From contig NZ_OAML01000003.1 of assembly GCF_900199435.1 (NCBI RefSeq), forward strand, positions 823,166 through 887,165: 64,000 bases of DNA. The letters are read 5' to 3'. Of the stretch, positions 1-64,000 are shown piece after piece (within the stretch, counting starts at the first letter, position 1; every line of letters begins with the position of its first letter). This DNA comes from Pygmaiobacter massiliensis. GTDB lineage: Bacteria > Bacillota > Clostridia > Oscillospirales > Ruminococcaceae. Both the position numbers and the translations under genes were made by a program. The notes below the pieces were generated by a model, which saw nothing but the letters and a program-made list of their open reading frames with translations, ran no database searches and was not told the origin of the DNA.

Positions 1-497
1 TTTACAAGATTGCCGCCGTCAAGGCAGGTTAAAACGGAAAGACCGAGGAAAGACACTGCAAACAGTTCAGATGGGCCGAACTTCAGTGCCACAGCCGAAA
101 GCTGCGGGCTGATGAGTGCCATTGCGAAAGCAGCGACCAGGCCGCCGAAAGCAGAGCCAATCAGCGATACGCCGAGGGCCTTGCCGGCTTCACCGCGCTG
201 TGCCATGGGGTAACCGTCAAAGGTTGTCGGCGCGTTGGACGGGGTGCCCGGGATTTTAAACAGAATTGCTGTGATGCCGCCGCCTGTGATGGCTGCGCAG
301 TACACTGCAACCAGAAAAGCGATAGCGACAATCGGTTTCATGGAATAAGCAAACGGCAGTGCCAGCGCAACTGCCATAGATGCCGAAACACCCGGCATTG
401 CGCCAAAGATAACACCAAGGCAGGTGCCGCAAAGGATAAACAAAAAAGTTGCGGGCTGAAAGACGATGCCAAAGCCCATTGTCAAGGTTTGTAACAT
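1..497 (-). CDS. tctA: Tripartite tricarboxylate transporter large permease TctA (N-terminal part, cut by window edge)
   Basis: This is the amino-terminal part (about 165 residues) of the 12-helix permease subunit of a TTT-family secondary carboxylate transporter; the rest lies beyond base 1. The start ATG at 495-497 follows AGGAGGGGCTGAT. The translation begins MLQTLTMGFGIVFQP and shows the conserved TctA signatures GAMPGVSASM near residue 35 and GIPGTPSNAPTTFDGYPMA-like (here KIPGTPSNAPT) near residue 80. It lies 12 bases downstream of tctB and is the third gene of a leftward tctC-tctB-tctA operon. In the membrane it would move a carboxylate captured by TctC, driven by an ion gradient. Substrate (citrate, tartrate, other) cannot be read from sequence. 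Confidence 0.92.
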   Translation of the reverse strand, partial: MLQTLTMGFGIVFQPATFLFILCGTCLGVIFGAMPGVSASMAVALALPFAYSMKPIVAIAFLVAVYCAAITGGGITAILFKIPGTPSNAPTTFDGYPMAQRGEAGKALGVSLIGSAFGGLVAAFAMALISPQLSAVALKFGPSELFAVSFLGLSVLTCLDGGNLV

Positions 498-509
498 ATC
501 AGCCCCTCC

Positions 510-1019
510 TTAAAACGTCAGCGCGGTTTCCAGCATCAACGCAAATTCGCGGAAGATACCAACGCCGCGCGGCAGCATGATGCTGAGCCCGAGATAGAAA
601 AGTACGAACAAGAGTGCTGTGATAAGCAGGCTGAGAATAAAGCTGCGCCCAATCCGCTTTTCGCCCAACAGGCGAGAGTAGCTCATGAGAAACAAAAGAC
701 AGGTGGGGATAAACCCAAGATACCCAAGCAAAACGGAAAGCACCATAACCAGGATAATGCCGATAAACAGCTTGCTGGTAAAAAAGGCTTTCAGCGATTG
801 TGCGGTAAGCTTTTTCTCTTGCGGAACCTCTTTGAGGTCGCGGATGATTTTGTAGAGATTAACGACCAACAGGATGCAGAGCAAAGCCAAAATAATTTGC
901 GGCCACTGTTCTGCGCCCAGCTCGTTTGCGCCGGATTTGGGCAGTGCAACCCCAATGTAAAAATAGCAATAGCCGAAGAAAATCAGCATTGCCAGATTGA
1001 AAATAAGTTCAATCGTCAT
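510..1019 (-). CDS. tctB: Tripartite tricarboxylate transporter small permease TctB
   Basis: A 169-residue protein with four hydrophobic stretches, the size and layout of the small 4-TM subunit TctB. It begins MTIELIFNLAMLIFFGYCYFY and has a charged cytoplasmic loop around residues 60-80 before the next helices. It sits between tctC and tctA, separated from tctC by a strong hairpin and from tctA by 12 bases. TctB sequences are poorly conserved, so the call rests on size, topology and operon order as much as on similarity. Its partner TctA forms the transport channel. Confidence 0.88.
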   Translation of the reverse strand: MTIELIFNLAMLIFFGYCYFYIGVALPKSGANELGAEQWPQIILALLCILLVVNLYKIIRDLKEVPQEKKLTAQSLKAFFTSKLFIGIILVMVLSVLLGYLGFIPTCLLFLMSYSRLLGEKRIGRSFILSLLITALLFVLFYLGLSIMLPRGVGIFREFALMLETALTF

Positions 1020-1047
1020 GGTTCTTACTCACTTTCCTTTACAGCAC

Positions 1048-1070
1048 GGGGGCTTCCAACGGAAGCCCCC
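1048..1070 (-). promoter_or_regulatory. Intercistronic hairpin between tctC and tctB
   Basis: Perfect 10-bp inverted repeat GGGGGCTTCC / GGAAGCCCCC with a 3-base loop, between the tctC stop and the tctB ribosome binding site. No T-run follows on the minus strand, so it is more likely an mRNA 3'-end stabiliser for tctC or a processing site than a full terminator. Equivalent hairpins follow most binding-protein genes in this window. Confidence 0.75.
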
Positions 1071-1089
1071 TCTTTGCTGCAATTACAGA

Positions 1090-2097
1090 TTATTTGCTGA
1101 TTTCTGCAACCAGTTTTTCGAGGTCGGCGGTGTCAGCAGCCCAGGTAGCGGTAAAGTCCGCAGTGTTCTGCCAGCCGGGACGCTGGTCGAGACCCTGAGA
1201 AGCGGCCCAGTTCTGGAAATCAGAGCTGGCGACTGCTTTTTCAGCAGCGGCTTCAAAGGCTGCAATGGCTTCTGCCGGGGTGCCGTTTGCGCAGAAGATG
1301 CCACGGTACGGGCCATAGTAGCAATCGATGCCGAGGTCGCCCGCAGATTCGCAGTCTTTAAAAGCATTCATCGTCATACGGTTTTCGCTGCAAATCAGGA
1401 TTGGCTTTACGTCGCCGGATTCCACAAGTGCCTGAATTTCAGCGGGGCCAACAACTGCAAGAGAGATATGGCCAGCCATAACGTCACTGTTAAGCTGTGC
1501 GCCTTCGGTGTAAGCAACGGCTTCTACATCGCCGTTGAACGCCTGCTGTACGCAAACGCCGTCAAGGCCGGTGATGGACATGCAACCCGCTTTTACTTTG
1601 CCGGGATTGGCTTTGATGTACTCCTGCAGTTCTGCAAAAGTGTTATAGGGCGAGTTTTTGCCGGTTACGATAACGTTGGTGTCGTGTACCAAACGAACTA
1701 CCGGAGTAATGCCGCCTTTTACATCGGTGGTGGCAGCGCCGGTCAGCTGCGCAAGCAGCGGGCTCTGGGTGCAAAGCAGCCAGGTGTAGCCGTCTGCCGG
1801 TTGTTGCATGGCGTACTCTACACCGGTGGTGCCGCCTGCGCCGGTTTTATTGTTGATGACGACCTTAACACCGATCTCTTTTTCAAGTGCCGCCGCAAAG
1901 GTGCGAAGTGTGGTATCCGCGCCGCCGCCAGCGCCCCACGGGCAAACAATTTCGATGTTGCGTTCAAATTTCCATGCGGGGGCTTCTGCTGCGCCGGAAC
2001 CGGATGCTGCCGGTGCCGCAGAGGAAGCGCTGCTGCCGCAAGCCGCCAAAGAAAGTGCCATGGTCAGCGAAAGCGCCAGTGCCAAAAACTTTTTCAT
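1090..2097 (-). CDS. tctC: TctC/Bug-family tricarboxylate-binding lipoprotein
   Basis: Extracytoplasmic solute receptor of the TTT transporter, 335 residues. The start at 2097 (MKKFLALALS) is chosen because AAAAGGAGAG lies just upstream; the open frame extends 16 codons further without support. It has a lipoprotein signal peptide with lipobox LAAC (Cys20), then a Ser/Ala/Gly linker. The mature part shows the Bug-family motif CPWGAGGGADTTLR (about residues 57-70), the usual PxxxGGxxDxxxR signature, and NNKTGAGGTTGVEY around residue 85, which forms the ligand pocket. First gene of the leftward tctCBA operon; promoter at 2183-2212. Confidence 0.93.
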   Translation of the reverse strand: MKKFLALALSLTMALSLAACGSSASSAAPAASGSGAAEAPAWKFERNIEIVCPWGAGGGADTTLRTFAAALEKEIGVKVVINNKTGAGGTTGVEYAMQQPADGYTWLLCTQSPLLAQLTGAATTDVKGGITPVVRLVHDTNVIVTGKNSPYNTFAELQEYIKANPGKVKAGCMSITGLDGVCVQQAFNGDVEAVAYTEGAQLNSDVMAGHISLAVVGPAEIQALVESGDVKPILICSENRMTMNAFKDCESAGDLGIDCYYGPYRGIFCANGTPAEAIAAFEAAAEKAVASSDFQNWAASQGLDQRPGWQNTADFTATWAADTADLEKLVAEISK

Positions 2098-2182
2098 GAT
2101 TTTCTCTCCTTTTAATATTGTTGTGGTAATTAGCCGGGAAGGCAAGATGTTTAGTTTTCGCTAAGAACATCTCTTTGCCACA

Positions 2183-2212
2183 AGTATAGCCGCCCCGAAA
2201 AAAGAATTGCAA
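2183..2212 (-). promoter_or_regulatory. Probable sigma-A promoter of tctCBA with flanking direct repeats
   Basis: On the minus strand TTGCAA (2212-2207), an 18-base spacer and TATACT (2188-2183), about 85 bases before tctC. The heptamer AAATGCA occurs at 2211-2217, touching the -35, and again at 2233-2239, 22 bases apart (two helical turns), a possible operator for an unidentified regulator. The -35 and -10 matches are direct observation; the operator role is inference. Confidence 0.6.
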
Positions 2213-2547
2213 ATGCATAAACTGCACTTACCAAATGCAAGTAAGGCATAGCGATTGTCTGCGCTCTTTAAAGACCAACAGCGTGGCTGGTGCTGGCATT
2301 TTTGCACCTTTTACCTGCGCGAAGCCGCCTTTGGCTGCCGCGATAACTGACGGCTACAGACGAAGTTTTGCACCGACGATGCTTCGGATACAATATAAAA
2401 CAGCAAAAATATTTGGTCAATCTGCCAGAGAAGTTTTTCATCATTCCGCAAAAGGACGTTAAGAAATGGGAAGCTTTTTCAGAAACATCTTAAATCTTTT
2501 TAAGACATTTTTATTTGGGTGTAAACAATGTATGGTATAATAAGTAT

Positions 2548-2643
2548 AACAGTCTAGATACTCCCTCTCGCTTACGTTGCTGCCACAGCGAAAACGGGAC
2601 CTCCTCAAAAGCCCCGCCGCTCAAATTTGCGGCGGGTTTTTTG
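2548..2643 (+). ncRNA. Candidate small RNA with anti-Shine-Dalgarno motif
   Basis: An extended -10 promoter (TGG followed by TATAAT, 2533-2541) precedes about 95 bases without an open frame, ending in a textbook terminator at 2613-2642. The transcript would contain TCCCTC, a small TCGCT/AGCGA stem, and a single-stranded ACCTCCTC at about 2600-2607 that is complementary to ribosome binding sites. The element lies in the 680-base gap between divergent tctC and the C26 hydrolase gene; the remaining part of that gap (2240-2530) shows nothing I recognise. Function unknown; alternatively it is just the far upstream leader of the hydrolase gene. Confidence 0.45.
2613..2642 (+). terminator. Rho-independent terminator of the small-RNA candidate
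   Basis: Perfect 8-bp GC stem CCCGCCGC / GCGGCGGG (2613-2620 with 2629-2636), 8-base loop and TTTTTT. It isolates the upstream candidate RNA from the promoter at 2677. Confidence 0.85.
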
Positions 2644-2676
2644 ATGTCCGGTCTCGGCAAAAGTTTTAAATCGTGG

Positions 2677-2705
2677 TTGCATTTTCTTTGGCGCGGCAGT
2701 ATAAT
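2677..2705 (+). promoter_or_regulatory. Sigma-A promoter for the C26 hydrolase leader
   Basis: TTGCAT (2677-2682), 17-base spacer, perfect TATAAT (2700-2705). Transcription should start near 2711, directly in front of an attenuator hairpin. Confidence 0.75.
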
Positions 2706-2713
2706 GTTGGGCA

Positions 2714-2758
2714 AGACAAAGGCGTCTGTTCGGTAAAAGAACAGGTGCCTTTATTTTT
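2714..2758 (+). promoter_or_regulatory. Attenuator: hexaloop hairpin AGAC-AAAGGC-GTCT overlapping a terminator
   Basis: Two mutually exclusive folds can be read. Fold 1 is a 4-bp hairpin AGAC/GTCT (2714-2717 with 2724-2727) with hexaloop AAAGGC. Fold 2 is a 14-bp terminator, 2718-2731 with 2739-2752 (two G-U pairs), followed by ATTTTTTTATTT. The small hairpin would destroy the terminator stem. The hexaloop has A at position 1 and G at position 4, as reported for RNA targets of ANTAR-domain antiterminators; only one such hairpin is visible here, while ANTAR targets normally have two. It lies about 30 bases ahead of the hydrolase start and shares its module with 3546-3654. Confidence 0.65.
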
Positions 2759-2779
2759 TTATTTGGGAGGGATGTCGGT

Positions 2780-3514
2780 GTGAGACCTACGATAGGCTTG
2801 ACCCCGCTTTATGACGAAGAAAAGCAGAGCTTTTGGATGCTGCCCGGTTACTTAGAAATCTTAGAGCAGTGCGGAGCGGCCCCGATGATTTTACCGCTGA
2901 CGGCAAACACCGAAGTGTTAGAAGCCTGCTTTGCCCTTTGCGACGGCCTGCTCCTTACCGGAGGGCAAGACGTAGCTCCGTCATTTTATGGTGCGGAAAT
3001 GCAAGAAACATGTGGGGCTGTTTGCCCCTCGCGCGACGCAATGGAAGCGGAATTGCTGCGTCGCGCATTGGCAATGAATTGCCCGGTACTGGGCGTTTGC
3101 AGGGGACTTCAATTTTTGAACGCTGCACTGGGCGGCACGCTTTATCAGGATTTGCCCACCGAGCGACGAAGCACCGTAGAGCACCATATGGCACCGCCTT
3201 ACGACCGGGCGGTACATAAGGTGACGGTTGTGGCAGATACGCTGCTGAGCGAAATTTTGCAGAAAAAAGAGCTGGGCGTAAACAGCTACCATCACCAGGG
3301 AATCAGTAAACTGGCACCCGCCCTGCGTGAGATGGCGCACGCGGCGGACGGATTGATAGAAGCCGCATATCTGCCGGAAAAGCGCTTTGTAGCAGGGGTG
3401 CAATGGCACCCGGAGTTTGCTTTTCGCAAAGATCCCGATAGCGTAAAACTGGCGCAGGCTTTTGTAAATGCGTGCGCTGAGAACCGTCAAAAAAAATATT
3501 GCAGCAGGTATTGA
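2780..3514 (+). CDS. Class I glutamine amidotransferase-like gamma-glutamyl hydrolase (peptidase C26, PuuD-like)
   Basis: A 244-residue cytosolic enzyme starting at GTG 2780 behind GGGAGGG. It matches the family that hydrolyses gamma-glutamyl bonds such as gamma-glutamyl-GABA, releasing glutamate. The nucleophile elbow GVCRGLQFLNAALGG carries Cys107, and the catalytic His210 and Glu212 are in GVQWHPEF. LLTGGQDVAPSFYG near residues 58-71 is the family's glycine-rich oxyanion region. Full length. It is preceded by an attenuator of the same type as the next operon's and its stop codon overlaps that operon's -35 box, so both probably belong to one nitrogen-scavenging response (inference). The actual gamma-glutamyl substrate is unknown; no puuABC genes are nearby. 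Confidence 0.85.
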   Translation: MRPTIGLTPLYDEEKQSFWMLPGYLEILEQCGAAPMILPLTANTEVLEACFALCDGLLLTGGQDVAPSFYGAEMQETCGAVCPSRDAMEAELLRRALAMNCPVLGVCRGLQFLNAALGGTLYQDLPTERRSTVEHHMAPPYDRAVHKVTVVADTLLSEILQKKELGVNSYHHQGISKLAPALREMAHAADGLIEAAYLPEKRFVAGVQWHPEFAFRKDPDSVKLAQAFVNACAENRQKKYCSRY

Positions 3515-3539
3515 CAAAGCAAAAAGTGGACATTATAAT
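3511..3539 (+). promoter_or_regulatory. Consensus sigma-A promoter of the amino-acid ABC operon
   Basis: TTGACA (3511-3516), 17-base spacer, TATAAT (3534-3539): a perfect consensus. The TGA of TTGACA is the stop codon of the preceding hydrolase gene. Start of transcription near 3546, at the first base of terminator stem 1. Confidence 0.85.
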
Positions 3540-3545
3540 AAATCC

Positions 3546-3593
3546 AACATCAAAGGCGATGGCATATTTCGTGCTCGCGTTTGATGTTTTTTT
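3546..3593 (+). terminator. Leader attenuator 1: hexaloop hairpin overlapping terminator 1
   Basis: Terminator stem AACATCAAAGGCGA (3546-3559) pairs with TCGCGTTTGATGTT (3575-3588), with one G-G mismatch, then T7 (3587-3593). Its 5' arm contains the alternative hairpin CATC-AAAGGC-GATG (3548-3561, 4 bp, hexaloop AAAGGC), which cannot coexist with the terminator. Situated at the very start of the transcript. The 15-mer CATCAAAGGCGATGG is repeated exactly in attenuator 2. Confidence 0.75.
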
Positions 3594-3602
3594 ACCCTCT
3601 GT

Positions 3603-3654
3603 GCGGCATCAAAGGCGATGGATTATAAAAAGCCATCCTTTGGTGCCGCTTTTT
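3603..3654 (+). terminator. Leader attenuator 2: second copy of hexaloop hairpin overlapping terminator 2
   Basis: A 17-bp stem, 3603-3621 with 3633-3649 (one G-U pair, a two-base CG bulge at 3616-3617), followed by T5 (3650-3654). The 5' arm again holds CATC-AAAGGC-GATG (3607-3620). Two successive terminators between a consensus promoter and the gene at 3702 mean strong default repression with antitermination as the probable switch. Two hexaloop hairpins with A1 and G4 resemble an ANTAR-regulator target (known for nitrogen genes in Clostridia); assignment is inference. Confidence 0.75.
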
Positions 3655-3701
3655 AGTACAGGGGAAACAGAGCTTTTATAGAGGAAAGGGAGAGAATGAG
3701 T

Positions 3702-4520
3702 ATGAAAAAATATCTTGCATGGGCAGCTGCGCTACTGATGGCAGCCAGCCTCGCCGGATGCGGCAGCACAGCAACAAGCAGTTCTGCAGCAAGCAAGGCA
3801 GAAAGCGGAACGGGAACCGCTTCTTCTGCCGCAGCAAAAAGTGACAAAGTGTGGATTATTACAACCGATACCGCATTTATGCCGTTTGAGTATACCGACG
3901 AAAGCGGGAAGTTCGTTGGTATCGACGTGGATATTCTGGAAGCGGTTGCAAAAGACCAGGGCTTTGCATATGATTTACAGTCGATTGGCTGGGATGGCGC
4001 CGTTGCCGCAGTGCAGTCCGGGCAGGCCGATGCCATTATTGCGGGTGCATCTATTAAGCAGGAACGCATTGATTCCGGCTGGGTGTTTTCTGAAGGCTAT
4101 TACAATGCCACCCAGACCATTGCAGTGGCAGCGGATTCTAACATTGCAAAATGGGAAGATTTGAGCGGCAAAAATGTAGCTGTGAAAAACGGCACCATCG
4201 GCTGCGATTATGCCGAGAGTATGAAGGATAAGTACGGATTTACCGTAACCAAATTTGAGGATTCCCCGACCATGTATCAGGATGTCATCGCGGGCAACTC
4301 GGTGGCATGCTTTGACGATACACCGGTTATGGCAGCTAACATCAAGCAGCATGGCCTTGCTTTGAAAATTCCGGATGGATTTGAAAACGAGGGTGCACCT
4401 TATGGCTTTGCCATTATGAACAAAGACAATCAGGTGCTATTGGATATGTTTAACGCCGGCCTTGCTAACATTAAAGCAAATGGCACCTATGACAAAATTC
4501 TTGAAAAATATTTAGGCTAG
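3702..4520 (+). CDS. Glutamine-type amino-acid ABC transporter, substrate-binding lipoprotein
   Basis: A 272-residue SBP family-3 protein. I choose ATG 3702 (MKKYLAWAAA) because AAGGGAG lies 9 bases upstream; ATG 3696 would leave only 3 bases. Lipobox LAGC (Cys20) and a Ser/Ala linker to about residue 45 anchor it outside the membrane. The mature domain has the family pattern TAFMPFEYTDESGKFVGIDV (about 55-74), the QSGQADAIIAG loop, and GKNVAVKNGTIG at the lobe hinge. First gene of a three-gene polar amino-acid ABC operon; glutamine or a related amino acid is likely. Expression is expected to depend on read-through of two leader terminators. Confidence 0.9.
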   Translation: MKKYLAWAAALLMAASLAGCGSTATSSSAASKAESGTGTASSAAAKSDKVWIITTDTAFMPFEYTDESGKFVGIDVDILEAVAKDQGFAYDLQSIGWDGAVAAVQSGQADAIIAGASIKQERIDSGWVFSEGYYNATQTIAVAADSNIAKWEDLSGKNVAVKNGTIGCDYAESMKDKYGFTVTKFEDSPTMYQDVIAGNSVACFDDTPVMAANIKQHGLALKIPDGFENEGAPYGFAIMNKDNQVLLDMFNAGLANIKANGTYDKILEKYLG

Positions 4521-4534
4521 CGACTGAGTGAAGT

Positions 4535-4580
4535 CAAAAGGCGCACGGCAAAACCCTCTGGGTGTCCTGTGCGCCTTTTG
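4535..4580 (+). promoter_or_regulatory. Intercistronic hairpin after the binding-protein gene
   Basis: CAAAAGGCGCAC / GTGCGCCTTTTG (12 bp, extended by a G-U and a G-C pair), 15 bases after the binding-protein stop, followed by CTTTTCG. Probably an mRNA stabiliser or partial terminator setting the ratio of binding protein to permease. Confidence 0.75.
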
Positions 4581-4618
4581 CTTTTCGCTGATACCACCAA
4601 GAAAGGAGGACCTCTGCC

Positions 4619-5284
4619 ATGGTAAAGATTGTTCAAGTCTATGGCGGTATGTTGATGACGGCTATGGGGCAGACATTGCTGCTTGCGCTGTTATCGCTAT
4701 TTTTCGCATCTATCCTTGGGCTTGTTTTCGGCATGTTGAAAGTAGTGCCGAATAAAGTATGTAATTTTATTGGTATGGTGTATGTGGACGCGATTCGCGG
4801 ATGGCCGCTTATCGTACTCGCATTTTTTGTTTATTTTACCTTTCCGGCATTTGTACAGGGGCTGGGCTATCGCAGCTTTCGCCTTACGAGTTTGCAGGCC
4901 GGAACCATTGCGCTTGCACTGAACTGCGGCGCATATATGGCTGAAATTATCCGCGCCGGTATTCAAAGCGTAGACGGCGGTCAGATGGAGGCTGCACGAA
5001 GTCTGGGGCTTCCTTACATTACAAGCATGCGCAAAGTAGTGTTGCCGCAAGCGGTGCGTACCATGATACCCAGTATCATCAACCAGTTTATCATCACTTT
5101 AAAAGATACGTCGATTTTATCCGCGATCGGGTTTCCCGAGCTGACCAATGCCACAAAAACCATTGTGGCCAATACGATGAATACCCAAGGATGGATGGTA
5201 GCCGGGCTGATGTATATGGTAGTAATTATATTGCTTAGTAAGCTGTCAGGCTACATAGAAAGAAGGGTAAGGTATGCACAGTAA
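4619..5284 (+). CDS. Polar amino-acid ABC transporter permease
   Basis: A 221-residue inner-membrane subunit of the HisMQ/GlnP type. Start ATG 4619 is preceded by AAGAAAGGAGG. About five hydrophobic segments are visible, and the EAA loop that contacts the ATPase is [26 protein letters not shown] (about 120-145), the hallmark of this family, preceded by [15 protein letters not shown]. Only one permease gene is present, so it would work as a homodimer. It overlaps the ATPase gene by 11 bases, indicating translational coupling. Confidence 0.92.
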
Positions 5285-6011
5285 TGTGAAAATTTCGGTG
5301 CAAGGTCTGAAAAAGAGCTTTGAAAAGCTGGAAGTGCTGAAGAATATTACGCTGGATATCACCGAAGGGGAAGTGGTAGTGCTGTTGGGCCCATCTGGCA
5401 GCGGTAAATCGACTTTTCTTCGCTGCCTCAACCAGCTGGAAACCGTTACCGATGGCACCATACTGGTAGACGACACCGACATCACCGCAAAGCACACAGA
5501 TATGAATCAGGTACGTGAAAGTGTAGGGATGGTTTTTCAGCACTTCAATCTCTTTCATCATCTCACGGTATTAGAGAATATGACTCTTGCTCCGGTGCAG
5601 CTGAAAAAAGCAAATCGGCATCAGGCAGAGCAAACCGCCTTGCAGTTGTTGCAGCGGGTAGGCCTTGCAGATAAAGCGACAGTGCGCCCAGCACAACTTT
5701 CCGGTGGACAAAAACAGCGTGTGGCAATTGCCCGTGCGCTTTGTATGCAGCCCGACATTATGCTTTTTGATGAGCCAACCAGCGCGCTCGATCCCGAAAT
5801 GGTGGGTGAAGTGCTGGCTGTTATGAAAAATCTGGCACGCGCGGGCATGACGATGGTGGTAGTAACTCATGAAATCGGCTTTGCGCGCGAAGTGGCAGAC
5901 CGAGTGATTTTTATGGAAGGCGGGTATATTATAGAGCAGGGCGCCGCAAAAGAAGTGATTGATCATCCCCATGAGCCACGCACTGTCGACTTTTTAAGTA
6001 AAGTACTGTAA
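5274..6011 (+). CDS. Polar amino-acid ABC transporter ATP-binding protein (GlnQ-like)
   Basis: A 245-residue ATPase energising amino-acid import. Walker [10 protein letters not shown] (39-47), Q-loop VFQHFNLF, signature [15 protein letters not shown] and Walker [20 protein letters not shown] are all intact, as is the switch His in VVTHEIGFA. The LDPEMVGEV sequence after Walker B is typical of amino-acid importers. Last gene of the operon that starts at 3702; terminator at 6054-6090. Confidence 0.93.
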
Positions 6012-6053
6012 GTGTGGTATACTAAAATAAACCCTCTTACCTTATATAATAAC

Positions 6054-6090
6054 AAAAAGCGCCAGCACTGCAAAGTACCGGCGCTTTTTT
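6054..6090 (+). terminator. Terminator of the amino-acid ABC operon
   Basis: AAAAAGCGCC (6054-6063) pairs with GGCGCTTTTTT (6080-6090). The A-run on the left makes it usable in both directions. The following 125 bases up to the AraC gene hold nothing else I recognise. Confidence 0.8.
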
Positions 6091-6217
6091 ATGATGCGTT
6101 TATCAGATAATATGGGATTTATCTGATCTGACTCAACATTGTAGAGGTTTGTTGAGGCGGATTACTTTTTGTGCAGGTAGAGGCATCTGTAAACAAACAC
6201 ATATCTAATAGGCTTTT

Positions 6218-7135
6218 CTACTTTTCCAAACATTGCTCTTTGCGTGCTGCCAAGCGATATTGCAGCGGCGTGCAGCCTTTTTCACGGCGGAAAGAATCCG
6301 TATAATGGCTCTGGCTACCGAACCCGACTTCCGCGGCAATTTGCGCAATGCTGTGTTCGGTTTCGCGCAGCAATCGGGCACTCTGCTCAATACGGTATTG
6401 AATCAAATATTGAAACAGCGTTTGCCCAGTGGCTTTGCGAAAATAGCGACTGCACTCGCTGCGGCTGAGCCCGGCCTTTTTTGCAAGCTCGGCAAGAGTC
6501 AGCGGCTGCGCGTAGTGCTGCTCTATAAAACCTAAAATTAGCTTTAGTCGAAGGGAAGCGTCGCTTTGCCCAGCATCCGGCAAAGGCAACAGCGCAACCA
6601 GTACAGCCCAAATCTCCAAAAGTTCTGCGCGGCAGCGCAGCTCAAACCCGCAGGGCTGGCTTTGGCAAAGCTGCCACAGGTGTAAAAGCCTGTGCAAAAT
6701 GTCTTGTTGTGCAGGTGCTTCAGGGCGTAGCTCAAAGCCGGAAATACCGCCGTTTTCTAAAACTGGGGCGAAATAACGTGACCAAAGCAGTTCGTCATCA
6801 GCCGAGCAAAGGGTGTGCAGCGGCAGATCAATGCAAAGGAAAACCGCCTCGTCACAGTCTAACGGAAACGAGCGGTGCACAATCCCAGAGTTGATCCAAA
6901 GCCCACCACCTTCGTGGACAAAAAAGCGATGTTTTTCCAGCTGAAATTCTACACTGCCGGACAAAACCATGCAAAACTGCGTTTCAATATGCCAATGCCA
7001 GTTGACCGAATCATAAGCGCCTTGCCTGAATTCCATTAAGTAGGCACTGAATCCCAGGCCTTTTACTGGCTGGGGCACCAACTCTTGCTGGTTGCTCAGA
7101 AGGTGCAGCGGCACCGGGCAGGTGTTGTTTTTCAT
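6218..7135 (-). CDS. AraC-family transcriptional regulator with cupin sensor domain
   Basis: A 305-residue regulator. Start 7135 (MKNNTCPVPLHLL) is chosen because AAGGAG is 7 bases upstream; the frame is open 52 codons further but without signals. Residues 1-150 form a cupin-like ligand domain (HWHIETQFCMVLSGSVEFQ). The C-terminal 100 residues hold two helix-turn-helix motifs: LTLAELAKKAGLSRSECSRYF and IAQIAAEVGFGSQSHYTDSFR followed by GCTPLQYR, the AraC signature. It is divergent from the EamA permease gene and probably controls it and itself. Ligand unknown. Confidence 0.88.
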   Translation of the reverse strand: MKNNTCPVPLHLLSNQQELVPQPVKGLGFSAYLMEFRQGAYDSVNWHWHIETQFCMVLSGSVEFQLEKHRFFVHEGGGLWINSGIVHRSFPLDCDEAVFLCIDLPLHTLCSADDELLWSRYFAPVLENGGISGFELRPEAPAQQDILHRLLHLWQLCQSQPCGFELRCRAELLEIWAVLVALLPLPDAGQSDASLRLKLILGFIEQHYAQPLTLAELAKKAGLSRSECSRYFRKATGQTLFQYLIQYRIEQSARLLRETEHSIAQIAAEVGFGSQSHYTDSFRREKGCTPLQYRLAARKEQCLEK

Positions 7136-7253
7136 CCGATACTCCTTAAATACGCAATATTCTGATAAATTTTTGGGACTATTATGATATACTTTGCTGC
7201 TTTTTCTCAATATACTAAAATTAACAAGAAAAAGCAATAAGGGGTAACTACAA

Positions 7254-8168
7254 ATGGATGCCAGAGCAAAACGAGGAACTTTATGCGGCATACTCGGCGC
7301 TGTTTTTTGGGGCGTTTCAGGGGTGTGCAGCCAATTTTTATTTCAGCACTACACGGTGGATTCCATCTGGCTTACCGTAGTGCGTATGCTTTCCGCAGGT
7401 GCCATTCTTTTGGCAGTTGCGCTGGTGCAGCAAAAAAAAGCGGCATTTGCAGTGCTTAAGCAGCCAAAAGAGCTGGCGCACCTTGTGCTGTTTGCGATTG
7501 GCGGTTTGCTGCTGTGCCAGTTTTCTTACCTTACAGCCATCCAGCATTCCAACTCGGGCACCGCCACAGTGCTGCAAAATATCAGCATCGTCATGGTGGC
7601 GGTGTTTGTAAGTTGCAAAAACCGCAAGATGCCGCCGCCGGTGCAAATCTTTTCGGTAGGGCTTGCACTTGTGGGCGTTTTTTTGATTGCGACACAGGGC
7701 GACCCGCGCAATATGTCGCTTTCTGCCCGCGGGCTTTTTTGGGGTATCGTTTCGGCCGTTGGTGCTTCCAGTTACTCTTTGCTTTCCGACGGATTGGTAG
7801 ATCGCTGGAGCAGTGTCACGGTATCCGGCTATGGCATGCTGATGGGTGGCCTTGCACTCTTGGCTTTTACAGGCGCATGGGGCTGGCCTGCCGGATTTGA
7901 CATGACCGCGGCACTGCTGGTTTGCGGTATCGTTTTACTGGGCACTGTGGGCGCATTTTCTTTGTTTTTGCAGTGCATTCGAGATATTGGCCCCGTAAAA
8001 GCAACACTTTTTGCCTGTATTGAACCGGTGACGGCAACGGCACTTTCCGCTTTTCTTTTGGGCTCGGTATTTACCTTTGCAGACTTGATTGGATTTGCCT
8101 GCATCTTATCTACCGTATTTTTGCTTACGCTGAAAAAAGAGCGCAAAAAAACCCCAGCAGCGGAATGA
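7254..8168 (+). CDS. EamA/DMT-superfamily permease
   Basis: A 304-residue membrane protein with ten hydrophobic segments arranged as two five-helix EamA repeats, the standard length of drug/metabolite transporters. The first repeat opens GILGAVFWGVSGVCSQFLF; the second, ARGLFWGIVSAVGASSYSLLS. DMT proteins usually export amino acids or metabolites. Start ATG 7254 follows AAGGGG. Its divergent AraC neighbour, 118 bases away, is the likely regulator; a TATACT box at 7211-7216 is in the shared region. Substrate not inferable. Confidence 0.87.
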   Translation: MDARAKRGTLCGILGAVFWGVSGVCSQFLFQHYTVDSIWLTVVRMLSAGAILLAVALVQQKKAAFAVLKQPKELAHLVLFAIGGLLLCQFSYLTAIQHSNSGTATVLQNISIVMVAVFVSCKNRKMPPPVQIFSVGLALVGVFLIATQGDPRNMSLSARGLFWGIVSAVGASSYSLLSDGLVDRWSSVTVSGYGMLMGGLALLAFTGAWGWPAGFDMTAALLVCGIVLLGTVGAFSLFLQCIRDIGPVKATLFACIEPVTATALSAFLLGSVFTFADLIGFACILSTVFLLTLKKERKKTPAAE

Positions 8169-8298
8169 GCATAGCGCATTTTAATTTAGCTTTAATAATG
8201 CAGCTACGCACGGCTGCAAAAGCGAGGATTTCCATGTGATAGTGATCACGACGGTTCGCCTTGTATTACATTAAATAAGTTCACTCCATTTTACCCCG

Positions 8299-8343
8299 GC
8301 GCCCCAAACCCAGCGGACTTTCCCTCTGCTGAATTTGGGGCGC
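8299..8343 (+). terminator. Strong hairpin downstream of the EamA permease
   Basis: GCGCCCCAAA (8299-8308) with TTTGGGGCGC (8334-8343) plus an inner CAGC/GCTG pair. The T-tract is weak (GGCTTTTG), so termination is plausible but not certain. The surrounding stretch 8169-8512 has no convincing gene. Confidence 0.5.
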
Positions 8344-8512
8344 TGTGTGGCTTTTGAAAAAGTAATTTTCATTTAAAAAGACACTATCACTATCTTTTTA
8401 AAGCAGAGTGCAATTTTTTGATTTATGGGTTAGTGAAACCTTTTCTGCGAGGTGATTGTGTAAAAAAGCAAGGGCTGAAATTGTAGGGTACTACAAAGTT
8501 AGGGCTTTTCTA

Positions 8513-8541
8513 TTGACAGGGCTTTGCCGTCTGCCTATAAT
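8513..8541 (+). promoter_or_regulatory. Consensus sigma-A promoter of an orphan RNA
   Basis: TTGACA (8513-8518), exactly 17 bases, TATAAT (8536-8541). No credible coding frame follows. Confidence 0.8.
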
Positions 8542-8547
8542 GAAGCC

Positions 8548-8667
8548 AAATAAAGACACAATTGAATCACCGCTGCTTCATTGCTACAATCATAAGGTCA
8601 CTCTTATGTTTCAAAAATGAAAACCAGCAAGGACAAAGCCCCATGCTTTGCCTTGGCTGGTTTTTTT
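8548..8667 (+). ncRNA. Candidate structured orphan RNA or leader (about 120 nt)
   Basis: From the consensus promoter to a terminator hairpin at 8622-8667 the RNA can form TGAAGC/GCTTCA closing a 25-base loop, then hairpin CATAAG-GTCACT-CTTATG, then the terminator AACCAGC...GCTGGTT with two small bulges and T7. It fits no riboswitch class I know. After it lies an AAAGGAGG at 8697-8704 with no start codon in range and nothing recognisable up to 8854. It could be a small RNA or a remnant leader whose gene has been lost. Confidence 0.5.
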
Positions 8668-8854
8668 ATTTTTACCCGGCAGTGCGGCAAACCAAGAAAG
8701 GAGGCCTAGACCTAGCAAAAACAGAATCGGCCGACAGAATGTTAATAAGGGGGAGAGGCCGCATACTTCACTATGCTTTGTTGAGGTGAATCGGTAAAAT
8801 GCTTTTATAAAAAATAAAAATCTCACCAATATTCACAAAAAGAGTAACAAAGTA

Positions 8855-8884
8855 TTGACAAAAAGTGGAATTAATTTCTATAAT
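8855..8884 (+). promoter_or_regulatory. Promoter of the DUF3870 gene
   Basis: TTGACA (8855-8860), 18-base spacer, TATAAT (8879-8884), about 40 bases before the start codon at 8923. Confidence 0.75.
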
Positions 8885-8922
8885 TAAAGTGTTGAAACAA
8901 ACATTGGCAGGGAGGGCACGAC

Positions 8923-9252
8923 ATGGAACCAGAAACCTTATACATTGTAGGGGAGTCGCGCACTAACCTGGATAATGCAATTACCAAGATGTATGGCTCT
9001 TTTTATATTGCGTTTGAGCTGGAGGCGCAGACTGGGAAGGTAGTTGATCTGGGCTGCACCCATTCGCTGGAGATTACCGAGCGTTTTCTGCGCAAGATAT
9101 TTATGGGCCATTCCCTCGAAACCGATTATAATGAGCTGGAAAGAGAATTGACCAGGCGATACTATGGCTCTTCGCAAAAAGCGGTGCTCGCTTCGATGAA
9201 GGATGCCTATAAAAAGTACCAGTTTGCGAAACTAAAATTGAATACTTTATAA
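8923..9252 (+). CDS. DUF3870-family protein
   Basis: A 109-residue soluble protein, start ATG 8923 behind GGGAGGG. It resembles DUF3870, small conserved proteins of Clostridia with no assigned function; recognisable parts are LYIVGESRT near the N-terminus, the GKVVDLGCTHSLEITERFLRKI core and RRYYGSSQKAVLASMKDAYKKY at the C-terminus. No signal peptide, no membrane segment, no obvious catalytic motif. It has its own promoter and a terminator behind it, directly before the dipeptidase gene, so it may share function with the peptide-utilisation genes downstream (inference). Confidence 0.75.
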   Translation: MEPETLYIVGESRTNLDNAITKMYGSFYIAFELEAQTGKVVDLGCTHSLEITERFLRKIFMGHSLETDYNELERELTRRYYGSSQKAVLASMKDAYKKYQFAKLKLNTL

Positions 9253-9301
9253 GCTGCTTCTTTTTGGGGGATATACACAATATATCACAGTACAAAACGA
9301 A

Positions 9302-9346
9302 AACCAGCAAAGACCGGAACCTATTTCTGGCCTTTGTTGGTTTTTT
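9302..9346 (+). terminator. Terminator between DUF3870 gene and dipeptidase gene
   Basis: AACCAGCAAAGACCGGAA (9302-9319) pairs with TTCTGGCCTTTGTTGGTT with wobbles and one mismatch, then T6. Its 5' arm and upstream flank (GAAAACCAGCAA) match the terminator at 8622-8667. It ends only 8 bases before the dipeptidase ribosome binding site, so it could also act as an attenuator for the four-gene operon. Confidence 0.8.
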
Positions 9347-9367
9347 GCTTTTTTGGAGGATAAAACG

Positions 9368-10741
9368 GTGAATTACAAGCAATGGATTGAGGAATCTGCA
9401 CCTGATTTGATAGAGAGTCTGCGCGGCTGTGTACAAATTCGCAGCGTATATGAAGAGGATGGCTCCGGCTTTCCTTTTGGGCGCGGAGTGCAGGATTGTT
9501 TAAACTATATGTTGAGCCTCGCGGCCGAGATGGGATTTGCCACCTACAACCTGGATAACCATTTGGGGTGGTGCGAGTGGGGCGAAGGCGAAGAAATGGT
9601 TGCCGTGCTGGGGCATTTAGATGTTGTGCCGGAAGGGGATGGCTGGCAGATGCCCCCCTATGAAGGCAGGGTGCAGGACGGCAAAATTTACGGCCGCGGC
9701 ACGATGGACGACAAGGGCCCCACAGTTGCTGCGCTATATGCCCTGAAAGCACTGAAAGAAAGCGGCGCAAAACCGACAAAGCGGATTCGGCTGATTTTTG
9801 GACTGAATGAAGAAAACGGCAGCGCCGATATGAAGTACTATGCGCAGAAAGGGCAGCAAACACCGGTATTTGGTTTTACGCCAGACGGAGAATACCCGGT
9901 CATCAACGGTGAAAAAGGACTTGTAAATGCTGCTTTTCGCTGCCGGTACGCCCAGCCGGGCGATTTGGTTTTAACCTACATAAAAGGTGGCACAGCACAC
10001 AATATTGTGCCGGCAGAAGCAATTGTCTGGCTGCAGTGTCCGCCCAAGCTGGCCGAGCAAATTTTACAGCGGCCGCAAACAGCAGAAATCTGCCGCAGTC
10101 GTACCGCAACAGGTATAGAAATTAAGGCGCTGGGCAAGGGCGCACACGGCGGTACCCCGCAAGAGGGAATCAACGCCATTGGGCTTTTGATGCAGGAACT
10201 GCAAGCCCTGCCGCTTGCACCGGAGCTTGCCGCAAAAGTGAATTTCATGGCCGCGCGCATTGGCACCGAGTATGACGGTGCATCGCTGGGAATTGCCCAG
10301 AAGGACGAAATATCGGGGCCGCTGACCTTGAACCTTGGCACTGTGGAAGGCGGTGAAAATGGGTTTGAGGTGAAGGTGAACTATCGTTATCCTGTTACCA
10401 AAAGCTTTGAAGATTGCGGCCCTGCGCTGGAACAGCAGTTTGCGGAAGCTGGGTTTGAAAAGACCTGGTTTTCGCATAAAAAAAGCTTGTACCTGCCGCC
10501 AGAGAGTGAGCTGATTCAAAAGCTAACCCGCGTTTACCACGAGTGCACCGGGCTTGAGGCTACGCCCAAAGCCATCGGCGGCGGCACCTATGCCAAGATG
10601 ATGCCCAACACTGTGGCGTTTGGCCCCATCTTCCCGGGGGACGAGGTACGCGAGCACAAACCCGATGAATTCATCGAGGTAACACGACTTATCGAAAACG
10701 CAAAAATTATCGCAGCTGCGATGTACGAATTGGCAAAATGA
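9368..10741 (+). CDS. M20 family dipeptidase (PepV-like)
   Basis: A 457-residue zinc dipeptidase. Start GTG 9368 has TGGAGGA 7 bases upstream; an in-frame TTG at 9353 overlaps that site and is rejected. Metal ligands are visible in order: His in GHLDVVPEG, the bridging Asp in GTMDDKGPT, the Glu pair in GLNEENGS, Asp in TPDGEYP and a C-terminal His in REHKPDEF. HNIVPAEA and the lid region are typical of PepV. It cleaves dipeptides in the cytosol. It is followed after 16 bases by a dipeptide epimerase gene, suggesting that it hydrolyses epimerised L,L-dipeptides. Confidence 0.92.
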   Translation: MNYKQWIEESAPDLIESLRGCVQIRSVYEEDGSGFPFGRGVQDCLNYMLSLAAEMGFATYNLDNHLGWCEWGEGEEMVAVLGHLDVVPEGDGWQMPPYEGRVQDGKIYGRGTMDDKGPTVAALYALKALKESGAKPTKRIRLIFGLNEENGSADMKYYAQKGQQTPVFGFTPDGEYPVINGEKGLVNAAFRCRYAQPGDLVLTYIKGGTAHNIVPAEAIVWLQCPPKLAEQILQRPQTAEICRSRTATGIEIKALGKGAHGGTPQEGINAIGLLMQELQALPLAPELAAKVNFMAARIGTEYDGASLGIAQKDEISGPLTLNLGTVEGGENGFEVKVNYRYPVTKSFEDCGPALEQQFAEAGFEKTWFSHKKSLYLPPESELIQKLTRVYHECTGLEATPKAIGGGTYAKMMPNTVAFGPIFPGDEVREHKPDEFIEVTRLIENAKIIAAAMYELAK

Positions 10742-10757
10742 GAAAAGAGGGTTTACA

Positions 10758-11849
10758 ATGAAAATTACTGAAGTAAGGCTCGGGAAAATTTCGGTGCCGC
10801 TGCGTGTACCATTTAAAACAGCACTGCGCACCGTATCCAGTGTCGAGGACGTCATTGTCGAGATTCATACCGACACCGGCGCGGTGGGCTATGGCGAAGC
10901 ACCTCCTACCGGTGCGGTTACCGGTGACACCACCGGTGCAATTTTGGGTGCGCTGAAAGACCATATCATCAAAACGCTGGTAGGCCGCGATGTGGACGAT
11001 TTTGAAGATGTAATGAAAGCGTTAAACAGCTGTGTGCTGAAAAATACCAGCGCAAAAGCAGCTGCTGATATGGCACTTTGGGACCTTTATGGCCAGCTTT
11101 ACAAAATTCCTGTTTACAAGATGCTCGGCGGCAGTCGCAACAAAATCATCACCGATATCACCATCAGCGTCAATGACCCGGAGGAGATGGCACGAGATGC
11201 AGTAGATGCCATTGCGCGCGGATATGAAACACTGAAAATCAAAGTCGGTGCAAACCCGGAGCTGGACGTGGCCCGCTTGGTTGCAATCCGGAATGCCATT
11301 GGCAGCAAGCCCTGCATTCGTATTGACGCCAACCAGGGCTGGACACCGAAACAGGCTGTCCGGCTGCTAAACCAGATGCAGGACAAAGGGCTTGATATCG
11401 AGTTTGTAGAACAGCCGGTGAAAGCGCATGATTTTGAGGGACTGAAATACGTTACTGAGCGCTCTTACGTGCCGGTGCTTGCAGACGAAAGTGTGTTTTC
11501 GCCCGAGGATGCGATGACAATTATGCAGATGGGTGCGGCAGACCTTATCAACATCAAGCTGATGAAATGCGGCGGCATTTATAATGCGTTGAAAATTGCT
11601 TCTGCCGCCGAAGTTTACGGCGTGGAGTGCATGATTGGCTGTATGCTGGAGGCGAAAGTCAGCGTCAACGCCGCTGTACATCTCGCCTGCGCAAAACAGA
11701 TTATCACCAAAATTGACCTTGACGGCCCAGTGCTTTGCAGCGAAGACCCCATCATTGGCGGCGCTGTGTTCAACGAGCGGGAAATTACCGTTTCGGATGC
11801 ACCCGGCCTTGGCATTACCGGTATTACCGGCCTGCGTTATTTAGACTGA
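10758..11849 (+). CDS. Dipeptide epimerase (L-Ala-D/L-Glu epimerase type, enolase superfamily)
   Basis: A 363-residue muconate-lactonizing-subgroup enzyme. The catalytic lysine pair is in TLKIKVG, the metal ligands are Asp in IDANQGW, Glu in FVEQPV and Asp in LADESVF, and the second base Lys is in INIKLMKCGG. The DLDGP sequence near residue 320 is characteristic of dipeptide epimerases, where it binds the dipeptide amino group. These enzymes convert L-Ala-D-Glu from peptidoglycan to L-Ala-L-Glu, or other dipeptides. Lying between a dipeptidase and a membrane protein, it completes an epimerise-then-cleave route. Exact dipeptide specificity is open. Confidence 0.9.
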   Translation: MKITEVRLGKISVPLRVPFKTALRTVSSVEDVIVEIHTDTGAVGYGEAPPTGAVTGDTTGAILGALKDHIIKTLVGRDVDDFEDVMKALNSCVLKNTSAKAAADMALWDLYGQLYKIPVYKMLGGSRNKIITDITISVNDPEEMARDAVDAIARGYETLKIKVGANPELDVARLVAIRNAIGSKPCIRIDANQGWTPKQAVRLLNQMQDKGLDIEFVEQPVKAHDFEGLKYVTERSYVPVLADESVFSPEDAMTIMQMGAADLINIKLMKCGGIYNALKIASAAEVYGVECMIGCMLEAKVSVNAAVHLACAKQIITKIDLDGPVLCSEDPIIGGAVFNEREITVSDAPGLGITGITGLRYLD

Positions 11850-11986
11850 GCTGAAAAGCTCTGAAAAGAAATAAAAAGGAAGGGGGAGTAGAAGGTCAGG
11901 CTTTTTGCTGGGTGTGGGCAAGGGGCTACATGACAAAAGAGAGGGGACACCGCAACCTTAAAAAATATAAAAAAGGAGCGAGAATT

Positions 11987-13171
11987 ATGATTACCAACGG
12001 CTTTACCTACATAGCATTCCTAATGTTTTTGGCTGGCGCGTTGCTGGCTGCGGAAAAGTACACCAGGTGGAAAGGGTTCGAGTACGTTCCGCCACTGGTG
12101 TGGATCTATGTGTTGAATATGATTTTTTGCACCATGGGCATGTATCAATCAGAGGCCTGTTCTGCAGTTTACTCTGCGCTGAAAAACAACCTGCTGTATG
12201 CAATGATCTTTGTTATGCTGCTGCGGTGCGATTTCCGCAAGCTGGCAAAACTGGGCGGGCGCATGTTGGCTATCTTCCTCGGCGGCGCTGCCTCTATTCT
12301 AATTGGGTTTATTGTGGCCTTTGTTATCTTTAAAGGCACACTTGGCGGCGGCGAAACCATCTGGGGCGCAATGGCGGCACTCTGCGCATCTTGGATTGGC
12401 GGCAGCGCCAATATGGCAGCGATGCAGGCGGCCTTCCCAGTTGACCCGGGTGCATACGGCTGCGCGCTTGCAGTAGATACTGTGTACTACTCTTTGTGGA
12501 TTGCACTGCTGCTGATTGCTGTGCGCTTCTCGGGCAAGTGGGACAAAGCAGTAAAAGCAGATACCACCAAACTGCAGGCGGTTGCAGATGCTGCAAATGC
12601 TGAGGTTGCAAAGGACAAGAAAAAAGCAACCAGCGCAGACTGGATTTTCCTCATCGGCCTTTCGCTCATTGTCTCCGCACTCTCGCAGTGGGTTGGCGCA
12701 ACCCTCAACTCGGCACTTTCTTCTGTCGGCGTAAGCGTATTTGATAAAGGCACGCTGACTACCGTATTTGTGACGGTGCTGGGCCTGGTATGTGCACTGA
12801 CTCCGCTGGGCAAGCTGCCTGCTGTGGAAGAACTTTCGAACGTTTACCTGTATGCGGTTGTTTCGTTGCTTGCTTCCACCGCAACCCTTGTAGACCTTAT
12901 TTCTGCTCCGATGTGGATCGTCGCCGGTTTGTTCGTGCTCGTCATCCACACACTTGCAATGTTTCTGCTTGCCAAAGCGTTCCATTGGGACTTGTGCATG
13001 GTTTCGACCGCTTCGCTTGCTAACATTGGCGGCAGCGCTTCTGCCCCGATTGTGGCTTCGGCATACGATCCTTCGTATGCCGGCATCGGCGTACTAATGG
13101 GCGTCTTCGGCGCAGCCATCGGTAACTTCTGCGGCCTTGCGGCAGGCTACATTATGCAGGCGCTCATTTAA
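11987..13171 (+). CDS. DUF819-family integral membrane protein
   Basis: A 394-residue protein with about eleven hydrophobic segments. Start ATG 11987 (MITNGFTYIAF) has AAAGGAGCGAG just upstream; the open frame back to 11912 lacks signals. Family hallmarks are the paired glycine-rich re-entrant-like sequences WIGGSANMAAM (about 160) and ASLANIGGSASAPIVASAY (about 360), an inverted-repeat design of secondary transporters. DUF819 has no established substrate. Its position inside a dipeptidase/epimerase/transglutaminase operon makes a transporter for dipeptides or muropeptides the most economical guess. Confidence 0.85.
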   Translation: MITNGFTYIAFLMFLAGALLAAEKYTRWKGFEYVPPLVWIYVLNMIFCTMGMYQSEACSAVYSALKNNLLYAMIFVMLLRCDFRKLAKLGGRMLAIFLGGAASILIGFIVAFVIFKGTLGGGETIWGAMAALCASWIGGSANMAAMQAAFPVDPGAYGCALAVDTVYYSLWIALLLIAVRFSGKWDKAVKADTTKLQAVADAANAEVAKDKKKATSADWIFLIGLSLIVSALSQWVGATLNSALSSVGVSVFDKGTLTTVFVTVLGLVCALTPLGKLPAVEELSNVYLYAVVSLLASTATLVDLISAPMWIVAGLFVLVIHTLAMFLLAKAFHWDLCMVSTASLANIGGSASAPIVASAYDPSYAGIGVLMGVFGAAIGNFCGLAAGYIMQALI

Positions 13172-13201
13172 CCCGGTTTTACAAACAGCATTGATTTTTG
13201 G

Positions 13202-13241
13202 TATCCCTTCTTCTATGATGGAAGAAGGGATATTTATTTTT
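13202..13241 (+). terminator. Hairpin terminator between DUF819 and transglutaminase genes
   Basis: TATCCCTTCTTC (13202-13213) pairs perfectly with GAAGAAGGGATA (13221-13232), followed by TTTATTTTT. It may attenuate expression of the last gene. Confidence 0.75.
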
Positions 13242-13266
13242 ACAAGAAAAGTTAAAGGAGCATAAA

Positions 13267-14628
13267 ATGAACATCAACGATAATTTTCGTTTTCTCTGCA
13301 TGGGCTTGCCAGACGACATCCGCCGCAAAAAAGAATGCGGAGATTTTGATGGAGCAGTACGGCTCATAGATAAAAAGCTGGCAGAAGGCAAGCTGCCGGA
13401 AGCGCTTTGCCGCAGCTTAACGGTTCAGCGTGAGATATTGCTTCGGCTCCCGCAAGATTACCCTTACTCTCGCGCCGCGGCAATTGCACAAATACAAAGC
13501 AAAATTGCAGATTTTACCGAAACCGAATTTGACTCTTTGGTCGAAGAGGGGCGCATAGACTGGATTTATGTCCAGGGGCAGCAGCACTTTTTTAGCCGCT
13601 TTTTCGCGTCTCTTTGTAAAACCGACCACGTTTTTGCAGCGCGTGCCGGAGAGCCGTGGGACGAGGGAACTGTAAGCCCGCGCGAAGTAGCTGTAAAACT
13701 TGTAAAAGAGAAGGGCGAAGTTTCTGCACGGGTGCGTTGCCGTGCAGAGCTGCACATCAAAGAAGAAGCTTTTGTAAGGGGCGAAAAGGTGCGCGCCTGC
13801 CTTCCGCTACCGGTGGCCTGTGATAGCCAAAATGATATTTGCATCGAGTATGCCAACCCCAAGCCAAGCTGCATTACGCCGGAAAATTCGCCCCAGCGTG
13901 TAATTTACTGGGAGCAGACAATGCAAGAGAATACGCCGTTCACCGTTGAGTTTTCTTATACCCGCACTGCAAAATACCATGATTTAGAGAACCCCGCAAC
14001 TACCAGCGAACGCCCGGATTTTGATACCGAAGAGGTAGCTCCTCACATTATGTTTACGCCGTACCTGCGCGCGCTCACTGCCGAGCTGACCGACGGGGTA
14101 GAACAGCCGCTGGAAAAAGCGAGAAAAATCTACGATTACATCACCAAAAACGTGACCTACGCATTTCAGCCCGCCTATTTTGGAATAGAGAATATTGCGG
14201 AAGGCTGCGCGCGCAACCTGCGTGGCGACTGCGGTGTTATGGCGCTGCTTTTCATTACGCTTTGCCGCTGTGCAGGGGTGCCTGCCCGCTGGGAGAGTGG
14301 CTGGTATGTAGAACCGGACTCTAGCGGAGCGCACGACTGGGCGCAATTTTATGCAGCGCCCTACGGGTGGCTTTATGCCGACACCTCGTTTGGCACAGGG
14401 GCCGTACGCGCCGGCAACGAGCCGCTTCGCCGCTTTTATTTTGGCAATCTTGAGTATTACCGCATGGCTGCAAATACCGAGTTTCAGGCAGACTTCGCAG
14501 TACCGAAAGACCACTGGAGGGTAGACCCATACGACAACCAGCTGGGCGAAATTGAGTTTGCCGAGCGTGGCCTGCGCGGCGAAGAATTTGAGTGCAAGAA
14601 AGAGATTCTATCGCTGGAATTGCTGTGA
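13267..14628 (+). CDS. Transglutaminase-like cysteine peptidase domain protein
   Basis: A 453-residue cytosolic-looking protein without signal peptide. Start ATG 13267 follows AAAGGAGC. Residues 1-260 are an unassigned N-terminal part; residues 270-400 form a transglutaminase-like core with Cys in LRGDCGVMALLF, His in SGAHDWAQFY and Asp in YADTSFG, the full Cys-His-Asp triad. Such bacterial proteins usually hydrolyse peptide or amide bonds rather than crosslink. As last gene after dipeptidase, epimerase and DUF819, it may release short peptides for that pathway, but this is inference. Confidence 0.82.
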   Translation: MNINDNFRFLCMGLPDDIRRKKECGDFDGAVRLIDKKLAEGKLPEALCRSLTVQREILLRLPQDYPYSRAAAIAQIQSKIADFTETEFDSLVEEGRIDWIYVQGQQHFFSRFFASLCKTDHVFAARAGEPWDEGTVSPREVAVKLVKEKGEVSARVRCRAELHIKEEAFVRGEKVRACLPLPVACDSQNDICIEYANPKPSCITPENSPQRVIYWEQTMQENTPFTVEFSYTRTAKYHDLENPATTSERPDFDTEEVAPHIMFTPYLRALTAELTDGVEQPLEKARKIYDYITKNVTYAFQPAYFGIENIAEGCARNLRGDCGVMALLFITLCRCAGVPARWESGWYVEPDSSGAHDWAQFYAAPYGWLYADTSFGTGAVRAGNEPLRRFYFGNLEYYRMAANTEFQADFAVPKDHWRVDPYDNQLGEIEFAERGLRGEEFECKKEILSLELL

Positions 14629-14730
14629 TAAATGTTCGCAAGAAAAAATGCTTGCCGCCCCATGAAACAATTGGGAAGGTATTTTGGCAGCAAAGCCTGG
14701 ATAAAATAAGAAAAAGGCAGGAGGGTTATT

Positions 14731-15333
14731 ATGTGTGGAAGATATCTTTTTTCTGCGGCTGGCAGCAAAGAGCTACAGGCAATCGCAGAGCAAGTTCGGC
14801 AAAAGTATGGCACTAAGGCTGCCAGCTTTACCATGCCGGAGGAGATGTACCCTTCTGTTACAGCGCCGGTGCTGGTAAGTGAAAACGGCAACGTGACCCC
14901 AGAGCTGCAAAGCTGGGGTCTGCCCGGCCTGCGCAGTGGCCTTGTAATCAATGCGCGCGCGGAAACTGTGTCTCAGCGGCCGATGTTTCGGCGCAGCTTG
15001 TTCGATCGTCGCTGTGTAATACCCACTGCGGGGTTTTATGAATGGGACGGCGCGAAGCATAAATATTATTTTCACCTGCCGCACGAGCCGGTGCTTTACC
15101 TGGCGGGCATTTATGATAATGTAAGCGGAGTCAACAGCTTTGTGATACTGACCACCGCGCCTAACGATTCGATGAAAGAAATCCACGACCGTATGCCACT
15201 GGTACTGCTGCCCGAACAGGTTGGCCCTTGGCTGACTGAGCCGGAAAAAGTATTGGAGATTTTGGCGGCAGAGCCGCCGATGCTGGTGAAAAGCCGCACC
15301 GATGGTCAGCTGGCTTTGGACGACTTGGCTTAG
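14731..15333 (+). CDS. SOS response-associated peptidase (SRAP/YedK/HMCES family)
   Basis: A 200-residue protein that forms a covalent DNA-protein crosslink with abasic sites in single-stranded DNA. The catalytic Cys2 is exposed after Met removal (MCGRYLF). Also present are NARAETV, PTAGFYEW with the active-site Glu, and IHDRMPLVL with the key His. Length is normal for the family. Start ATG 14731 has GGAGGG upstream. It stands 100 bases after the transglutaminase gene and before a terminator, functionally unrelated to its neighbours. Confidence 0.93.
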   Translation: MCGRYLFSAAGSKELQAIAEQVRQKYGTKAASFTMPEEMYPSVTAPVLVSENGNVTPELQSWGLPGLRSGLVINARAETVSQRPMFRRSLFDRRCVIPTAGFYEWDGAKHKYYFHLPHEPVLYLAGIYDNVSGVNSFVILTTAPNDSMKEIHDRMPLVLLPEQVGPWLTEPEKVLEILAAEPPMLVKSRTDGQLALDDLA

Positions 15334-15411
15334 CGCAGCAGCGGCTATGTGCAGCGTTTAAAAGGCACAACAGCAATAACACTGACTTTTATCTGGATAA
15401 TAGCAAAAATA

Positions 15412-15449
15412 AAAACCGCCAACCCAGCTGGGGAGGCGGTTTTATTTTG
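15412..15449 (+). terminator. Terminator after the SRAP gene
   Basis: AAAACCGCC (15412-15420) pairs with GGCGGTTTT (15435-15443) around an inner palindrome CCCAGCTGGG, followed by ATTTTG. The 150 bases between it and the convergent NifX-like gene show nothing else. Confidence 0.85.
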
Positions 15450-15594
15450 TGAAAGAATATTGATTTTGGTTAGATTCTGGCTGGCTTACAACAGCAGCCG
15501 ATGTAACTAAGTTACAGCGGCGAATACCAAAGGTGGATTTGGTACCCGCTATGGAGAAGCGCCGAAGCCAGCAAAAGCATAAAGGTCACAGTGC

Positions 15595-15993
15595 TTATTC
15601 GTGGCAGTGATGCTCGCCGCATCCATGCTCGCCGCAGGCACCCTCGTGGTGGTGTTCGCCATGGTGGTCACATTTTGCAGCCGGGTCAAATACGAGGCGG
15701 TCAGCCAGCAATGCCTGCACGGCTTCATCTGCATCGCCGGAAGCACCACCGAAAAAGCGGATGCCAGCCTGCTGCAATGCTTTTTGTGCACCGCCGCCAA
15801 TGCCGCCGCAAATCAATGTATCGACACCGAGCTTTTTCAGTACGTCTGCCAATGCACCGTGCCCACTGCCATTGGTATTTACTACGGTAGCGGTAGCTAC
15901 CGCACCGTTTTGCACATCATACACTTTAAAACGCTCGGTGTGGCCAAAATGTTGAAAAATCTGTCCGTTCTCATAGGTTACTGCAATTCTCAT
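15595..15993 (-). CDS. NifX/NafY-like dinitrogenase-cofactor-domain protein with His-rich tail
   Basis: A 132-residue protein of the dinitrogenase iron-molybdenum cofactor family, small proteins that bind iron-sulfur clusters. Start ATG 15991-15993 (MRIAVTYENG) is preceded by GGAGGAAAA. Typical sequences are FQHFGHTERFKVYDV and DTLICGGIGGGAQKALQQAGI. After residue 105 the tail is packed with His and Cys (CDHHGEHHHEGACGEHGCGEHHCHE region), a probable metal-binding extension. It forms an operon with the DUF134 gene, a common pairing in anaerobes, and does not imply nitrogen fixation. Precise function unknown. Confidence 0.87.
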   Translation of the reverse strand: MRIAVTYENGQIFQHFGHTERFKVYDVQNGAVATATVVNTNGSGHGALADVLKKLGVDTLICGGIGGGAQKALQQAGIRFFGGASGDADEAVQALLADRLVFDPAAKCDHHGEHHHEGACGEHGCGEHHCHE

Positions 15994-15994
15994 A

Positions 15995-16366
15995 TTAGTT
16001 TTCCTCCTTGTTGTCAGCCTGGCGGCAGCGATGCCGGCAACCGTGGCTGCAATTGCAATTGCTCGTGCTGCCATCGCACAGAATATATTCTCCGCCTGCG
16101 ATTTGCAGCTCTTTGCCGCGCACAAGGCATTCTGCCAATTTGGTACGCGCACTGGTATAGATAGCCTGCGCAGTTGTGCGCGCCACATTCATCTGTGCAG
16201 CGCATTGCTCCTGGTTCATTCCTTCTAAATCAATCAATCGAATTGTTTCAAATTCATCCAAAGACATGGTGATGCTAGGCAATTCGGACGTTGGCGAATG
16301 GGTAGGGCCGAAGCGTGCACAGCGCGGCATGGCACAAATACGGCGTTGCTTACAGGGCCGGGGCAT
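15995..16366 (-). CDS. DUF134 (UPF0251) HTH DNA-binding protein with Cys-rich C-terminus
   Basis: A 123-residue protein of the DUF134 family. Start 16366 (MPRPCKQRRIC) has GAGGTGAC upstream; the open frame ten codons further back lacks a site. It contains the family motif SLDEFETIRLIDLEGMNQEQCAAQM and an HTH (VARTTAQAIYTSARTKLAECL, about 60-80), then a Cys/His-rich tail CNCSHGCRHRC that may bind a metal or cluster. One base separates its stop from the NifX-like start. Repeats around its own promoter suggest autoregulation in response to metal or redox state (inference). Confidence 0.85.
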   Translation of the reverse strand: MPRPCKQRRICAMPRCARFGPTHSPTSELPSITMSLDEFETIRLIDLEGMNQEQCAAQMNVARTTAQAIYTSARTKLAECLVRGKELQIAGGEYILCDGSTSNCNCSHGCRHRCRQADNKEEN

Positions 16367-16383
16367 AGTTGTCACCTCATTTC

Positions 16384-16435
16384 TGGCATATGTCATTTAT
16401 AAGTATGAGTATAGCACTTAAATGGCATATGTCAA
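16384..16435 (-). promoter_or_regulatory. Promoter of the DUF134 operon flanked by 12-bp repeats
   Basis: On the minus strand TTGACA (16435-16430), 16-base spacer, TATACT (16413-16408). The near-palindromic TGGCATATGTCA occurs twice in direct orientation, at 16384-16395 (just downstream of the start point) and 16423-16434 (overlapping the -35). Such paired sites around a promoter are expected for a repressor. Confidence 0.7.
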
Positions 16436-16478
16436 TAACTAATACGGAATTATCTTTGCTGGCGGATAAAAACAAAAA

Positions 16479-16517
16479 GTCACCGGGCAAAGCACGTGTT
16501 TCGCTTTGCCCGGTGAC
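16479..16517 (-). terminator. Bidirectional-looking terminator of the TRAP operon
   Basis: Perfect 15-bp stem GTCACCGGGCAAAGC / GCTTTGCCCGGTGAC (16479-16493 with 16503-16517), followed on the minus strand by TTTTTG. It lies 70 bases past the TRAP permease stop. Confidence 0.88.
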
Positions 16518-16587
16518 TGTTGTGATACGCCTGAAAATCAAGAAGAAAAACGTAGATAAAGTGAGTTAGCGTATCCGGAGTGATAAA

Positions 16588-18561
16588 TTAAGCTGCCAGC
16601 GGAGTTTCTTTTCTGGCACAAACGCGCTGGAATACAATGATTGCTGCGCAAAGTGCAAGACCGATAATGCTGCTGGTGGTGTCTGCGCTGATGAGCATCA
16701 AAGCATTGATGCCAGCAATGACACGCACTACAAAATTTACTTTAGTGTAAAGGAAGCCTTCTGTTGCAACGCCAATCATAAACACGCCAACAAAAGCAGT
16801 TACACCTACCCACAGTGCGCCAAGCAGGCCAACATCGGTAAGCAGAAGGCCCTGGTTGTAAACGAACATGTAGGGCACGATGAAGCCAGCAATCGCCAGC
16901 TTTACGCTGACCCAGCCAGTTTTCATGGGGTTGCCGCCAGAGATGCCGGCTGCTGCAAAAGAAGCAAGCGCAACAGGCGGGGTGAGGTTTGCAAACATTG
17001 CAAAGTAGAAGCAGAACATGTGCGCAGCCAGATCAGGGATACCAAGCTGAATCAGTGCAGGTGCAGCAATGGTAGCGGTGATGAGGTAAGAAGGAATGCT
17101 GGGCAGACCCATACCAAGCACCATGCAGGTAATCATCGTGAAGAGCAAGGTGAGGAAAAGGCTGCTGTTGCCGATGCTGATGATTGCAGAAGCAATATTC
17201 AGCGCAAAGCCGGTGAGGCTGACAACACCAACAATGATGCCAACGCACGCGCAGCTGATCGCAACAGAAACGGTGGAGCGTGCTGCTTTTGCAAACGCAT
17301 CATAAATATCTTTCAGGCTCATGCGACTAATTGGCCGAAGTTGTGCAACGGCAATGGTCAGCAAAATGGTCCAGAAAGCGATTTTCAAAACGGTCCAGCC
17401 AGAAGCAAACATCATACCAACAAGGAAGATGATAGGGATAAGCAGATGGCCGCGCTCTTTCATAACCTGGCCAATCTGGGGCAGCTGGTCGCGGGGCAGG
17501 CCAAGCATTTTGTCTTTGGTAGCGCGCAGCTGAACCTGGAACAGAATGCCAGCATAATAAACGATAGCCGGGATGATTGCCGCTTTTACAATGACAGAAT
17601 ATTTTACACCCAGTGTTTCTGCCATAACAAAAGCCGCTGCACCCATAATGGGTGGCATCAGCTGGCCGCCGACCGAAGAGGTGGCGACAACTGCACCGGC
17701 AAATTCATCGCTGTAACGGTTCTTCTTCATCAGAGGAATGGTGAAAGCACCGGTGGTAACAACGCAGGCAACTGCCGAGCCGTTGATCATTCCGAGCAAG
17801 CCGGAAGCGATAACGCCAACTTTTGCGGGGCCGCCTTTGGTGCCGCCGGCAATCGAAGAAGCCATATCATTAAACAGTTGGCCCATGCCGCACTTATTCA
17901 TGATTTCGCCAAAGATGATGAAAAGAACGATATAAGTGGCGGCAACCTTGATGGAAGAACCATAGATGCCGTAAACGTCGGTGGTAAGGTAAGTGATGAT
18001 TTTGGACCAGGAGTATCCGCGGTGTTTGAACAGGCCGGGGATATAACGGCCATACATACCGTAGACTAAGAAGATGACACTCAAAATCGGCAATGCCAGG
18101 CCGCTAATGCGGCGGGTAGCCTCGAGCACCAGCAGCACCAAAAGAGTGCCCATAACAAGGTCCATGGTCGAAATTTTAAAGCCGGTAGAGATAAATGCAT
18201 CGTAACGGTAGAACACATAAAGCGGTTCTGCTACCGAAATGCCGACGAGAATCCAATCGTACCACGCAACTTTTTTGCGGGATGCTTTTTCATACATGGG
18301 GTAAAGAACAAAGCTTAAAATCAGAATCAAGCCTACATGGATGGCATGATGCTTCAGGTTGACCATCTGCATAAGGCGAATGCCGGATGCATAGGCGAGA
18401 TGATACATGGTAAACAAAAAGCAGAAAAATGTCAGGCTTCTTGCGAGTGTCTGGTTCGAGAGGGTGCGTACGCGGGCGGATTTCTCGTGCTTTTCCAGAA
18501 CAGCCTGTTCTTTTGCTTCGCTTATTTCACCGCAAACAGCGGTTTTCAATTCTTCAGCCAA
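16588..18561 (-). CDS. TRAP transporter fused permease (4TM-12TM, TAXI type)
   Basis: A 657-residue membrane protein in which the small DctQ-like and large DctM-like subunits are fused, as usual for TAXI-TRAP systems. I start it at TTG 18559-18561 because AAAGGAGG lies 8 bases upstream; an ATG 13 codons earlier has no ribosome binding site. About 16-18 hydrophobic segments are visible. Family sequences include GMINGSAVACVVTTGAF (about 260), SVGGQLMPPIMGAAAFVMAE (about 300), and GMGLPSIPSYLITATIAAPAL (about 500). It imports the ligand of the binding protein encoded at 19135, using an ion gradient. Overlaps the DUF1850 gene by 8 bases. Confidence 0.92.
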   Translation of the reverse strand: MAEELKTAVCGEISEAKEQAVLEKHEKSARVRTLSNQTLARSLTFFCFLFTMYHLAYASGIRLMQMVNLKHHAIHVGLILILSFVLYPMYEKASRKKVAWYDWILVGISVAEPLYVFYRYDAFISTGFKISTMDLVMGTLLVLLVLEATRRISGLALPILSVIFLVYGMYGRYIPGLFKHRGYSWSKIITYLTTDVYGIYGSSIKVAATYIVLFIIFGEIMNKCGMGQLFNDMASSIAGGTKGGPAKVGVIASGLLGMINGSAVACVVTTGAFTIPLMKKNRYSDEFAGAVVATSSVGGQLMPPIMGAAAFVMAETLGVKYSVIVKAAIIPAIVYYAGILFQVQLRATKDKMLGLPRDQLPQIGQVMKERGHLLIPIIFLVGMMFASGWTVLKIAFWTILLTIAVAQLRPISRMSLKDIYDAFAKAARSTVSVAISCACVGIIVGVVSLTGFALNIASAIISIGNSSLFLTLLFTMITCMVLGMGLPSIPSYLITATIAAPALIQLGIPDLAAHMFCFYFAMFANLTPPVALASFAAAGISGGNPMKTGWVSVKLAIAGFIVPYMFVYNQGLLLTDVGLLGALWVGVTAFVGVFMIGVATEGFLYTKVNFVVRVIAGINALMLISADTTSSIIGLALCAAIIVFQRVCARKETPLAA

Positions 18562-19048
18562 AGCGAAACCTCCTTTGTAAAATGACTTCGCACTGCACAA
18601 AACTGTGGTGCGGCAGGTCGGAAAAATTTAAAACGGATACACCGTTAATCGAAAGGTCTTTCATATTTGTGCTCGAGGTAATCCAGTTAAAGCGCTCAAA
18701 TACCGTATTGATATTATCCATGTGGACAAGGCCGTCTTCTCCCACATAGGTGGGGACGTCCATCTCTGCCGGTATGCCAGCGCCGTAGCCGGCTACTTCA
18801 ATGCGGCTCAGGTTAAACTGTAAGTCTGGGGTAACCAGGTAGTATTCGTTCCAGGGGATGTGCTCGAAGGAATGAGTAAGCCGCACTGCAATTTCATCGC
18901 CCGGTGTTACAGGCGTTTTGAGAATGGTATCTCCGGTTTTTTGATACGCCACCTGTAAGCAGGGCTGTAACGGAAACAGCAGCAGGCCCAACACAAAAAC
19001 AAGAGCACATGCCTCTGTGAGCGAAATTGCGTAAAGCCATTTTTTCAT
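18554..19048 (-). CDS. DUF1850 domain protein of the TAXI-TRAP operon
   Basis: A 164-residue protein, start ATG 19048 (MKKWLYAISLTEA), with one N-terminal membrane segment (about 5-30) and an extracytoplasmic domain. It carries the DUF1850 features TRLTHSFEHIPWNEYY-like (here AVRLTHSFEHIPWNEYYLV) and EVAGYGAGIP. DUF1850 proteins are found almost only between TAXI binding proteins and fused TRAP permeases; their role is unknown, possibly an accessory subunit. The gene is the second of three in the leftward operon. Confidence 0.88.
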   Translation of the reverse strand: MKKWLYAISLTEACALVFVLGLLLFPLQPCLQVAYQKTGDTILKTPVTPGDEIAVRLTHSFEHIPWNEYYLVTPDLQFNLSRIEVAGYGAGIPAEMDVPTYVGEDGLVHMDNINTVFERFNWITSSTNMKDLSINGVSVLNFSDLPHHSFVQCEVILQRRFRFG

Positions 19049-19086
19049 GGAACTACAGCACCCCGTTCTCCTGTGCCCAACCAAAA

Positions 19087-19116
19087 CAGGGCGGAACCCC
19101 TGCGGGTTCCGCTCTG
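19087..19116 (-). promoter_or_regulatory. Intercistronic hairpin after the TAXI binding-protein gene
   Basis: CAGGGCGGAACCC pairs with GGGTTCCGCTCTG (one wobble), 18 bases past the binding-protein stop and before DUF1850. Same position as the hairpins after the other binding-protein genes. Confidence 0.7.
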
Positions 19117-19134
19117 CCGGATGATGGGGCCTCG

Positions 19135-20178
19135 TTATTTAACAAAGCCTTTTTCTTTCCAGAAGGCTTCTGCACCAGCGTGCAGGGGAATAGCAAGATC
19201 TTCAACGCCAACATCGAGAGAGATGTTTTTGTTTGCAGCGTTGTGAGATGCTTTGATGGTGTCGATATTCTCAAAGATACCGGTCAGCATGTCATAAACC
19301 TGGTTGTCGGGGAGGTCTGCATTGCAAACGAGGATGTTGTAAACGAAAACGCCCTGTACGTCCTCTTTATTGTTATAGGTGTCTGCCGGAATGACAGTGG
19401 GTGCGTAGAACGGGTATTTCTCAACAAGGGTGTCACGGCCTGCACCGTCGATGGGCACAATGACCATATCGTAGCTGGTAGCAAGCTCAGTAACGGTGGA
19501 GTTGGGAAGGCCGGAGGTGACGAAAACTGCGTCGCACTGGCCGTTTTTCATGTTATCGATTGCTTCGCCGTAAGCGAGGTAATCGGGGGTGAAGTCGCTG
19601 TAGCTCATGCCGTAAGCCTCGACGATCATGCGAGCATTCAGCTCAACGCCGGAGTTTGCAGCGCCAACACCAACGCGTTTGCCTTTCAGGTCTTCAACGC
19701 TTTTGATGCCGGTATTTGCGGTGGTGACCAGCTGGACGTAGTTCGGCCACAGACGCATTACAGCGCGCAGATCTTTTGCGGGCTCTTTGCCGTCGTAAGC
19801 GCCGAAGCCTTCGTATGCCTGCATCACAGAATCCTGCATGGCGATAGCAATTTCAGCGTCGCCGTCGAGGATGAGCTGGATGTTCTCAGCAGAAGCAGCG
19901 GTAGCCTGTGCGGTGGTTGTATAGCCCCAATCAGAAAGTGCGGTGGCAAATGCGCCGCCGATGGGGAAGTAGATGCCGGATGTCGGGCCGGTTGCCACGG
20001 TGATAAAGGAGTCTGCACGCTCTTTGTCTGTAAGCAAAGATGTGCCTGCACCGGAAACGGTGGAAGATGCAGTGCCGGAAGAAGTGGCAGGAGCAGCCGA
20101 AGAAGCGGAAGAACCGCCGCAGGCGACCAGGCTCAAAGACAGTGCCGCTGCCATGAGCAATGCGAGTGCTTTTTTCAT
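19135..20178 (-). CDS. TAXI-family TRAP solute-binding lipoprotein
   Basis: A 347-residue receptor. Start ATG 20178 (MKKALALLMA); lipobox LVAC (Cys20), then a Ser/Ala/Gly linker. TAXI hallmarks are VATGPTSGIYFPIGGAFAT (about 65-83), the conserved GPTxGxYxPxGG motif, and GKRVGVGAANSGVELNARMI (about 165-185). These proteins commonly bind glutamate, alpha-ketoglutarate or related carboxylates, but specificity is not readable. First gene of the leftward TRAP operon, divergent from the LytS/LytTR pair that may control it. Confidence 0.92.
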   Translation of the reverse strand: MKKALALLMAAALSLSLVACGGSSASSAAPATSSGTASSTVSGAGTSLLTDKERADSFITVATGPTSGIYFPIGGAFATALSDWGYTTTAQATAASAENIQLILDGDAEIAIAMQDSVMQAYEGFGAYDGKEPAKDLRAVMRLWPNYVQLVTTANTGIKSVEDLKGKRVGVGAANSGVELNARMIVEAYGMSYSDFTPDYLAYGEAIDNMKNGQCDAVFVTSGLPNSTVTELATSYDMVIVPIDGAGRDTLVEKYPFYAPTVIPADTYNNKEDVQGVFVYNILVCNADLPDNQVYDMLTGIFENIDTIKASHNAANKNISLDVGVEDLAIPLHAGAEAFWKEKGFVK

Positions 20179-20242
20179 AAGTACTTGTTCCTTTCTTTCT
20201 ACCAAAATAATTTTACTAAGGCAAAATTGATATACCGCAAAA

Positions 20243-20344
20243 ATTTTCAGTGGGAATACTGAAAATCAAATATGTCAATTTGCCCAAAACCGAGCATTTG
20301 AAATGCATGAGTTTGGTTATAATTATTAACAATTTCTTAACAAT
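20243..20344. promoter_or_regulatory. Divergent control region: inverted repeat and LytTR-like direct repeats
   Basis: The 349-base gap 20179-20527 between the TRAP operon and the sensor kinase gene has two notable elements. A perfect inverted repeat ATTTTCAGT / ACTGAAAAT (20243-20251 with 20258-20266) lies in the TRAP leader. The octamer TTAACAAT is repeated at 20326-20333 and 20337-20344, an 11-base period typical of direct-repeat sites for LytTR regulators. A minus-strand TTGACA (20348-20343) overlaps the second copy. The rest is AT-rich with no gene. Confidence 0.5.
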
Positions 20345-20527
20345 GTCAACGAAAACTGCGTGTATGGTTAATTAAGACGCGCGAACAGTTGTGAAAAAAG
20401 CATGAATAGAATATAGACAAAACGAGAAAAAAGAGTGTTTTTGTCAAAAAAGTGTCTTGATTTTGCCAAGATTTTACCTTATTCTTAAAAATATAATTAC
20501 AAATTGGAAGAAATGCGGGGAACAAGT

Positions 20528-22222
20528 ATGTCAGATAGTCTATTGGCCTCTTTATTTTTGAACATTAGCTTATTGCTCTGTGCTTCCGCATTCCTTACAG
20601 AGTTTAAATCTACCCGTAAAGTGGTGCAAAATCGAGAAAACGACCTAGGTTGCCAGATTATTATCGGGCTATTGTTTGGCGTCATGGCCTGCCTTTCTAC
20701 CTATTTTGGCGTAGATGTGCAGGGCGCTATTGTAAATACGCGTGTAGTTAGCGTCGCCGGTGCGGGGCTGATTGCCGGGCCGGTAGGTGGATTGATTGCA
20801 GGCGGCATTGGTGGACTTCATCGTTACCTTTACAACCAGAGCAGCTTTACCTCGCTGGCCTGCGGTGTCGGTACTGTTTGGTTCGGCGTAGTAGGTGCGG
20901 TGGCACAGCATTATTACAGCAAAACACGCCATCGAAAAATCTATCTTGTAGCGGTAACCATTATAGGCGAGCTGTTTCAGGTGTTTTGGCTGTTGCTGCT
21001 GGCGCGCCCGCTTTCCGCTGTAATCGAGCTGGAAAAAGTCATTCTTTTACCCAAAATCCTCGTCAACTCGGTGGGCATGGTGTTGATGTTTGAAACATTT
21101 AATCGGTTGCGGCAAAACCATACCGATGAACTGGTGCAGTACCAAACCCGCGCGCTATATATTGCAGACCAATGCCTGCCCTATTTAAGAGAAGGGCTGC
21201 ATAACCACGAAAATCTTTCGGTCGTTTCGGACATTGTGCGCAACAACACAACAGGTTACCATGTGCTGCTTACCGACTGCACCACTGTTCTTGCATACAG
21301 CGGTGCAGAAATTTTGGAAGGGCTGCCACCCAGTGTGATGGAATGCCTCAAGACCGGGGCACCGCAGATAGATTTGCATCCTAAAAAAGTCGAAGTAAAA
21401 CAGCTGCCACGCTGCGCAGCAGAAGGTTTTATTACGATGCCGTTGAGAGCAGGCGAAGCAGTGATTGGAACCATGACGCTTTTACCGGATGCGGGCAGTC
21501 CACTTGCAGCTGAAAGCGATGTACATTTTGCGACTACCCTCGCCAAGTTCTTCTCTACTATCCTAGAGCTGAACAATGTGGATTATCAAATTAAACTGCG
21601 TCACCAAGCAGAATTTCGCGCATTTCAGGCGCAGATTAACCCACATTTTTTCTATAATACGTTAAACACGATTTCCGCTTTTTGCCGCACCAAACCCGAC
21701 GAGGCGCGCCGGTTGCTTTGCACCCTTGCAGATTATTACCGGCATACTTTAAGCGTCAACGAAGAGTTTGTGACGCTCGCCAGCGAACTGAAAAATGTGC
21801 AGAATTACTTAATCATCACCCGCGCACGGTTTGAGGACGCCATCCATCTAAGCTGTGAGTGGCCGCCTGAAGCAGAAGAGTTTCGGCTGCCGCCGCTGAT
21901 TATCCAGCCGCTTGTGGAAAACGCCGTACGGCATGGCGGCACAACGGTAACCGATCGGCGCATCCATATCCGCATTTGGCCGGAAAATGATCGCATGTGG
22001 TTTTCCATCCGTGATGAAGGGCATGGATTCCCACCCGAAGTATTAAAAGACTTGAATGACCCGGAGAATAAGAGATATTCCGGACTTTTTAATGTGTCTA
22101 AACGTTTGCTTAGCGAATATGGTTCTGAAAGCCGCCTGCGGGTGGAAAGTACACCAAACGGTTCGACCGTAAAATTTTCACTGCCCATAGAAACGGAACG
22201 CGAAAGGGGAGCACCCGCATGA
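20528..22222 (+). CDS. LytS-family sensor histidine kinase (5TMR-LYT)
   Basis: A 564-residue membrane kinase. ATG 20528 (MSDSLLASLF) is preferred because GGGGAA precedes it; TTG 20504 and ATG 20513 lack a site. Residues 1-190 form the 5TMR-LYT ligand-sensing membrane domain (NTRVVSVAGAGLIAGPVGGLIAGGIGG), residues 215-345 a GAF-like domain, then a His_kinase domain with His373 in AQINPHFFYNTLNTI, and a HATPase with the N-box LVENAVRHG. It phosphorylates the LytTR regulator encoded next, with which it overlaps by 4 bases. Related systems sense small carboxylates such as pyruvate; the divergent TRAP operon is its likely target. Confidence 0.92.
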   Translation: MSDSLLASLFLNISLLLCASAFLTEFKSTRKVVQNRENDLGCQIIIGLLFGVMACLSTYFGVDVQGAIVNTRVVSVAGAGLIAGPVGGLIAGGIGGLHRYLYNQSSFTSLACGVGTVWFGVVGAVAQHYYSKTRHRKIYLVAVTIIGELFQVFWLLLLARPLSAVIELEKVILLPKILVNSVGMVLMFETFNRLRQNHTDELVQYQTRALYIADQCLPYLREGLHNHENLSVVSDIVRNNTTGYHVLLTDCTTVLAYSGAEILEGLPPSVMECLKTGAPQIDLHPKKVEVKQLPRCAAEGFITMPLRAGEAVIGTMTLLPDAGSPLAAESDVHFATTLAKFFSTILELNNVDYQIKLRHQAEFRAFQAQINPHFFYNTLNTISAFCRTKPDEARRLLCTLADYYRHTLSVNEEFVTLASELKNVQNYLIITRARFEDAIHLSCEWPPEAEEFRLPPLIIQPLVENAVRHGGTTVTDRRIHIRIWPENDRMWFSIRDEGHGFPPEVLKDLNDPENKRYSGLFNVSKRLLSEYGSESRLRVESTPNGSTVKFSLPIETERERGAPA

Positions 22223-22938
22223 AAATTGCAGTCATTGACGACGAGAGATACGCGCGCGACGAGCTGATTCATCAAATCAAGGAAATCATGCCCGACGCTT
22301 CTGTTTTTGAAGCGTCATCCGGTGTGGAAGCAGTGGAGCTCATTGAGCAGCAAAAGCTGGATATTCTGTTTGTGGATATTCACCTTTGCGATATGCTGGG
22401 TACAACGATTGCCTCGCTGGCCAGGCGGCTGCTGCCGGAATCCCGCATCATTTTTGCAACAGCATTTGCAGAGTACGGCGTGCAGGCCTTTGAGCTGGGC
22501 GTCGACAACTATCTGCTTAAGCCTTTTGCCCCCGACCGTGTGCGCCAGGTGTTAACCCTGTGCCAAACAGCGCGCACCTTAACACCCGCGCCCAAAGAGC
22601 CGCTGCCTAAAATTGCAGTGCTGGTAAACCGGCGAACGGTGCTGCTAAATTTGGAAGACATTGTTTATATTGAAACCAGTGGAACCGGCCACCAATGCGT
22701 GCTTTACACCAAAGAAAAAACCTATACTACCACGTCTTCTTTGGGTGAATATGAGGCGCGTCTAAAATCGCAAGGCTTTTTTCGAATCCACAAAACCTGC
22801 CTTGTCCAGCTAAGGCTGATTCAAGATATTTTCAGCTGGACCAATAACGGCTACGCCCTGCATATGCAAGGCTTTGATTGCATTTTGCCGATTGGACGCA
22901 ACCGTGTGAAAGAACTGCGCCAAAGACTGCATTTATGA
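22219..22938 (+). CDS. LytTR-family response regulator
   Basis: A 239-residue regulator. The receiver domain (1-120) has acidic pocket Asp7/Asp8, phosphorylation site Asp53 in FVDIHL and Lys in LLKPF. The LytTR DNA-binding domain (130-237) includes EDIVYIETSGTGHQ and FFRIHKTCLVQLRLI. Such regulators bind two direct repeats about one or two helical turns apart; a TTAACAAT pair exists in the intergenic region upstream of its kinase. ATGA overlap with the kinase gene. Confidence 0.93.
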   Translation: MKIAVIDDERYARDELIHQIKEIMPDASVFEASSGVEAVELIEQQKLDILFVDIHLCDMLGTTIASLARRLLPESRIIFATAFAEYGVQAFELGVDNYLLKPFAPDRVRQVLTLCQTARTLTPAPKEPLPKIAVLVNRRTVLLNLEDIVYIETSGTGHQCVLYTKEKTYTTTSSLGEYEARLKSQGFFRIHKTCLVQLRLIQDIFSWTNNGYALHMQGFDCILPIGRNRVKELRQRLHL

Positions 22939-22977
22939 CCTGCATTTAGCGATAGCTACGCGGAGTATACATATAAT

Positions 22978-23026
22978 GAACCACCTGCCAAACCCTGCAA
23001 ATGGTCCCGGCGGGTGGTTCTTTTTT
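22978..23026 (+). terminator. Terminator after the LytTR gene
   Basis: GAACCACCTGCC (22978-22989) pairs with GGCGGGTGGTTC (23009-23020) with one mismatch/wobble, then TTTTTT. Beyond it, to 23217, only an AT-rich promoter region for the next operon with a TATACT box near 23157. Confidence 0.85.
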
Positions 23027-23217
23027 AGAAAAGTTATGTGCTAAATAAATTGAAAATCTTATTGTTCAAATGTGGCGTTTTTCATGAGAGAACACTCTTG
23101 ATTATTCCTTAAGATATCTTGTGAAAATGAGGCGTGACTTGCTTTTTTTGCTATGCTATACTAAACAAAAATGGATAAATATTCCACATCATGTACTTCG
23201 TAAAGGGGGCGCAGAAA

Positions 23218-24246
23218 ATGTCTTTTTTGAAGCGTATCGGGGCAGCAATGCTCTGCACTGTTTTTGTCTTTACGGGGTGCAGTGCCTCAAGTAGTAAGGG
23301 GCAAAACTGCGCGGTGCAGCCAGAACAGCAGCTTGTGCTGTACACCAGCCACCCAGAAGAGATTTACGAGCCGTTTATACGAGAGTTTGAGGAACGAACC
23401 GGTGTTTGGGTAAGGGTAATAAGCGGCGGCACGCAGGAGTTGCTGGATCGCATTCAGCAAGAAAAAGACGCCCCTGCGGCAGACGTGATGTTTGGCGGCG
23501 GCGTAGAATCTTTAGAGGGGTGCAGTGCCTGCTTTACCAGTTACCATAGCGGCGAATCGGATGCTGCGACAATAGCTGCAATTTCTGATCCGCGTGACCG
23601 CTGGACCAGCTTTTCAGCGCTGCCTCTCGTCATCATTTATAATACAAAGCTGGTGAGCGAGCGGGATGCTCCAACCACATGGTCGAGCTTGTTGGATTCA
23701 AAGTGGCAGGGGCGCATTGCTTTTGCGGATCCGCAGGTTTCCGGGTCCTGCTACACTGCGCTGGCAACGGCTGTGCAGCTGTACGGCACAGAATATTTGC
23801 CTGATTTTGCCCGCAACCTGAAAGGTCGCTGTTTGCAGGAATCCCGAGAGATTGCACCACGGGTAGCAGATGGAAGCTATTCGGTTGGTGTGACACTGGA
23901 GAGTAATGCGCTGCAAACGATTGCCGAGGGCGCGGATATTGCCTACCTTTATCCGGAAGACGGTACCAGCGCAGTGCCGGACGGCGTTGCAGTGCTGGCC
24001 GGGGCGCCCCACCCGGAGAATGCGCGACAATTTGTAGATTTTGTGCTGGGCCGAGATGCACAGGCATACCTTGCGGGGGAGCTGCACCGCCACGCCGTGC
24101 GTGAAGGACTTTCACCCAAAGGGGTGCAAAAGCTGGAGAATATTCCGCTGATGGAATATGACGTAAAGTGGGCGGCCAAAGAAAAAAGCTCTCTTTTGGC
24201 ACTGTGGACGAAAGAATTTGCTCCCGCCGAGGAGGACAGAAAATGA
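23218..24246 (+). CDS. Binding-protein-like sensory lipoprotein (FbpA/AfuA/PgtC type)
   Basis: A 342-residue SBP family-1/8 protein. Start ATG 23218 (MSFLKRIGAAM) follows AAAGGGGGCG. Lipobox FTGC (Cys21). LVLYTSHPEEIYEPFI, DVMFGGGVESLEG and YLYPEDGTSAVPDGVAVL are shared in type with the binding protein at 31666. Instead of transporter genes it is followed by a sensor kinase (ATGA overlap) and a response regulator, like Salmonella PgtC with PgtB and PgtA. I therefore read it as an extracellular co-receptor for the kinase that detects the same ligand as the transporter at 28.8-32.7 kb. The Tyr-Tyr iron ligands of true ferric-binding proteins are not visible. Confidence 0.82.
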   Translation: MSFLKRIGAAMLCTVFVFTGCSASSSKGQNCAVQPEQQLVLYTSHPEEIYEPFIREFEERTGVWVRVISGGTQELLDRIQQEKDAPAADVMFGGGVESLEGCSACFTSYHSGESDAATIAAISDPRDRWTSFSALPLVIIYNTKLVSERDAPTTWSSLLDSKWQGRIAFADPQVSGSCYTALATAVQLYGTEYLPDFARNLKGRCLQESREIAPRVADGSYSVGVTLESNALQTIAEGADIAYLYPEDGTSAVPDGVAVLAGAPHPENARQFVDFVLGRDAQAYLAGELHRHAVREGLSPKGVQKLENIPLMEYDVKWAAKEKSSLLALWTKEFAPAEEDRK

Positions 24247-25973
24247 ACCGGCTGAAACAACTTTCGTTTAAATATCGCATTTTTGGCAGCAGCCTTTTGG
24301 TGGCACTACTGCCGCTGCTGCTTTGCAGTATTTTGATGCTAAGCATCTTTACCGATACGCTGGAGCGCCAAAGCCACGAAACAGGAGAGCAGCAAATACA
24401 AAAACTGACCGACCGGTTTGCTTTGGTTTTGCAAGGGGAAGAAGAGGCCCTGCAACGGCTATGCGAAGATGAATTTGTGCAGCGCTCTTTGCTGGACCAT
24501 ACCACGGACGAGCTGGTGAAAGATGTTTACCTTGCACTTTATCAGGCCACCAACGGAATGAGCAACGGAGCTGCTTTTGCCCTTTATGATGCAGGCGGAC
24601 AGCTGAAATTCACGACGCAGGAAGGCACGCCGCAAGCGCAGCTGCCGGTAAACTGGGGACTTTTGTATAAAGCGGCACAACAAAGCGGTACCGCCTATTT
24701 GGCCGAGCCGGAACAGGATGCAGCTTCTCAGGGATTGCCCAGTTTGCGCGCTGTGCGATCGGTACATGCTGCCAACGGTTCGCGTATCGGTTATGTGGTG
24801 TGCAGCTTAACGGCGCAGCAGCTCCGCCAGTCTTTTGCCGGGCTTTTGCCAGAGGGTGGACCGCTTTTTCTGTTTACCCCGCAAGGGCGGCTGATGTATG
24901 CCTCCCGCAGCGGTGTAGAGGAAGAAGCACAGCGGCTGCGCGAAGCATTGATGGCGGGCACTCTGCCGACACAGCCGGATCAGAATTATTTTTTGCGCAC
25001 TGAGCCGGTTTCCGGCTGCCTGTTGATACTTCGTCAGCCGACGGCACTCAGCGCCGGTGCCGTGGGGCTGATGCGCAGCATCAGTTTTGCCTCTGCGGCC
25101 ATCTCGCTGATTTTGTGCGTCGCGATTTCGTTTTTGCTCAGCCGTAGCCTGTCGCGCCCCATCGAAAGGCTAAGCCATGCCATGCACCAGGTGCGCAGAG
25201 GAGACTTGGATGCCCACGTGGACGTGGAACGCCAGGATGAGATTGGCCAGCTGACCGAAGACTTTAATGAGATGACCACCCGTTTAAAGGCACAGGTAGA
25301 AGAACGGGTTCAGCACCAGCGAGACTTAAATGATGCCCAAATTCGCCAGATGCAGGCGCAGCTGAATCCGCATTTCCTTTACAACACGCTGGATACTATG
25401 AAATGGCTTGCAAAGATTCACAAACTGCCCGAAGTGGCGCAGCTTGCAGGCGGCCTTGGCAGTATTCTGCGCAGCAGCATTGCAAGCGAACAGTTTATTA
25501 CGCTGCGGCAGGAACTGGTGCTGGTGGAGCATTATATCGATATTCAGAAAATCCGCTTTGCAGGCAAATTTCAATACGTCATTGATGTGCCGGAACATCT
25601 GCGAGATATCATTGTTCCGAAAATGATTTTACAGCCGCTGGTGGAAAACTCGATTTTACACGGACTCGAAATAAGTGAAAGCGGATATATCTACATTTAT
25701 GCCCAGTGCGACGAAAAGGTTTTGAATTTGTCGGTAACCGATGATGGCTGCGGTATGTCCACCGAGATGGTGGAGCGGCTGAACAGCCCGGAGCCGAAAA
25801 TGCTGCAAGGGCATTTGGGGCTGTACAATGTCATGCGCATTGTACAACTTTATTACGGGCGGGATTATGGGCTACACGCCACAAGTCAAGCGGGAATTGG
25901 CACCACCGTTACGTTACGGCTGCCCGCCGGAAAGGAAGAAAGCAATGCTGAAAGTTGTAATTGTGGAGGATGA
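24243..25973 (+). CDS. Sensor histidine kinase with HAMP domain (YesM/PgtB type)
   Basis: A 576-residue membrane kinase, ATG 24243 preceded by GAGGAGG. Membrane segments at about 17-40 and 290-315 flank an extracellular sensor domain of about 250 residues. A HAMP domain follows (LSRPIERLSHAMHQVRRGDLD), then His_kinase with His377 in QAQLNPHFLYNTLDTM and a HATPase domain with LVENSILHG and DDGCGM. Downstream overlap with the regulator gene is 29 bases, so the three genes are coupled. The likely stimulus is the ligand bound by the preceding lipoprotein. Confidence 0.92.
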   Translation: MNRLKQLSFKYRIFGSSLLVALLPLLLCSILMLSIFTDTLERQSHETGEQQIQKLTDRFALVLQGEEEALQRLCEDEFVQRSLLDHTTDELVKDVYLALYQATNGMSNGAAFALYDAGGQLKFTTQEGTPQAQLPVNWGLLYKAAQQSGTAYLAEPEQDAASQGLPSLRAVRSVHAANGSRIGYVVCSLTAQQLRQSFAGLLPEGGPLFLFTPQGRLMYASRSGVEEEAQRLREALMAGTLPTQPDQNYFLRTEPVSGCLLILRQPTALSAGAVGLMRSISFASAAISLILCVAISFLLSRSLSRPIERLSHAMHQVRRGDLDAHVDVERQDEIGQLTEDFNEMTTRLKAQVEERVQHQRDLNDAQIRQMQAQLNPHFLYNTLDTMKWLAKIHKLPEVAQLAGGLGSILRSSIASEQFITLRQELVLVEHYIDIQKIRFAGKFQYVIDVPEHLRDIIVPKMILQPLVENSILHGLEISESGYIYIYAQCDEKVLNLSVTDDGCGMSTEMVERLNSPEPKMLQGHLGLYNVMRIVQLYYGRDYGLHATSQAGIGTTVTLRLPAGKEESNAESCNCGG

Positions 25974-26700
25974 ACCACTGACCCGCCAGGGGCTGGTGCT
26001 TGCGGTGGATTGGGCTGCAATGGACTGTCTGGTGGTAGGGGAAGCGGCAGACGGCCTTCAGGGGCTCAGCGTGATTCGTGAAACCCAGCCGGATTTTGTA
26101 CTTACCGATGTGAAAATGCCCCGCATGGATGGGGTGGAAATGATTGCCCAGCTGAAAAAAGAAGAATGCCGCGCGGAATTTATCATCCTTACGGCATTCA
26201 GTGATTTTGAATATGCGCACAGCGCCTTAAAACTGGGGGTGGCAGACTATCTGCTGAAACCCTATGAAAATGACAGCGAGCTGGAAGCAGCAGTGCAGAA
26301 AATACGCCAGCGGCTGATAGAGCGCACGAGCCAAAACACAGAGCCTGCTTTGTTTCGATTTAACTTGGAGAAAGGCACGAAAAGTAAATACATCGAAGAA
26401 GCCATCGCTTACATACGCAGCCATTATGCAGAAGAAATTACGGTAGGTGCCTGTGCCGAAGCCATCAGCCTTTCAGAAGGGTATTTGAGCAGGCTGTTTA
26501 AAAAAGAAACCGGATATACTTTTAATGGATATCTTGCAGCTTACCGTATTCATGTGGCAATGCGCCTTTTGCGCGATCACCATATGAAAGTGTACGAGGT
26601 AGCCCCGCTGGTGGGCTACCTCGATACGAATTATTTCAGTACACTTTTTAAAAAGTCGGTTGGCATTTCGCCCAGCGAGTATCAAGATAGGTGCCTCTAA
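25945..26700 (+). CDS. AraC-type response regulator (YesN family)
   Basis: A 251-residue regulator; ATG 25945 (MLKVVIVEDE) has AAAGGAAG upstream. Receiver domain 1-120 with Asp55 in LTDVKMPRMDG and Lys in LLKPYE. The C-terminal AraC domain (about 150-249) has helix-turn-helix sequences ITVGACAEAISLSEGYLSRLF and EVAPLVGYLDTNYFSTLFKK followed by GISPSEYQ. Last gene of the lipoprotein-kinase-regulator operon. The leftward ABC operon at 28.8-32.7 kb is the probable target. Confidence 0.93.
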   Translation: MLKVVIVEDEPLTRQGLVLAVDWAAMDCLVVGEAADGLQGLSVIRETQPDFVLTDVKMPRMDGVEMIAQLKKEECRAEFIILTAFSDFEYAHSALKLGVADYLLKPYENDSELEAAVQKIRQRLIERTSQNTEPALFRFNLEKGTKSKYIEEAIAYIRSHYAEEITVGACAEAISLSEGYLSRLFKKETGYTFNGYLAAYRIHVAMRLLRDHHMKVYEVAPLVGYLDTNYFSTLFKKSVGISPSEYQDRCL

Positions 26701-26716
26701 GCTGCCTTTGCATTTG

Positions 26717-28138
26717 TCACAGCCCAAGAAATTCTTGCAGTAAACGCGCAGTTGCTGATGCCTCGCGCATCGTTTGCATCTCGCAAAAGATGCGCAGCAA
26801 AGGCTCTGTACCGGAAAAACGCGCAATGATCCAGCCGCCGTCAGAAAAATAAACCTTGCAGCCGTCAGCATAGCTGATGTGTGCAATCGGCCGCCCAAAA
26901 TCGGGCAGCTGTTTTTGATCGAGCAGCAGCGCGGCAATTTCTGCCTTGCGTGCGTCAGAAAATGAGAAGTCCTGTTCGGTCATCTCGTAATGCCCATAGC
27001 GCTGCTCAATCTCTGACCAAAGAGAAGAAAGCCGCTGACCGGATACGGCAATCATCTCCACCAAAAGGCTGGCAGCATAGATACCGTCTTTGCCTTGGAT
27101 ATGGCCCTTCACAGTGAGCCCCCCACTGCTTTCACCGCCGATTAGCGCATCTGTTTTTAGCATCTTGGCAGAGATGTTCTTAAACCCAACCCGCACCTCG
27201 TAGCAGGTTTGGCCAAAGTCCCGGGCAATCGCATCCAGCAGATGCGTGGTAGCAATGTTGCGCACTGCCGGGCCGCGCCAGCCTTTATATTGTAATAAGT
27301 AATAATAAAGCAGCACCAGTATTTTATTTGGGTGCAAAAACTCGGCCTTGTCATCAATGACGCCCAGCCTGTCGGCGTCACCATCGGTGGCGAGGCCAAT
27401 GTCGCATTTGTTTTCGAGCACGAAATTTTGCAGGTGCAATAAAGTGTGGGCATTGGGCGCAGGCAGCCGCCCGCCAAACAGTGTGTCGTGCCGGTCGTGG
27501 ATAACGTCTACATCGCAGCGAGCGGTAAGCAGCACCGTTTGCAACGCAGTTTTGCTTACACCATACATCGGGTCCATCGCAATTTTAAGACGCCGCTGCC
27601 GTATAGCAGCAAGGTCAAGCGCGTTTAAAATGCTGTCAATGTAACTGTTCATCGGGTCGATGAGCGTAAGGAGTCCTTGCGCCTGGGCAATCTCAGGATC
27701 CAGCTCTTTAATAGGGAGATTAGCAGATTCCAGCGCTGCAATCCGGGCTTCCAGTGCAGATGTGTAAGCTTCGTCTGCATCCCGACCGCCGGGTAAGAAA
27801 ATTTTGATGCCGTTATAAATGGCCGGGTTGTGGCTCGCGGTTACGGCAAGCCCGCCGCCCAGTTTTTGCGCTTCTACCCAAAACATAATCAGCGGGGTGG
27901 GGGATTCCCGATCAATCAGCTGCACAGAAATTCCGGCGCCGCAGAGCACCTGCGCGCACCAGATGGCGGCCTCGCGACTCAAGAAGCGGCGGTCATAACC
28001 AATCGTGAAGCCCTGGGCCGCTGCGCCATCCGCTTTTAGCTGCTCTGCCAGGGCAGCGCAAAGCAGGCGAATATTCTGCCGGGTGAACTCCTCTCCAATC
28101 ACGGCGCGCCATCCGCCCGTCCCAAAACGAAGGCTCAT
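26717..28138 (-). CDS. Phosphoglucomutase/phosphomannomutase family protein
   Basis: A 473-residue alpha-D-phosphohexomutase that interconverts hexose 1- and 6-phosphates in the cytosol. Catalytic phosphoserine Ser102 in TASHNP, magnesium loop DGDADR (252-257), sugar-specificity loop GGESSGG (334-340) and phosphate-binding RFSGTEPLLR near 440 are intact. GGESSGG is the version usual in glucose/glucosamine-type mutases. ATG 28138 follows AGGAGGG and overlaps the HAD gene by 4 bases. Together with that phosphatase and the nearby sugar-phosphate-type transporter it suggests processing of imported hexose phosphate. Confidence 0.9.
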   Translation of the reverse strand: MSLRFGTGGWRAVIGEEFTRQNIRLLCAALAEQLKADGAAAQGFTIGYDRRFLSREAAIWCAQVLCGAGISVQLIDRESPTPLIMFWVEAQKLGGGLAVTASHNPAIYNGIKIFLPGGRDADEAYTSALEARIAALESANLPIKELDPEIAQAQGLLTLIDPMNSYIDSILNALDLAAIRQRRLKIAMDPMYGVSKTALQTVLLTARCDVDVIHDRHDTLFGGRLPAPNAHTLLHLQNFVLENKCDIGLATDGDADRLGVIDDKAEFLHPNKILVLLYYYLLQYKGWRGPAVRNIATTHLLDAIARDFGQTCYEVRVGFKNISAKMLKTDALIGGESSGGLTVKGHIQGKDGIYAASLLVEMIAVSGQRLSSLWSEIEQRYGHYEMTEQDFSFSDARKAEIAALLLDQKQLPDFGRPIAHISYADGCKVYFSDGGWIIARFSGTEPLLRIFCEMQTMREASATARLLQEFLGL

Positions 28139-28770
28139 ACAGTGCCCTCCTGCGCGGCGGGAAGCTGGATGCCATGTGCGGCAAGCGCAGCTTCAAACTG
28201 CGGCATATCGCCATAGAAAATGATGCTGTCCATGCCGGCACACTGGGCACCGTAAGCGTTCATGGGCTGATCGTCTACAAAAAGGCACTCGGCTGGGTTT
28301 AGCCCAAAATGCAGGCAAAAAGTGCGAAAAATACTCGGGCTGGGTTTCATTAAATGCCAGTCTGCACTGATAAACTCGCCATCAAAATAGCGCAGTGCCG
28401 CAATGTTTTTGCGGAAATTGTGGTAGCGTACACTGGTGTTTGAAAGCAGATAGATGCCATAGCCCGCCGCCTTGGCACGGCCAATCAGTTCTTCCATACC
28501 TTCCATTGGCGGGATATCTTCGTTCCAATGGGCGTAAAGCTGGGCCGCGATTGGGTGCAACCGTGGTGGAAGTCGCTTGCAGCAGGCTTCCACAGCCTCG
28601 GCTTCGGTAATGGTGCCGTGATCCATGCGTATCCACTCTACACTTTGAAAGACCTCGTGCAGCAGCAGCGGCCAATCCTCTTTGTTTTCGGCATACTTTT
28701 CCACATAATGCATCGCATTGTAGTGGATGAGCACGTTGCCCATATCGAACACCAGATTTTTGATTTTCAT
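28135..28770 (-). CDS. HAD-superfamily phosphatase (YihX-like)
   Basis: A 211-residue HAD hydrolase. Start ATG 28770 (MKIKNLVFDMGN); an in-frame TTG eight codons earlier is less likely. Motif I is VFDMGNVL (nucleophile Asp), motif II LLSNTS, motif III Lys in MKPSPSIF, and motif IV FVDDQPMNAYGA. The FDMGNVL variant and overall layout resemble E. coli YihX, a glucose-1-phosphate phosphatase. First gene of a two-gene unit with the phosphohexomutase. Substrate by analogy only. Confidence 0.85.
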   Translation of the reverse strand: MKIKNLVFDMGNVLIHYNAMHYVEKYAENKEDWPLLLHEVFQSVEWIRMDHGTITEAEAVEACCKRLPPRLHPIAAQLYAHWNEDIPPMEGMEELIGRAKAAGYGIYLLSNTSVRYHNFRKNIAALRYFDGEFISADWHLMKPSPSIFRTFCLHFGLNPAECLFVDDQPMNAYGAQCAGMDSIIFYGDMPQFEAALAAHGIQLPAAQEGTV

Positions 28771-28795
28771 GTCAGAAGAAGTCCTTTCTTGCAAA

Positions 28796-28820
28796 ACGGC
28801 CCGCCAGTTGGCAGGGCCGT
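28796..28820 (-). terminator. Hairpin between the ABC operon end and the HAD gene
   Basis: ACGGCCC / GGGCCGT (28796-28802 with 28814-28820) with an inner GCCA/TGGC, 12 bases past the permease stop. Only a short TTTT follows on the minus strand, so termination may be partial and the HAD and mutase genes could be read from the ABC promoter. Confidence 0.6.
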
Positions 28821-28831
28821 CTTTTATTTGG

Positions 28832-30490
28832 TTAAACCACGCTTACTTTTCCCTTGCTTACTTTAAGGAAAATAAGCAGGCTGATTACGGTGCTAATGGT
28901 AAGGATAGAGGCCAGTGCCGCTGCGGTACCATAGCTGTTGCGCACGACCTCGGTGTAAATTGCAACCGAGATCGTGCTGGTTTCGCCGCCGTATAGCATA
29001 ACGCTGGAGGACAGCTCGTTGATGCAGGTAATCCAGCTGAGAATGGCGCCGGATAAAATACCGGGAGCCATCAACCGGCTGGTTACTGTAAAAAACGTTT
29101 TCATCGGAGAAACACCAAGGTTAATGGAGGCTTCTTCCACGCTGGGGTCCATCTGCCGCAAAAATGCACTGCCGCTGCGTACCGTGTAGGGCAGCTTGCG
29201 TACGACAAAAGCGATAATCATAATAAACGCAGTGCCGGTAAGGATAACCGGCGGTTTGTTAAAGGCTACAATCAGGCTGATGCCAAGCACTGCGCCCGGA
29301 ATGACATAGGGAAACATAATCAGCATATCCATCAACTGACCAGCCACACCGCGCTGCCGCACAATGATATAGCTGATGAGCAGACCAAGCAGCACGATAA
29401 TGACGATGGCAATGGTGCTGAAGGTAAAAGTGTTGCGGATGTTGGTGGAAAGGCGTTTGGCAATTGTGGTATAGCTGTCAAAACTGAACTGGTTTTTAAA
29501 ACCGGTGAAGTCGCATTTAATAAAGCTGGTTACAACGACCACAATTTGCGGCAAAAAGCCAATGAAAGTGACAAACCAGACGACAAAGCTTGCAGCAAAA
29601 CGTTTTCCGCCGTGCAGTTCTTCCACTTTGGGTGGGCGCATCGAGGTCATCACATAGTTTTTGCGCGCCACCACGCGGTTCTGCACAAACAATACCAAAA
29701 GGCTGCACGCCACCACAATTACCGAAAGTGCACTTGCAAGGTTAGCGTTGCCGCCAATTTCGCTCATATATTCGTTATAAACAAGCACGGGCAAAACAGT
29801 GTAACCTTCGCCAATCAGCATCGGGGTGCCAAAGTCTGCAAGGCTCGTCATAAATACCATAATGCCGCCCGCCGCAATGCTGGGCAAAATAACCGGCAGT
29901 GTTACGGTTAAAAGGCGGCGCAGCTTGCTGCTGCCAAGGTTTTCGGCAGCTTCTTCAAGGCTTGAGTCAATGCTGCCCATCGCGCCGGACGTGTAAAGAT
30001 AAACATACGGAAACAGCTTAAAGGTGAACACGGTGATGATGCCTGCTTTGCCGTAAATCGCGGGCAGCGTGATGCCGATTGCAGCGAACATCCGGGTAAC
30101 AAGCCCTGCGCGCCCAAACAGCAAAATCCAGCTGTAAGCGCCAATAAAAGGCGGGCTCATCAGGCACATAATGATGAGAATGTGAATATATTTTTTGCCG
30201 AAAATATTATAGCGGGTCATCAGGTAAGCCATCGGTACACCAAGCAGCAAAGTAGTCAGGGTAGTGGTGATGGAAACAAAAAGGCTATGCCCCAAAGTGC
30301 TGTAATAATATTTTTTGGTGAAAAAGCGAATGTAATTGGCCAAGGTAAACCCCGCCTCTTTGGGCGAGAAAAAGCTGCGGCTTACAAGGGTGAAAAATGG
30401 GTAGATCAAAAAAATCAGCATAACTCCAATTACGGCGACCTTGACCCAGAACCAAAAATCCAGCCGCTTACCGGATTTGCTTTTCAGCAT
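28832..30490 (-). CDS. ABC transporter fused permease (FbpB/AfuB type)
   Basis: A 552-residue membrane protein with two binding-protein-dependent permease domains in tandem, about 12 helices. The two EAA loops are visible: SSLEEAAENLGSSKLRRLLTVTLPVILP (about 195-222) and PSVEEASINLGVSPMKTFFTVTSRLMAP (about 450-477). This fused design belongs to the group annotated as ferric-iron permeases, which also contains the hexose-phosphate transporter AfuB. ATG 30490 has GGGGAGG upstream and the gene overlaps the ATPase gene by 7 bases. Context favours sugar phosphate over iron. Confidence 0.9.
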   Translation of the reverse strand: MLKSKSGKRLDFWFWVKVAVIGVMLIFLIYPFFTLVSRSFFSPKEAGFTLANYIRFFTKKYYYSTLGHSLFVSITTTLTTLLLGVPMAYLMTRYNIFGKKYIHILIIMCLMSPPFIGAYSWILLFGRAGLVTRMFAAIGITLPAIYGKAGIITVFTFKLFPYVYLYTSGAMGSIDSSLEEAAENLGSSKLRRLLTVTLPVILPSIAAGGIMVFMTSLADFGTPMLIGEGYTVLPVLVYNEYMSEIGGNANLASALSVIVVACSLLVLFVQNRVVARKNYVMTSMRPPKVEELHGGKRFAASFVVWFVTFIGFLPQIVVVVTSFIKCDFTGFKNQFSFDSYTTIAKRLSTNIRNTFTFSTIAIVIIVLLGLLISYIIVRQRGVAGQLMDMLIMFPYVIPGAVLGISLIVAFNKPPVILTGTAFIMIIAFVVRKLPYTVRSGSAFLRQMDPSVEEASINLGVSPMKTFFTVTSRLMAPGILSGAILSWITCINELSSSVMLYGGETSTISVAIYTEVVRNSYGTAAALASILTISTVISLLIFLKVSKGKVSVV

Positions 30491-31563
30491 GAAAGCACCT
30501 CCCCGGTTTCGGGTACGTACAAGCTCACTTTGTCGGCGTCAAAACCAATATGTACCTCCTGACCGTCGGGGCGCACTTCGTTGACATCTTTGGTATATTC
30601 GTTCAGCTGCACCGTTTGCCCGTTGTGCAGTTCAATCTCGTACTCTACAAAGTCGCCTAAAAAAACAGACATAGTGATTTTACCGGCAAGCCCCTCGTTT
30701 TCATGGAAAAAGAGTTGCTCCGGCCGTGCGCTGAGTGTAGCGCTGCCGGTATATTCGCGGCGCAGGGGAGCAGATACGCTGTATTCCGGAGCAAGTTTTA
30801 TCTCGGCTTTGCCATCTTGCCCGGCGGCAATTTCGCAGTTGATAAAGTTGGAAACGCCAATGAACCCCGCAACAAACGGATTCTCCGGCTTTTTGTAAAT
30901 CTGCTCCGGCGTGCCAACCTGCATGATGTCGCCGGATTTCATGACAGCAATACGGTCAGAAATCGCAAGGGCCTCTTCCTGGTCGTGGGTGACATAGATG
31001 GTTGTAATGCCAAGTCTGCGCTGCAATTTTTTGATAATAGAACGCATCTGCACCCGCAGTTTTGCATCCAGGTTGGAGAGTGGTTCGTCCATCAGCAGCA
31101 GGGCGGGTTCAATGACGAAAGCGCGGGCCAGCGCTACGCGCTGCTGCTGGCCACCGGATAGCTCGTTCGGTTTACGTGCAGCAAGGTTTTCAATCTGCAC
31201 CAGCTCCAAAGCTTCTGTTACGCGGCGGTCAATTTCGTCCTTTGGCACCTTTTTTGCTTTTAAACCGTAAGCGACGTTTTCTGCCACGGTCAGGTGCGGA
31301 AAAATCGCGTAGTTCTGGAACACCATGCCGATGTCGCGTTTGTGTGCAGAAACATTGTTGATAACAGTGTCGTCAAAACGGATTTCGCCGCCGTCTACCG
31401 TGTTGAAGCCCGCAATCATCCGTAAAAGTGTAGTTTTACCGCAGCCGGAGGGCCCCAGCAAAGTGAAAAATTCGCCCGGACGAATGCTTAAATTGACCCC
31501 GCCCAGCGCCTGAAAATCGCCATAGCGCTTTACGGCGTCCTGAATAATTACTGCATGACTCAT
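30484..31563 (-). CDS. ABC transporter ATP-binding protein with TOBE domain (FbpC/AfuC type)
   Basis: A 359-residue ATPase. Walker A GPSGCGKTT (37-45), Q-loop VFQNYAIFPHLTVAENVAYGLK, signature ELSGGQQQRVALARA, Walker B LLLMDEPLSNLDAKLR and switch His in VTHDQEEA are intact. The last 110 residues form the regulatory TOBE-type domain of the PotA/MalK/FbpC group. Second gene of the leftward operon; start 45-70 bases after the intercistronic hairpin. Confidence 0.92.
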   Translation of the reverse strand: MSHAVIIQDAVKRYGDFQALGGVNLSIRPGEFFTLLGPSGCGKTTLLRMIAGFNTVDGGEIRFDDTVINNVSAHKRDIGMVFQNYAIFPHLTVAENVAYGLKAKKVPKDEIDRRVTEALELVQIENLAARKPNELSGGQQQRVALARAFVIEPALLLMDEPLSNLDAKLRVQMRSIIKKLQRRLGITTIYVTHDQEEALAISDRIAVMKSGDIMQVGTPEQIYKKPENPFVAGFIGVSNFINCEIAAGQDGKAEIKLAPEYSVSAPLRREYTGSATLSARPEQLFFHENEGLAGKITMSVFLGDFVEYEIELHNGQTVQLNEYTKDVNEVRPDGQEVHIGFDADKVSLYVPETGEVLSC

Positions 31564-31606
31564 ATAGAAGTTCCTCTCTCATCACTGGAAAAGTTGAATT
31601 TGAAAA

Positions 31607-31638
31607 GCGGGGACATTTCGGTGTTGAAATGTCCCCGC
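31607..31638 (-). promoter_or_regulatory. Intercistronic hairpin after the binding-protein gene
   Basis: Perfect 13-bp stem GCGGGGACATTTC / GAAATGTCCCCGC (31607-31619 with 31626-31638) followed on the minus strand by TTTTC. Between the binding-protein stop and the ATPase start. Confidence 0.82.
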
Positions 31639-31665
31639 CTGATTTGCGGTGCGAAACAAGGGGGA

Positions 31666-32739
31666 TTAGCCCACCATGATGTCGTTGAATTTCTCGATGA
31701 TGGTTTCTTTGTCGTTTGCGGCCCAGTCAAAGTCATAATCGACCAGTTTCAGCTCGCTGAGTTTTGCCATGCCGGCGGGTACTTCCATATCGTTGCGTAC
31801 CGGGCGGCGACCCCATTTTTCGCTCTGAACAGTCTGGCACTCTTTGCTGGTTACAAAGTCGATAAAGAGCTTTGCGTTTTCTTCGTTCGGGCAGCCTTTT
31901 ACAAGGGCAACGCCATCGGGCACGGCGCTGGTGCCGTCTTCGGGGTAAACAAAACCGACGCTGGCGTCATCTGCATATTTGATGGCCGATTTTTCGATGG
32001 TGAGGCCGACATAGAATTCGCCGTCTGCAACCATCTTATGGCATTTACCGGAAGAATCAACGATTTTGCCGTCGAGGTTGTCATAGAGGTCTTCGATGAA
32101 ATCCCAGCCGTCTTCCTTACCGCCGTGGCCCAGCAGCATGGTGCAAAGCTGCGTATAAGCAGAGCCGGATTTGGAAGGCAGGCAGTAAGCAATCTTGCCT
32201 TCCCACTGCGGGTCAATCAAGTCAGACCATTTGGTGGGAACGGTCATACCGGCTTTTTCAATCAAATCTTTGTTATAAAAGATAACCATCGGCAGCGGGC
32301 TTTCGCCAATCCACAGGTCGTCTTTGTCTTTGTAAGCTTCGTCGATGACAGCGTCATTGGCGCAGACATACGGCTGAAAGTAATCTTTGAAAGCAGCCAG
32401 ACTGTCAGCACCGCCGCCCCAAAGTACATCGGCGATGGGGGCTGCGCTTTCGGCCTTGATACGGTTGCAAAGTTCGCCGGTACCGGCGGCAACTACCTCT
32501 ACCTGAATGCCCGGGTATTTTTCCATAAACATATTCACGCCGTCATTCAAAGGGTCAGCGTCGTGCGGGCTGTAAACCACCAGTTTGCCCGAAGGCTCTC
32601 CGCTGGAGGGTTTGGACGCGGTACTTTGTGCCGCTTGGGAAGAAGGTGTGCTGGCAGGCGTGCTGGAGGCAGAACCGCCACAAGCCGAAAGACTTAACGC
32701 AAGGGTAGCAGCAAGAAACAGTGCAAAAAACCTTTTCAT
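31666..32739 (-). CDS. ABC transporter substrate-binding lipoprotein (AfuA/FbpA family; probable sugar-phosphate binder)
   Basis: A 357-residue SBP. ATG 32739 (MKRFFALFLA) follows AAAAGGAGAG; the frame is open a further 159 codons upstream by chance. Lipobox LSAC (Cys20) and a long Ser/Thr/Pro linker. GKLVVYSPHDADPLNDGV, DVLWGGGADSLAAF, LPSKSGSAYTQL and FVYPEDGTSAVPDGVALVKG define the family. The paired tyrosines that hold iron in FbpA are not seen; AfuA of the same family binds hexose phosphates. With a PgtC-like sensor operon and a phosphohexomutase nearby, a phosphorylated sugar is the favoured ligand. Confidence 0.85.
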   Translation of the reverse strand: MKRFFALFLAATLALSLSACGGSASSTPASTPSSQAAQSTASKPSSGEPSGKLVVYSPHDADPLNDGVNMFMEKYPGIQVEVVAAGTGELCNRIKAESAAPIADVLWGGGADSLAAFKDYFQPYVCANDAVIDEAYKDKDDLWIGESPLPMVIFYNKDLIEKAGMTVPTKWSDLIDPQWEGKIAYCLPSKSGSAYTQLCTMLLGHGGKEDGWDFIEDLYDNLDGKIVDSSGKCHKMVADGEFYVGLTIEKSAIKYADDASVGFVYPEDGTSAVPDGVALVKGCPNEENAKLFIDFVTSKECQTVQSEKWGRRPVRNDMEVPAGMAKLSELKLVDYDFDWAANDKETIIEKFNDIMVG

Positions 32740-33266
32740 GTTATCTTCTCTCCTTTTTTTGTGTAACACATTTTCTCCAATGTGTTTTCTCTTGCTTCTA
32801 TTATAGAAAAGCTGTCGCGAGGTGAGAACAGGACAAAAATGATATTTCATCTGCAAAAATGACCATAATACACAGCGGAATAAAAAGTATAAGATGAGAT
32901 GTGTGCAATATGCACAATACGTGATGTGGGATGGACTAACTGTAAGATAAGCAAAACGGCGGAGACGTGAATGACAAGAGAGAAAAGCATTGGCCTGCTG
33001 TGCTCTTCTCCATAAGGTGCTACAGGATACTATAGATGTAATATAAGTTGTACTTTTTATGAGAAGTAAATAACAACAAAAAACTGTGCCACGAGATAAG
33101 AGGTATTTTATGGTAATACGGTTCGAAAATCCTGGCGATATCAACTCAAGGTAATACAACGAAACCTTAGAAAGCCTAAGACTACCGGCAAAAAACACAA
33201 AAAACAGGCTTTGCAATTTCGACTTTTTTAGCAGCTCGCAGAAAGCGCAGAACTCGACAGGTTTTA
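32740..33266. other. Intergenic stretch between two transport operons
   Basis: No credible gene in 527 bases. At the left, a minus-strand TATAAT (32805-32800) is the likely -10 box of the binding-protein operon, and AACACATTGGAGAAAATGTGTT-type hairpin arms (CACATT/AATGTG) precede its ribosome binding site. The segment 32870-33230 is AT-rich with no repeat, RNA or coding signal I recognise. Confidence 0.5.
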
Positions 33267-33295
33267 TTGACTTTCTTTCGACGATATGCTATGAT
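33267..33295 (+). promoter_or_regulatory. Promoter of the nucleoside ABC operon
   Basis: TTGACT (33267-33272), 17-base spacer, TATGAT (33290-33295). Start of transcription near 33302, just before the riboswitch. Confidence 0.78.
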
Positions 33296-33321
33296 GAAGA
33301 CCTCAATTGAATATAACGTTG

Positions 33322-33386
33322 CCAATATAGGTTTGGATAATCTGGCCCAAATGTTTCTACCGCACGCCGTAAGTTGCGACTATTGG
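33322..33386 (+). promoter_or_regulatory. Purine riboswitch aptamer (guanine class, variant loops)
   Basis: P1 is CCAATA / TATTGG (33322-33327 with 33381-33386). Junction J2/3 is TTTCTACC, and J3/1 is GACTAT, whose C corresponds to position 74 that pairs with guanine (adenine riboswitches have U). The third loop contains CCGTAA, as in canonical aptamers. P3 is CGCA/TGCG. Unusual: the second loop reads GATAATCTGG rather than GATATGG, about three bases longer. It precedes a terminator and a BMP-family nucleoside transporter, so ligand binding most likely switches the operon off. Guanine, hypoxanthine or 2'-deoxyguanosine are possible. Confidence 0.88.
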
Positions 33387-33426
33387 TTTCTTGAAATTTG
33401 CCCGTTATGGGTGAATTATGCTGGCA

Positions 33427-33456
33427 ACAGACTTAAGTTACTTAAGTCTGTTTTTT
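33427..33456 (+). terminator. Riboswitch expression-platform terminator
   Basis: ACAGACTTAAG / CTTAAGTCTGT (33427-33437 with 33441-33451), 3-base loop, T6. It ends 115 bases ahead of the start codon. TGGCAAC at 33422-33428, overlapping its foot, is complementary to GTTGCCA at 33318-33324, which overlaps the 5' strand of P1, so the two can be alternatives. Confidence 0.88.
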
Positions 33457-33571
33457 GTTTGTTCCAAACAGCCATGTAAAGAAACTGGTAGAGGTGTGCC
33501 CAAAGCCTGGATGGCAAACACATTTTCGTCCGTATGTAATCTTTACATAAAAATTTTCAGGAGGAACAAAC

Positions 33572-34822
33572 ATGAAAAAATTGCTCACTTTGCTTCTGAC
33601 AGCTGCGATGGCAGTGTCTGTTCTCACCGGTTGCGGCGGCGCGAGCAGCAGCTCGGCGGCCCCCTCTGCAAGCGGTGCCACTTCTGCCGCAGGTTCTCAG
33701 GCTGCGAAGGATGTCAAAATCGGCTTCATCTTCCTGCACGATGAAAACTCTACTTACGACAAAAACTTCATCGATGCTGCAAAAGCGGTAAAAGAGAAAC
33801 TCGGTCTTTCTGATGACCAGGTCATCTTCAAAACCAACATCCCCGAAAGCAGCGAGTGCTACGAAGCTGCTGCTGACCTGGCTGACCGCGGCTGCGACAT
33901 TGTGTTTGCAGATAGCTTTGGCCACGAGCAGTACATTGCTCAGGCAGCTGAAGAATTCCCCGAAGTGCAGTTCTGCCATGCTACCGGCACCACCGCACAC
34001 ACCGCAGACCTGCCCAACTTCCACAACGCATTTGCTTCTATCTATGAGGGCCGTTACCTTGCAGGCATCGCCGCAGGTATGAAACTCAACGAGATGATTG
34101 AAAATGGCGAATTCACCGCTGAAGAAGCCAAAATCGGCTACATTGGCGCTTATACCTATGCCGAGGTTATCTCTGGCTACACCGCTTTCTACCTTGGTGC
34201 AAAATCTGTCTGCCCCACTGCAACGATGGACGTGCAGTTCACCGGCAGCTGGTATGACGAGACCGCCGAGAAAGAAGCTGCTAACCTGCTGATCGGCCGT
34301 GGCAGCAAACTCATCAGCCAGCATGCTGACTCGATGGGCGCTCCCACCGCTTGCGAAACCGCAGGCGTTCCCAACATCTCTTACAACGGCAGCACCCTTT
34401 CTGCTTGCCCCAACACCTTCATCGTTTCTTCCCGTATCGATTGGGAACCGTACTTTGAGTACATCATCACTTCTTTCCTCAACGGCGAAGCAATCGACGC
34501 TGACTGGTCTCATGGCCTCGACGAGGGCTCTGTTGTTCTCACCGACCTCAACGAGAAAGTCGCTGCTGCCGGCACCGCTGATGCACTGAAAGAAGCCAAA
34601 GAGAAACTGGTTGCTGGTGAGCTGCACGTGTTTGATACCGCTACTTTCACTGTGAAAGGCGAAACACTGACCTCTTATATGGCTGATGTTGACACCGATG
34701 CTAACTACACCCCGGACACCGAGGTTATCGAAGATGGCTACTTCCACGAGTCTGAGAAACGCTCTGCTCCGTACTTCGATCTTCGCATCGACGGCATCAA
34801 CACCCTGAACGAGAAGTTCTAA
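33572..34822 (+). CDS. BMP-family nucleoside-binding lipoprotein
   Basis: A 416-residue binding protein of the basic membrane protein/PnrA family, which captures purine nucleosides. ATG 33572 follows CAGGAGGAAC. Lipobox LTGC (Cys21). VKIGFIFLHDENSTYDKNFIDAA, IVFADSFGHEQYIAQAA, and GRYLAGIAAG (the YLAG motif near 165) are typical, as is IGYIGAYTYAEVISGY. It is the first gene of an ATPase-permease-permease operon under a purine riboswitch, which strongly supports purine nucleosides or bases as substrate. Confidence 0.93.
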   Translation: MKKLLTLLLTAAMAVSVLTGCGGASSSSAAPSASGATSAAGSQAAKDVKIGFIFLHDENSTYDKNFIDAAKAVKEKLGLSDDQVIFKTNIPESSECYEAAADLADRGCDIVFADSFGHEQYIAQAAEEFPEVQFCHATGTTAHTADLPNFHNAFASIYEGRYLAGIAAGMKLNEMIENGEFTAEEAKIGYIGAYTYAEVISGYTAFYLGAKSVCPTATMDVQFTGSWYDETAEKEAANLLIGRGSKLISQHADSMGAPTACETAGVPNISYNGSTLSACPNTFIVSSRIDWEPYFEYIITSFLNGEAIDADWSHGLDEGSVVLTDLNEKVAAAGTADALKEAKEKLVAGELHVFDTATFTVKGETLTSYMADVDTDANYTPDTEVIEDGYFHESEKRSAPYFDLRIDGINTLNEKF

Positions 34823-34837
34823 TTTTATTCGCAATCA

Positions 34838-34876
34838 CTGGGCGGGGCAGAAACTGTCCCGCCCAGAATTATTTTT
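34838..34876 (+). promoter_or_regulatory. Intercistronic hairpin after the BMP gene
   Basis: CTGGGCGGG / CCCGCCCAG (34838-34846 with 34858-34866) followed by AATTATTTTTAATTTT. A partial terminator or mRNA stabiliser between the binding-protein gene and the ATPase gene. Confidence 0.8.
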
Positions 34877-34926
34877 AATTTTGCGTTTCAGCATTCGTTT
34901 GTGTAACGCTGAGAACAGGAGGAAAC

Positions 34927-36471
34927 ATGGAGGCACATACTGCTGCTGCAATCGAACTCAAACATATTGTAAAAACGTTTGGGTCGGTTGTCGCCAATCA
35001 GGACATCTGCCTGACGGTGAACCGAGGAGAGATTCTTTCCATCCTTGGGGAAAACGGAAGTGGCAAGACCACGCTGATGAACATTATTTCGGGGATTTAT
35101 TTTCCCGATGCCGGTCAGATTTTCATCAACGGCGAGGAGGCGGTGATTCGTTCTCCCAAAGATGCGTTTGATTACAAAATCGGTATGATTCACCAGCATT
35201 TTAAGCTGGTAGATGTGTTTTCTGCTGCCGAAAATATCGTGCTGGGCTTTCCCGAAAAGGACGGCTTCAACATCAAGCGTTCAGCACAGCGCATCAAAGA
35301 TATCAGCGAGCAGTATGGCTTTGACCTCGACCCGATGAAAAAAATCTACGATATGTCAGTTTCGGAAAAGCAGATGGTCGAGATCATCAAGGTGCTTTAC
35401 CGCGGCGCGGACATTTTGATTTTGGACGAGCCCACCGCAGTGCTGACCCCGCAGGAAACGCAGAATCTGTTTGCAATTTTGCGCCGCATGCGGGATACTG
35501 GCAAAGCTATCGTTATCATCACACATAAACTCCATGAAGTTCTTTCTCTTTCTGACCGTGTTTCTGTACTTAGAAAAGGCGAATACATCGGCACTGTGCA
35601 GACAGCGGAAACAAGCGAAGCAGAGCTGACCGAGATGATGGTTGGCAAGAAAATTTCGCTGAACATTGATCGCAGTGAACCCGAAAATCCGCAGGATCGC
35701 CTGGTTGTAGAGCATCTCAACTGCGTGGATCGCAGCGGTGTGAAGATTCTCAACGACGTATCCTTCACTGCACGCTCCGGCGAAATTCTGGGCATTGCAG
35801 GTATTGCGGGCAGCGGACAGCGCGAGCTGCTGGAATCCATTGCGGGTCTGCAATCGCTGCAAAACGGCGAAATTCTTTATCACAACCCCAAAACCGGTGC
35901 GGTGGAAAACCTGCGGGACAAAACTCCGCTGCAAATTCGTGAACTGGGTGTACGCCTCTCCTTTGTTCCGGAGGACCGCCTTGGCATGGGCCTTGTCGGC
36001 AATATGGATATCGTCGATAATATGATGCTCCGCAGCTACCGCTCGGGCAAATCGGCAATGCTGGACCGCAAGGCCCCGCGCAATCTTGCCGAGCGCATTA
36101 TCGACCAGCTGGACGTTGTTACCCCGAATGCCAACACCCCGGTGCGCCGTCTTTCGGGCGGTAACGTGCAGAAGGTGCTGGTCGGACGAGAGATTGCCTC
36201 CGCCCCGACTGTTTTGATGGCAGCTTACCCGGTGCGCGGTCTTGACATCAATTCTTCTTACCTTATTTATAACCTACTCAACCAGCAGAAAGAAAAAGGC
36301 GTGGCCGTTGTTTTTGTCGGTGAAGACCTTGATGTGCTGCTTGAGCTTTGCGACCGCATTATGGTAATTAGCTCCGGTAAAATCACCGGCGTTGTGGACG
36401 GACGCAGCGCAACCAAAGAGCAGGTGGGCCTGCTGATGACCAAAACCGAGGAAGGGGACAGCAATGCATAA
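34927..36471 (+). CDS. Nucleoside ABC transporter ATP-binding protein (two tandem ATPase domains)
   Basis: A 514-residue RbsA/NupO-type double ATPase. First domain: Walker A GENGSGKTT (41-49), Walker B DILILDEPTAVLTPQE. Second domain: degenerate Walker A GIAGSGQRE lacking the Lys-Thr pair, signature RLSGGNVQKVLVGREI and VLMAAYPVRGLD in the Walker B position, normal for this family. ATG 34927 has CAGGAGGAAA upstream. It overlaps the first permease gene by 8 bases. Confidence 0.93.
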   Translation: MEAHTAAAIELKHIVKTFGSVVANQDICLTVNRGEILSILGENGSGKTTLMNIISGIYFPDAGQIFINGEEAVIRSPKDAFDYKIGMIHQHFKLVDVFSAAENIVLGFPEKDGFNIKRSAQRIKDISEQYGFDLDPMKKIYDMSVSEKQMVEIIKVLYRGADILILDEPTAVLTPQETQNLFAILRRMRDTGKAIVIITHKLHEVLSLSDRVSVLRKGEYIGTVQTAETSEAELTEMMVGKKISLNIDRSEPENPQDRLVVEHLNCVDRSGVKILNDVSFTARSGEILGIAGIAGSGQRELLESIAGLQSLQNGEILYHNPKTGAVENLRDKTPLQIRELGVRLSFVPEDRLGMGLVGNMDIVDNMMLRSYRSGKSAMLDRKAPRNLAERIIDQLDVVTPNANTPVRRLSGGNVQKVLVGREIASAPTVLMAAYPVRGLDINSSYLIYNLLNQQKEKGVAVVFVGEDLDVLLELCDRIMVISSGKITGVVDGRSATKEQVGLLMTKTEEGDSNA

Positions 36472-37576
36472 CAACGAAAAACACAAGCGTGAACCGCGCT
36501 TTCATATCGCTAAGCGCGATGCTCTTGTTTGGTGGAAAGCCTGGCTCATCCGCGGCTGTGCTGTTTTGACAGCACTCGTCGTAAGCGGCATCATTACTGT
36601 GCTGCTCACCGGCCTCAACCCAATCGGCGTTTACGCCACCATGATCGACGGTGCTTTCGGCACCACTCGCCGTATCTGGAGCCTTTTTCAAAATATCGCA
36701 ATGCTGCTTTGTGTGGGTGTTGCTGTGACCCCGGCCTTTAAAATGCGTTTTTGGAATATCGGCGCAGAAGGTCAGGTGCTGGTGGGCGGCCTTGCAACGG
36801 CAGCCTGTATGATTCTTTTCAGCGAAACGCTTTCTACCCCTGTTTTGTTTATCGTGATGATTGCGGCAAGTATTCTTGCCGGTATGGTTTGGGCGGTTAT
36901 CCCTGCCTTTTTCAGAGCAAACTGGAACACCAACGAAACGCTGTTTACCCTGATGATGAACTATATCGCCATCCAGCTGGTATCTTTCTTTACTTACCAG
37001 TGGTCGGTCCCCAAAGGCTCTGGGCAGATTGGCGTTATCAACCGCGCCACCAAAATCGGCTGGCTGCCTGCAATCGGCGGCCACAGCTATCTGCTGAATA
37101 TCTTAGTCGTTCTTGCGCTTACTGTGTTTATGTATTTTTACCTGCGCCATAGCAAACACGGGTATGAGATTTCGGTAGTAGGTGAAAGTGAAAACACGGC
37201 ACGCTATATCGGCATCAACGTAAAAAAGGTAATTATCCGCACCATGCTGCTTTCGGGCGCTATCTGCGGTATTGCCGGTCTGTTGCTGGTAAGCGGCACC
37301 GACCACACCATTACCCGCGACACCGTCGCAGGGCGTGGCTTTACCGCGATTATGGTTTCGTGGTTGGCTAAATTTAACCCGCTGTATATGATTCTGACCT
37401 CGTTTCTCATTGTCTTTTTGCAGAAGGGTGCAGTGGAGATTTCCACCACGTTTGGCTTGAACGATTCCTTCTCGGACATTCTGACTGGTATCATCATCTT
37501 CTTTATCATCGGCAGTGAGTTCTTTATCAACTACGCGATTAAAGCGCGTACCGTACAGAAAGGGGAGAATGCATAA
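36464..37576 (+). CDS. Nucleoside ABC transporter permease 1
   Basis: A 370-residue membrane protein of the BPD_transp_2 family (NupP-like) with a positively charged N-terminus and about nine hydrophobic segments. WNIGAEGQVLVGGLAT (about 98-113) and ARYIGINVKKVIIRTMLLSGAICGIAG (about 245-271) are the conserved elements, the latter being the coupling region. It pairs with the second permease encoded immediately after, with a TAATG stop/start junction. Confidence 0.93.
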   Translation: MHNNEKHKREPRFHIAKRDALVWWKAWLIRGCAVLTALVVSGIITVLLTGLNPIGVYATMIDGAFGTTRRIWSLFQNIAMLLCVGVAVTPAFKMRFWNIGAEGQVLVGGLATAACMILFSETLSTPVLFIVMIAASILAGMVWAVIPAFFRANWNTNETLFTLMMNYIAIQLVSFFTYQWSVPKGSGQIGVINRATKIGWLPAIGGHSYLLNILVVLALTVFMYFYLRHSKHGYEISVVGESENTARYIGINVKKVIIRTMLLSGAICGIAGLLLVSGTDHTITRDTVAGRGFTAIMVSWLAKFNPLYMILTSFLIVFLQKGAVEISTTFGLNDSFSDILTGIIIFFIIGSEFFINYAIKARTVQKGENA

Positions 37577-38562
37577 TGCTCGTTACTTTTATTCAGCGTG
37601 CCGTTGTGCAGGGCATCCCTCTGCTGCTCGGCTCCACCGGTGAAATCATCACCGAAAAATCCGGCAATCTCAACCTCGGTATTCCGGGCATCATGTATGT
37701 GGGTGGCATCAGTGGCGTTATCGGCGCGTTTCTCTATGAGCAGTCGCTTGCAAGCCCCGCAGCCATCAACCCGTTTCTCGCAGTGTTCATTCCGCTGTTT
37801 TGCTCGATTCTTGGCTCACTGCTGATGGGTCTCATCTATGCGGTACTGACGGTTACGCTGCGTGCCAACCAGAACGTGACCGGCCTTGCGCTGACCACCT
37901 TTGGCGTGGGCTTTGGCAACTTTTTTGGCGGCTCGCTGATTAAGCTGGCAAAAAGCGATATGCCTTCTATCAGCCTGACAGCTACCAGCAACTGCTTCCG
38001 CCAGACACTGCCGTTTGCAAATGACCTTGGCTGGTTCGGCAAAATCTTCTTTTCATATAGCTTTTTGGTTTATGCAGCCATTATCATCGCGCTGCTTGCC
38101 TCCTACGTGCTTAACCGTACCCGTATTGGTTTGCACCTGCGTGCTGTGGGCGAAAACCCGGCGACTGCCGATGCTGCGGGTATTAATGTCAGCCTGTACA
38201 AATACGCGGCTACCTGTGTAGGCAGTGTGGTGGCAGGGCTTGGCGGACTTTATTATGTTATGGACTATGCAAGCGGCGTTTGGTCAAACAACGGCTTTGG
38301 CGACCGCGGCTGGCTGGCCATCGCTCTGGTTATCTTTGCAGTGTGGCGCCCCAACGTGAGCATTTTGGGATCCATTTTGTTTGGCGGCCTTTTTATCGTG
38401 CACAACTACATCCCCAACCTCAGTGTCAGCATGCAAGAGATATTTAAAATGCTGCCGTATGTGGTTACCATCATTGTGCTGGTGGTCATCAGCATGCGCG
38501 AAAGCCGCGAAAACCAGCCTCCTGCACACCTCGGCGTGTCTTACTTCCGAGAAGAAAGATAA
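37576..38562 (+). CDS. Nucleoside ABC transporter permease 2
   Basis: A 328-residue BPD_transp_2 permease (NupQ-like). GSTGEIITEKSGNLNLGIPGIMYVGG (about 19-44) and RTRIGLHLRAVGENPATADAAGINV (about 178-202) are the family signatures. Start ATG shares its A with the preceding stop. Last gene of the operon; terminator at 38589-38626. Confidence 0.93.
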   Translation: MLVTFIQRAVVQGIPLLLGSTGEIITEKSGNLNLGIPGIMYVGGISGVIGAFLYEQSLASPAAINPFLAVFIPLFCSILGSLLMGLIYAVLTVTLRANQNVTGLALTTFGVGFGNFFGGSLIKLAKSDMPSISLTATSNCFRQTLPFANDLGWFGKIFFSYSFLVYAAIIIALLASYVLNRTRIGLHLRAVGENPATADAAGINVSLYKYAATCVGSVVAGLGGLYYVMDYASGVWSNNGFGDRGWLAIALVIFAVWRPNVSILGSILFGGLFIVHNYIPNLSVSMQEIFKMLPYVVTIIVLVVISMRESRENQPPAHLGVSYFREER

Positions 38563-38588
38563 TTGCGCAGCAAAATAGATATAAAGAC

Positions 38589-38626
38589 AAAAAAGAGATG
38601 CCTGTTTTAATGGCATCTCTTTTTTC
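38589..38626 (+). terminator. Terminator of the nucleoside transporter operon
   Basis: AAAAAGAGATGCC / GGCATCTCTTTTT (38590-38602 with 38612-38624), T-rich tail. A-run on the left. Confidence 0.88.
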
Positions 38627-38716
38627 TTTTTGTTGCATTGGCATTGAGAAAAATAGAGGGAGAAGAGTGGACATACCTGCAAAAATAAAATGGCTTATTT
38701 TTAAGAAAAAAACAAA

Positions 38717-38850
38717 GCGTCTAATTTTAAAAGCAAAACAAGCAAGATTTTGAGGGCGAAAGTGACATTTTTTAGACGCTAAAAAGGACATAATAACTAA
38801 TTTTCCTGCTCATATAAAGCATCTGAAAAAATTGGGCGTTTTTTGGACGC
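38717..38850 (+). promoter_or_regulatory. Upstream region of gltS with repeated TTnGACGC elements
   Basis: The gap 38627-38936 has no gene. The octamer TTAGACGC or its complement occurs at about 38717-38724 (GCGTCTAA) and 38772-38779, with TTGGACGC at 38843-38850. The middle copy lies within a perfect inverted repeat TTTTTAG-ACG-CTAAAAA (38769-38785). A TATACT is at 38859-38864. These look like operator sites for a regulator of gltS; none can be named. Confidence 0.45.
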
Positions 38851-38936
38851 GCATTTGTTATACTGCAAGCAAGGGGAAGCTGGGCGGCTCCAGACTTCCA
38901 CAGAGGAAGACTTTACGATTTGAGGAGGTAATTAGA

Positions 38937-40178
38937 ATGAGCTTTGAAACCATCGAAAATGTCCTGACAATCAATACAGACGCGGTGATGACGGTTGCAC
39001 TTGCGGCGGTGCTGCTGTTGGTTGGCTACTTTGTGAAAAGTAAATTGAAATTCCTGGTCAAGTATTGCATCCCCGCACCAGTGGTGGGCGGTTTCCTATT
39101 CATGTTTATTACATTTATCGGGCATCTGACCAAAACGTTCTCTTTCTCGTTTGATTCTTACTTTCAGGCACCGTTTATGCTTGCGTTCTTTACTACGGTA
39201 GGGCTGGGGGCCAGCTTTAAACTGCTGAAAAAAGGCGGCCTTTTACTTATTATCTATTGGCTCGTCGCAGGCGTGATTTCTGTTTTCCAGAACATCATCG
39301 GTATTGGCGTGGGCAAACTGGTCGGGCTGGAAACTCCCTACGCACTTCTTTCCAGCGCGATTTCGATGATTGGCGGACACGGTGCAGCAACCGCTTACGG
39401 CACAACTTTTGCTGAGATGGGCTATGCACCGGCACCGCTGGTCGGCGTGGCAGCTGCAACCTTTGGTCTAATCAGCGCAGTTCTCGTTGGCGGCCCGGTA
39501 GGGCGGCGCCTCATCGTCAAATACAACTTGAAACCCGATGAAAGTGCAGACTTTGATGCCGACATCAACTCTATCAATGCTGCGGCGGCAGAAAAACTCA
39601 GCGGCCTTGATATTATGAAAAACGTCACAGCTATTTTGGTTTGCATGGCAGTTGGCACCATGGTTTCCGGCTGGATTGGCAAACTCATCAACATGAGCTT
39701 CCCCACCTATGTCGGCGCAATGTTTATCGCCGTTATTCTTCGTAACCTCAACGAAAAATTCCACTTCTATAAATTCGATTTTGCATTGGTAGACGGTATC
39801 GGCGAAGTGATGCTTTCGCTCTATCTCTCGATTGCACTTATGACGCTGAAACTTTGGGAACTTGCAGGCCTCATCGGCGGCGTACTTATCGTTCTTATCT
39901 GCCAGGTTACTTTTATGGTGCTGGTCAGCTACTTTATCGTGTTCCGCATCCTTGGCAAAAACTACGATGCAGCGGTTATGTGCGCTGGTTTGTGCGGCCA
40001 TGGCCTGGGCGCAACCCCGTCCGCTATTGTTAACATGACAGCGGTAAACGAGCAATACGGCATGTCTCGCCGTGCCATGATGATTGTTCCCATCGTTGGC
40101 GCATTTTTGGTCGACATTATTTATCAGCCGCAGACCATTTGGTTCATCAAAACTTTTGTACAAGGATTTGTAGGCTAA
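38937..40178 (+). CDS. gltS: Sodium/glutamate symporter family protein (GltS-like)
   Basis: A 413-residue inner-membrane carrier. ATG 38937 (MSFETIENVL) has GAGGAGG upstream; the frame is open 35 codons earlier without signals. About ten to twelve hydrophobic segments and two matching glycine-rich hairpins, ISMIGGHGAATAYGTTF (about 140) and CAGLCGHGLGATPSAIVNM (about 350), characterise GltS. In front of ftcD and the cyclodeaminase gene it would move glutamate, the product of formiminoglutamate breakdown, or import a related substrate. Direction unknown. Confidence 0.87.
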   Translation: MSFETIENVLTINTDAVMTVALAAVLLLVGYFVKSKLKFLVKYCIPAPVVGGFLFMFITFIGHLTKTFSFSFDSYFQAPFMLAFFTTVGLGASFKLLKKGGLLLIIYWLVAGVISVFQNIIGIGVGKLVGLETPYALLSSAISMIGGHGAATAYGTTFAEMGYAPAPLVGVAAATFGLISAVLVGGPVGRRLIVKYNLKPDESADFDADINSINAAAAEKLSGLDIMKNVTAILVCMAVGTMVSGWIGKLINMSFPTYVGAMFIAVILRNLNEKFHFYKFDFALVDGIGEVMLSLYLSIALMTLKLWELAGLIGGVLIVLICQVTFMVLVSYFIVFRILGKNYDAAVMCAGLCGHGLGATPSAIVNMTAVNEQYGMSRRAMMIVPIVGAFLVDIIYQPQTIWFIKTFVQGFVG

Positions 40179-40240
40179 TCTGGTAAGGCGATTGCTTTCT
40201 GGTTTATTGTTGTAATAATTATTTTAGGAGGAAATTTGAA

Positions 40241-41140
40241 ATGGCAAAACTGGTAGAATGTATCCCTAATTTTAGTGAAGGCCGCAATCAGGCCGTTATC
40301 GACGGATTAGCAGACGTGGCAAAAAGCGTACCGGGCTGCACCTTAATGGATGTACAGTCGGATGCGACGCATAACCGCTGCGTATTTACGTTGGTTGGCT
40401 CACCGGAAGGCATTGAAGAAGTTGCATTCCAGCTTTGCAAAAAAGCTGCGGAAACAATTGATATGACAAAGCACGAGGGGGCACATCCCCGTATGGGCGC
40501 CACCGATGTCATTCCGTTTGTGCCTACCGTTGGCATGACCGTGGCAGAGTGCGTGGAAATCTCCAAGCGCGTTGCACAGCGGATTTGGGAAGAACTGAAA
40601 ATCCCCAGCTTCCTCTACGAAGATTCTGCAGCTAGCCCAGACCGTGTCAACCTTGCAAGTGTACGCAAAGGCCAGTTTGAGGGCATGCCGGAAAAACTGT
40701 TGCAACCCGAGTGGGCGCCAGATTACGGCGAGCGCAAAATGCATCCCACCGCAGGTATCACCGCCATTGGCGCACGTATGCCTTTGGTTGCGTTTAACGT
40801 CAACCTTGGAACCTCTGATGTGCAGGTTGCTAAAAATATTGCAAAAGTGATTCGTGGTTCTTCCGGCGGCTTTAAATACTGCAAAGCTATTGGCTTGCTG
40901 CTGGAAGACCGCAATGTAGCACAGGTTTCGATGAACATGGTCAACTACGAAGGAACACCGCTGTATCGCGTATTTGAGGTAATCCGTGCCGAAGCAGAGC
41001 GCTGGGGCGTACCTATTATTGGCAGCGAGCTGGTTGGACTTACCCCAGCGAAAGCCCTGGTTGACTGCGCTGAGTATTATCTGAAAATCGAAAACTTTGA
41101 CTATCACAAGCAGGTCATGGAGAATCATCTGATTGGCTAA
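40241..41140 (+). CDS. ftcD: Glutamate formimidoyltransferase (FtcD transferase domain)
   Basis: A 299-residue cytosolic enzyme transferring the formimino group of formiminoglutamate to tetrahydrofolate. It has VECIPNFSEGRN at the N-terminus, the active-site region HEGAHPRMGATDVIPFVP (His about 82), RKGQFEGMPEKL and MHPTAGITAIGARMPLVAFNVNL. Only the transferase part is present; the cyclodeaminase is a separate gene 23 bases later. ATG 40241 follows GGAGGAAA. A diverged paralogue of identical length is encoded at 44960. Confidence 0.93.
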   Translation: MAKLVECIPNFSEGRNQAVIDGLADVAKSVPGCTLMDVQSDATHNRCVFTLVGSPEGIEEVAFQLCKKAAETIDMTKHEGAHPRMGATDVIPFVPTVGMTVAECVEISKRVAQRIWEELKIPSFLYEDSAASPDRVNLASVRKGQFEGMPEKLLQPEWAPDYGERKMHPTAGITAIGARMPLVAFNVNLGTSDVQVAKNIAKVIRGSSGGFKYCKAIGLLLEDRNVAQVSMNMVNYEGTPLYRVFEVIRAEAERWGVPIIGSELVGLTPAKALVDCAEYYLKIENFDYHKQVMENHLIG

Positions 41141-41163
41141 CTACAGACAAAGGAGTAGAAAAA

Positions 41164-41790
41164 ATGAAACTTGTCGAGTATACCGTGCGTGGATTTGCTG
41201 ATTTGATGGCCTCCTCGGAACCTGCACCGGGTGGTGGCTCTGCTGCTGCCTTACAGGGGGCTTTGGGCACGGCGCTTACCGCAATGGTGTGTGCGCTGAC
41301 GGTAGGAAAGAAAAAATATGCAGAGCATGAAGAGCTGGCGCGCGAAAGCGAGCAGAAAGCAAATGCGCTGCGTGTACAGTACCTGGATGTAATTGATCGA
41401 GATACCGAAGCTTTCAATGGGGTGAGTGCTGTTTTTGCCATGCCAAAAGCGACCGAAGAAGAAAAAATGGCACGCACCGCAGCATTACAAGAGGCACTGA
41501 AAGCATGCACTAAGACCCCTTATGAAATGATGGAGCTTGCGTTGCGCGCGCTGGAGCTGACTTCAGAGCTGGTAGGTAAAAGCAATGCGAGCGCTGCAAG
41601 TGATCTTGGATGTGCAGCACTTAGTCTGAAAGCTGCAATTCAGGGAGCCTGGCTGAATGTTCTGATTAACATAGGCGGCATCAAAGACGAAGCATTTACC
41701 AGCGAGTACCGCAAAAATGGCGAACAGTTGCTGGAGAAAGCTTTGCCGCTGGCCGATAACATTTATCAGCAAGTGCTGGATTCTCTATAA
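41164..41790 (+). CDS. fchA: Formiminotetrahydrofolate cyclodeaminase
   Basis: A 208-residue helical protein of the FTCD cyclodeaminase family, converting 5-formimino-THF to methenyl-THF with release of ammonia. The key glycine-rich stretch APGGGSAAALQGALGTALTAMV is at residues 20-41, and SELVGKSNASAASDLGCAALSLKAA near 140 is also diagnostic. Start ATG 41164 follows AAGGAG. Acts immediately after FtcD. Some members act as methenyl-THF cyclohydrolases, so the symbol is provisional. Confidence 0.92.
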   Translation: MKLVEYTVRGFADLMASSEPAPGGGSAAALQGALGTALTAMVCALTVGKKKYAEHEELARESEQKANALRVQYLDVIDRDTEAFNGVSAVFAMPKATEEEKMARTAALQEALKACTKTPYEMMELALRALELTSELVGKSNASAASDLGCAALSLKAAIQGAWLNVLINIGGIKDEAFTSEYRKNGEQLLEKALPLADNIYQQVLDSL

Positions 41791-41818
41791 AACTTACTGC
41801 AAGAAAGGAGTGCTTTGC

Positions 41819-42421
41819 ATGGCGTCTGTCCTTCACAAAATTACGCCGGAAGATTTTGCGGTAAGCAACTGGAGCGGCGGTACCACAACGCAGCTTGCTA
41901 TAGGTCCTGCCGAAGCTGTTTATGCAGACCGCGACTTTTTGTGGCGCATCAGCTCTGCGACAGTGACACTGCCAGAGTCGGACTTTACTCCGCTTAAAGA
42001 CTATATCCGGTATATTTCACCGCTACAGGGAGAAATGAATCTCTCTCATAATGGTGGTGTAGAACGCTCGCTGGCTCCTTTTGAAATTCACCTTTTTGAT
42101 GGAGCTGATGCAACCCACGCACGCGGAACCTGCACGGATTTTAACCTGATGCTGCGCAAAGGACGTTGCGAAGGCAGCCTTTGCTGCTTACAAGTGGCAG
42201 AAAACGCCGTGTTGCAATTGCCGCAGCAGCTTGTGAGAATATCCAAAAACAAAGTACTGGTTCTTTATTGTGTTTATGGAGAAGGCATGCTCGAAATCGA
42301 AGGGCAGGTATGTGCTGTTTCGGATAAAGAAGCGGTTTTGGTTTCTCACTTTTCCGCTTGGCCCAGCTTAAAGTGCAGTAAATCCTCAGCCTTTATGGTG
42401 GCAGAGATCGTGCCGCTCTAA
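41819..42421 (+). CDS. hutD: HutD-family protein
   Basis: A 200-residue bicupin-like protein. ATG 41819 (MASVLHKITPED) has AAGAAAGGAG upstream; the frame is open 34 codons earlier within the previous gene. NWSGGTTTQLAIGP (about 15-28) and FLWRISSATV are HutD hallmarks. HutD is found with histidine-utilisation genes and is thought to limit pathway intermediates rather than catalyse a step. hutH, hutU and hutI are not in the window. Confidence 0.87.
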   Translation: MASVLHKITPEDFAVSNWSGGTTTQLAIGPAEAVYADRDFLWRISSATVTLPESDFTPLKDYIRYISPLQGEMNLSHNGGVERSLAPFEIHLFDGADATHARGTCTDFNLMLRKGRCEGSLCCLQVAENAVLQLPQQLVRISKNKVLVLYCVYGEGMLEIEGQVCAVSDKEAVLVSHFSAWPSLKCSKSSAFMVAEIVPL

Positions 42422-42457
42422 AACAACGTATTTATAGTCATCGTTTTACGACTCAGC

Positions 42458-42498
42458 GACGCCCGTGGGTGGCTGCCTGTGCTACCTACGGGCGTTTT
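42458..42498 (+). terminator. Terminator after hutD
   Basis: GACGCCCGT (42458-42466) pairs with ACGGGCGTT (42488-42496), extended by GGTGGC/GCTACC, followed by TTTTGC. It separates hutD from fhs, although read-through is possible. Confidence 0.75.
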
Positions 42499-42559
42499 GC
42501 ATCTAAAAGCGGGCGAAATGAAAAGCGCCTGCAACCAAAAAATTAAAGGAGGCTGTTTT

Positions 42560-44224
42560 ATGAAAACCGATATTGAAATTGCACAGGAAGCAAGTATGCT
42601 GCCGATTGGGCAGATTGCAGAAAAGCTTGGTATGAAAGAAAGCGAAATAGAGCCGTATGGGCACACCAAAGCAAAACTGGATCTGCGCGCTATTAAAGAT
42701 ATGCCCTGCAAGGGCAAGCTGGTGCTCGTGACTGCTATTAACCCCACTCCAGCGGGAGAAGGCAAAACAACCACGAGTGTTGGCCTTGCAGATGCACTGA
42801 GCCACCTTGGCAAAAAAACAGTACTTTGCCTGCGTGAGCCGTCGCTTGGCCCCGTGTTTGGCGTAAAGGGCGGCGCTGCGGGCGGGGGATATGCCCAAGT
42901 TGTGCCGATGGAAGATATCAACCTGCATTTCACAGGCGACTTTCATGCCATCGGCGCTGCCAACAACCTGCTGGCCGCGCTGCTGGATAACCACATTCAG
43001 CAGGGTAATGCACTGAATATTGACGTGCGCCGCATTGTATGGAAACGCGTCATGGACATGAATGACCGCGAACTGCGCAATATCATCTGCGGCCTTGGCG
43101 GCAAGCCAAACGGCGTGCCCCGTGAGGATGGATTTGACATCACAGTTGCCTCTGAAATCATGGCGGTACTTTGCCTTTCCACCGACCTTGCAGATATGAA
43201 GCAGCGACTTGCCAAAATGGTGGTGGCTTATACTTATGACGATAAACCGGTTACCGCGCATGACCTGCATGCGGAAGGTGCTATGACGGCCTTGCTGAAA
43301 GATGCAATCAAACCCAACCTCGTGCAAACACTTGAGCATACCCCCGCACTGATTCACGGCGGGCCATTTGCCAACATCGCGCACGGTTGCAACTCAATTT
43401 CCGCTACGCAAACCGGCCTGCGCCTTGGCGAGTATGTGGTAACCGAAGCTGGTTTTGGTGCGGATCTCGGTGCAGAAAAGTTTATCGATATCAAATGCCG
43501 TGCCGGTGGCTTTGCACCGAGTGCCGTGGTTATCGTCGCAACGGTACGTGCGCTTAAACATCACGGCGGTGTGGCAAAAGCGGACCTCGGCATTGAAAAC
43601 CTGGATGCTCTTGAAAAAGGCCTGCCGAACCTTTTGCAGCACGTAGAAAATGTGACGACGGTTTTTGGGCTGCCGTGTGTTGTGGCAATCAACGCGTTCC
43701 CCACCGACACAGCAACCGAACTGAACCTGGTGGAAGAAAAATGCCGCGCCATGGGCGTGAATGTCGCGCTAAGCGAAGTTTGGGCCAAAGGCGGCAAAGG
43801 CGGCGTAGCACTTGCCGAAGAAGTGATTCGTCTTTGTGAGCAGCCCAACGAATTTGCATATTGCTACGATGTGGACGATACCATCGAAGCAAAGCTGAAT
43901 GCCATTGCGACGCGTATTTACCATGCGGACGGTGTGGTTTTAACTGCCGGCGCAAAAAAACAGATGAAGCAGCTTACCGAGCTGGGGTATGGTAATCTAC
44001 CCATTTGCATGGCGAAAACACAATATTCTTTCTCGGACGAAGCAAAGCTTTTGGGTGCGCCGCGCGGATTTAAAATTACGGTTCGCAACCTGAAGGTATC
44101 TGCCGGTGCGGGCTTCCTGGTTGCCCTAACAGGCGATATTATGACGATGCCTGGTTTGCCAAAAGTGCCTTCTGCGGATAAGATTGACGTTGATGACGAA
44201 GGGCGCATCTCCGGATTATTCTAA
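42560..44224 (+). CDS. fhs: Formate--tetrahydrofolate ligase
   Basis: A 554-residue enzyme interconverting formate, THF and ATP with 10-formyl-THF. ATG 42560 ([11 protein letters not shown]) follows AAAGGAGG; the ORF extends upstream into the terminator without meaning. The nucleotide loop [20 protein letters not shown] (about 60-79), [18 protein letters not shown] and [14 protein letters not shown] are highly conserved. Downstream of FtcD and the cyclodeaminase it can run in reverse to form ATP from one-carbon units, as in histidine- or purine-fermenting anaerobes. Confidence 0.95.
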
Positions 44225-44248
44225 GTGTTTCTATCAATTAAAGTTCAC

Positions 44249-44348
44249 TGGACAGAGTAGAATCAGCGCGTTAAGTGTCTGCAGATGGGAGGTTGCTGCA
44301 GAACGAAAAGGCAAACCACCTTGCGGTGCTGGTTCGCTTCCGCTGCCA
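44249..44348 (+). promoter_or_regulatory. Tetrahydrofolate (THF) riboswitch
   Basis: P1 is TGGaCAG / CTGCCA (44249-44255 with 44343-44348). The internal sequences match the class: AGAGTAGA, GCGCGTTAAGTGT, GATGGGAGGTTG, GAACGAAAAG, GGTTCGC and CCGCTGCCAC. Between it and the folT start lie a second hairpin (44352-44376 region) and ACCT (44378-44381) able to pair with the AGGT of the ribosome binding site GGAGG (44388-44393), so control is probably translational. THF would shut off folate uptake. Confidence 0.92.
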
Positions 44349-44399
44349 CGGGCAAGAGCATGCTTCCTGCTGTGGCACCTGTTGCATGGAGGTTTTGCA

Positions 44400-44906
44400 A
44401 TGAAAAAATTAGACATTAAACTGCTGACAACCCTGAGCTTATTAATCGCATCCCAGATTGTACTGTCTCGGTTTTGTTCGGTTTCTGCGTGGAATTTTAA
44501 AATAGGGTTCAGCTTTGTACCGGTGGTTATCGCAGCAATTTTATATGGGGCAAAGGCAGCTGCCGCAGTAGCAGGGATAGGCGATTTTATTGGCGCTGTG
44601 CTAATTCCCATCGGGCCATATTTTCCCGGTTTTACGCTGACAGCAATGCTGTGTGGCGTTTGCTTTGGCCTGTTGCTGCACAAAGTCCAAACGCCGTTAC
44701 GAATGTTTACGGCAGTTACTGCCACACAGCTTGCGGGCAGCTTACTGCTGAATTCACTCTGGATATCAATGCTGTATGGCACACCGTATATAGTGCTGTT
44801 GGGAACCCGCATTTTGCAATGTGCTGTGGTAGCCCCGGTGCAGTTTTTGACCATTAGCTTGCTGGCAAAACTGCTAGTGCGATACCGGCAGCAAGTTATC
44901 GCATAA
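44400..44906 (+). CDS. folT: Folate ECF transporter S component
   Basis: A 168-residue membrane protein with five to six hydrophobic segments, the substrate-specific subunit that captures folate and works with the shared EcfA/EcfA'/EcfT module encoded elsewhere. Start ATG 44400 (MKKLDIKLLTTL) has GGAGG 9 bases upstream. LARFCSVSAWNFKIGFSFVPVVI-type sequence (here SRFCSVSAWNFKIGF, about 24-38) and GIGDFIGAVLIPIGPYFPGFTL are characteristic of FolT. Placed directly after a THF riboswitch, which confirms the folate call. Confidence 0.93.
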   Translation: MKKLDIKLLTTLSLLIASQIVLSRFCSVSAWNFKIGFSFVPVVIAAILYGAKAAAAVAGIGDFIGAVLIPIGPYFPGFTLTAMLCGVCFGLLLHKVQTPLRMFTAVTATQLAGSLLLNSLWISMLYGTPYIVLLGTRILQCAVVAPVQFLTISLLAKLLVRYRQQVIA

Positions 44907-44949
44907 AAGAAAGCCGCCGGACGACCGATTGCGTCTGGCGGCTTTTCTT
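44907..44949. terminator. Bidirectional terminator between convergent folT and second ftcD
   Basis: GAAAGCCGCCGGACG / GCGTCTGGCGGCTTTTC with a 7-base loop, A-run on the left and T-run on the right. Confidence 0.88.
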
Positions 44950-44959
44950 TTATATAGTA

Positions 44960-45859
44960 TCACAAATGTGTTTCTAACACCTGATCCATCGAAAACTCAT
45001 CAATTTGCAGATAGTATTGGGCGCAGTCGATGAGCGCCTGCATTGGCACAATGCCGACTATTTCGCTGCCCATCACCCTTGCGCCATAGCGCCGGGCCTC
45101 CATTTTTACTGCTTCAAACACGCTGTATAAAGCACTTTGAGTGTAATCTGTAAGATTCATAGTTACCTGCGCGAAATCGTGCTCATCCAGTGAGATACCC
45201 ATGGCTTTGACATAGTGATAACCGCCATTGATGCTACGCACACGCTGGCTGATTTTGCGGGCAACTTCAACGTTTGGGGTATCAAGGTTGATGTTAAAGC
45301 AAACCAGTGGCATACGTGCGCCAACTGCGGTGGCACCGCCGGTCGGGTGCGGTTTCTCTGGGCCGAAATCCGGCTTCCAGCGCGCATCTTTCATTTTTTC
45401 GGAAAGACCTTCAAACTGCCCCTTGCGAATTGCTGAAATTTCAGCACGATAAGCGGCGCAAGCGGATTTTTCGTATAAGTAAACAGGCTGTGCAAAGCGT
45501 TCTGCAATGGCTTGGGCGGTAGCCCGGGCGATTTCGTCTGCATCCTGAATGGTGCAGCCTTTCACCGGAATAAAAGGGATGACATCGGCGCAGCCAATGC
45601 GTGGATGTGCGCCTTCGTGGTGGTTCATGTCGATAAGCTGCTGCGCAGTACCAACAGCTTCGATGACAGCGGCTTTCAAGGCTTCCGGCTCGCCCAAAAC
45701 AGTAACGACACATCGGTTATGGTCTGCGTCGGTAGAGTAATCCAGCAGTTTTACACCAGGCTTGGCGCGGAACGCGTTGACGATTTGCTCTACCTTTTGC
45801 AGGTCGCGGCCTTCACTGAAATTCGGCACGCACTCCATCACTTTTTTTGCAGCGTCCAA
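44960..45859 (-). CDS. Second formimidoyltransferase (FtcD paralogue)
   Basis: A 299-residue FtcD-family protein on the opposite strand. I start it at TTG 45857-45859 because AGGGAGG lies 9 bases upstream and this aligns its N-terminus with the first copy. MECVPNFSEGRD, HHEGAHPRIGCADVIPFIP, RKGQFEGLSEKM and GARMPLVCFNINLD are conserved, but the two copies differ along most of their length, so this is an old paralogue. It may act on another formimino compound, such as formiminoglycine from purines, or be a standby isozyme. Divergent from the BTAD regulator. Confidence 0.88.
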   Translation of the reverse strand: MDAAKKVMECVPNFSEGRDLQKVEQIVNAFRAKPGVKLLDYSTDADHNRCVVTVLGEPEALKAAVIEAVGTAQQLIDMNHHEGAHPRIGCADVIPFIPVKGCTIQDADEIARATAQAIAERFAQPVYLYEKSACAAYRAEISAIRKGQFEGLSEKMKDARWKPDFGPEKPHPTGGATAVGARMPLVCFNINLDTPNVEVARKISQRVRSINGGYHYVKAMGISLDEHDFAQVTMNLTDYTQSALYSVFEAVKMEARRYGARVMGSEIVGIVPMQALIDCAQYYLQIDEFSMDQVLETHL

Positions 45860-45957
45860 AAAAACAACCTCCCTTACAATTGCATCTCTTAACGAAATAT
45901 TTACAAGTTCATTATACCCTGCAACCGGAAGGGGCGCAAGCGAAGAAATAACCGTGC

Positions 45958-45986
45958 TCGACAAAATTTGCAGCAAACGCTATACT
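45958..45986 (+). promoter_or_regulatory. Promoter of the BTAD regulator
   Basis: TCGACA (45958-45963), 17-base spacer, TATACT (45981-45986), 30 bases before the start codon. The shared 157-base region also serves the divergent second ftcD. Confidence 0.65.
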
Positions 45987-46016
45987 AAATAAAATGAGCT
46001 TTCAGGAGGGTTTTGC

Positions 46017-49000
46017 ATGCTGAAGATCTCTCTGTTAAAAACGCCAAGCATAGAACTGGACGGGCGGTTAATCGTTTTTCCGTACCGTCGGGCGGAGGCG
46101 CTTTTTTATTATATGTTGGTGCAGCGCAGCGCAACGCGACAAGAGCTGATTGACCTTTTGTGGGAAAGCCATGACGAAGCTGCAGGCCTGAAAAATCTGC
46201 GCAATACGCTTTACACAATTAAAAAGGTATTGGGAGGAGAATTCCTGCTTTCACCACAAAAATCGGTGATTATCGTGAACCCGGAATGGGTGTACGAATG
46301 TGATTATGATAAATTCACAAGAGAACAAAACACCGATTCTTATGAAGGTCTGTTTTTAAAAGGGTTTGCCGTAAAGCAGGCGTTTTCTTACGAAGAATGG
46401 CTTAGCAGCACACGTGACCGTTTGCGTAACCAGTATTTGCAAAGGGTGGGGGCGTGTGCGCGTCAAGCATTCGAAGAAAAAGCATTTGAGCAAGCGGTAA
46501 GCTGGGCAGAAATATATCAGCAAGAAGACCCGCTAAACGAAGATGTTTGTGTGTTTTTGATGCAGCTTTGGCGGCAAATGCGGCAGTATCCGAAGTCAGC
46601 GCAGATTTATCAACATTTTAAAGAACTTATGTGTGAAGAAATGGGCGCTGAGCCTATGGAGAGCACAACGCTGCTTTACTATGAGGTAATGAATGAGTGG
46701 AATGAAACTACGCAACCGACGCAAGAACGAAAACTGCCCGTTTTAATTGGGCGAGAAGGCCTTTTTGGCACTCTTTGTGACGCAGCAGCGGCCTTTGTTT
46801 CAGGCACTTCCCGACATTGCTCTCAACTTGTAGTGGGCGAAATGGGTACCAGCAAAAGTGAGATTATCGACAAGGTGCTGCACAATGTGGACCTGAGTTC
46901 TGCGTTGGTAGTGCGGGCGGCTTGTTTGCAGGCAGAGAAAACGGTGCCGCTAGCGCTGTGGAACAAGGTGTTGCTGCCCATTGCAAAGACGGTGCAAAGT
47001 GAGAATTTATTGCTGCCAGAACCGATGCAAGCCCGGCTGGAACAGACTTTCTTTAGCTTTAAAAAAGAGAAAAGCCCGAATGGTTTTTTGCCAGACCGCG
47101 GGTGGCGACATCTAGACCAATCTTTAAAAGAAAGTGTGCTTTATTTAATTTCTGTATTGGTACGGCGTCGCAAGCTGCTTTTTGTGTTTGAAGATTTACA
47201 ATGGATTGACGAAGATAGCCTTCTGCTCGCGGAAGAACTGCTGCGCGGATTTGCGGCGGAAAATGTGATGATGCTGCTGAGCAGCAGAAGCCATAGCAGT
47301 CGCAAAACGGAAGAATTTTTAGAAAGCGCAGTAGCGGATGGCCTGCTATTGCGTCATCGACTGATGCCGCTGACCAAAACTCAAACGGCAGCGCTGCTGG
47401 AAAACGAGCTTGGCCAAGAGGTGGCAACCCAGCTGCAAGCACAATTTTATGAAGAAACCAGCGGCAACTTGTTTTTACTTACGGAATTAATCCGAGCTTA
47501 TCAGCGTAGCAAAAGCGTAACCCAAACGTTGCAAGCTTTAAACGACATTTTGCTGGAAAGGCTTAACGGCTTGGATGACAATGCCTTACACATGGCAGAA
47601 ATGCTTGCGGTTTTTGGACAGGATGCCCCTTGCCGGATACTGCTGCAGCTCGTTGGTAAAGAAAATGGCAGCCTTGCGCAAGGTCTGGAAACGTTATTGC
47701 AGGAAGGCTTAATTGAAGAGTACAATTCAAGTGACGATATTGCTTATGGATTTTCGCACGAGCGTATTCGACGATTGGTGTACGACAGATTGAATTATTT
47801 TCAAAGAACTCCTTTGCACCACCAGATTGCAGAGCTTTTGTGCGAAGCAAAATTGCCGGAGAATAGCAACACCTGCCGCCGCGCGGCATGGCATTTTGAA
47901 CGCGCCGGAGAACCACTGCGCGCACTCGCTTGCCAAGTGCGGGCTTTAAACCAGGAAAGCGCGCGCAGCTGTGAAGCTTTTCCGCTGTATACAGGAGATC
48001 CAGCGCCTTTTGTGCCGGCAGCACAAATAGAGCAAGAGTTGCATCATATTTCAGAAAAATTTGCCCACTTGCGGCAGACTGAAAAAAATGCACAGGTTAT
48101 AGAAAGTCTGAAAAATGAGCTGATTTTGATTAGAGGACGCCTTGCGCTTTTTTATGGCAATTGGGAAGAAGGGGCCGAGCTACTGGGTGCATTGAGCGCA
48201 GCAGGGCGTGAGCGTGAACATTCTGTGATGGTTCATGCCTGCTACTTGCTGGCAGTATCAGCACTGTACCAGCAATCTGCAAGTCAGGCAGAGCGCTACA
48301 CTATGGCTGGTATGCGGCTACTGCAAAAAGACCATAACCCTGCGCTTGCAGCACAGTTCCAGCGATTGCGGGGTGCTTGCTTTTGCTTGCGGGGAGAATA
48401 CGAAAAAAGCAGTTATTATTACCTGGAAGCAATTGATGCGCTAAAAGCACTGCCGGATACGCCAGCCATGCGGGTGCAGATGGCAGCTGCACATGGCGAC
48501 TACGGAAGACTTTGCCGCCAAAAGCAAGACTACGCCACGGCCTGTACCCATTTCAAGAAAAGCATTGCACTGCTTGACACCAAAAATTGGCCTGGTGCCG
48601 TATCGATTTTGGTACATTATGGGCGTGCTGCATTTTTAATGGAGGACCACCTGCATGCAAGTGAACTTTTTGAGCAAGCTTACCGGCAGGCGCGGATAAC
48701 AGGCGAGATTTGGGGACGAACCGCAGCGGCTGCTTTTTGCGCCTATTATCGCGCAGAAAATGGACAGGAAGAGGAGGCTGCCAAAGCACTGACAGAGGCA
48801 CAGGAATGTGACAAAAAATTCAGCTCCCCGTTGGAAGGTGGAATATTGTGCTTTGTTTGCACCATGCTACGAAAAAAAATAGAACAGGTTCCAGGCCCCC
48901 GCAGCGCGTTGCAACCGTTATTGCCTTTTTCGGCAGCGAGTTACGCGCGGCAAGGCATACGCCGCTTAGAGGGCATTACAGATGTTGCCGAAACGCAGCT

Positions 49001-49094
49001 TTTGAGTAGATGTCTGCGAGATGGCATTACTGGACAGCAGCGATTCCGAGCCTCTGAACTTTACAGCAAAAACAAGCACTTTATGACAGAATAA
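46017..49094 (+). CDS. Large transcriptional regulator: winged helix + BTAD + AAA ATPase + TPR
   Basis: A 1025-residue STAND-type regulator. ATG 46017 follows AGGAGGG. Residues 1-100 form an OmpR/SARP-like winged helix (LLKTPSIELDGRLI, RQELIDLLWES, LRNTLYTIKKVLG). Residues 100-245 are a BTAD domain ending EEMGAEPMESTTLLYYEV. Residues 250-560 form the ATPase with a modified P-loop GEMGTSKSE (last glycine replaced by serine) and Walker B LLFVFEDLQWIDED. The remainder is TPR-rich. Such proteins are ligand-sensing activators. It is divergent from the second ftcD and is the best local candidate regulator for it and the folate genes. Confidence 0.87.
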   Translation: MLKISLLKTPSIELDGRLIVFPYRRAEALFYYMLVQRSATRQELIDLLWESHDEAAGLKNLRNTLYTIKKVLGGEFLLSPQKSVIIVNPEWVYECDYDKFTREQNTDSYEGLFLKGFAVKQAFSYEEWLSSTRDRLRNQYLQRVGACARQAFEEKAFEQAVSWAEIYQQEDPLNEDVCVFLMQLWRQMRQYPKSAQIYQHFKELMCEEMGAEPMESTTLLYYEVMNEWNETTQPTQERKLPVLIGREGLFGTLCDAAAAFVSGTSRHCSQLVVGEMGTSKSEIIDKVLHNVDLSSALVVRAACLQAEKTVPLALWNKVLLPIAKTVQSENLLLPEPMQARLEQTFFSFKKEKSPNGFLPDRGWRHLDQSLKESVLYLISVLVRRRKLLFVFEDLQWIDEDSLLLAEELLRGFAAENVMMLLSSRSHSSRKTEEFLESAVADGLLLRHRLMPLTKTQTAALLENELGQEVATQLQAQFYEETSGNLFLLTELIRAYQRSKSVTQTLQALNDILLERLNGLDDNALHMAEMLAVFGQDAPCRILLQLVGKENGSLAQGLETLLQEGLIEEYNSSDDIAYGFSHERIRRLVYDRLNYFQRTPLHHQIAELLCEAKLPENSNTCRRAAWHFERAGEPLRALACQVRALNQESARSCEAFPLYTGDPAPFVPAAQIEQELHHISEKFAHLRQTEKNAQVIESLKNELILIRGRLALFYGNWEEGAELLGALSAAGREREHSVMVHACYLLAVSALYQQSASQAERYTMAGMRLLQKDHNPALAAQFQRLRGACFCLRGEYEKSSYYYLEAIDALKALPDTPAMRVQMAAAHGDYGRLCRQKQDYATACTHFKKSIALLDTKNWPGAVSILVHYGRAAFLMEDHLHASELFEQAYRQARITGEIWGRTAAAAFCAYYRAENGQEEEAAKALTEAQECDKKFSSPLEGGILCFVCTMLRKKIEQVPGPRSALQPLLPFSAASYARQGIRRLEGITDVAETQLLSRCLRDGITGQQRFRASELYSKNKHFMTE

Positions 49095-49140
49095 TCTACG
49101 GGTTCATAGACAGCGTGTGCGCCGAGCAACTTGTAGAAAC

Positions 49141-49182
49141 AAAAAGCCTTTGCCGACTTTATTGTCTTGGCAAAGGCTTTTT
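49141..49182 (+). terminator. Terminator of the BTAD regulator
   Basis: Perfect 14-bp stem AAAAAGCCTTTGCC / GGCAAAGGCTTTTT (49141-49154 with 49169-49182). Confidence 0.9.
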
Positions 49183-49301
49183 GTAATTGATTGAACCTTG
49201 AGCGGCCATGCTGCCCAGTACCGAGCGTTGTGACCTGATTTAGAATATGTTCGCAGGGAAGATACCATTGCAGAGCAAAAAATATTTTCAGCGAAGCAGA
49301 C

Positions 49302-49327
49302 GTTGAGCAAACCGGGTTTTGCTCAAC
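49302..49327. repeat. Inverted repeat in the BTAD-nanK gap
   Basis: GTTGAGCAAA / TTTGCTCAAC, perfect 10-base arms with a 6-base loop. No T-run; role unknown. The 354-base gap 49095-49448 otherwise contains only the two terminators at its ends. Confidence 0.6.
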
Positions 49328-49378
49328 CCACAGATTGCTCGGTTTACCTAGTAATCAAAAGCCATTATCCTAAAGAAA

Positions 49379-49414
49379 AAGCCGTCGGTTTGCGTAAAAG
49401 AAAACCGACGGCTT
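49379..49414 (-). terminator. Terminator of the nanE-nanK operon
   Basis: AAGCCGTCGGTTT / AAACCGACGGCTT (49379-49391 with 49402-49414), followed on the minus strand by TTTTTC. Thirty-five bases past the nanK stop. Confidence 0.88.
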
Positions 49415-49448
49415 GTAAATGAATTTATTTTTTGTGGGTAGCGGGGTT

Positions 49449-50348
49449 TTAGGGAGTACCAGAAAGCAGTTGCTGTGCCGTTTGAAATGCGCCATACAGC
49501 CCGGCTGTGTTGCCCAGCTGTGCGGCTGTTATTTGTGCAGATTCAAAGCCGGGAATTGCCAATGCTTTCACCCGCTTTTCGACCTCGGTAATAACATAAG
49601 GCTGCTCCAGCACACCTCCGCCGAGCACCAGCATCGGAACGTTGAAGAGAGCCAGCAGACTCAGTAACCCGGCAGCAACTTCGTCAATCCACCTGTCTAC
49701 TATAACGCGCACGGCAGGCTCCTCTAGTCGTGCAAAAACCGCTCGACCATTGACCAGGGAATTGTCCAGCGCCTTTGCAGAAGCAACCAGCGCAGTTGCG
49801 GACGCAAACCGCTCATAGGTGCCCGCAAAAGGGTCGCCGGCACGCAGTGCTTGAGGACAGGTGACAAGGCCGCCAATCAACACATTGGCAGAGCCGCCGG
49901 TGCCGTAGTAGGGCTTGCCACCAAGCACTACGCCGCCGCCAACGCCTGTTCCATAGGTGACGCAAATGTAATCGGCCACCCCTTTGGCAGCACCGCAAAC
50001 GCCTTCTCCCAGTGCGGCTGCATAAGCGTCGTTGATAACGGCGCACGGTACATTGAATTTTTTGTTAAAATATCCGCGCAGGTCAGCACCGGTGTAGCCT
50101 GGTAAATTTGCATTGGCATAGCGTATGGTTCCGGTCGGCACATCTACCTGCCCAGCAGTGCTGATGCCGATTGCATCAAAGGGGATGAATTGCGCTAAAA
50201 GCGTAGCTGCGCGGTGTAACACTGCGCTGGCGCCTTGAGCCGCCAAAGTATCTGTTTCTTGTTGTTCGGTCAGATGCCCGTCTACAAAAAGGCCCGCTTT
50301 AATCCGGGTTCCGCCGATGTCTAATACTGCGATACGTTCTTGCTTCAT
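49449..50348 (-). CDS. nanK: N-acetylmannosamine kinase (ROK family)
   Basis: A 299-residue sugar kinase. VLDIGGTRIKAGL (8-20) is the phosphate-1 loop, and INDAYAAALGE with the catalytic Asp and CVTYGTGVGGGVVLGG follow as in ROK kinases. The zinc motif CxCGxxGC of many ROK proteins is absent; the region reads GGLVTCPQALRAGDPF instead. Function as ManNAc kinase is inferred from its 4-base overlap with nanE and the sialic-acid genes nearby. It would phosphorylate the ManNAc released by NanA. Confidence 0.85.
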   Translation of the reverse strand: MKQERIAVLDIGGTRIKAGLFVDGHLTEQQETDTLAAQGASAVLHRAATLLAQFIPFDAIGISTAGQVDVPTGTIRYANANLPGYTGADLRGYFNKKFNVPCAVINDAYAAALGEGVCGAAKGVADYICVTYGTGVGGGVVLGGKPYYGTGGSANVLIGGLVTCPQALRAGDPFAGTYERFASATALVASAKALDNSLVNGRAVFARLEEPAVRVIVDRWIDEVAAGLLSLLALFNVPMLVLGGGVLEQPYVITEVEKRVKALAIPGFESAQITAAQLGNTAGLYGAFQTAQQLLSGTP

Positions 50349-51040
50349 TGGAGTGCCGCCACAAATTTTTGCGTAATTTGCATGGGGCGTGTGATTGCAC
50401 CGCCTACTACCACGGTGAGCACGCCAAGGTCCATTGCGTGGCGAAGCTGTGCAGGGGTACCGATATTACCCTCTGCCACCACGGGTTTGCCACACTCGCG
50501 CACGAGGTCTGCAATCATGCCATAGGGCGGCAGCTCGCAGCCACTGGTATACGGGGTATAGCTTGCCATTGTTGTACCAATCAAATCAAAGCCCATTGCG
50601 GCAGCTGCCATGCCATCTTGAAAATCGGCGCAGTCGGCCATGAAGAGCTGCTCGGGGTATTTGGCGCGCACTTCGCCGAAAAAGTCGGCAAGGCTGCGTC
50701 CACCCGGGCGCACGCGGCGGGTCGCATCCAGTGCGATAATCTCTACGCCGCATTCGACAAGTGCATCCACCTCTGTCATAGTAGGTGTAATATAAACATC
50801 CGGATGGTCCGGATAGACTTCTTTGATGATACCGATGATGGGCAGGTCTACGGTTTTGCGAATTTCGGTAATGTCAGCCACCGTATTTGCACGAATGCCG
50901 ACGGCACCGCCAAGAAAAGCAGCGTATGCCATGCGAGACATGATATAAGAGCTATGGAGCGGCTCGTTTGGCAAAGCCTGGCAGGATACTACCAGCCCAC
51001 CCTGCAAACGGTCTAACACGGCTTTATTTTTATCAGTCAT
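50345..51040 (-). CDS. nanE: N-acetylmannosamine-6-phosphate 2-epimerase
   Basis: A 231-residue TIM-barrel enzyme converting ManNAc-6-phosphate to GlcNAc-6-phosphate. SCQALPNEPLHSSYIMSRMAYAA (20-42), IGIIKEVYPDHPDVYITPT and IALDATRRVRPGG are NanE signatures, with the catalytic Lys in IIKE. ATG 51040 has a weak ribosome binding site (GGATGA). First gene of a two-gene leftward operon with nanK. Confidence 0.93.
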   Translation of the reverse strand: MTDKNKAVLDRLQGGLVVSCQALPNEPLHSSYIMSRMAYAAFLGGAVGIRANTVADITEIRKTVDLPIIGIIKEVYPDHPDVYITPTMTEVDALVECGVEIIALDATRRVRPGGRSLADFFGEVRAKYPEQLFMADCADFQDGMAAAAMGFDLIGTTMASYTPYTSGCELPPYGMIADLVRECGKPVVAEGNIGTPAQLRHAMDLGVLTVVVGGAITRPMQITQKFVAALQ

Positions 51041-51300
51041 AAAAAATCATCCATTCCGCCGCTTCGCGTCGGCACAAATTTTAATAAAAGTGCGCATCTT
51101 ACCACGCGAAGCAAAAGAAGGATAAGATGATTTTCGTGCATCGGGCGGGAGCGAGCAAAGCGAGCGAATCGCCCTGCACATCCGCCGGAGGCTTCGTGTG
51201 AAAAAACGCTCACACGAAATCCCTTTTGCCTTATTGTAGCTACGAAGGGCAGGCACTTGCAAGCTTTGCGAAGCCCTTACAGCAAAGTTTGTATGCTTCC
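51041..51300. other. Structured GC-rich intergenic segment upstream of nanE
   Basis: No gene, but several inverted repeats: GTGCA-GGGCG (51136-51147) with CGCCC-TGCAC (51170-51179) around GAGCGAGCAAAGCGAGCG, and TTCGTGTGA / TCACACGAA (51193-51201 with 51210-51218). The base composition differs from the AT-rich flanks. It may be a dispersed intergenic repeat or a structured nanE leader. Confidence 0.5.
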
Positions 51301-51368
51301 ACAATAAATGAAAATAAATTTTATGTAAATATAACTATTGAAAATAATTTTCTGAAACAAGCAAAAGA

Positions 51369-51389
51369 AACGCCGGGTCTTCCGGCGTT
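51369..51389 (-). terminator. Terminator of the DUF624 gene
   Basis: AACGCCGG / CCGGCGTT (51369-51376 with 51382-51389), followed on the minus strand by TCTTTTGC. About ten bases past the DUF624 stop. Confidence 0.8.
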
Positions 51390-51399
51390 AAACAAGCGA

Positions 51400-52017
51400 T
51401 CAAATTGTTGATGTGAGTCCGTCTTTTTCAAAAATAGGTTCCATCCATAGCGAGCACAGAAAAGCCCATACCACCGGCATGAAAAAGATTGGCAGCCAGT
51501 AGCGCCAGCAAAGCCAAAGGCCACCCAATGTTACGATAAGCGTCAGCAATGTAGCAGGCAACCGGGCGAGTGTGAGACGGGCAGCGTTTAAATTTAGCTC
51601 GGCAAAGCGCATAGGAAAACGGGAACAAAGGGGAAACTGCCAGCAGACCACGCCAGCGGGGATAAGCAGCAGAATGCAAAAAATAATCAGCTGCAACAGT
51701 GCTGCACGGTGCCCGGCGAGCGCCATGAGTAATAGTATCTGAGCCCCAAAAAGCAGCCCGGCCCAAAGCAGTGCCCAGCATACTGAAGAAAGCGCAGTGG
51801 TGCGGAAAGACGCACGAAAAGTGCGGAAAAAATTTCGAAATGCGCCCGGTTCACGAGGCTTTACATAGTGCAGCACACTATCGTACAAAGCGGCAGTAGC
51901 CGCCCCTGCTGTAACCACAGGCAGCGAGCTGAACGCCCACAGCAGGCTGAGGCCCAGAATATCCGTTGCCCAGGCCACCCAGCGAAAAAAAGTGTTGTTA
52001 GGGTCAAATATCTGCAT
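51400..52017 (-). CDS. DUF624 (YesL-like) membrane protein
   Basis: A 205-residue protein with five hydrophobic segments. The N-terminus (NTFFRWVAWATDILGLSLLW and LPVVTAGAATAALYDSVL) is typical of DUF624, small proteins that travel with carbohydrate ABC transporters in Firmicutes; role unknown, perhaps a transporter accessory. It is divergent from the RpiR regulator. Its mRNA leader contains a terminator hairpin 18 bases before the start codon. Confidence 0.85.
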   Translation of the reverse strand: MQIFDPNNTFFRWVAWATDILGLSLLWAFSSLPVVTAGAATAALYDSVLHYVKPREPGAFRNFFRTFRASFRTTALSSVCWALLWAGLLFGAQILLLMALAGHRAALLQLIIFCILLLIPAGVVCWQFPLCSRFPMRFAELNLNAARLTLARLPATLLTLIVTLGGLWLCWRYWLPIFFMPVVWAFLCSLWMEPIFEKDGLTSTI

Positions 52018-52028
52018 AGTTCACCTTA

Positions 52029-52154
52029 AAAAACGCTGCAAGTATGCAGCGGCAGGGGAGAAGAAAGTCTCCCGGAATCCGTAATAATTGCCCAAAGCAG
52101 CAAAGAAGCGGTGAGCCGCAACGCAACCTATTCTGTATCAAGTACTGCTTAGGT
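52029..52154 (-). promoter_or_regulatory. Attenuated mRNA leader of the DUF624 gene
   Basis: The predicted transcript (about 135 nt before the start codon) has a hairpin with 6-bp arms GGGAGA/TCTCCC (52057-52062 with 52069-52074) and then a perfect terminator CGCTGCA/TGCAGCG (52035-52041 with 52046-52052) followed by TTTTTT (52034-52029). The ribosome binding site AAGGTG comes right after the T-run. Premature termination just before the gene is therefore likely, with an unidentified antitermination signal. Confidence 0.65.
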
Positions 52155-52160
52155 GACGCC

Positions 52161-52189
52161 ATTATAGCATTTGCGGCCAAAAATGTCAC
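52161..52189 (-). promoter_or_regulatory. Promoter of the DUF624 gene
   Basis: On the minus strand GTGACA (52189-52184), 17-base spacer, TATAAT (52166-52161). Confidence 0.65.
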
Positions 52190-52222
52190 GAGAGGAAAAA
52201 CAAAACATCGAAAACAGCTGTA

Positions 52223-52251
52223 TTGAAAAAAATTTTCATGTATGCTATACT
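52223..52251 (+). promoter_or_regulatory. rpiR promoter with overlapping palindrome
   Basis: TTGAAA (52223-52228), 17-base spacer, TATACT (52246-52251). The palindrome TGAAAA-AAA-TTTTCA (52224-52238) covers the -35 box; TGAAA..TTTCA arms are common for RpiR-family operators, so autoregulation is plausible. Confidence 0.65.
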
Positions 52252-52310
52252 GAACGCGCAAAAAGCAGAGCAATAGTAAGAAAAAGGCTGAAAGAAAGGG
52301 TGGCGAAGCA

Positions 52311-53168
52311 ATGCCGGACAGCAACGTGTTTACCAGAATCAGCAATAGCTACTACCAACTGACCTCGTCAGAAAAAAAGGTGGCGGATTATGTTGTCGTG
52401 CAGCAGCAAAAGGTGCAATACCTGTCAATTTCAGAGCTGGCCGTAGCCTGCGGCGTTGCTGATGCGACGATCTCGCGGTTTTGCCGACAGATTGGCTACC
52501 GGGGCTATAATGCGTTTAAGCTTGCAATTGCCAAAGCCACCGTGGTGCGCCATGGCACACCGGGCCTGCTCTCTGGTGAGGTGATGCCGGAGGATAGCAT
52601 TCCGGATATGTGTCACAAACTGTATACCGCGGCAGTAGAAACCCTGGCGCAAACCCGTGAGCTGATTCAGCCAGAAGCAATCCGCAAAGCAGCGGATGTG
52701 CTGCTGGCAGCAAATACGGTTCTTTGCATGGGGCAGGGCGGTACCATGATTATGGCGGAAGAGGCAGCAAATCTATTCTCCACGGCGTTTAGAGGCTTTT
52801 TTCCGGTGCGAGACTCGCACATGCAAGGCATGGCTGCCACCCATTTAACCGACAAGGACGCAGTGCTTTATTTTTCCTATTCGGGTGCAACGCGTGACTT
52901 AATAGAGCTGCTGCCTGTGGCGCGCCAACGGGGAACCACCTTTATTTTGGTTACTCGCTTTCCAAATTCTCCGGGTGCTGCGGGGGCAGACATTGTGCTG
53001 CAGTGCGGCTCGAACGAAAACCCCTTACAACTGGGGAGCGCTGCCGCCCGTATTTCGCAAATTTATCTGCTGGATATTTTAATGTCAGAGATGTGCCGCA
53101 GAGATATGGAGTGCTGTAAAATCCATCGCCAAGAGATTGCAGATGTTCTTTCAGAAAAGCATATATAA
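52311..53168 (+). CDS. RpiR-family transcriptional regulator (HTH + SIS), probable sialic-acid regulator
   Basis: A 285-residue regulator. Residues 1-77 form the RpiR helix-turn-helix (LTSSEKKVADYVVV, LSISELAVACGVADATISRFCRQIGY), and residues 120-265 a SIS sugar-phosphate-binding domain (VLCMGQGGTMIMAEEA, FSYSGATRDLIELLPVA). RpiR proteins with SIS domains respond to phosphosugars, and those in nan clusters sense ManNAc-6-P or GlcN-6-P. It lies between the nanEK/DUF624 side and the transporter/nanA/nagB side. Start ATG 52311 has AAAGGGTGG upstream. Confidence 0.9.
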   Translation: MPDSNVFTRISNSYYQLTSSEKKVADYVVVQQQKVQYLSISELAVACGVADATISRFCRQIGYRGYNAFKLAIAKATVVRHGTPGLLSGEVMPEDSIPDMCHKLYTAAVETLAQTRELIQPEAIRKAADVLLAANTVLCMGQGGTMIMAEEAANLFSTAFRGFFPVRDSHMQGMAATHLTDKDAVLYFSYSGATRDLIELLPVARQRGTTFILVTRFPNSPGAAGADIVLQCGSNENPLQLGSAAARISQIYLLDILMSEMCRRDMECCKIHRQEIADVLSEKHI

Positions 53169-53169
53169 A

Positions 53170-53206
53170 AAACAGCAGCTACCTTAACCGGTAGCTGCTG
53201 TTTTTT
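53170..53206 (+). terminator. Terminator of the RpiR gene
   Basis: Perfect 14-bp stem AAACAGCAGCTACC / GGTAGCTGCTGTTT, then more T. Confidence 0.92.
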
Positions 53207-53330
53207 GGCGAAAAATGCGTAAAAAATTAGCATGACAAAAAACATTTTGGTCAAAGTGCAATAAAAAATTTAGGTTTTTGAAAAGAAATACCAAAAATTA
53301 TTAAATATAAAAATTTTTTTCAGAATCTTA

Positions 53331-53360
53331 TTGACAAACCACCCGGTTTGTCGATACAAT
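53331..53360 (+). promoter_or_regulatory. Sialic-acid operon promoter with operator in the spacer
   Basis: TTGACA (53331-53336), 18-base spacer, TACAAT (53355-53360). The perfect inverted repeat GACAAACC-ACCC-GGTTTGTC (53333-53352) occupies the -35 end and spacer, the ideal place for a repressor. RpiR regulator next door is the candidate, although this palindrome differs from that at the rpiR promoter. Confidence 0.75.
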
Positions 53361-53429
53361 CACGACAGAGAGATTCGCCACGCGGCGAAAACTTTGGAGA
53401 AGAATTAAGATTTAAAAGGAGGAAATCCC

Positions 53430-54725
53430 ATGAAAAAATTTATTGCACTCGCACTTAGCGCGCTCATGGCAATGTCTGCTTTCGCGGGTTGCGGCAGCAG
53501 CTCATCCAGTGCCCCTGCCGGCAGCACGGCGGCCTCGTCCGCAGCGGCGCAGCCGGTCAAGCTAACCTGGTGGACATTCCCCACATTTGGTACAGATGGC
53601 GTTTACGCACAAAAGGTAGCGGATGCCTTCACGGCAAAAAACCCCGAAATTACTATCGAGCTAGTCACCATTGATTTTACCAGCGGCCCCGAGGCACTGG
53701 CTTCCGCCATTGAGGGCGGCACAGCTCCCGATATTTTGTTCGACGCACCGGGCCGCATTATCGAGTACGGCCGCGCAGGCAAATTGGTTGCACTTGATGA
53801 TATGTTTAATGCGGATTTTGTAAAGGATGTAAACAACGAAGAATTGCTGAATGCCTGCAAAGCAGACGGCACCGCTTACATGTATCCTCTGTCTTCCGCT
53901 CCGTTCTACATGGGGCTGAACAAAGAGATGCTCGAAAAGGCTGACGCACTGCAATATGTCAACCTCGAAGGCGACCGCACCTGGACGACGGAAAACTTTG
54001 TGAAAATGTGCGAAGCACTGCGTGATGCAGGCGTGGCACAAACCCCCGGCATCGTTTACTGTGGCGCACAGGGCGGTGACCAAGGCACTCGTGCCCTTGT
54101 CAACAACCTGTATTCTTCCACTATTATTGATAAAGATGGCAAATGGAATATTGACGAAAACGGCATCAAAGCCCTGACGCTTCTTCAGGACATGGTGGAA
54201 AACAAGAGCCTCGACGCAGGCATGTCTTATGCAGCAGCAGACGCCTTGCAGGAGTTCCAGGCAGAAACCAGCGCAACGACCTTCTGCTGGGGCACTTCCG
54301 ACTCTAAAAACTATGCTTCTGAAGATTACACCGCAATCTCGGTTCCGTTCCCCTCTGAGGACGGCGTACCGGTGCTTGAGTACCTTGTCAACGGCTTCTG
54401 CGTATTTGATAATGGTGATGCCGCTAAGGTAGACGCAGCTAAAAAATTCCTGCAGTTTGCTTGCGATGATTCCGAGTGGGGCCCCCAGAGTGTGAAACAG
54501 ACCGGTGCATTCCCGGTTCGCGCCTCCTTTGGCAACCTGTATGAAGGCAATGAAGAAATGGTGCTTCTTTCCAACTGGACGAAGTACTACGGCGATTACT
54601 ATAACACCGCTCCGGGCTTTGCAAATATGCGTGTTGAGTGGTGGAACATGCTGCAGCGCATCTTCCAGGGCGGCGATGTAGCAACTGAGGTGCAAACCTA
54701 CATTACCAATTCCAATAAAAGCTAG
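53430..54725 (+). CDS. Carbohydrate (sialic acid) ABC transporter binding lipoprotein
   Basis: A 431-residue SBP family-1 protein. ATG 53430 follows AAAAGGAGG. Lipobox FAGC (Cys21) and a Ser/Ala/Gly linker. KLTWWTFPTFGTDGVYAQKVADAF (about 48-71) and GTAPDILFDAPGRI are typical of sugar-binding proteins. First gene of an operon with two permeases, nanA, nagB and a YhcH-like gene, so N-acetylneuraminate is the probable ligand. Confidence 0.88.
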   Translation: MKKFIALALSALMAMSAFAGCGSSSSSAPAGSTAASSAAAQPVKLTWWTFPTFGTDGVYAQKVADAFTAKNPEITIELVTIDFTSGPEALASAIEGGTAPDILFDAPGRIIEYGRAGKLVALDDMFNADFVKDVNNEELLNACKADGTAYMYPLSSAPFYMGLNKEMLEKADALQYVNLEGDRTWTTENFVKMCEALRDAGVAQTPGIVYCGAQGGDQGTRALVNNLYSSTIIDKDGKWNIDENGIKALTLLQDMVENKSLDAGMSYAAADALQEFQAETSATTFCWGTSDSKNYASEDYTAISVPFPSEDGVPVLEYLVNGFCVFDNGDAAKVDAAKKFLQFACDDSEWGPQSVKQTGAFPVRASFGNLYEGNEEMVLLSNWTKYYGDYYNTAPGFANMRVEWWNMLQRIFQGGDVATEVQTYITNSNKS

Positions 54726-54754
54726 TTTTAGCCAAAAACCATAATTGAAACGAA

Positions 54755-54796
54755 AAAACAGCCTCCTCCCTCAATTGCGGGGGAGGGGGCTGTTTT
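54755..54796 (+). promoter_or_regulatory. Intercistronic hairpin after the sialic-acid binding-protein gene
   Basis: AAAACAGCC (54755-54763) pairs with GGCTGTTTT (54788-54796), extended by CCTCCC/GGGAGG, 30 bases past the stop codon. Followed by ACTCCTAAAGGAGG, the next gene's ribosome binding site. Confidence 0.82.
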
Positions 54797-54817
54797 ACTC
54801 CTAAAGGAGGGTGTGTT

Positions 54818-55723
54818 ATGGCGCATTCCGTCGCCGCAAAAAGTAGGGCAATCCGACGCAGAGAAACGATGGTGGCCTATTTGTTTTTGCTGCCTGCGCT
54901 TGCTGTTTTTGCCTGCTTTGTCATTACGCCAATGGTGATGGGGTTTGTCACCAGTTTTACCAACTCGCATTTAGGGGGCAGCGAATTTGTCGGGTTTGAT
55001 AATTACATACGCCTCTTTCAAGACCCCAAGTTTTTGCGCTCCGCCTGGAACACCATTTTCATCGTACTCATCGCGGTTCCGGCCGTTACGGCTTTTTCCT
55101 TGTGGGTGAGTACGGCAATCTACCGGATGCACGCGACAGTGCGCTCCTTCTTTCGCTGTGTTTTTTACCTGCCTGTTGTTACCGGCTCTGTCGCGGTAGT
55201 TGTGGTATGGAAATGGATGTTCAATACCTATAACGGACTATTTAACCACGTCGGCACATCTATGGGCCTGCTTGAAAAAGGCATCGACTGGCTGGGTAAC
55301 TCTACCACCGCAATCTGGTGCATTCTAATTATCCTATTTACCACCTCTATTGGGCAGCCCATTGTGCTGTATGTTGCGGCACTCGGCAATGTTGATCAAT
55401 CGCTGGTAGAGGCAGCAGAGGTGGATGGCGCAACGAACCATCAAACTTTTTGGAAAATTAAATGGCCGTCGATTATGCCAACTACACTTTATATTGTCGT
55501 AATCACAACCATCAACTCGTTCCAGTGCTTTGCACTGATTCAGCTGCTCACCTCCGGGGGGCCAAACTATCACACCAGTACCGTCATGTACCTGCTGTAT
55601 GAAACCGCATTTAAAACCTACCAGTATGGCTATGCCGATGCAATGGGTGTTATTCTGGCTCTCGTCATCGCCCTGTTCAGCGCTTTGCAGTTCAAGGTGA
55701 TGAAGGGCGGAACCACAGAATAA
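54818..55723 (+). CDS. Sugar ABC transporter permease 1
   Basis: A 301-residue permease of the MalF/UgpA type with about six membrane segments. The EAA loop is DQSLVEAAEVDGATNHQTFWKIKWPSIMP (about 193-221). ATG 54818 follows CTAAAGGAGGG. It forms a heterodimer with the next gene product. There is no ATPase gene in the operon, so a shared MsmK/MalK-like ATPase encoded elsewhere must energise it. Confidence 0.92.
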   Translation: MAHSVAAKSRAIRRRETMVAYLFLLPALAVFACFVITPMVMGFVTSFTNSHLGGSEFVGFDNYIRLFQDPKFLRSAWNTIFIVLIAVPAVTAFSLWVSTAIYRMHATVRSFFRCVFYLPVVTGSVAVVVVWKWMFNTYNGLFNHVGTSMGLLEKGIDWLGNSTTAIWCILIILFTTSIGQPIVLYVAALGNVDQSLVEAAEVDGATNHQTFWKIKWPSIMPTTLYIVVITTINSFQCFALIQLLTSGGPNYHTSTVMYLLYETAFKTYQYGYADAMGVILALVIALFSALQFKVMKGGTTE

Positions 55724-55735
55724 GGAGAGAAGACA

Positions 55736-56614
55736 ATGAAAATAAATAAAAAATCCCCCTATTTTATGGTTTGCGTCGTGTTGCTTATTGTGCTTGCAAT
55801 TTTGTTTATGTTTCCACTGTACTGGATTATAACCGGTTCTGTGAAAGAAAAAAGCGATATTCTGCTAAAGGCAGGAGAGGCAATTCAATGGTGGCCTCGT
55901 GCAGCAACCAGTGTTAACTATGAAAAGCTGTTTAATATGCAGGTCACCTGGGAATTGTTCGGCTCCTCATTTCGGTTGCCAGCCGCTATTAAATGGCTGT
56001 ATAACAGCGTTTTCATTTCGGTTATGGCAATGTTGCTTACCTGCGTAACGGCGTCGCTTGCAGGATATGTGTTGGCGAAAAAGAATTTTTATGGCAAGGC
56101 TATCATTTTCGGGCTGTTTGTCTGTGCAATGGCATTGCCCAAACAGGTCATTCTCATTCCGCTCGTTACCCTTGCCAAAACGCTTGGCCTTTCTGAATCG
56201 GCCTGGTCGGTTATTTTCCCGGTGGTGGGCTGGCCTTTCGGCGTGTTTTTGATGAAACAATTTTCTGAAACAATACCCACCTCCTTGCTGGAAGCGGCGC
56301 GCATTGACGGCGCAGGGGAGCTTCGCACGTTTTGGGACGTGGTTGTTCCCATTATCAAACCAGGTATCGGTGCCCTCGCCATCTTTACGTTTATTAATGC
56401 GTGGAATGAGTACCCGCTGCAACTGGTGATGCTGCACAAAACAGAGGTGAAAACCATTGCGCTTGGCATTGCAGGCTTGCAGGCAGAGATGTCTACCGAT
56501 TATGGCCTAATTATGGCAGGTGCCGCGCTGGGCGCAATTCCGATTATTGTTGTCTTTTTGGTGTTCCAAAAGTATTTTACCCAAGGCATTACCATGGGTG
56601 CGGTTAAGGGCTAA
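55736..56614 (+). CDS. Sugar ABC transporter permease 2
   Basis: A 292-residue MalG-type permease with six membrane segments. The EAA loop is PTSLLEAARIDGAGELRTFWDVVVPIIKPG (about 182-211). Start ATG 55736 lies 12 bases after the first permease gene, with AAGGAGAG upstream. Confidence 0.92.
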   Translation: MKINKKSPYFMVCVVLLIVLAILFMFPLYWIITGSVKEKSDILLKAGEAIQWWPRAATSVNYEKLFNMQVTWELFGSSFRLPAAIKWLYNSVFISVMAMLLTCVTASLAGYVLAKKNFYGKAIIFGLFVCAMALPKQVILIPLVTLAKTLGLSESAWSVIFPVVGWPFGVFLMKQFSETIPTSLLEAARIDGAGELRTFWDVVVPIIKPGIGALAIFTFINAWNEYPLQLVMLHKTEVKTIALGIAGLQAEMSTDYGLIMAGAALGAIPIIVVFLVFQKYFTQGITMGAVKG

Positions 56615-56661
56615 AGAAAAAAGCGGGATACTTTGCCCGTGTGTGAATTAAGGAGAAGAAA

Positions 56662-57567
56662 ATGAATTATGAGAAATATCGGGGCGTTTTCCCCGCATTT
56701 TATGCCTGCTATGATGAGGCGGGCAAGGTAAGTGCTGCGCGGGTAAAACAGCTGGCGCGCTATCTGCTGGAAAAAGGCGTTCAGGGGCTATATGTGGGCG
56801 GCTCTTCCGGGGAATGTATTTACCAAAGCGTGGAAGAACGCAAACAGGTGTTGCAGGCAGTGATGGAAGAAGTGGGCGGCAAGATGACGATAATTGCCCA
56901 CGTTGCTTGCAACAACACCGCAGATAGCCAGCTGCTGGCTGCCCATGCCGAAGCGCTCGGCGTGGACGCCATTGCGTCAATCCCGCCGATTTATTTTCAC
57001 CTGCCGGAAGATGATATTGCAAAATATTGGAATGACATTTCGGATGCCGCGCCCAATACCCCCTTCGTTATCTACAATATTCCGCAGCTTGCGGGGGTTA
57101 GCCTAAGCGTATCCCTTTTGCGTAAAATGAAGCAAAACCCGCGTTTGCTCGGCGTCAAAAACTCCTCCATGCCGGTGCAGGATATCCAGATGTGGCATGA
57201 TGAAGAGGTGCTGGTTTTCAATGGCCCCGACGAGCAGATGCTTTCTGGCCTTGCCGCAGGTGCGTGCGGTGGAATTGGCGGCACCTATGCGGTAATGCCA
57301 GAGCTGTTTTTGGGAATTTACGCGCTTTATCACAAAGGCGAAATGGAAAAAGCGCGGGTGATTCAAAACGAGGTCTGCCGTATTATTTACCATGTGTTTT
57401 CCGCAGACTGCAACTTGTATGCTGTGATGAAGGAAGTGCTGCGCCAGCATGGTGGCCCCGATATCGGTGATGTGCGTGCCCCGCTTGCCGGGCTGACCGA
57501 AAAAGGTCGCGTAGTTGCAAAAGAAAGTGCAGAGATGATTGCTGCGGCAATCCGCGAGCTGCTTTAA
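56662..57567 (+). CDS. nanA: N-acetylneuraminate lyase
   Basis: A 301-residue class I aldolase of the DHDPS/NAL family, splitting sialic acid into ManNAc and pyruvate. The Schiff-base Lys166 (GVKNSS), Tyr138 (VIYNIP) and the carboxylate loop GGSSGECIYQSVEER (46-60) match lyase numbering; GECIY, rather than the GEaat of dihydrodipicolinate synthase, favours the lyase. ATG 56662 follows AAGGAGAAG. It feeds NanK, NanE and NagB. Confidence 0.92.
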   Translation: MNYEKYRGVFPAFYACYDEAGKVSAARVKQLARYLLEKGVQGLYVGGSSGECIYQSVEERKQVLQAVMEEVGGKMTIIAHVACNNTADSQLLAAHAEALGVDAIASIPPIYFHLPEDDIAKYWNDISDAAPNTPFVIYNIPQLAGVSLSVSLLRKMKQNPRLLGVKNSSMPVQDIQMWHDEEVLVFNGPDEQMLSGLAAGACGGIGGTYAVMPELFLGIYALYHKGEMEKARVIQNEVCRIIYHVFSADCNLYAVMKEVLRQHGGPDIGDVRAPLAGLTEKGRVVAKESAEMIAAAIRELL

Positions 57568-57602
57568 GCAGAGGCCAGCGGCAGAAAGGAAAGAGCAGCA
57601 AC

Positions 57603-58358
57603 ATGAGAATCTACGAAGTAGCGGACTACCAGGAAATGAGCCGCTGTGCCGCAAATTTAATTTCTGCACAGGTTCTTTTAAATCCGCGCTCGGTATTGGG
57701 GCTTGCCACGGGTTCCACCCCGGTGGGTATTTACAGTCAGCTTATCGAGTGGTATCGCAAAGGAGATTTAAGCTTTGCAGAAGTACAAACGGTAAATTTG
57801 GATGAGTACCACGGCCTTGCGCCGGACCATCCACAGAGTTACCGGAATTTTATGCAGCAAAATCTGTTTGACCATATCGATATTTTGCCGCAGCAGACAC
57901 ATGTGCCGAACGGCCTTGCCAAAGATGCGGCCAAAGAGTGCGCTCGCTACGAAGCACTGATTGCATCTCTTGGCGGTATTGATTTGCAGCTTTTAGGGCT
58001 GGGGCATAATGGGCATATCGGTTTTAACGAGCCGGCTGCTGCCTTTGCGAAAGAAACCCATCTGGTCGAGTTGACTGAAAGTACCATAGAGGCCAATACC
58101 CGCTTTTTTGAGAGCAGAGAATCTATGCCGCGACAGGCGTTTACAATGGGCATTAAGACCATTCTGGGGGCGAAAAAGATTTTGCTCGCAGTATCGGGTA
58201 AAGAAAAAGCAGAGGCGGTTTACCGAAGCTTTGCAGGCCCTGTGGAGCCGGGCGTTCCGTGTTCTATTCTGCAATTCCACCCTGACGTGACGCTTGTTGG
58301 AGATGCCCCCGCGCTTTCAAAGCTAAAGGCAGCAGGTGTTAGAATCTGCCGTAAGTAA
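57603..58358 (+). CDS. nagB: Glucosamine-6-phosphate deaminase
   Basis: A 251-residue isomerase/deaminase producing fructose-6-phosphate and ammonia. LGLATGSTPVGIY (32-44), the catalytic Asp in NLDEYHGL and His in GLGHNGHIGFNEP are intact. Typical short Gram-positive length. The preceding step, GlcNAc-6-phosphate deacetylase (NagA), is not in this window. Confidence 0.94.
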   Translation: MRIYEVADYQEMSRCAANLISAQVLLNPRSVLGLATGSTPVGIYSQLIEWYRKGDLSFAEVQTVNLDEYHGLAPDHPQSYRNFMQQNLFDHIDILPQQTHVPNGLAKDAAKECARYEALIASLGGIDLQLLGLGHNGHIGFNEPAAAFAKETHLVELTESTIEANTRFFESRESMPRQAFTMGIKTILGAKKILLAVSGKEKAEAVYRSFAGPVEPGVPCSILQFHPDVTLVGDAPALSKLKAAGVRICRK

Positions 58359-58391
58359 CGAAAATTTGGCGCCGACGCGCAGGAGACGGAT

Positions 58392-58841
58392 ATGATTTTA
58401 GATAACATTGCACACCGCGACAGCTACCGGCAGATGGCAGACCTTACGCAGGTTCTGGAATATATGGCAGAGCAGACTGTTCAAACGATGCCGGAAGCCC
58501 CAATGCAGTTGCGTGAGGGTGAAGTGTTTGTAAACCCTGCTCAATTTACCACTAAGCCACTTGAGGAATGCCGGTTTGAATTGCATCGCAACTTTGCAGA
58601 TGTACATTACATATTGGAGGGCAACGAGACTATTATAGTGGCAGATATTGCTGAAACTGCTGAAACAACGCCTTATAATCAGACGCAAGACATCAGCTTT
58701 GCTACATGCACCAAAGGTGTAGTTTGCACTCTGTACCCGGGCGATTTCTTGGTTTGCTTTCCGCAAGACGCACATCGAGTAGGCATTATGCAGAATGCCC
58801 CCGCACCTGTGAAAAAACTAATCGGCAAGATTAAAATGTAA
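58392..58841 (+). CDS. YhcH/YjgK/YiaL-family protein (NanQ-like)
   Basis: A 149-residue cupin-like protein of the DUF386 family. FELHRNFADVHYILEGNETI (about 65-84) and the C-terminal FPQDAHRVGIM hold the conserved His residues that form a metal site. E. coli homologue NanQ speeds opening of the alpha-anomer of sialic acid; here also it ends the nan operon. Start ATG 58392 follows AGGAG. Confidence 0.88.
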   Translation: MILDNIAHRDSYRQMADLTQVLEYMAEQTVQTMPEAPMQLREGEVFVNPAQFTTKPLEECRFELHRNFADVHYILEGNETIIVADIAETAETTPYNQTQDISFATCTKGVVCTLYPGDFLVCFPQDAHRVGIMQNAPAPVKKLIGKIKM

Positions 58842-58904
58842 AAAAAGTGCGAAGCCTTAAAATGCTTTGTGCTGTATTTGCTCAAAACTATTTTCCTAAC
58901 CAAT

Positions 58905-58941
58905 AAAACCCGCCAGCATAATGCTGACGGGTTTTATTTTT
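58905..58941 (+). terminator. Terminator of the sialic-acid operon
   Basis: AAAACCCG-CAGCAT / TGCTG-CGGGTTTT (58905-58919 with 58922-58935; one mismatch), then ATTTTTT. The 190 bases up to the alr stop show nothing else. Confidence 0.92.
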
Positions 58942-59132
58942 TGCGGCAGGTAAATCTAAAGCGTTCAGTCCACTTGGTGGAAACCAAAGAGATGCTTTTA
59001 GCTTGTGATGTTCACAGCAAAACCACTAGGCGGCTGAAACATGTCTGCAAAAGGAATGCAGAGCTGAAAGCACCCTCCTGGGAAGGCAAAGAGAATTCGC
59101 CAACGCGGAAAATGCAAGTATAGGGGACGGGC

Positions 59133-60275
59133 TTAAGCGGAAGTGCCAAGGCCGAGATAAATTCTGCCCACACGGGCTGTCAGCAGGCTGGTCAAAAACA
59201 CGCCCTCATCCCCAATCAAGCCCGCAACCTCTTGGGCAGAAAGATGAACGCCGCCTGCGCTCTCACCAAAAAAGGTTACCACATCGCCAATCTGGCACGA
59301 GATATCGGTAACATCCACAAAGCACTGATCCATGCAGGTGGAAAGAAGCGGCGCCCGGCAATCTCCAACGAGTACCGGCGCATGTGCAGCTGCCAGTTGA
59401 GGACAAAGACCGTCTGCATAGCCCACGCAAACCACCGCAACGCGGGTGGCACGGGGAGCTGTCCAGGCACCGTCGTAGCCGAGTGTTTCGCCGGGGGCTA
59501 AGGTGCGAAGATTGGTCACGCTGGATTGCCAGCAGCAGGCTTCTGCAATCGCACCGTGCTCGCCGGGGTGTTTCTGGCTATCCATATAAAGCCGACGACC
59601 AATGCGCACGCCGGTGCAGATGGCCTCGTCGAACCATTCGCTTGCCCCACTGTTGCAAATGTGCAAAAGTGGGGGGCAGATACCGGCAGATTTGAGCTGT
59701 GCGACACCTCGCTGAAACTCTGCAAACTGGCACATAGTTAAGGGGCTGCCGTATACTTCGCCCTCGGCAAAATGGCTGAATGCCCCGGCTGCTTTAAGAT
59801 GCGGGCAATTACGCAAAGCCTCAATCAATTTATCCAACTCTTCGCCGGGCAGCACGCCATTTCGGTGCAGACCGGTTTCAATTTTGATTTGTACAGGGAA
59901 AGCATTGACCTGCTGGCGGGCACATTCAGCCTCCAACGCGTAGGCGGTGGCCGCAGAAAATAAAGTAAGCCCGATACGATGAGAAACCGCAGCTGCAAGC
60001 AGTGGCTGCGGAACACCACCTAACACGAATACTTCGGCATCTTTCAGCCCGGCGCTGCGCAGTAATATCCCTTCGCTTACCTGGGCGACGGCTAAAAAGC
60101 TTGCGCCCGAGGCGTACAATGCTTTTGCAACCGGTACCAGTCCTGCACCGTAGGCGTTGCCTTTCAATACCGGAATGCATTGGCAGTGATCCGGCAAAGC
60201 GGACTGTATGGTTTTCCAATTAGATGATATTTTATTCAAATCTACTTGCAATAAAGAATTATAATAGGTATTCAA
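59133..60275 (-). CDS. alr: Alanine racemase
   Basis: A 380-residue PLP enzyme making D-alanine for the cell wall. It starts at TTG 60273-60275; AAAAGGA is 13 bases upstream and the intervening GTG is followed by a stop. The PLP lysine is in VLKGNAYGAG (about residue 39), and the second catalytic base Tyr in LGYDGAW near 262, with VCVGYADGL after it. LKGNAYG instead of VKANAYGHG is slightly atypical. It is divergent from the amino-acid transporter. Confidence 0.92.
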   Translation of the reverse strand: MNTYYNSLLQVDLNKISSNWKTIQSALPDHCQCIPVLKGNAYGAGLVPVAKALYASGASFLAVAQVSEGILLRSAGLKDAEVFVLGGVPQPLLAAAVSHRIGLTLFSAATAYALEAECARQQVNAFPVQIKIETGLHRNGVLPGEELDKLIEALRNCPHLKAAGAFSHFAEGEVYGSPLTMCQFAEFQRGVAQLKSAGICPPLLHICNSGASEWFDEAICTGVRIGRRLYMDSQKHPGEHGAIAEACCWQSSVTNLRTLAPGETLGYDGAWTAPRATRVAVVCVGYADGLCPQLAAAHAPVLVGDCRAPLLSTCMDQCFVDVTDISCQIGDVVTFFGESAGGVHLSAQEVAGLIGDEGVFLTSLLTARVGRIYLGLGTSA

Positions 60276-60309
60276 AACTACTTCACGTCCTTTTGTTTTT
60301 TGTAATTTT

Positions 60310-60385
60310 AGAATATATTATCACTTTATGCATAAATAATTCAATATATATTTTAAAAAATAGTGATATTTAGAATATATATTCA
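60310..60385 (+). promoter_or_regulatory. ARG-box-like operators upstream of the amino-acid transporter
   Basis: AGAATATATATTCA (60372-60385) differs from the ArgR/AhrC core TGAATNNNNATTCA in one base. TGCATAAATAATTCA (60329-60343) is a second half-conserved box with a 5-base centre, and AGAATATATTATCA (60310-60323) a weaker third. They lie 50-120 bases upstream of the promoter of the transporter-argG unit. Operator role is inference from pattern and from argG at the end of the unit. Confidence 0.6.
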
Positions 60386-60433
60386 TTAATTTCGCCAAAA
60401 GTTGTATATTTTCACAAATATAATAAAAATACA

Positions 60434-60462
60434 TTGACTTAGCATAAAAATGCAACTATAAT
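60434..60462 (+). promoter_or_regulatory. Promoter of the amino-acid transporter-argG unit
   Basis: TTGACT (60434-60439), 17-base spacer, TATAAT (60457-60462), 54 bases before the start codon. Confidence 0.82.
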
Positions 60463-60515
60463 AAGCACCATCACATCAACAACATCAATGCGAAGAACAA
60501 AAGGGAGAGAACAAT

Positions 60516-61355
60516 ATGAAAAAAATATTTGCAGCTTTGCTGGCGGGTGCGCTGGCTATTTCTTTGGTGGCTTGTGGAACTTCAAGCTCTACCGCGTCGG
60601 TGGCATCGGCGGGGGATTCCTCTAAAGTAACTTCAGCCCCAGCATCCGAAACCCCAACACTGGATGCCATTAAACAAAAAGGCAAAATCGTAATGCTCAC
60701 CTCAACCGGCTTTCCCCCATATGAATATTTGGGCGATGACGGAAAGCCCGCAGGCGTGGATATCGATTTGGCACAGCTGGTAGCAGATGACCTTGGGGTT
60801 GAGCTGGAAGTAATTGATATGAACTTTGACCTTTTAATTGATGCACTGAAAAGTGGAAAAGGTGACTTTATTGCAGCCGGCATGACGGCCAATGAAGAGC
60901 GCGCTACCCACATTGACTTTTCGCAAAGCTATACGGCCAATGGACTTTTAATGGTAGTCGCAGCGGGGAATGACACCATCAAAACAGCTGCCGACCTTGC
61001 AGGCAAAACCATTGCAGTGCAAAGCGGCACCACCGCTGACCTTTATGCAAACGACGAGGTTAAGGGTGCCAAAGTGCTCACCTTTAAAACTCCGATTGAG
61101 GCGGGCACCGCAGTGGCAGGTGGTAAAGCAGACGTTGCAATCATCGACAATCTGCCTGCAAAATCAATCGCAGAAAGTTCCAATGGTAAACTGCAGGTCA
61201 TCGAAGGCTTTATTACCGAAGAGCCGATGGCAATGGGCATTGCAAAAAATCAAGAAGACCTTGTTGAAGAGATTGATAAAGTGCTTGCAGCCGCAGTAAA
61301 AGACGGTACGGTGGAAGCCTTGACCGATAAACACTACGAAATTGCCGGCGCATAA
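60516..61355 (+). CDS. Amino-acid ABC transporter substrate-binding lipoprotein
   Basis: A 279-residue SBP family-3 protein. ATG 60516 (MKKIFAALLA) follows AAGGGAGAG. Lipobox LVAC (Cys20). GFPPYEYLGDDGKPAGVDIDLAQ (about 67-89), GKGDFIAAGMTANEERATHIDFS, and GKTIAVQSGTTADLY are the classic elements of polar amino-acid binders. First gene of SBP-permease-ATPase-argG. ARG boxes and argG suggest arginine, citrulline or ornithine as ligand, but the pocket cannot be read with confidence. Confidence 0.9.
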   Translation: MKKIFAALLAGALAISLVACGTSSSTASVASAGDSSKVTSAPASETPTLDAIKQKGKIVMLTSTGFPPYEYLGDDGKPAGVDIDLAQLVADDLGVELEVIDMNFDLLIDALKSGKGDFIAAGMTANEERATHIDFSQSYTANGLLMVVAAGNDTIKTAADLAGKTIAVQSGTTADLYANDEVKGAKVLTFKTPIEAGTAVAGGKADVAIIDNLPAKSIAESSNGKLQVIEGFITEEPMAMGIAKNQEDLVEEIDKVLAAAVKDGTVEALTDKHYEIAGA

Positions 61356-61405
61356 GCCGGTACAAAATCTTCGGCCAAAGGTGCCTTAAAAGAAAGGAGC
61401 AAGCT

Positions 61406-62089
61406 GTGGAAAAAATCGGTTCTGACCTTTACGCCGCGCTGATTGTGGGTGAACGGTGGAAAATTTATCTCGAAGGACTTGCAAATACGCTGCTGCTTTC
61501 GCTGATTGCTTGTCTTGTAGGCGTTTTGATTGGGGTTACCGTTGCGTTACTAAAAACCGCCGCAGCAGGCAAAAAATCTGTCGGCTGGCGCGTCATTGCC
61601 GGTATTTGCGAGTTTTACACTACCGTAATTCGAGGCACCCCGGTCATTGTGCAGCTGCTTATTTTATATGTGCTGGTGTTCAACAGCAGCTTTGCCGCCT
61701 GCATTGCCGGGTTTGGCATCAATTCAGGGGCATATGTATCCGAAATTATCCGCTCCGGCATTGCGTCAATTGACCCCGGTCAGATGGAAGCCGGACGGAG
61801 CTTAGGACTTCCACAAGGCAAAACAATGCGGCTGATTATTTTGCCGCAGGCTGTAAAAAACATTTTGCCCGCGCTGTTTAACGAGTTTATTGCACTCATC
61901 AAAGAAACCAGCGTGGCGGGGTACATTGCCGGGCGCGATTTGACCAAAATGTCTGACGCGCTGCGGCTGCGTACTTATAATTCGATGCCGCTTTTTATTG
62001 CGGCTGCAATTTATCTGGCCCTTGTGGTGGGATTAACGGCAGTGCAAAAACGTTTGGAGAGGAGGCTTGCGCGCAGTGATCGAAGTTAA
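61406..62089 (+). CDS. Amino-acid ABC transporter permease
   Basis: A 227-residue HisMQ-type permease starting at GTG 61406 behind [26 protein letters not shown] (about 70-86) and the EAA loop [25 protein letters not shown] (about 128-152) are intact. Works as a homodimer with the ATPase whose gene overlaps its end. Confidence 0.93.
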
Positions 62090-62798
62090 AGGACTTGAAA
62101 AAACATTTGGAGAAAACCAGGTGCTGCGTGGTATTAGCGAAACCATTCGCAAAGGCGAAAAAGTCGCTGTAATTGGGCCCTCCGGCTCCGGCAAAAGCAC
62201 ATTTTTGCGCTGTTTAAATCTGCTGGAAACACCAACCGCGGGCCAGATTTTTTTAGAAGATACCGAGCTGACCTCAGCGCAATGCGATGTTAATGCAGCA
62301 CGCCGCAGCATGGGCATGGTGTTTCAACATTTTCACCTGTTTCCACATCTCACAGTGCGCCAAAATATTACGCTCGCACCGGTACAGCTGGGGCTGATGA
62401 CCCAGCCGCAGGCAGACGAAAAGGCCGACGCACTGCTAGCGCGCATCGGCCTTTTAGAAAAAGCTGAAACCTACCCCAATATGCTCTCCGGTGGGCAAAA
62501 GCAGCGGGTTGCCATTGTACGTGCTTTGGCGATGAACCCGGAAGTGCTACTGTTTGATGAGCCGACGAGCGCCCTGGATCCCGAAATGGTGGGCGAGGTT
62601 CTGGATTTGATTCGTGAAGTGGCAGCCGAAGGAATGACGATGGTAATTGTCACCCATGAAATGGGCTTTGCCCGCGAAGTTGCAAACCGCGTTCTCTTCA
62701 TCGATGAAGGCATTGTGGTAGAGCAAAACGAGCCGGTTTCTTTTTTTGAACACCCGCAAAACGAGCGCCTGAAAAGCTTTTTATCAAAAGTATTGTGA
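62076..62798 (+). CDS. Amino-acid ABC transporter ATP-binding protein
   Basis: A 240-residue ATPase. GTG 62076 ([12 protein letters not shown]) has GAGAGGAGG at a proper distance; TTG 62067 would be one base from it and is rejected. Walker [10 protein letters not shown] (34-42), [13 protein letters not shown], signature [15 protein letters not shown], Walker [16 protein letters not shown] and VTHEMGFA are intact. Overlaps the permease gene by 14 bases; argG follows after 46 bases without a terminator. Confidence 0.92.
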
Positions 62799-62844
62799 GG
62801 GCCGAAAAGCCAAACAAGGCAATAGATTCAAAGGAGATTTTGAG

Positions 62845-64000
62845 ATGAAACAGAAAAGCTATCAAAAAGTAGTGCTTGCCTATTCCGGCGGGCTGGATAC
62901 CTCCATTATTATCCCCTGGCTGAAAGAAAATTACGGCTGCGAAGTCATTGCAGTATCCGGCAATGTCGGGCAGGCAGACGAGCTGGAAGGTTTGGAAGAA
63001 AAAGCGCTTAAAACCGGGGCATCTAAGCTCTACGTCGAAGACCTCACCGAGGCATTTGTTGAAGATTACATCTGGCCTACCTTAAGAGCCGGTGCAAAAT
63101 ACGAAGGAACCTACCTTCTGGGCACCAGCTTTGCGCGCCCTATCATTGCCAAACGCATTGTAGAAATTGCAAAAGCAGAAGGCGCAGATGCCATTTGCCA
63201 CGGCTGCACCGGCAAAGGCAACGACCAGGTGCGCTTTGAGCTGGCTATCAAAGCCTTTGCACCGGAGATGGAAATTATCGCCCCCTGGCGTATCTGGGAT
63301 ATTAAAAGCCGGGATGAGGAAATTGACTATGCTGAGGCACATCATATTCCACTGAAAATCAGCAGAGAAACGAACTATTCCAAGGACAAAAACTTGTGGC
63401 ATCTCTCGCACGAGGGACTGGATTTGGAAGATCCTGCAAACGAGCCAAAGTACGAAGAAATTCTGGAACTTGGCGTATCACCCGAAAAAGCACCCGATGC
63501 CCCGACCTATGTGACGGTGCAGTTCGAAAAGGGAGTCCCCACCGCAGTAAACGGCGAAGTGATGGAAGGCGTTGCGTTGATTGCGAAGCTCAACGAGCTT
63601 GGCGGTGCAAACGGCATTGGCATTATCGACATCGTAGAAAATCGTTTGGTTGGCATGAAAAGTAGAGGTGTGTATGAAACTCCGGGCGGCACGATTCTCT
63701 ACCACGCCCACGAAGTGTTGGAGACCATCTGTCTGGATAAAGAAACAATGCACGTTAAAGCCAGCATTGCTCAAAAATATGCAGACCTTGTTTACAATGG
63801 GCAGTGGTTCACGCCGCTTCGAGAGGCACTGGATGCTTTTGTGGAAACTACGCAGCAAACTGTTACCGGCGAAGTGAAAATGAAGCTGTATAAAGGCAAT
63901 ATCATGAATGCCGGAGTAAAAAGTCCCTATACACTTTATGACGAGGCCACAGCCTCTTTTGGTGAGGACGATGGATACAATCAGGCTGATGCAGAAGGCT
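62845..64000 (+). CDS. argG: Argininosuccinate synthase (cut by window edge)
   Basis: The first 385 residues of the enzyme joining citrulline and aspartate to argininosuccinate, with ATP. ATG 62845 follows AAAGGAG. The ATP pyrophosphatase loop [12 protein letters not shown] (10-21), [14 protein letters not shown] (about 113-126, citrulline/aspartate binding) and [16 protein letters not shown] (about 270-285) are conserved. About 20 residues should lie beyond base 64000. Same transcription unit as the ABC transporter, implying that imported citrulline or a precursor is channelled to arginine. Confidence 0.95.

Follow-up and report, generated by a model that had tools for sequence, protein, structure and literature searches.

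A short RNA module, in which a hairpin with an ANNGNN hexaloop overlaps an intrinsic terminator, is found twice in front of a glutamine-type ABC transporter operon in the 64,000-nucleotide stretch of Pygmaiobacter massiliensis DNA that was analysed (the window), and again upstream of other nitrogen operons in this species and its relatives. Each module is very likely an attenuator with a single-hexaloop antiterminator for an ANTAR protein, such that nitrogen shortage, acting through an ANTAR protein linked to glnA, would lead to read-through; binding is predicted, and the direction of the response is deduced from gene content. The evidence consists of the anatomy of the module, the covariation of its stem, the genes that it precedes, the co-occurrence and linkage with ANTAR genes, and the predicted protein fold. 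We also consider it probable that a clade of glnA-linked ANTAR proteins with a pseudo-receiver domain controls the core nitrogen regulon through such single 5'-end hexaloops, to which binding is likewise predicted, and that a recruitment hairpin is not generally required. That this leader is an ANTAR target had been suggested in a first-pass annotation, and all computational checks proposed there support it.

Tandem modules in the transporter leader

The transporter genes, on the forward strand like all window features given here, encode a family 3 solute-binding protein of the glutamine/polar amino acid type (3696–4520; Pfam PF00497, best NCBIfam model GlnH, below cut-off), a GlnP-like ABC permease (4619–5284) and a GlnQ-like ABC ATPase (5274–6011), the latter two assigned by family search. 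Their predicted promoter (3511–3539) is indeed the perfect TTGACA-17-TATAAT promoter described earlier, with the -35 hexamer at 3511–3516, a spacer of 17 nt and the -10 hexamer at 3534–3539. The two terminators that were said to carry an identical 15-mer in their 5' arms are also present, as CATCAAAGGCGATGG occurs at 3548–3562 and at 3607–3621. Folded alone, each 15-mer forms CATC[AAAGGC]GATG (-3.3 and -3.1 kcal/mol); these hairpins, candidate antiterminators 1 (3548–3561) and 2 (3607–3620), match our covariance model with E-values, which are rough throughout, of 3.3e-4 and 6.2e-5, respectively. In context, the leader folds into terminator 1 (3546–3593; arms 3546–3559 and 3575–3588, then a T-run) at -20.0 kcal/mol and terminator 2 (3603–3654; GCGGCATCAAAGG.. 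/ ..CCTTTGGTGCCGC and a T-run) at -20.6 kcal/mol. Enforcing the hexaloops yields only -7.2 and -7.6 kcal/mol, the terminators being about 13 kcal/mol more stable, and because the enforced folds are so much weaker the two states are mutually exclusive, which bears out the proposed incompatibility. The 115-nt leader has a stability z-score of -5.4, and none of 200 shuffles was equally stable.

A third module, overlooked by the first-pass annotation, lies 0.8 kb upstream of the tandem with its own promoter and terminator. It consists of a predicted TTGCAT-17-TATAAT promoter (2677–2705), the hairpin AGAC[AAAGGC]GTCT (2714–2727; covariance model E-value 1.7e-5) and an overlapping intrinsic terminator (2718–2760; AAAGGCGTCTGTTC / GAACAGGTGCCTTT and a T-run; -18.5 kcal/mol). 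It is followed by a gene for a Peptidase C26 protein resembling gamma-glutamyl-GABA hydrolase (PuuD-like; 2780–3514; Pfam PF07722, E-value 2.8e-63), which precedes the transporter genes. In the gap between the binding-protein and permease genes, a terminator-like hairpin without a hexaloop (AAAAGGCGCAC..GTGCGCCTTTT, approximately 4537–4585) may set the ratio of expression of these two proteins.

Two identical A1/G4 hexaloops in one leader could be read as a canonical dual-hexaloop ANTAR target, the form that has been described (PMC3369931), with the window hairpins as P1 and P2 and one dimer binding both. We regard this as highly unlikely, as the linker between them (3562–3606) measures 45 nt, against 5–12 nt in eut leaders, where 14 nt already impairs the response (PMC3369931), and the 2–25 nt accepted in actinobacteria. 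Moreover, terminator 1 sits between the two hairpins, and modules are single elsewhere in this genome as well as in orthologous leaders. Among all carriers of the transporter leader only this window has two modules; since every other carrier has one, and given the 45-nt linker, the tandem is best read as a local duplication rather than a P1-P2 pair. The first-pass annotation had thus been right that each hairpin has its own terminator, but not that this is unusual, since one hexaloop per terminator is the rule in these bacteria.

The exact 15-mer has no other copy in this genome and none in 60 relatives; the module itself recurs with different stems. A fixed 15-mer pattern, applied to 397 genomes, was discarded as a search motif, being too rigid for a stem that varies: its real modules lie only upstream of orthologues of this transporter, and the remaining matches apparently lie within coding genes. 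A further stem, CCTCTGT / ACAGGGG (3596–3602 with 3658–3664), surrounds terminator 2 and could form only after read-through; in the orthologous leaders L054 and L057–L062 the single module seems to be enclosed by a similar stem of different sequence.

Conservation of the module and the genes it precedes

The module can be defined as a promoter, a stem of 3–6 bp closed by a C-G pair, a hexaloop ANNGNN and an overlapping terminator. Orthologous transporter leaders, examined as entire upstream regions, contain CTATC[AAGGGC]GATAG in Gemmiger avistercoris, CATC[AGAGGC]GGTG and CGAC[ACGGGC]GTCG in two further cases, and TATC[AAAGGC]GATA or TATC[AAGGGC]GATA in six genomes of the family, while in the closest relative GAAC[AAAGGC]GTTC precedes the C26 gene. 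Such a hairpin is absent from the upstream regions read for several other transporter orthologues. Hexaloops include AAAGGC, AAGGGC, AATGGC, AATGGT, AACGGC, AAAGGT, AAAGGA and AAAGAC, with positions 1 and 4 invariant. In L048 and L051 (upstream of position 3001), from other clostridia, the leader of the orthologous transporter is of another kind: a conserved element resembling an attenuator, AAACCTTT..ATAGGTTT followed by a T-run, stands there behind a TTGACA/TATAAT promoter.

The stem begins 4–17 nt, mostly 6–12 nt, past the -10 hexamer of predicted promoters that are nearly all close to consensus, and would therefore lie within a few bases of the RNA start expected from these promoters. So near to the expected start there is no space for an upstream hairpin. 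A second hexaloop was found neither upstream nor downstream within any module; in some relatives (L057–L062) the spacer of the transporter leader is longer, and no hexaloop is visible there. Overlap with, and exclusion of, an intrinsic terminator was seen in the modules tested, and in most of them enforced folding leaves the upper terminator stem as a separate hairpin, so that the shortened terminator is off the U-run. Open reading frames begin in some leaders (L058, L060), but their lack of conservation in L054, L061 and L062 led us to reject a leader peptide.

A conserved RNA with a terminator switch before nitrogen genes is also what one would expect of a small riboswitch sensing glutamine or ammonia directly. 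We find this extremely improbable, as only the 14-nt hairpin is conserved and the stretch from there to the 3' arm of the terminator is not, and no Rfam family matches the leader at gathering or relaxed thresholds. The guanidine-II (mini-ykkC) riboswitch shares the small tandem hairpins before a transporter, but the loop is AAAGGC (ANNGNN) rather than ACGR, as the first-pass annotation had noted; single modules are the rule, and Rfam gives no match to it.

Alignment of 13 modules showed all 52 stem cells paired, with three of the four pairs altered on both sides and the closing C-G pair invariant; none of 500 shuffles matched the percentage of paired cells or the covariation score. Some rows of this alignment had been chosen with the stem in mind, and therefore two less biased tests were run, both on loci that came via the covariance model or the ANTAR gene and do not form a random sample: among CANRGGNG octamers gathered blind to the stem, a fully paired stem was present in 45 of 49 behind a promoter versus 101 of 954 elsewhere (Fisher p = 4e-36), and among hairpins with any loop of 4–8 nt, located between a promoter on the 5' side and an overlapping terminator in module- and ANTAR-anchored regions, 47 of 49 hexaloop matches had A1 and G4. 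The two exceptions come from reading the same hairpins in a shifted register, and nearly all 8-nt loops are these hairpins with one pair fewer. Compensatory stem changes around a constant A1 and G4, as had been proposed for a check in relatives, are thus observed. They also bear on the idea of a DNA operator near +1, bound by a repressor and followed by a plain terminator, which would fit the perfect DNA palindrome that adjoins the promoter in the window. An operator would keep its arms conserved, whereas here the arms change fully yet stay complementary, G-U pairs included (L055), and it is the asymmetric centre that is constant; to this explanation we give hardly any credence.

The regulon was delineated by a search with a loop and terminator pattern, and then with the covariance model built from the 13 modules. 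Besides the three modules of the window, the model identified asnB (E-value 6.7e-7) and asnA-glnN (1.7e-5) in this genome; the next match has an E-value of 0.0135, and from there on the matches look like chance or plain terminators and were set aside. Direct reading added the glnA-ANTAR-pyrG operon and amtB, which the model missed, the former probably owing to its long terminator loop and the latter probably because its stem has only 3 bp. This list is based on searches and may be incomplete, and gene names outside the window were taken from translated N-termini read by eye, not from a family search. Within the family, 32 of 397 genomes were positive with the covariance model; the inspected matches lie upstream of glnN, asnA, amtB and gltB-type genes, all but one with a paired hairpin. 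A scan of the class (231 genomes) extended this to other families, again with glnN, amtB and gltB-type operons behind the module; the matches L202, L203, L204, L210, L211, L213 and L214 were not counted as clear cases. The viral contigs searched gave no match. The proposed covariance search of relatives has therefore placed the module before nitrogen operons (glnN, asnA, amtB and gltB/glnA) across family and class, and judging from these sequences it appears to mark a glutamine/asparagine regulon in this and related gut clostridia.

The ANTAR protein encoded with glnA

A search for ANTAR domains (PF03861), also suggested beforehand, revealed a single gene above the curated cut-off in this genome, encoding a protein with a receiver domain and a coiled coil. 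It is part of the glnA operon that itself bears the module, and is divergent from asnA-glnN. All 32 module-positive genomes of the family have an ANTAR gene, versus 257 of the 365 others (about 70%; p = 2e-5, or 0.002 by genus). That so many genomes in which no module was detected also have one speaks against the link; the covariance model misses long-loop modules. Conversely, among 20 ANTAR regions fetched by protein alone, modules were found in 13 with the strict pattern and in one more (L188) with relaxed loops, but not in L183, L185, L187 and L199, nor in the EutV-like L182 and L184, again a point against. The ANTAR proteins linked to modules form a glnA-linked clade, whose RNA-binding helix carries EAH..IEKQAMD. 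In this protein and most of the clade the phospho-acceptor Asp is replaced by Asn, with Asp or Ser in single members.

A dual hexaloop is absent from 19 of the 20 ANTAR regions and from L032. The only match, which shows that the scan was able to detect one, is in the eut-type locus L182, also from this family, where hexaloops AACGGC and AACGAA lie on the minus strand at L182:6410, downstream of the EutV-like gene and a large ORF.

The AlphaFold model of the ANTAR protein (pLDDT 93.5) has the EutV-RNA complex 6ww6 as its best Foldseek match. Among the listed RNA contacts of EutV (PMC8934654), Lys149, Glu160, Met172 and Arg175 are kept, and Tyr164 and Arg168 are replaced by His and Glu. The same two replacements are seen in the linked clade, and this partial conservation of contacts is a counterpoint to ANTAR binding and would agree with a different RNA-binding protein reading the hexaloop, the ANTAR link being incidental. 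Such a protein seems very unlikely, given that an A1/G4 hexaloop closed by a C-G pair is the ANTAR signature, and given the co-occurrence in 32 of 32 genomes and the linkage in one operon.

Proposed mechanism and relation to known systems

We propose that by default the nascent RNA would fold into the terminator, ending transcription about 45 nt past the start. Under nitrogen (glutamine) shortage, the glnA-linked ANTAR protein would take the hexaloop hairpin upon its emergence, recognising A1, a flipped-out G4 and the C-G closing pair; with this hairpin bound, the terminator stem would lose its lower half next to the U-run, and the polymerase would read on. In the transporter operon of the window, two such gates in series would give a tighter off state. 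Since its receiver domain mostly lacks the phospho-acceptor aspartate, the ANTAR protein may receive its signal from a partner protein, with glutamine synthetase itself as one possibility.

ANTAR antitermination is known to work in this way, a protein on a hexaloop hairpin preventing termination (PMC3369931, PMC3369936). EutV/EutW, acting on the eutP, eutG, eutS and eutA leaders, resemble the present system in the A1/G4 hexaloop, the C-G closing pair, the terminator-excluding hairpin, the presence of the ANTAR protein in the genome and its predicted fold, but the modules described here have one hexaloop, at the 5' end of the RNA and without a recruitment hairpin, and their ANTAR protein has a pseudo-receiver. 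EutV antitermination needs both hairpins and is abolished by a longer linker (PMC3369931, PMC8934654), and since this is so a single hairpin may be insufficient for an ANTAR protein. On the other hand, EutV holds one hexaloop at a time, and the same study redefined the minimal ANTAR target as a single hexaloop and encouraged bioinformatic studies of single sites (PMC8934654); in the open-access literature single-hexaloop ANTAR targets are found only as a suggestion. NasR-nasF and AmiR-amiE share ANTAR antitermination of nitrogen genes, and AmiR also a pseudo-receiver under the control of a partner protein, but their targets differ and two hexaloops have been described in their leaders (PMC3369931, PMC3369936). 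The ANTAR nitrogen regulons predicted by Ramesh 2012 in Desulfotomaculum and Pelobacter likewise comprise several nitrogen operons per genome, some with multiple attenuators, but were obtained with a dual-hairpin model that is by definition blind to single modules.

The modules would represent a natural and widespread set of antiterminators before well-understood genes, each with a single hexaloop where two had been considered necessary. They are also candidates for a master nitrogen switch in this large group of gut bacteria. They supply a search motif that dual-hairpin models exclude by definition, and make directly testable why eut leaders require P1. Elsewhere in the window, a purine riboswitch (33303–33402, 43.7 bits) and a THF riboswitch (44251–44347, 80 bits) were identified on the forward strand, both above the Rfam threshold.
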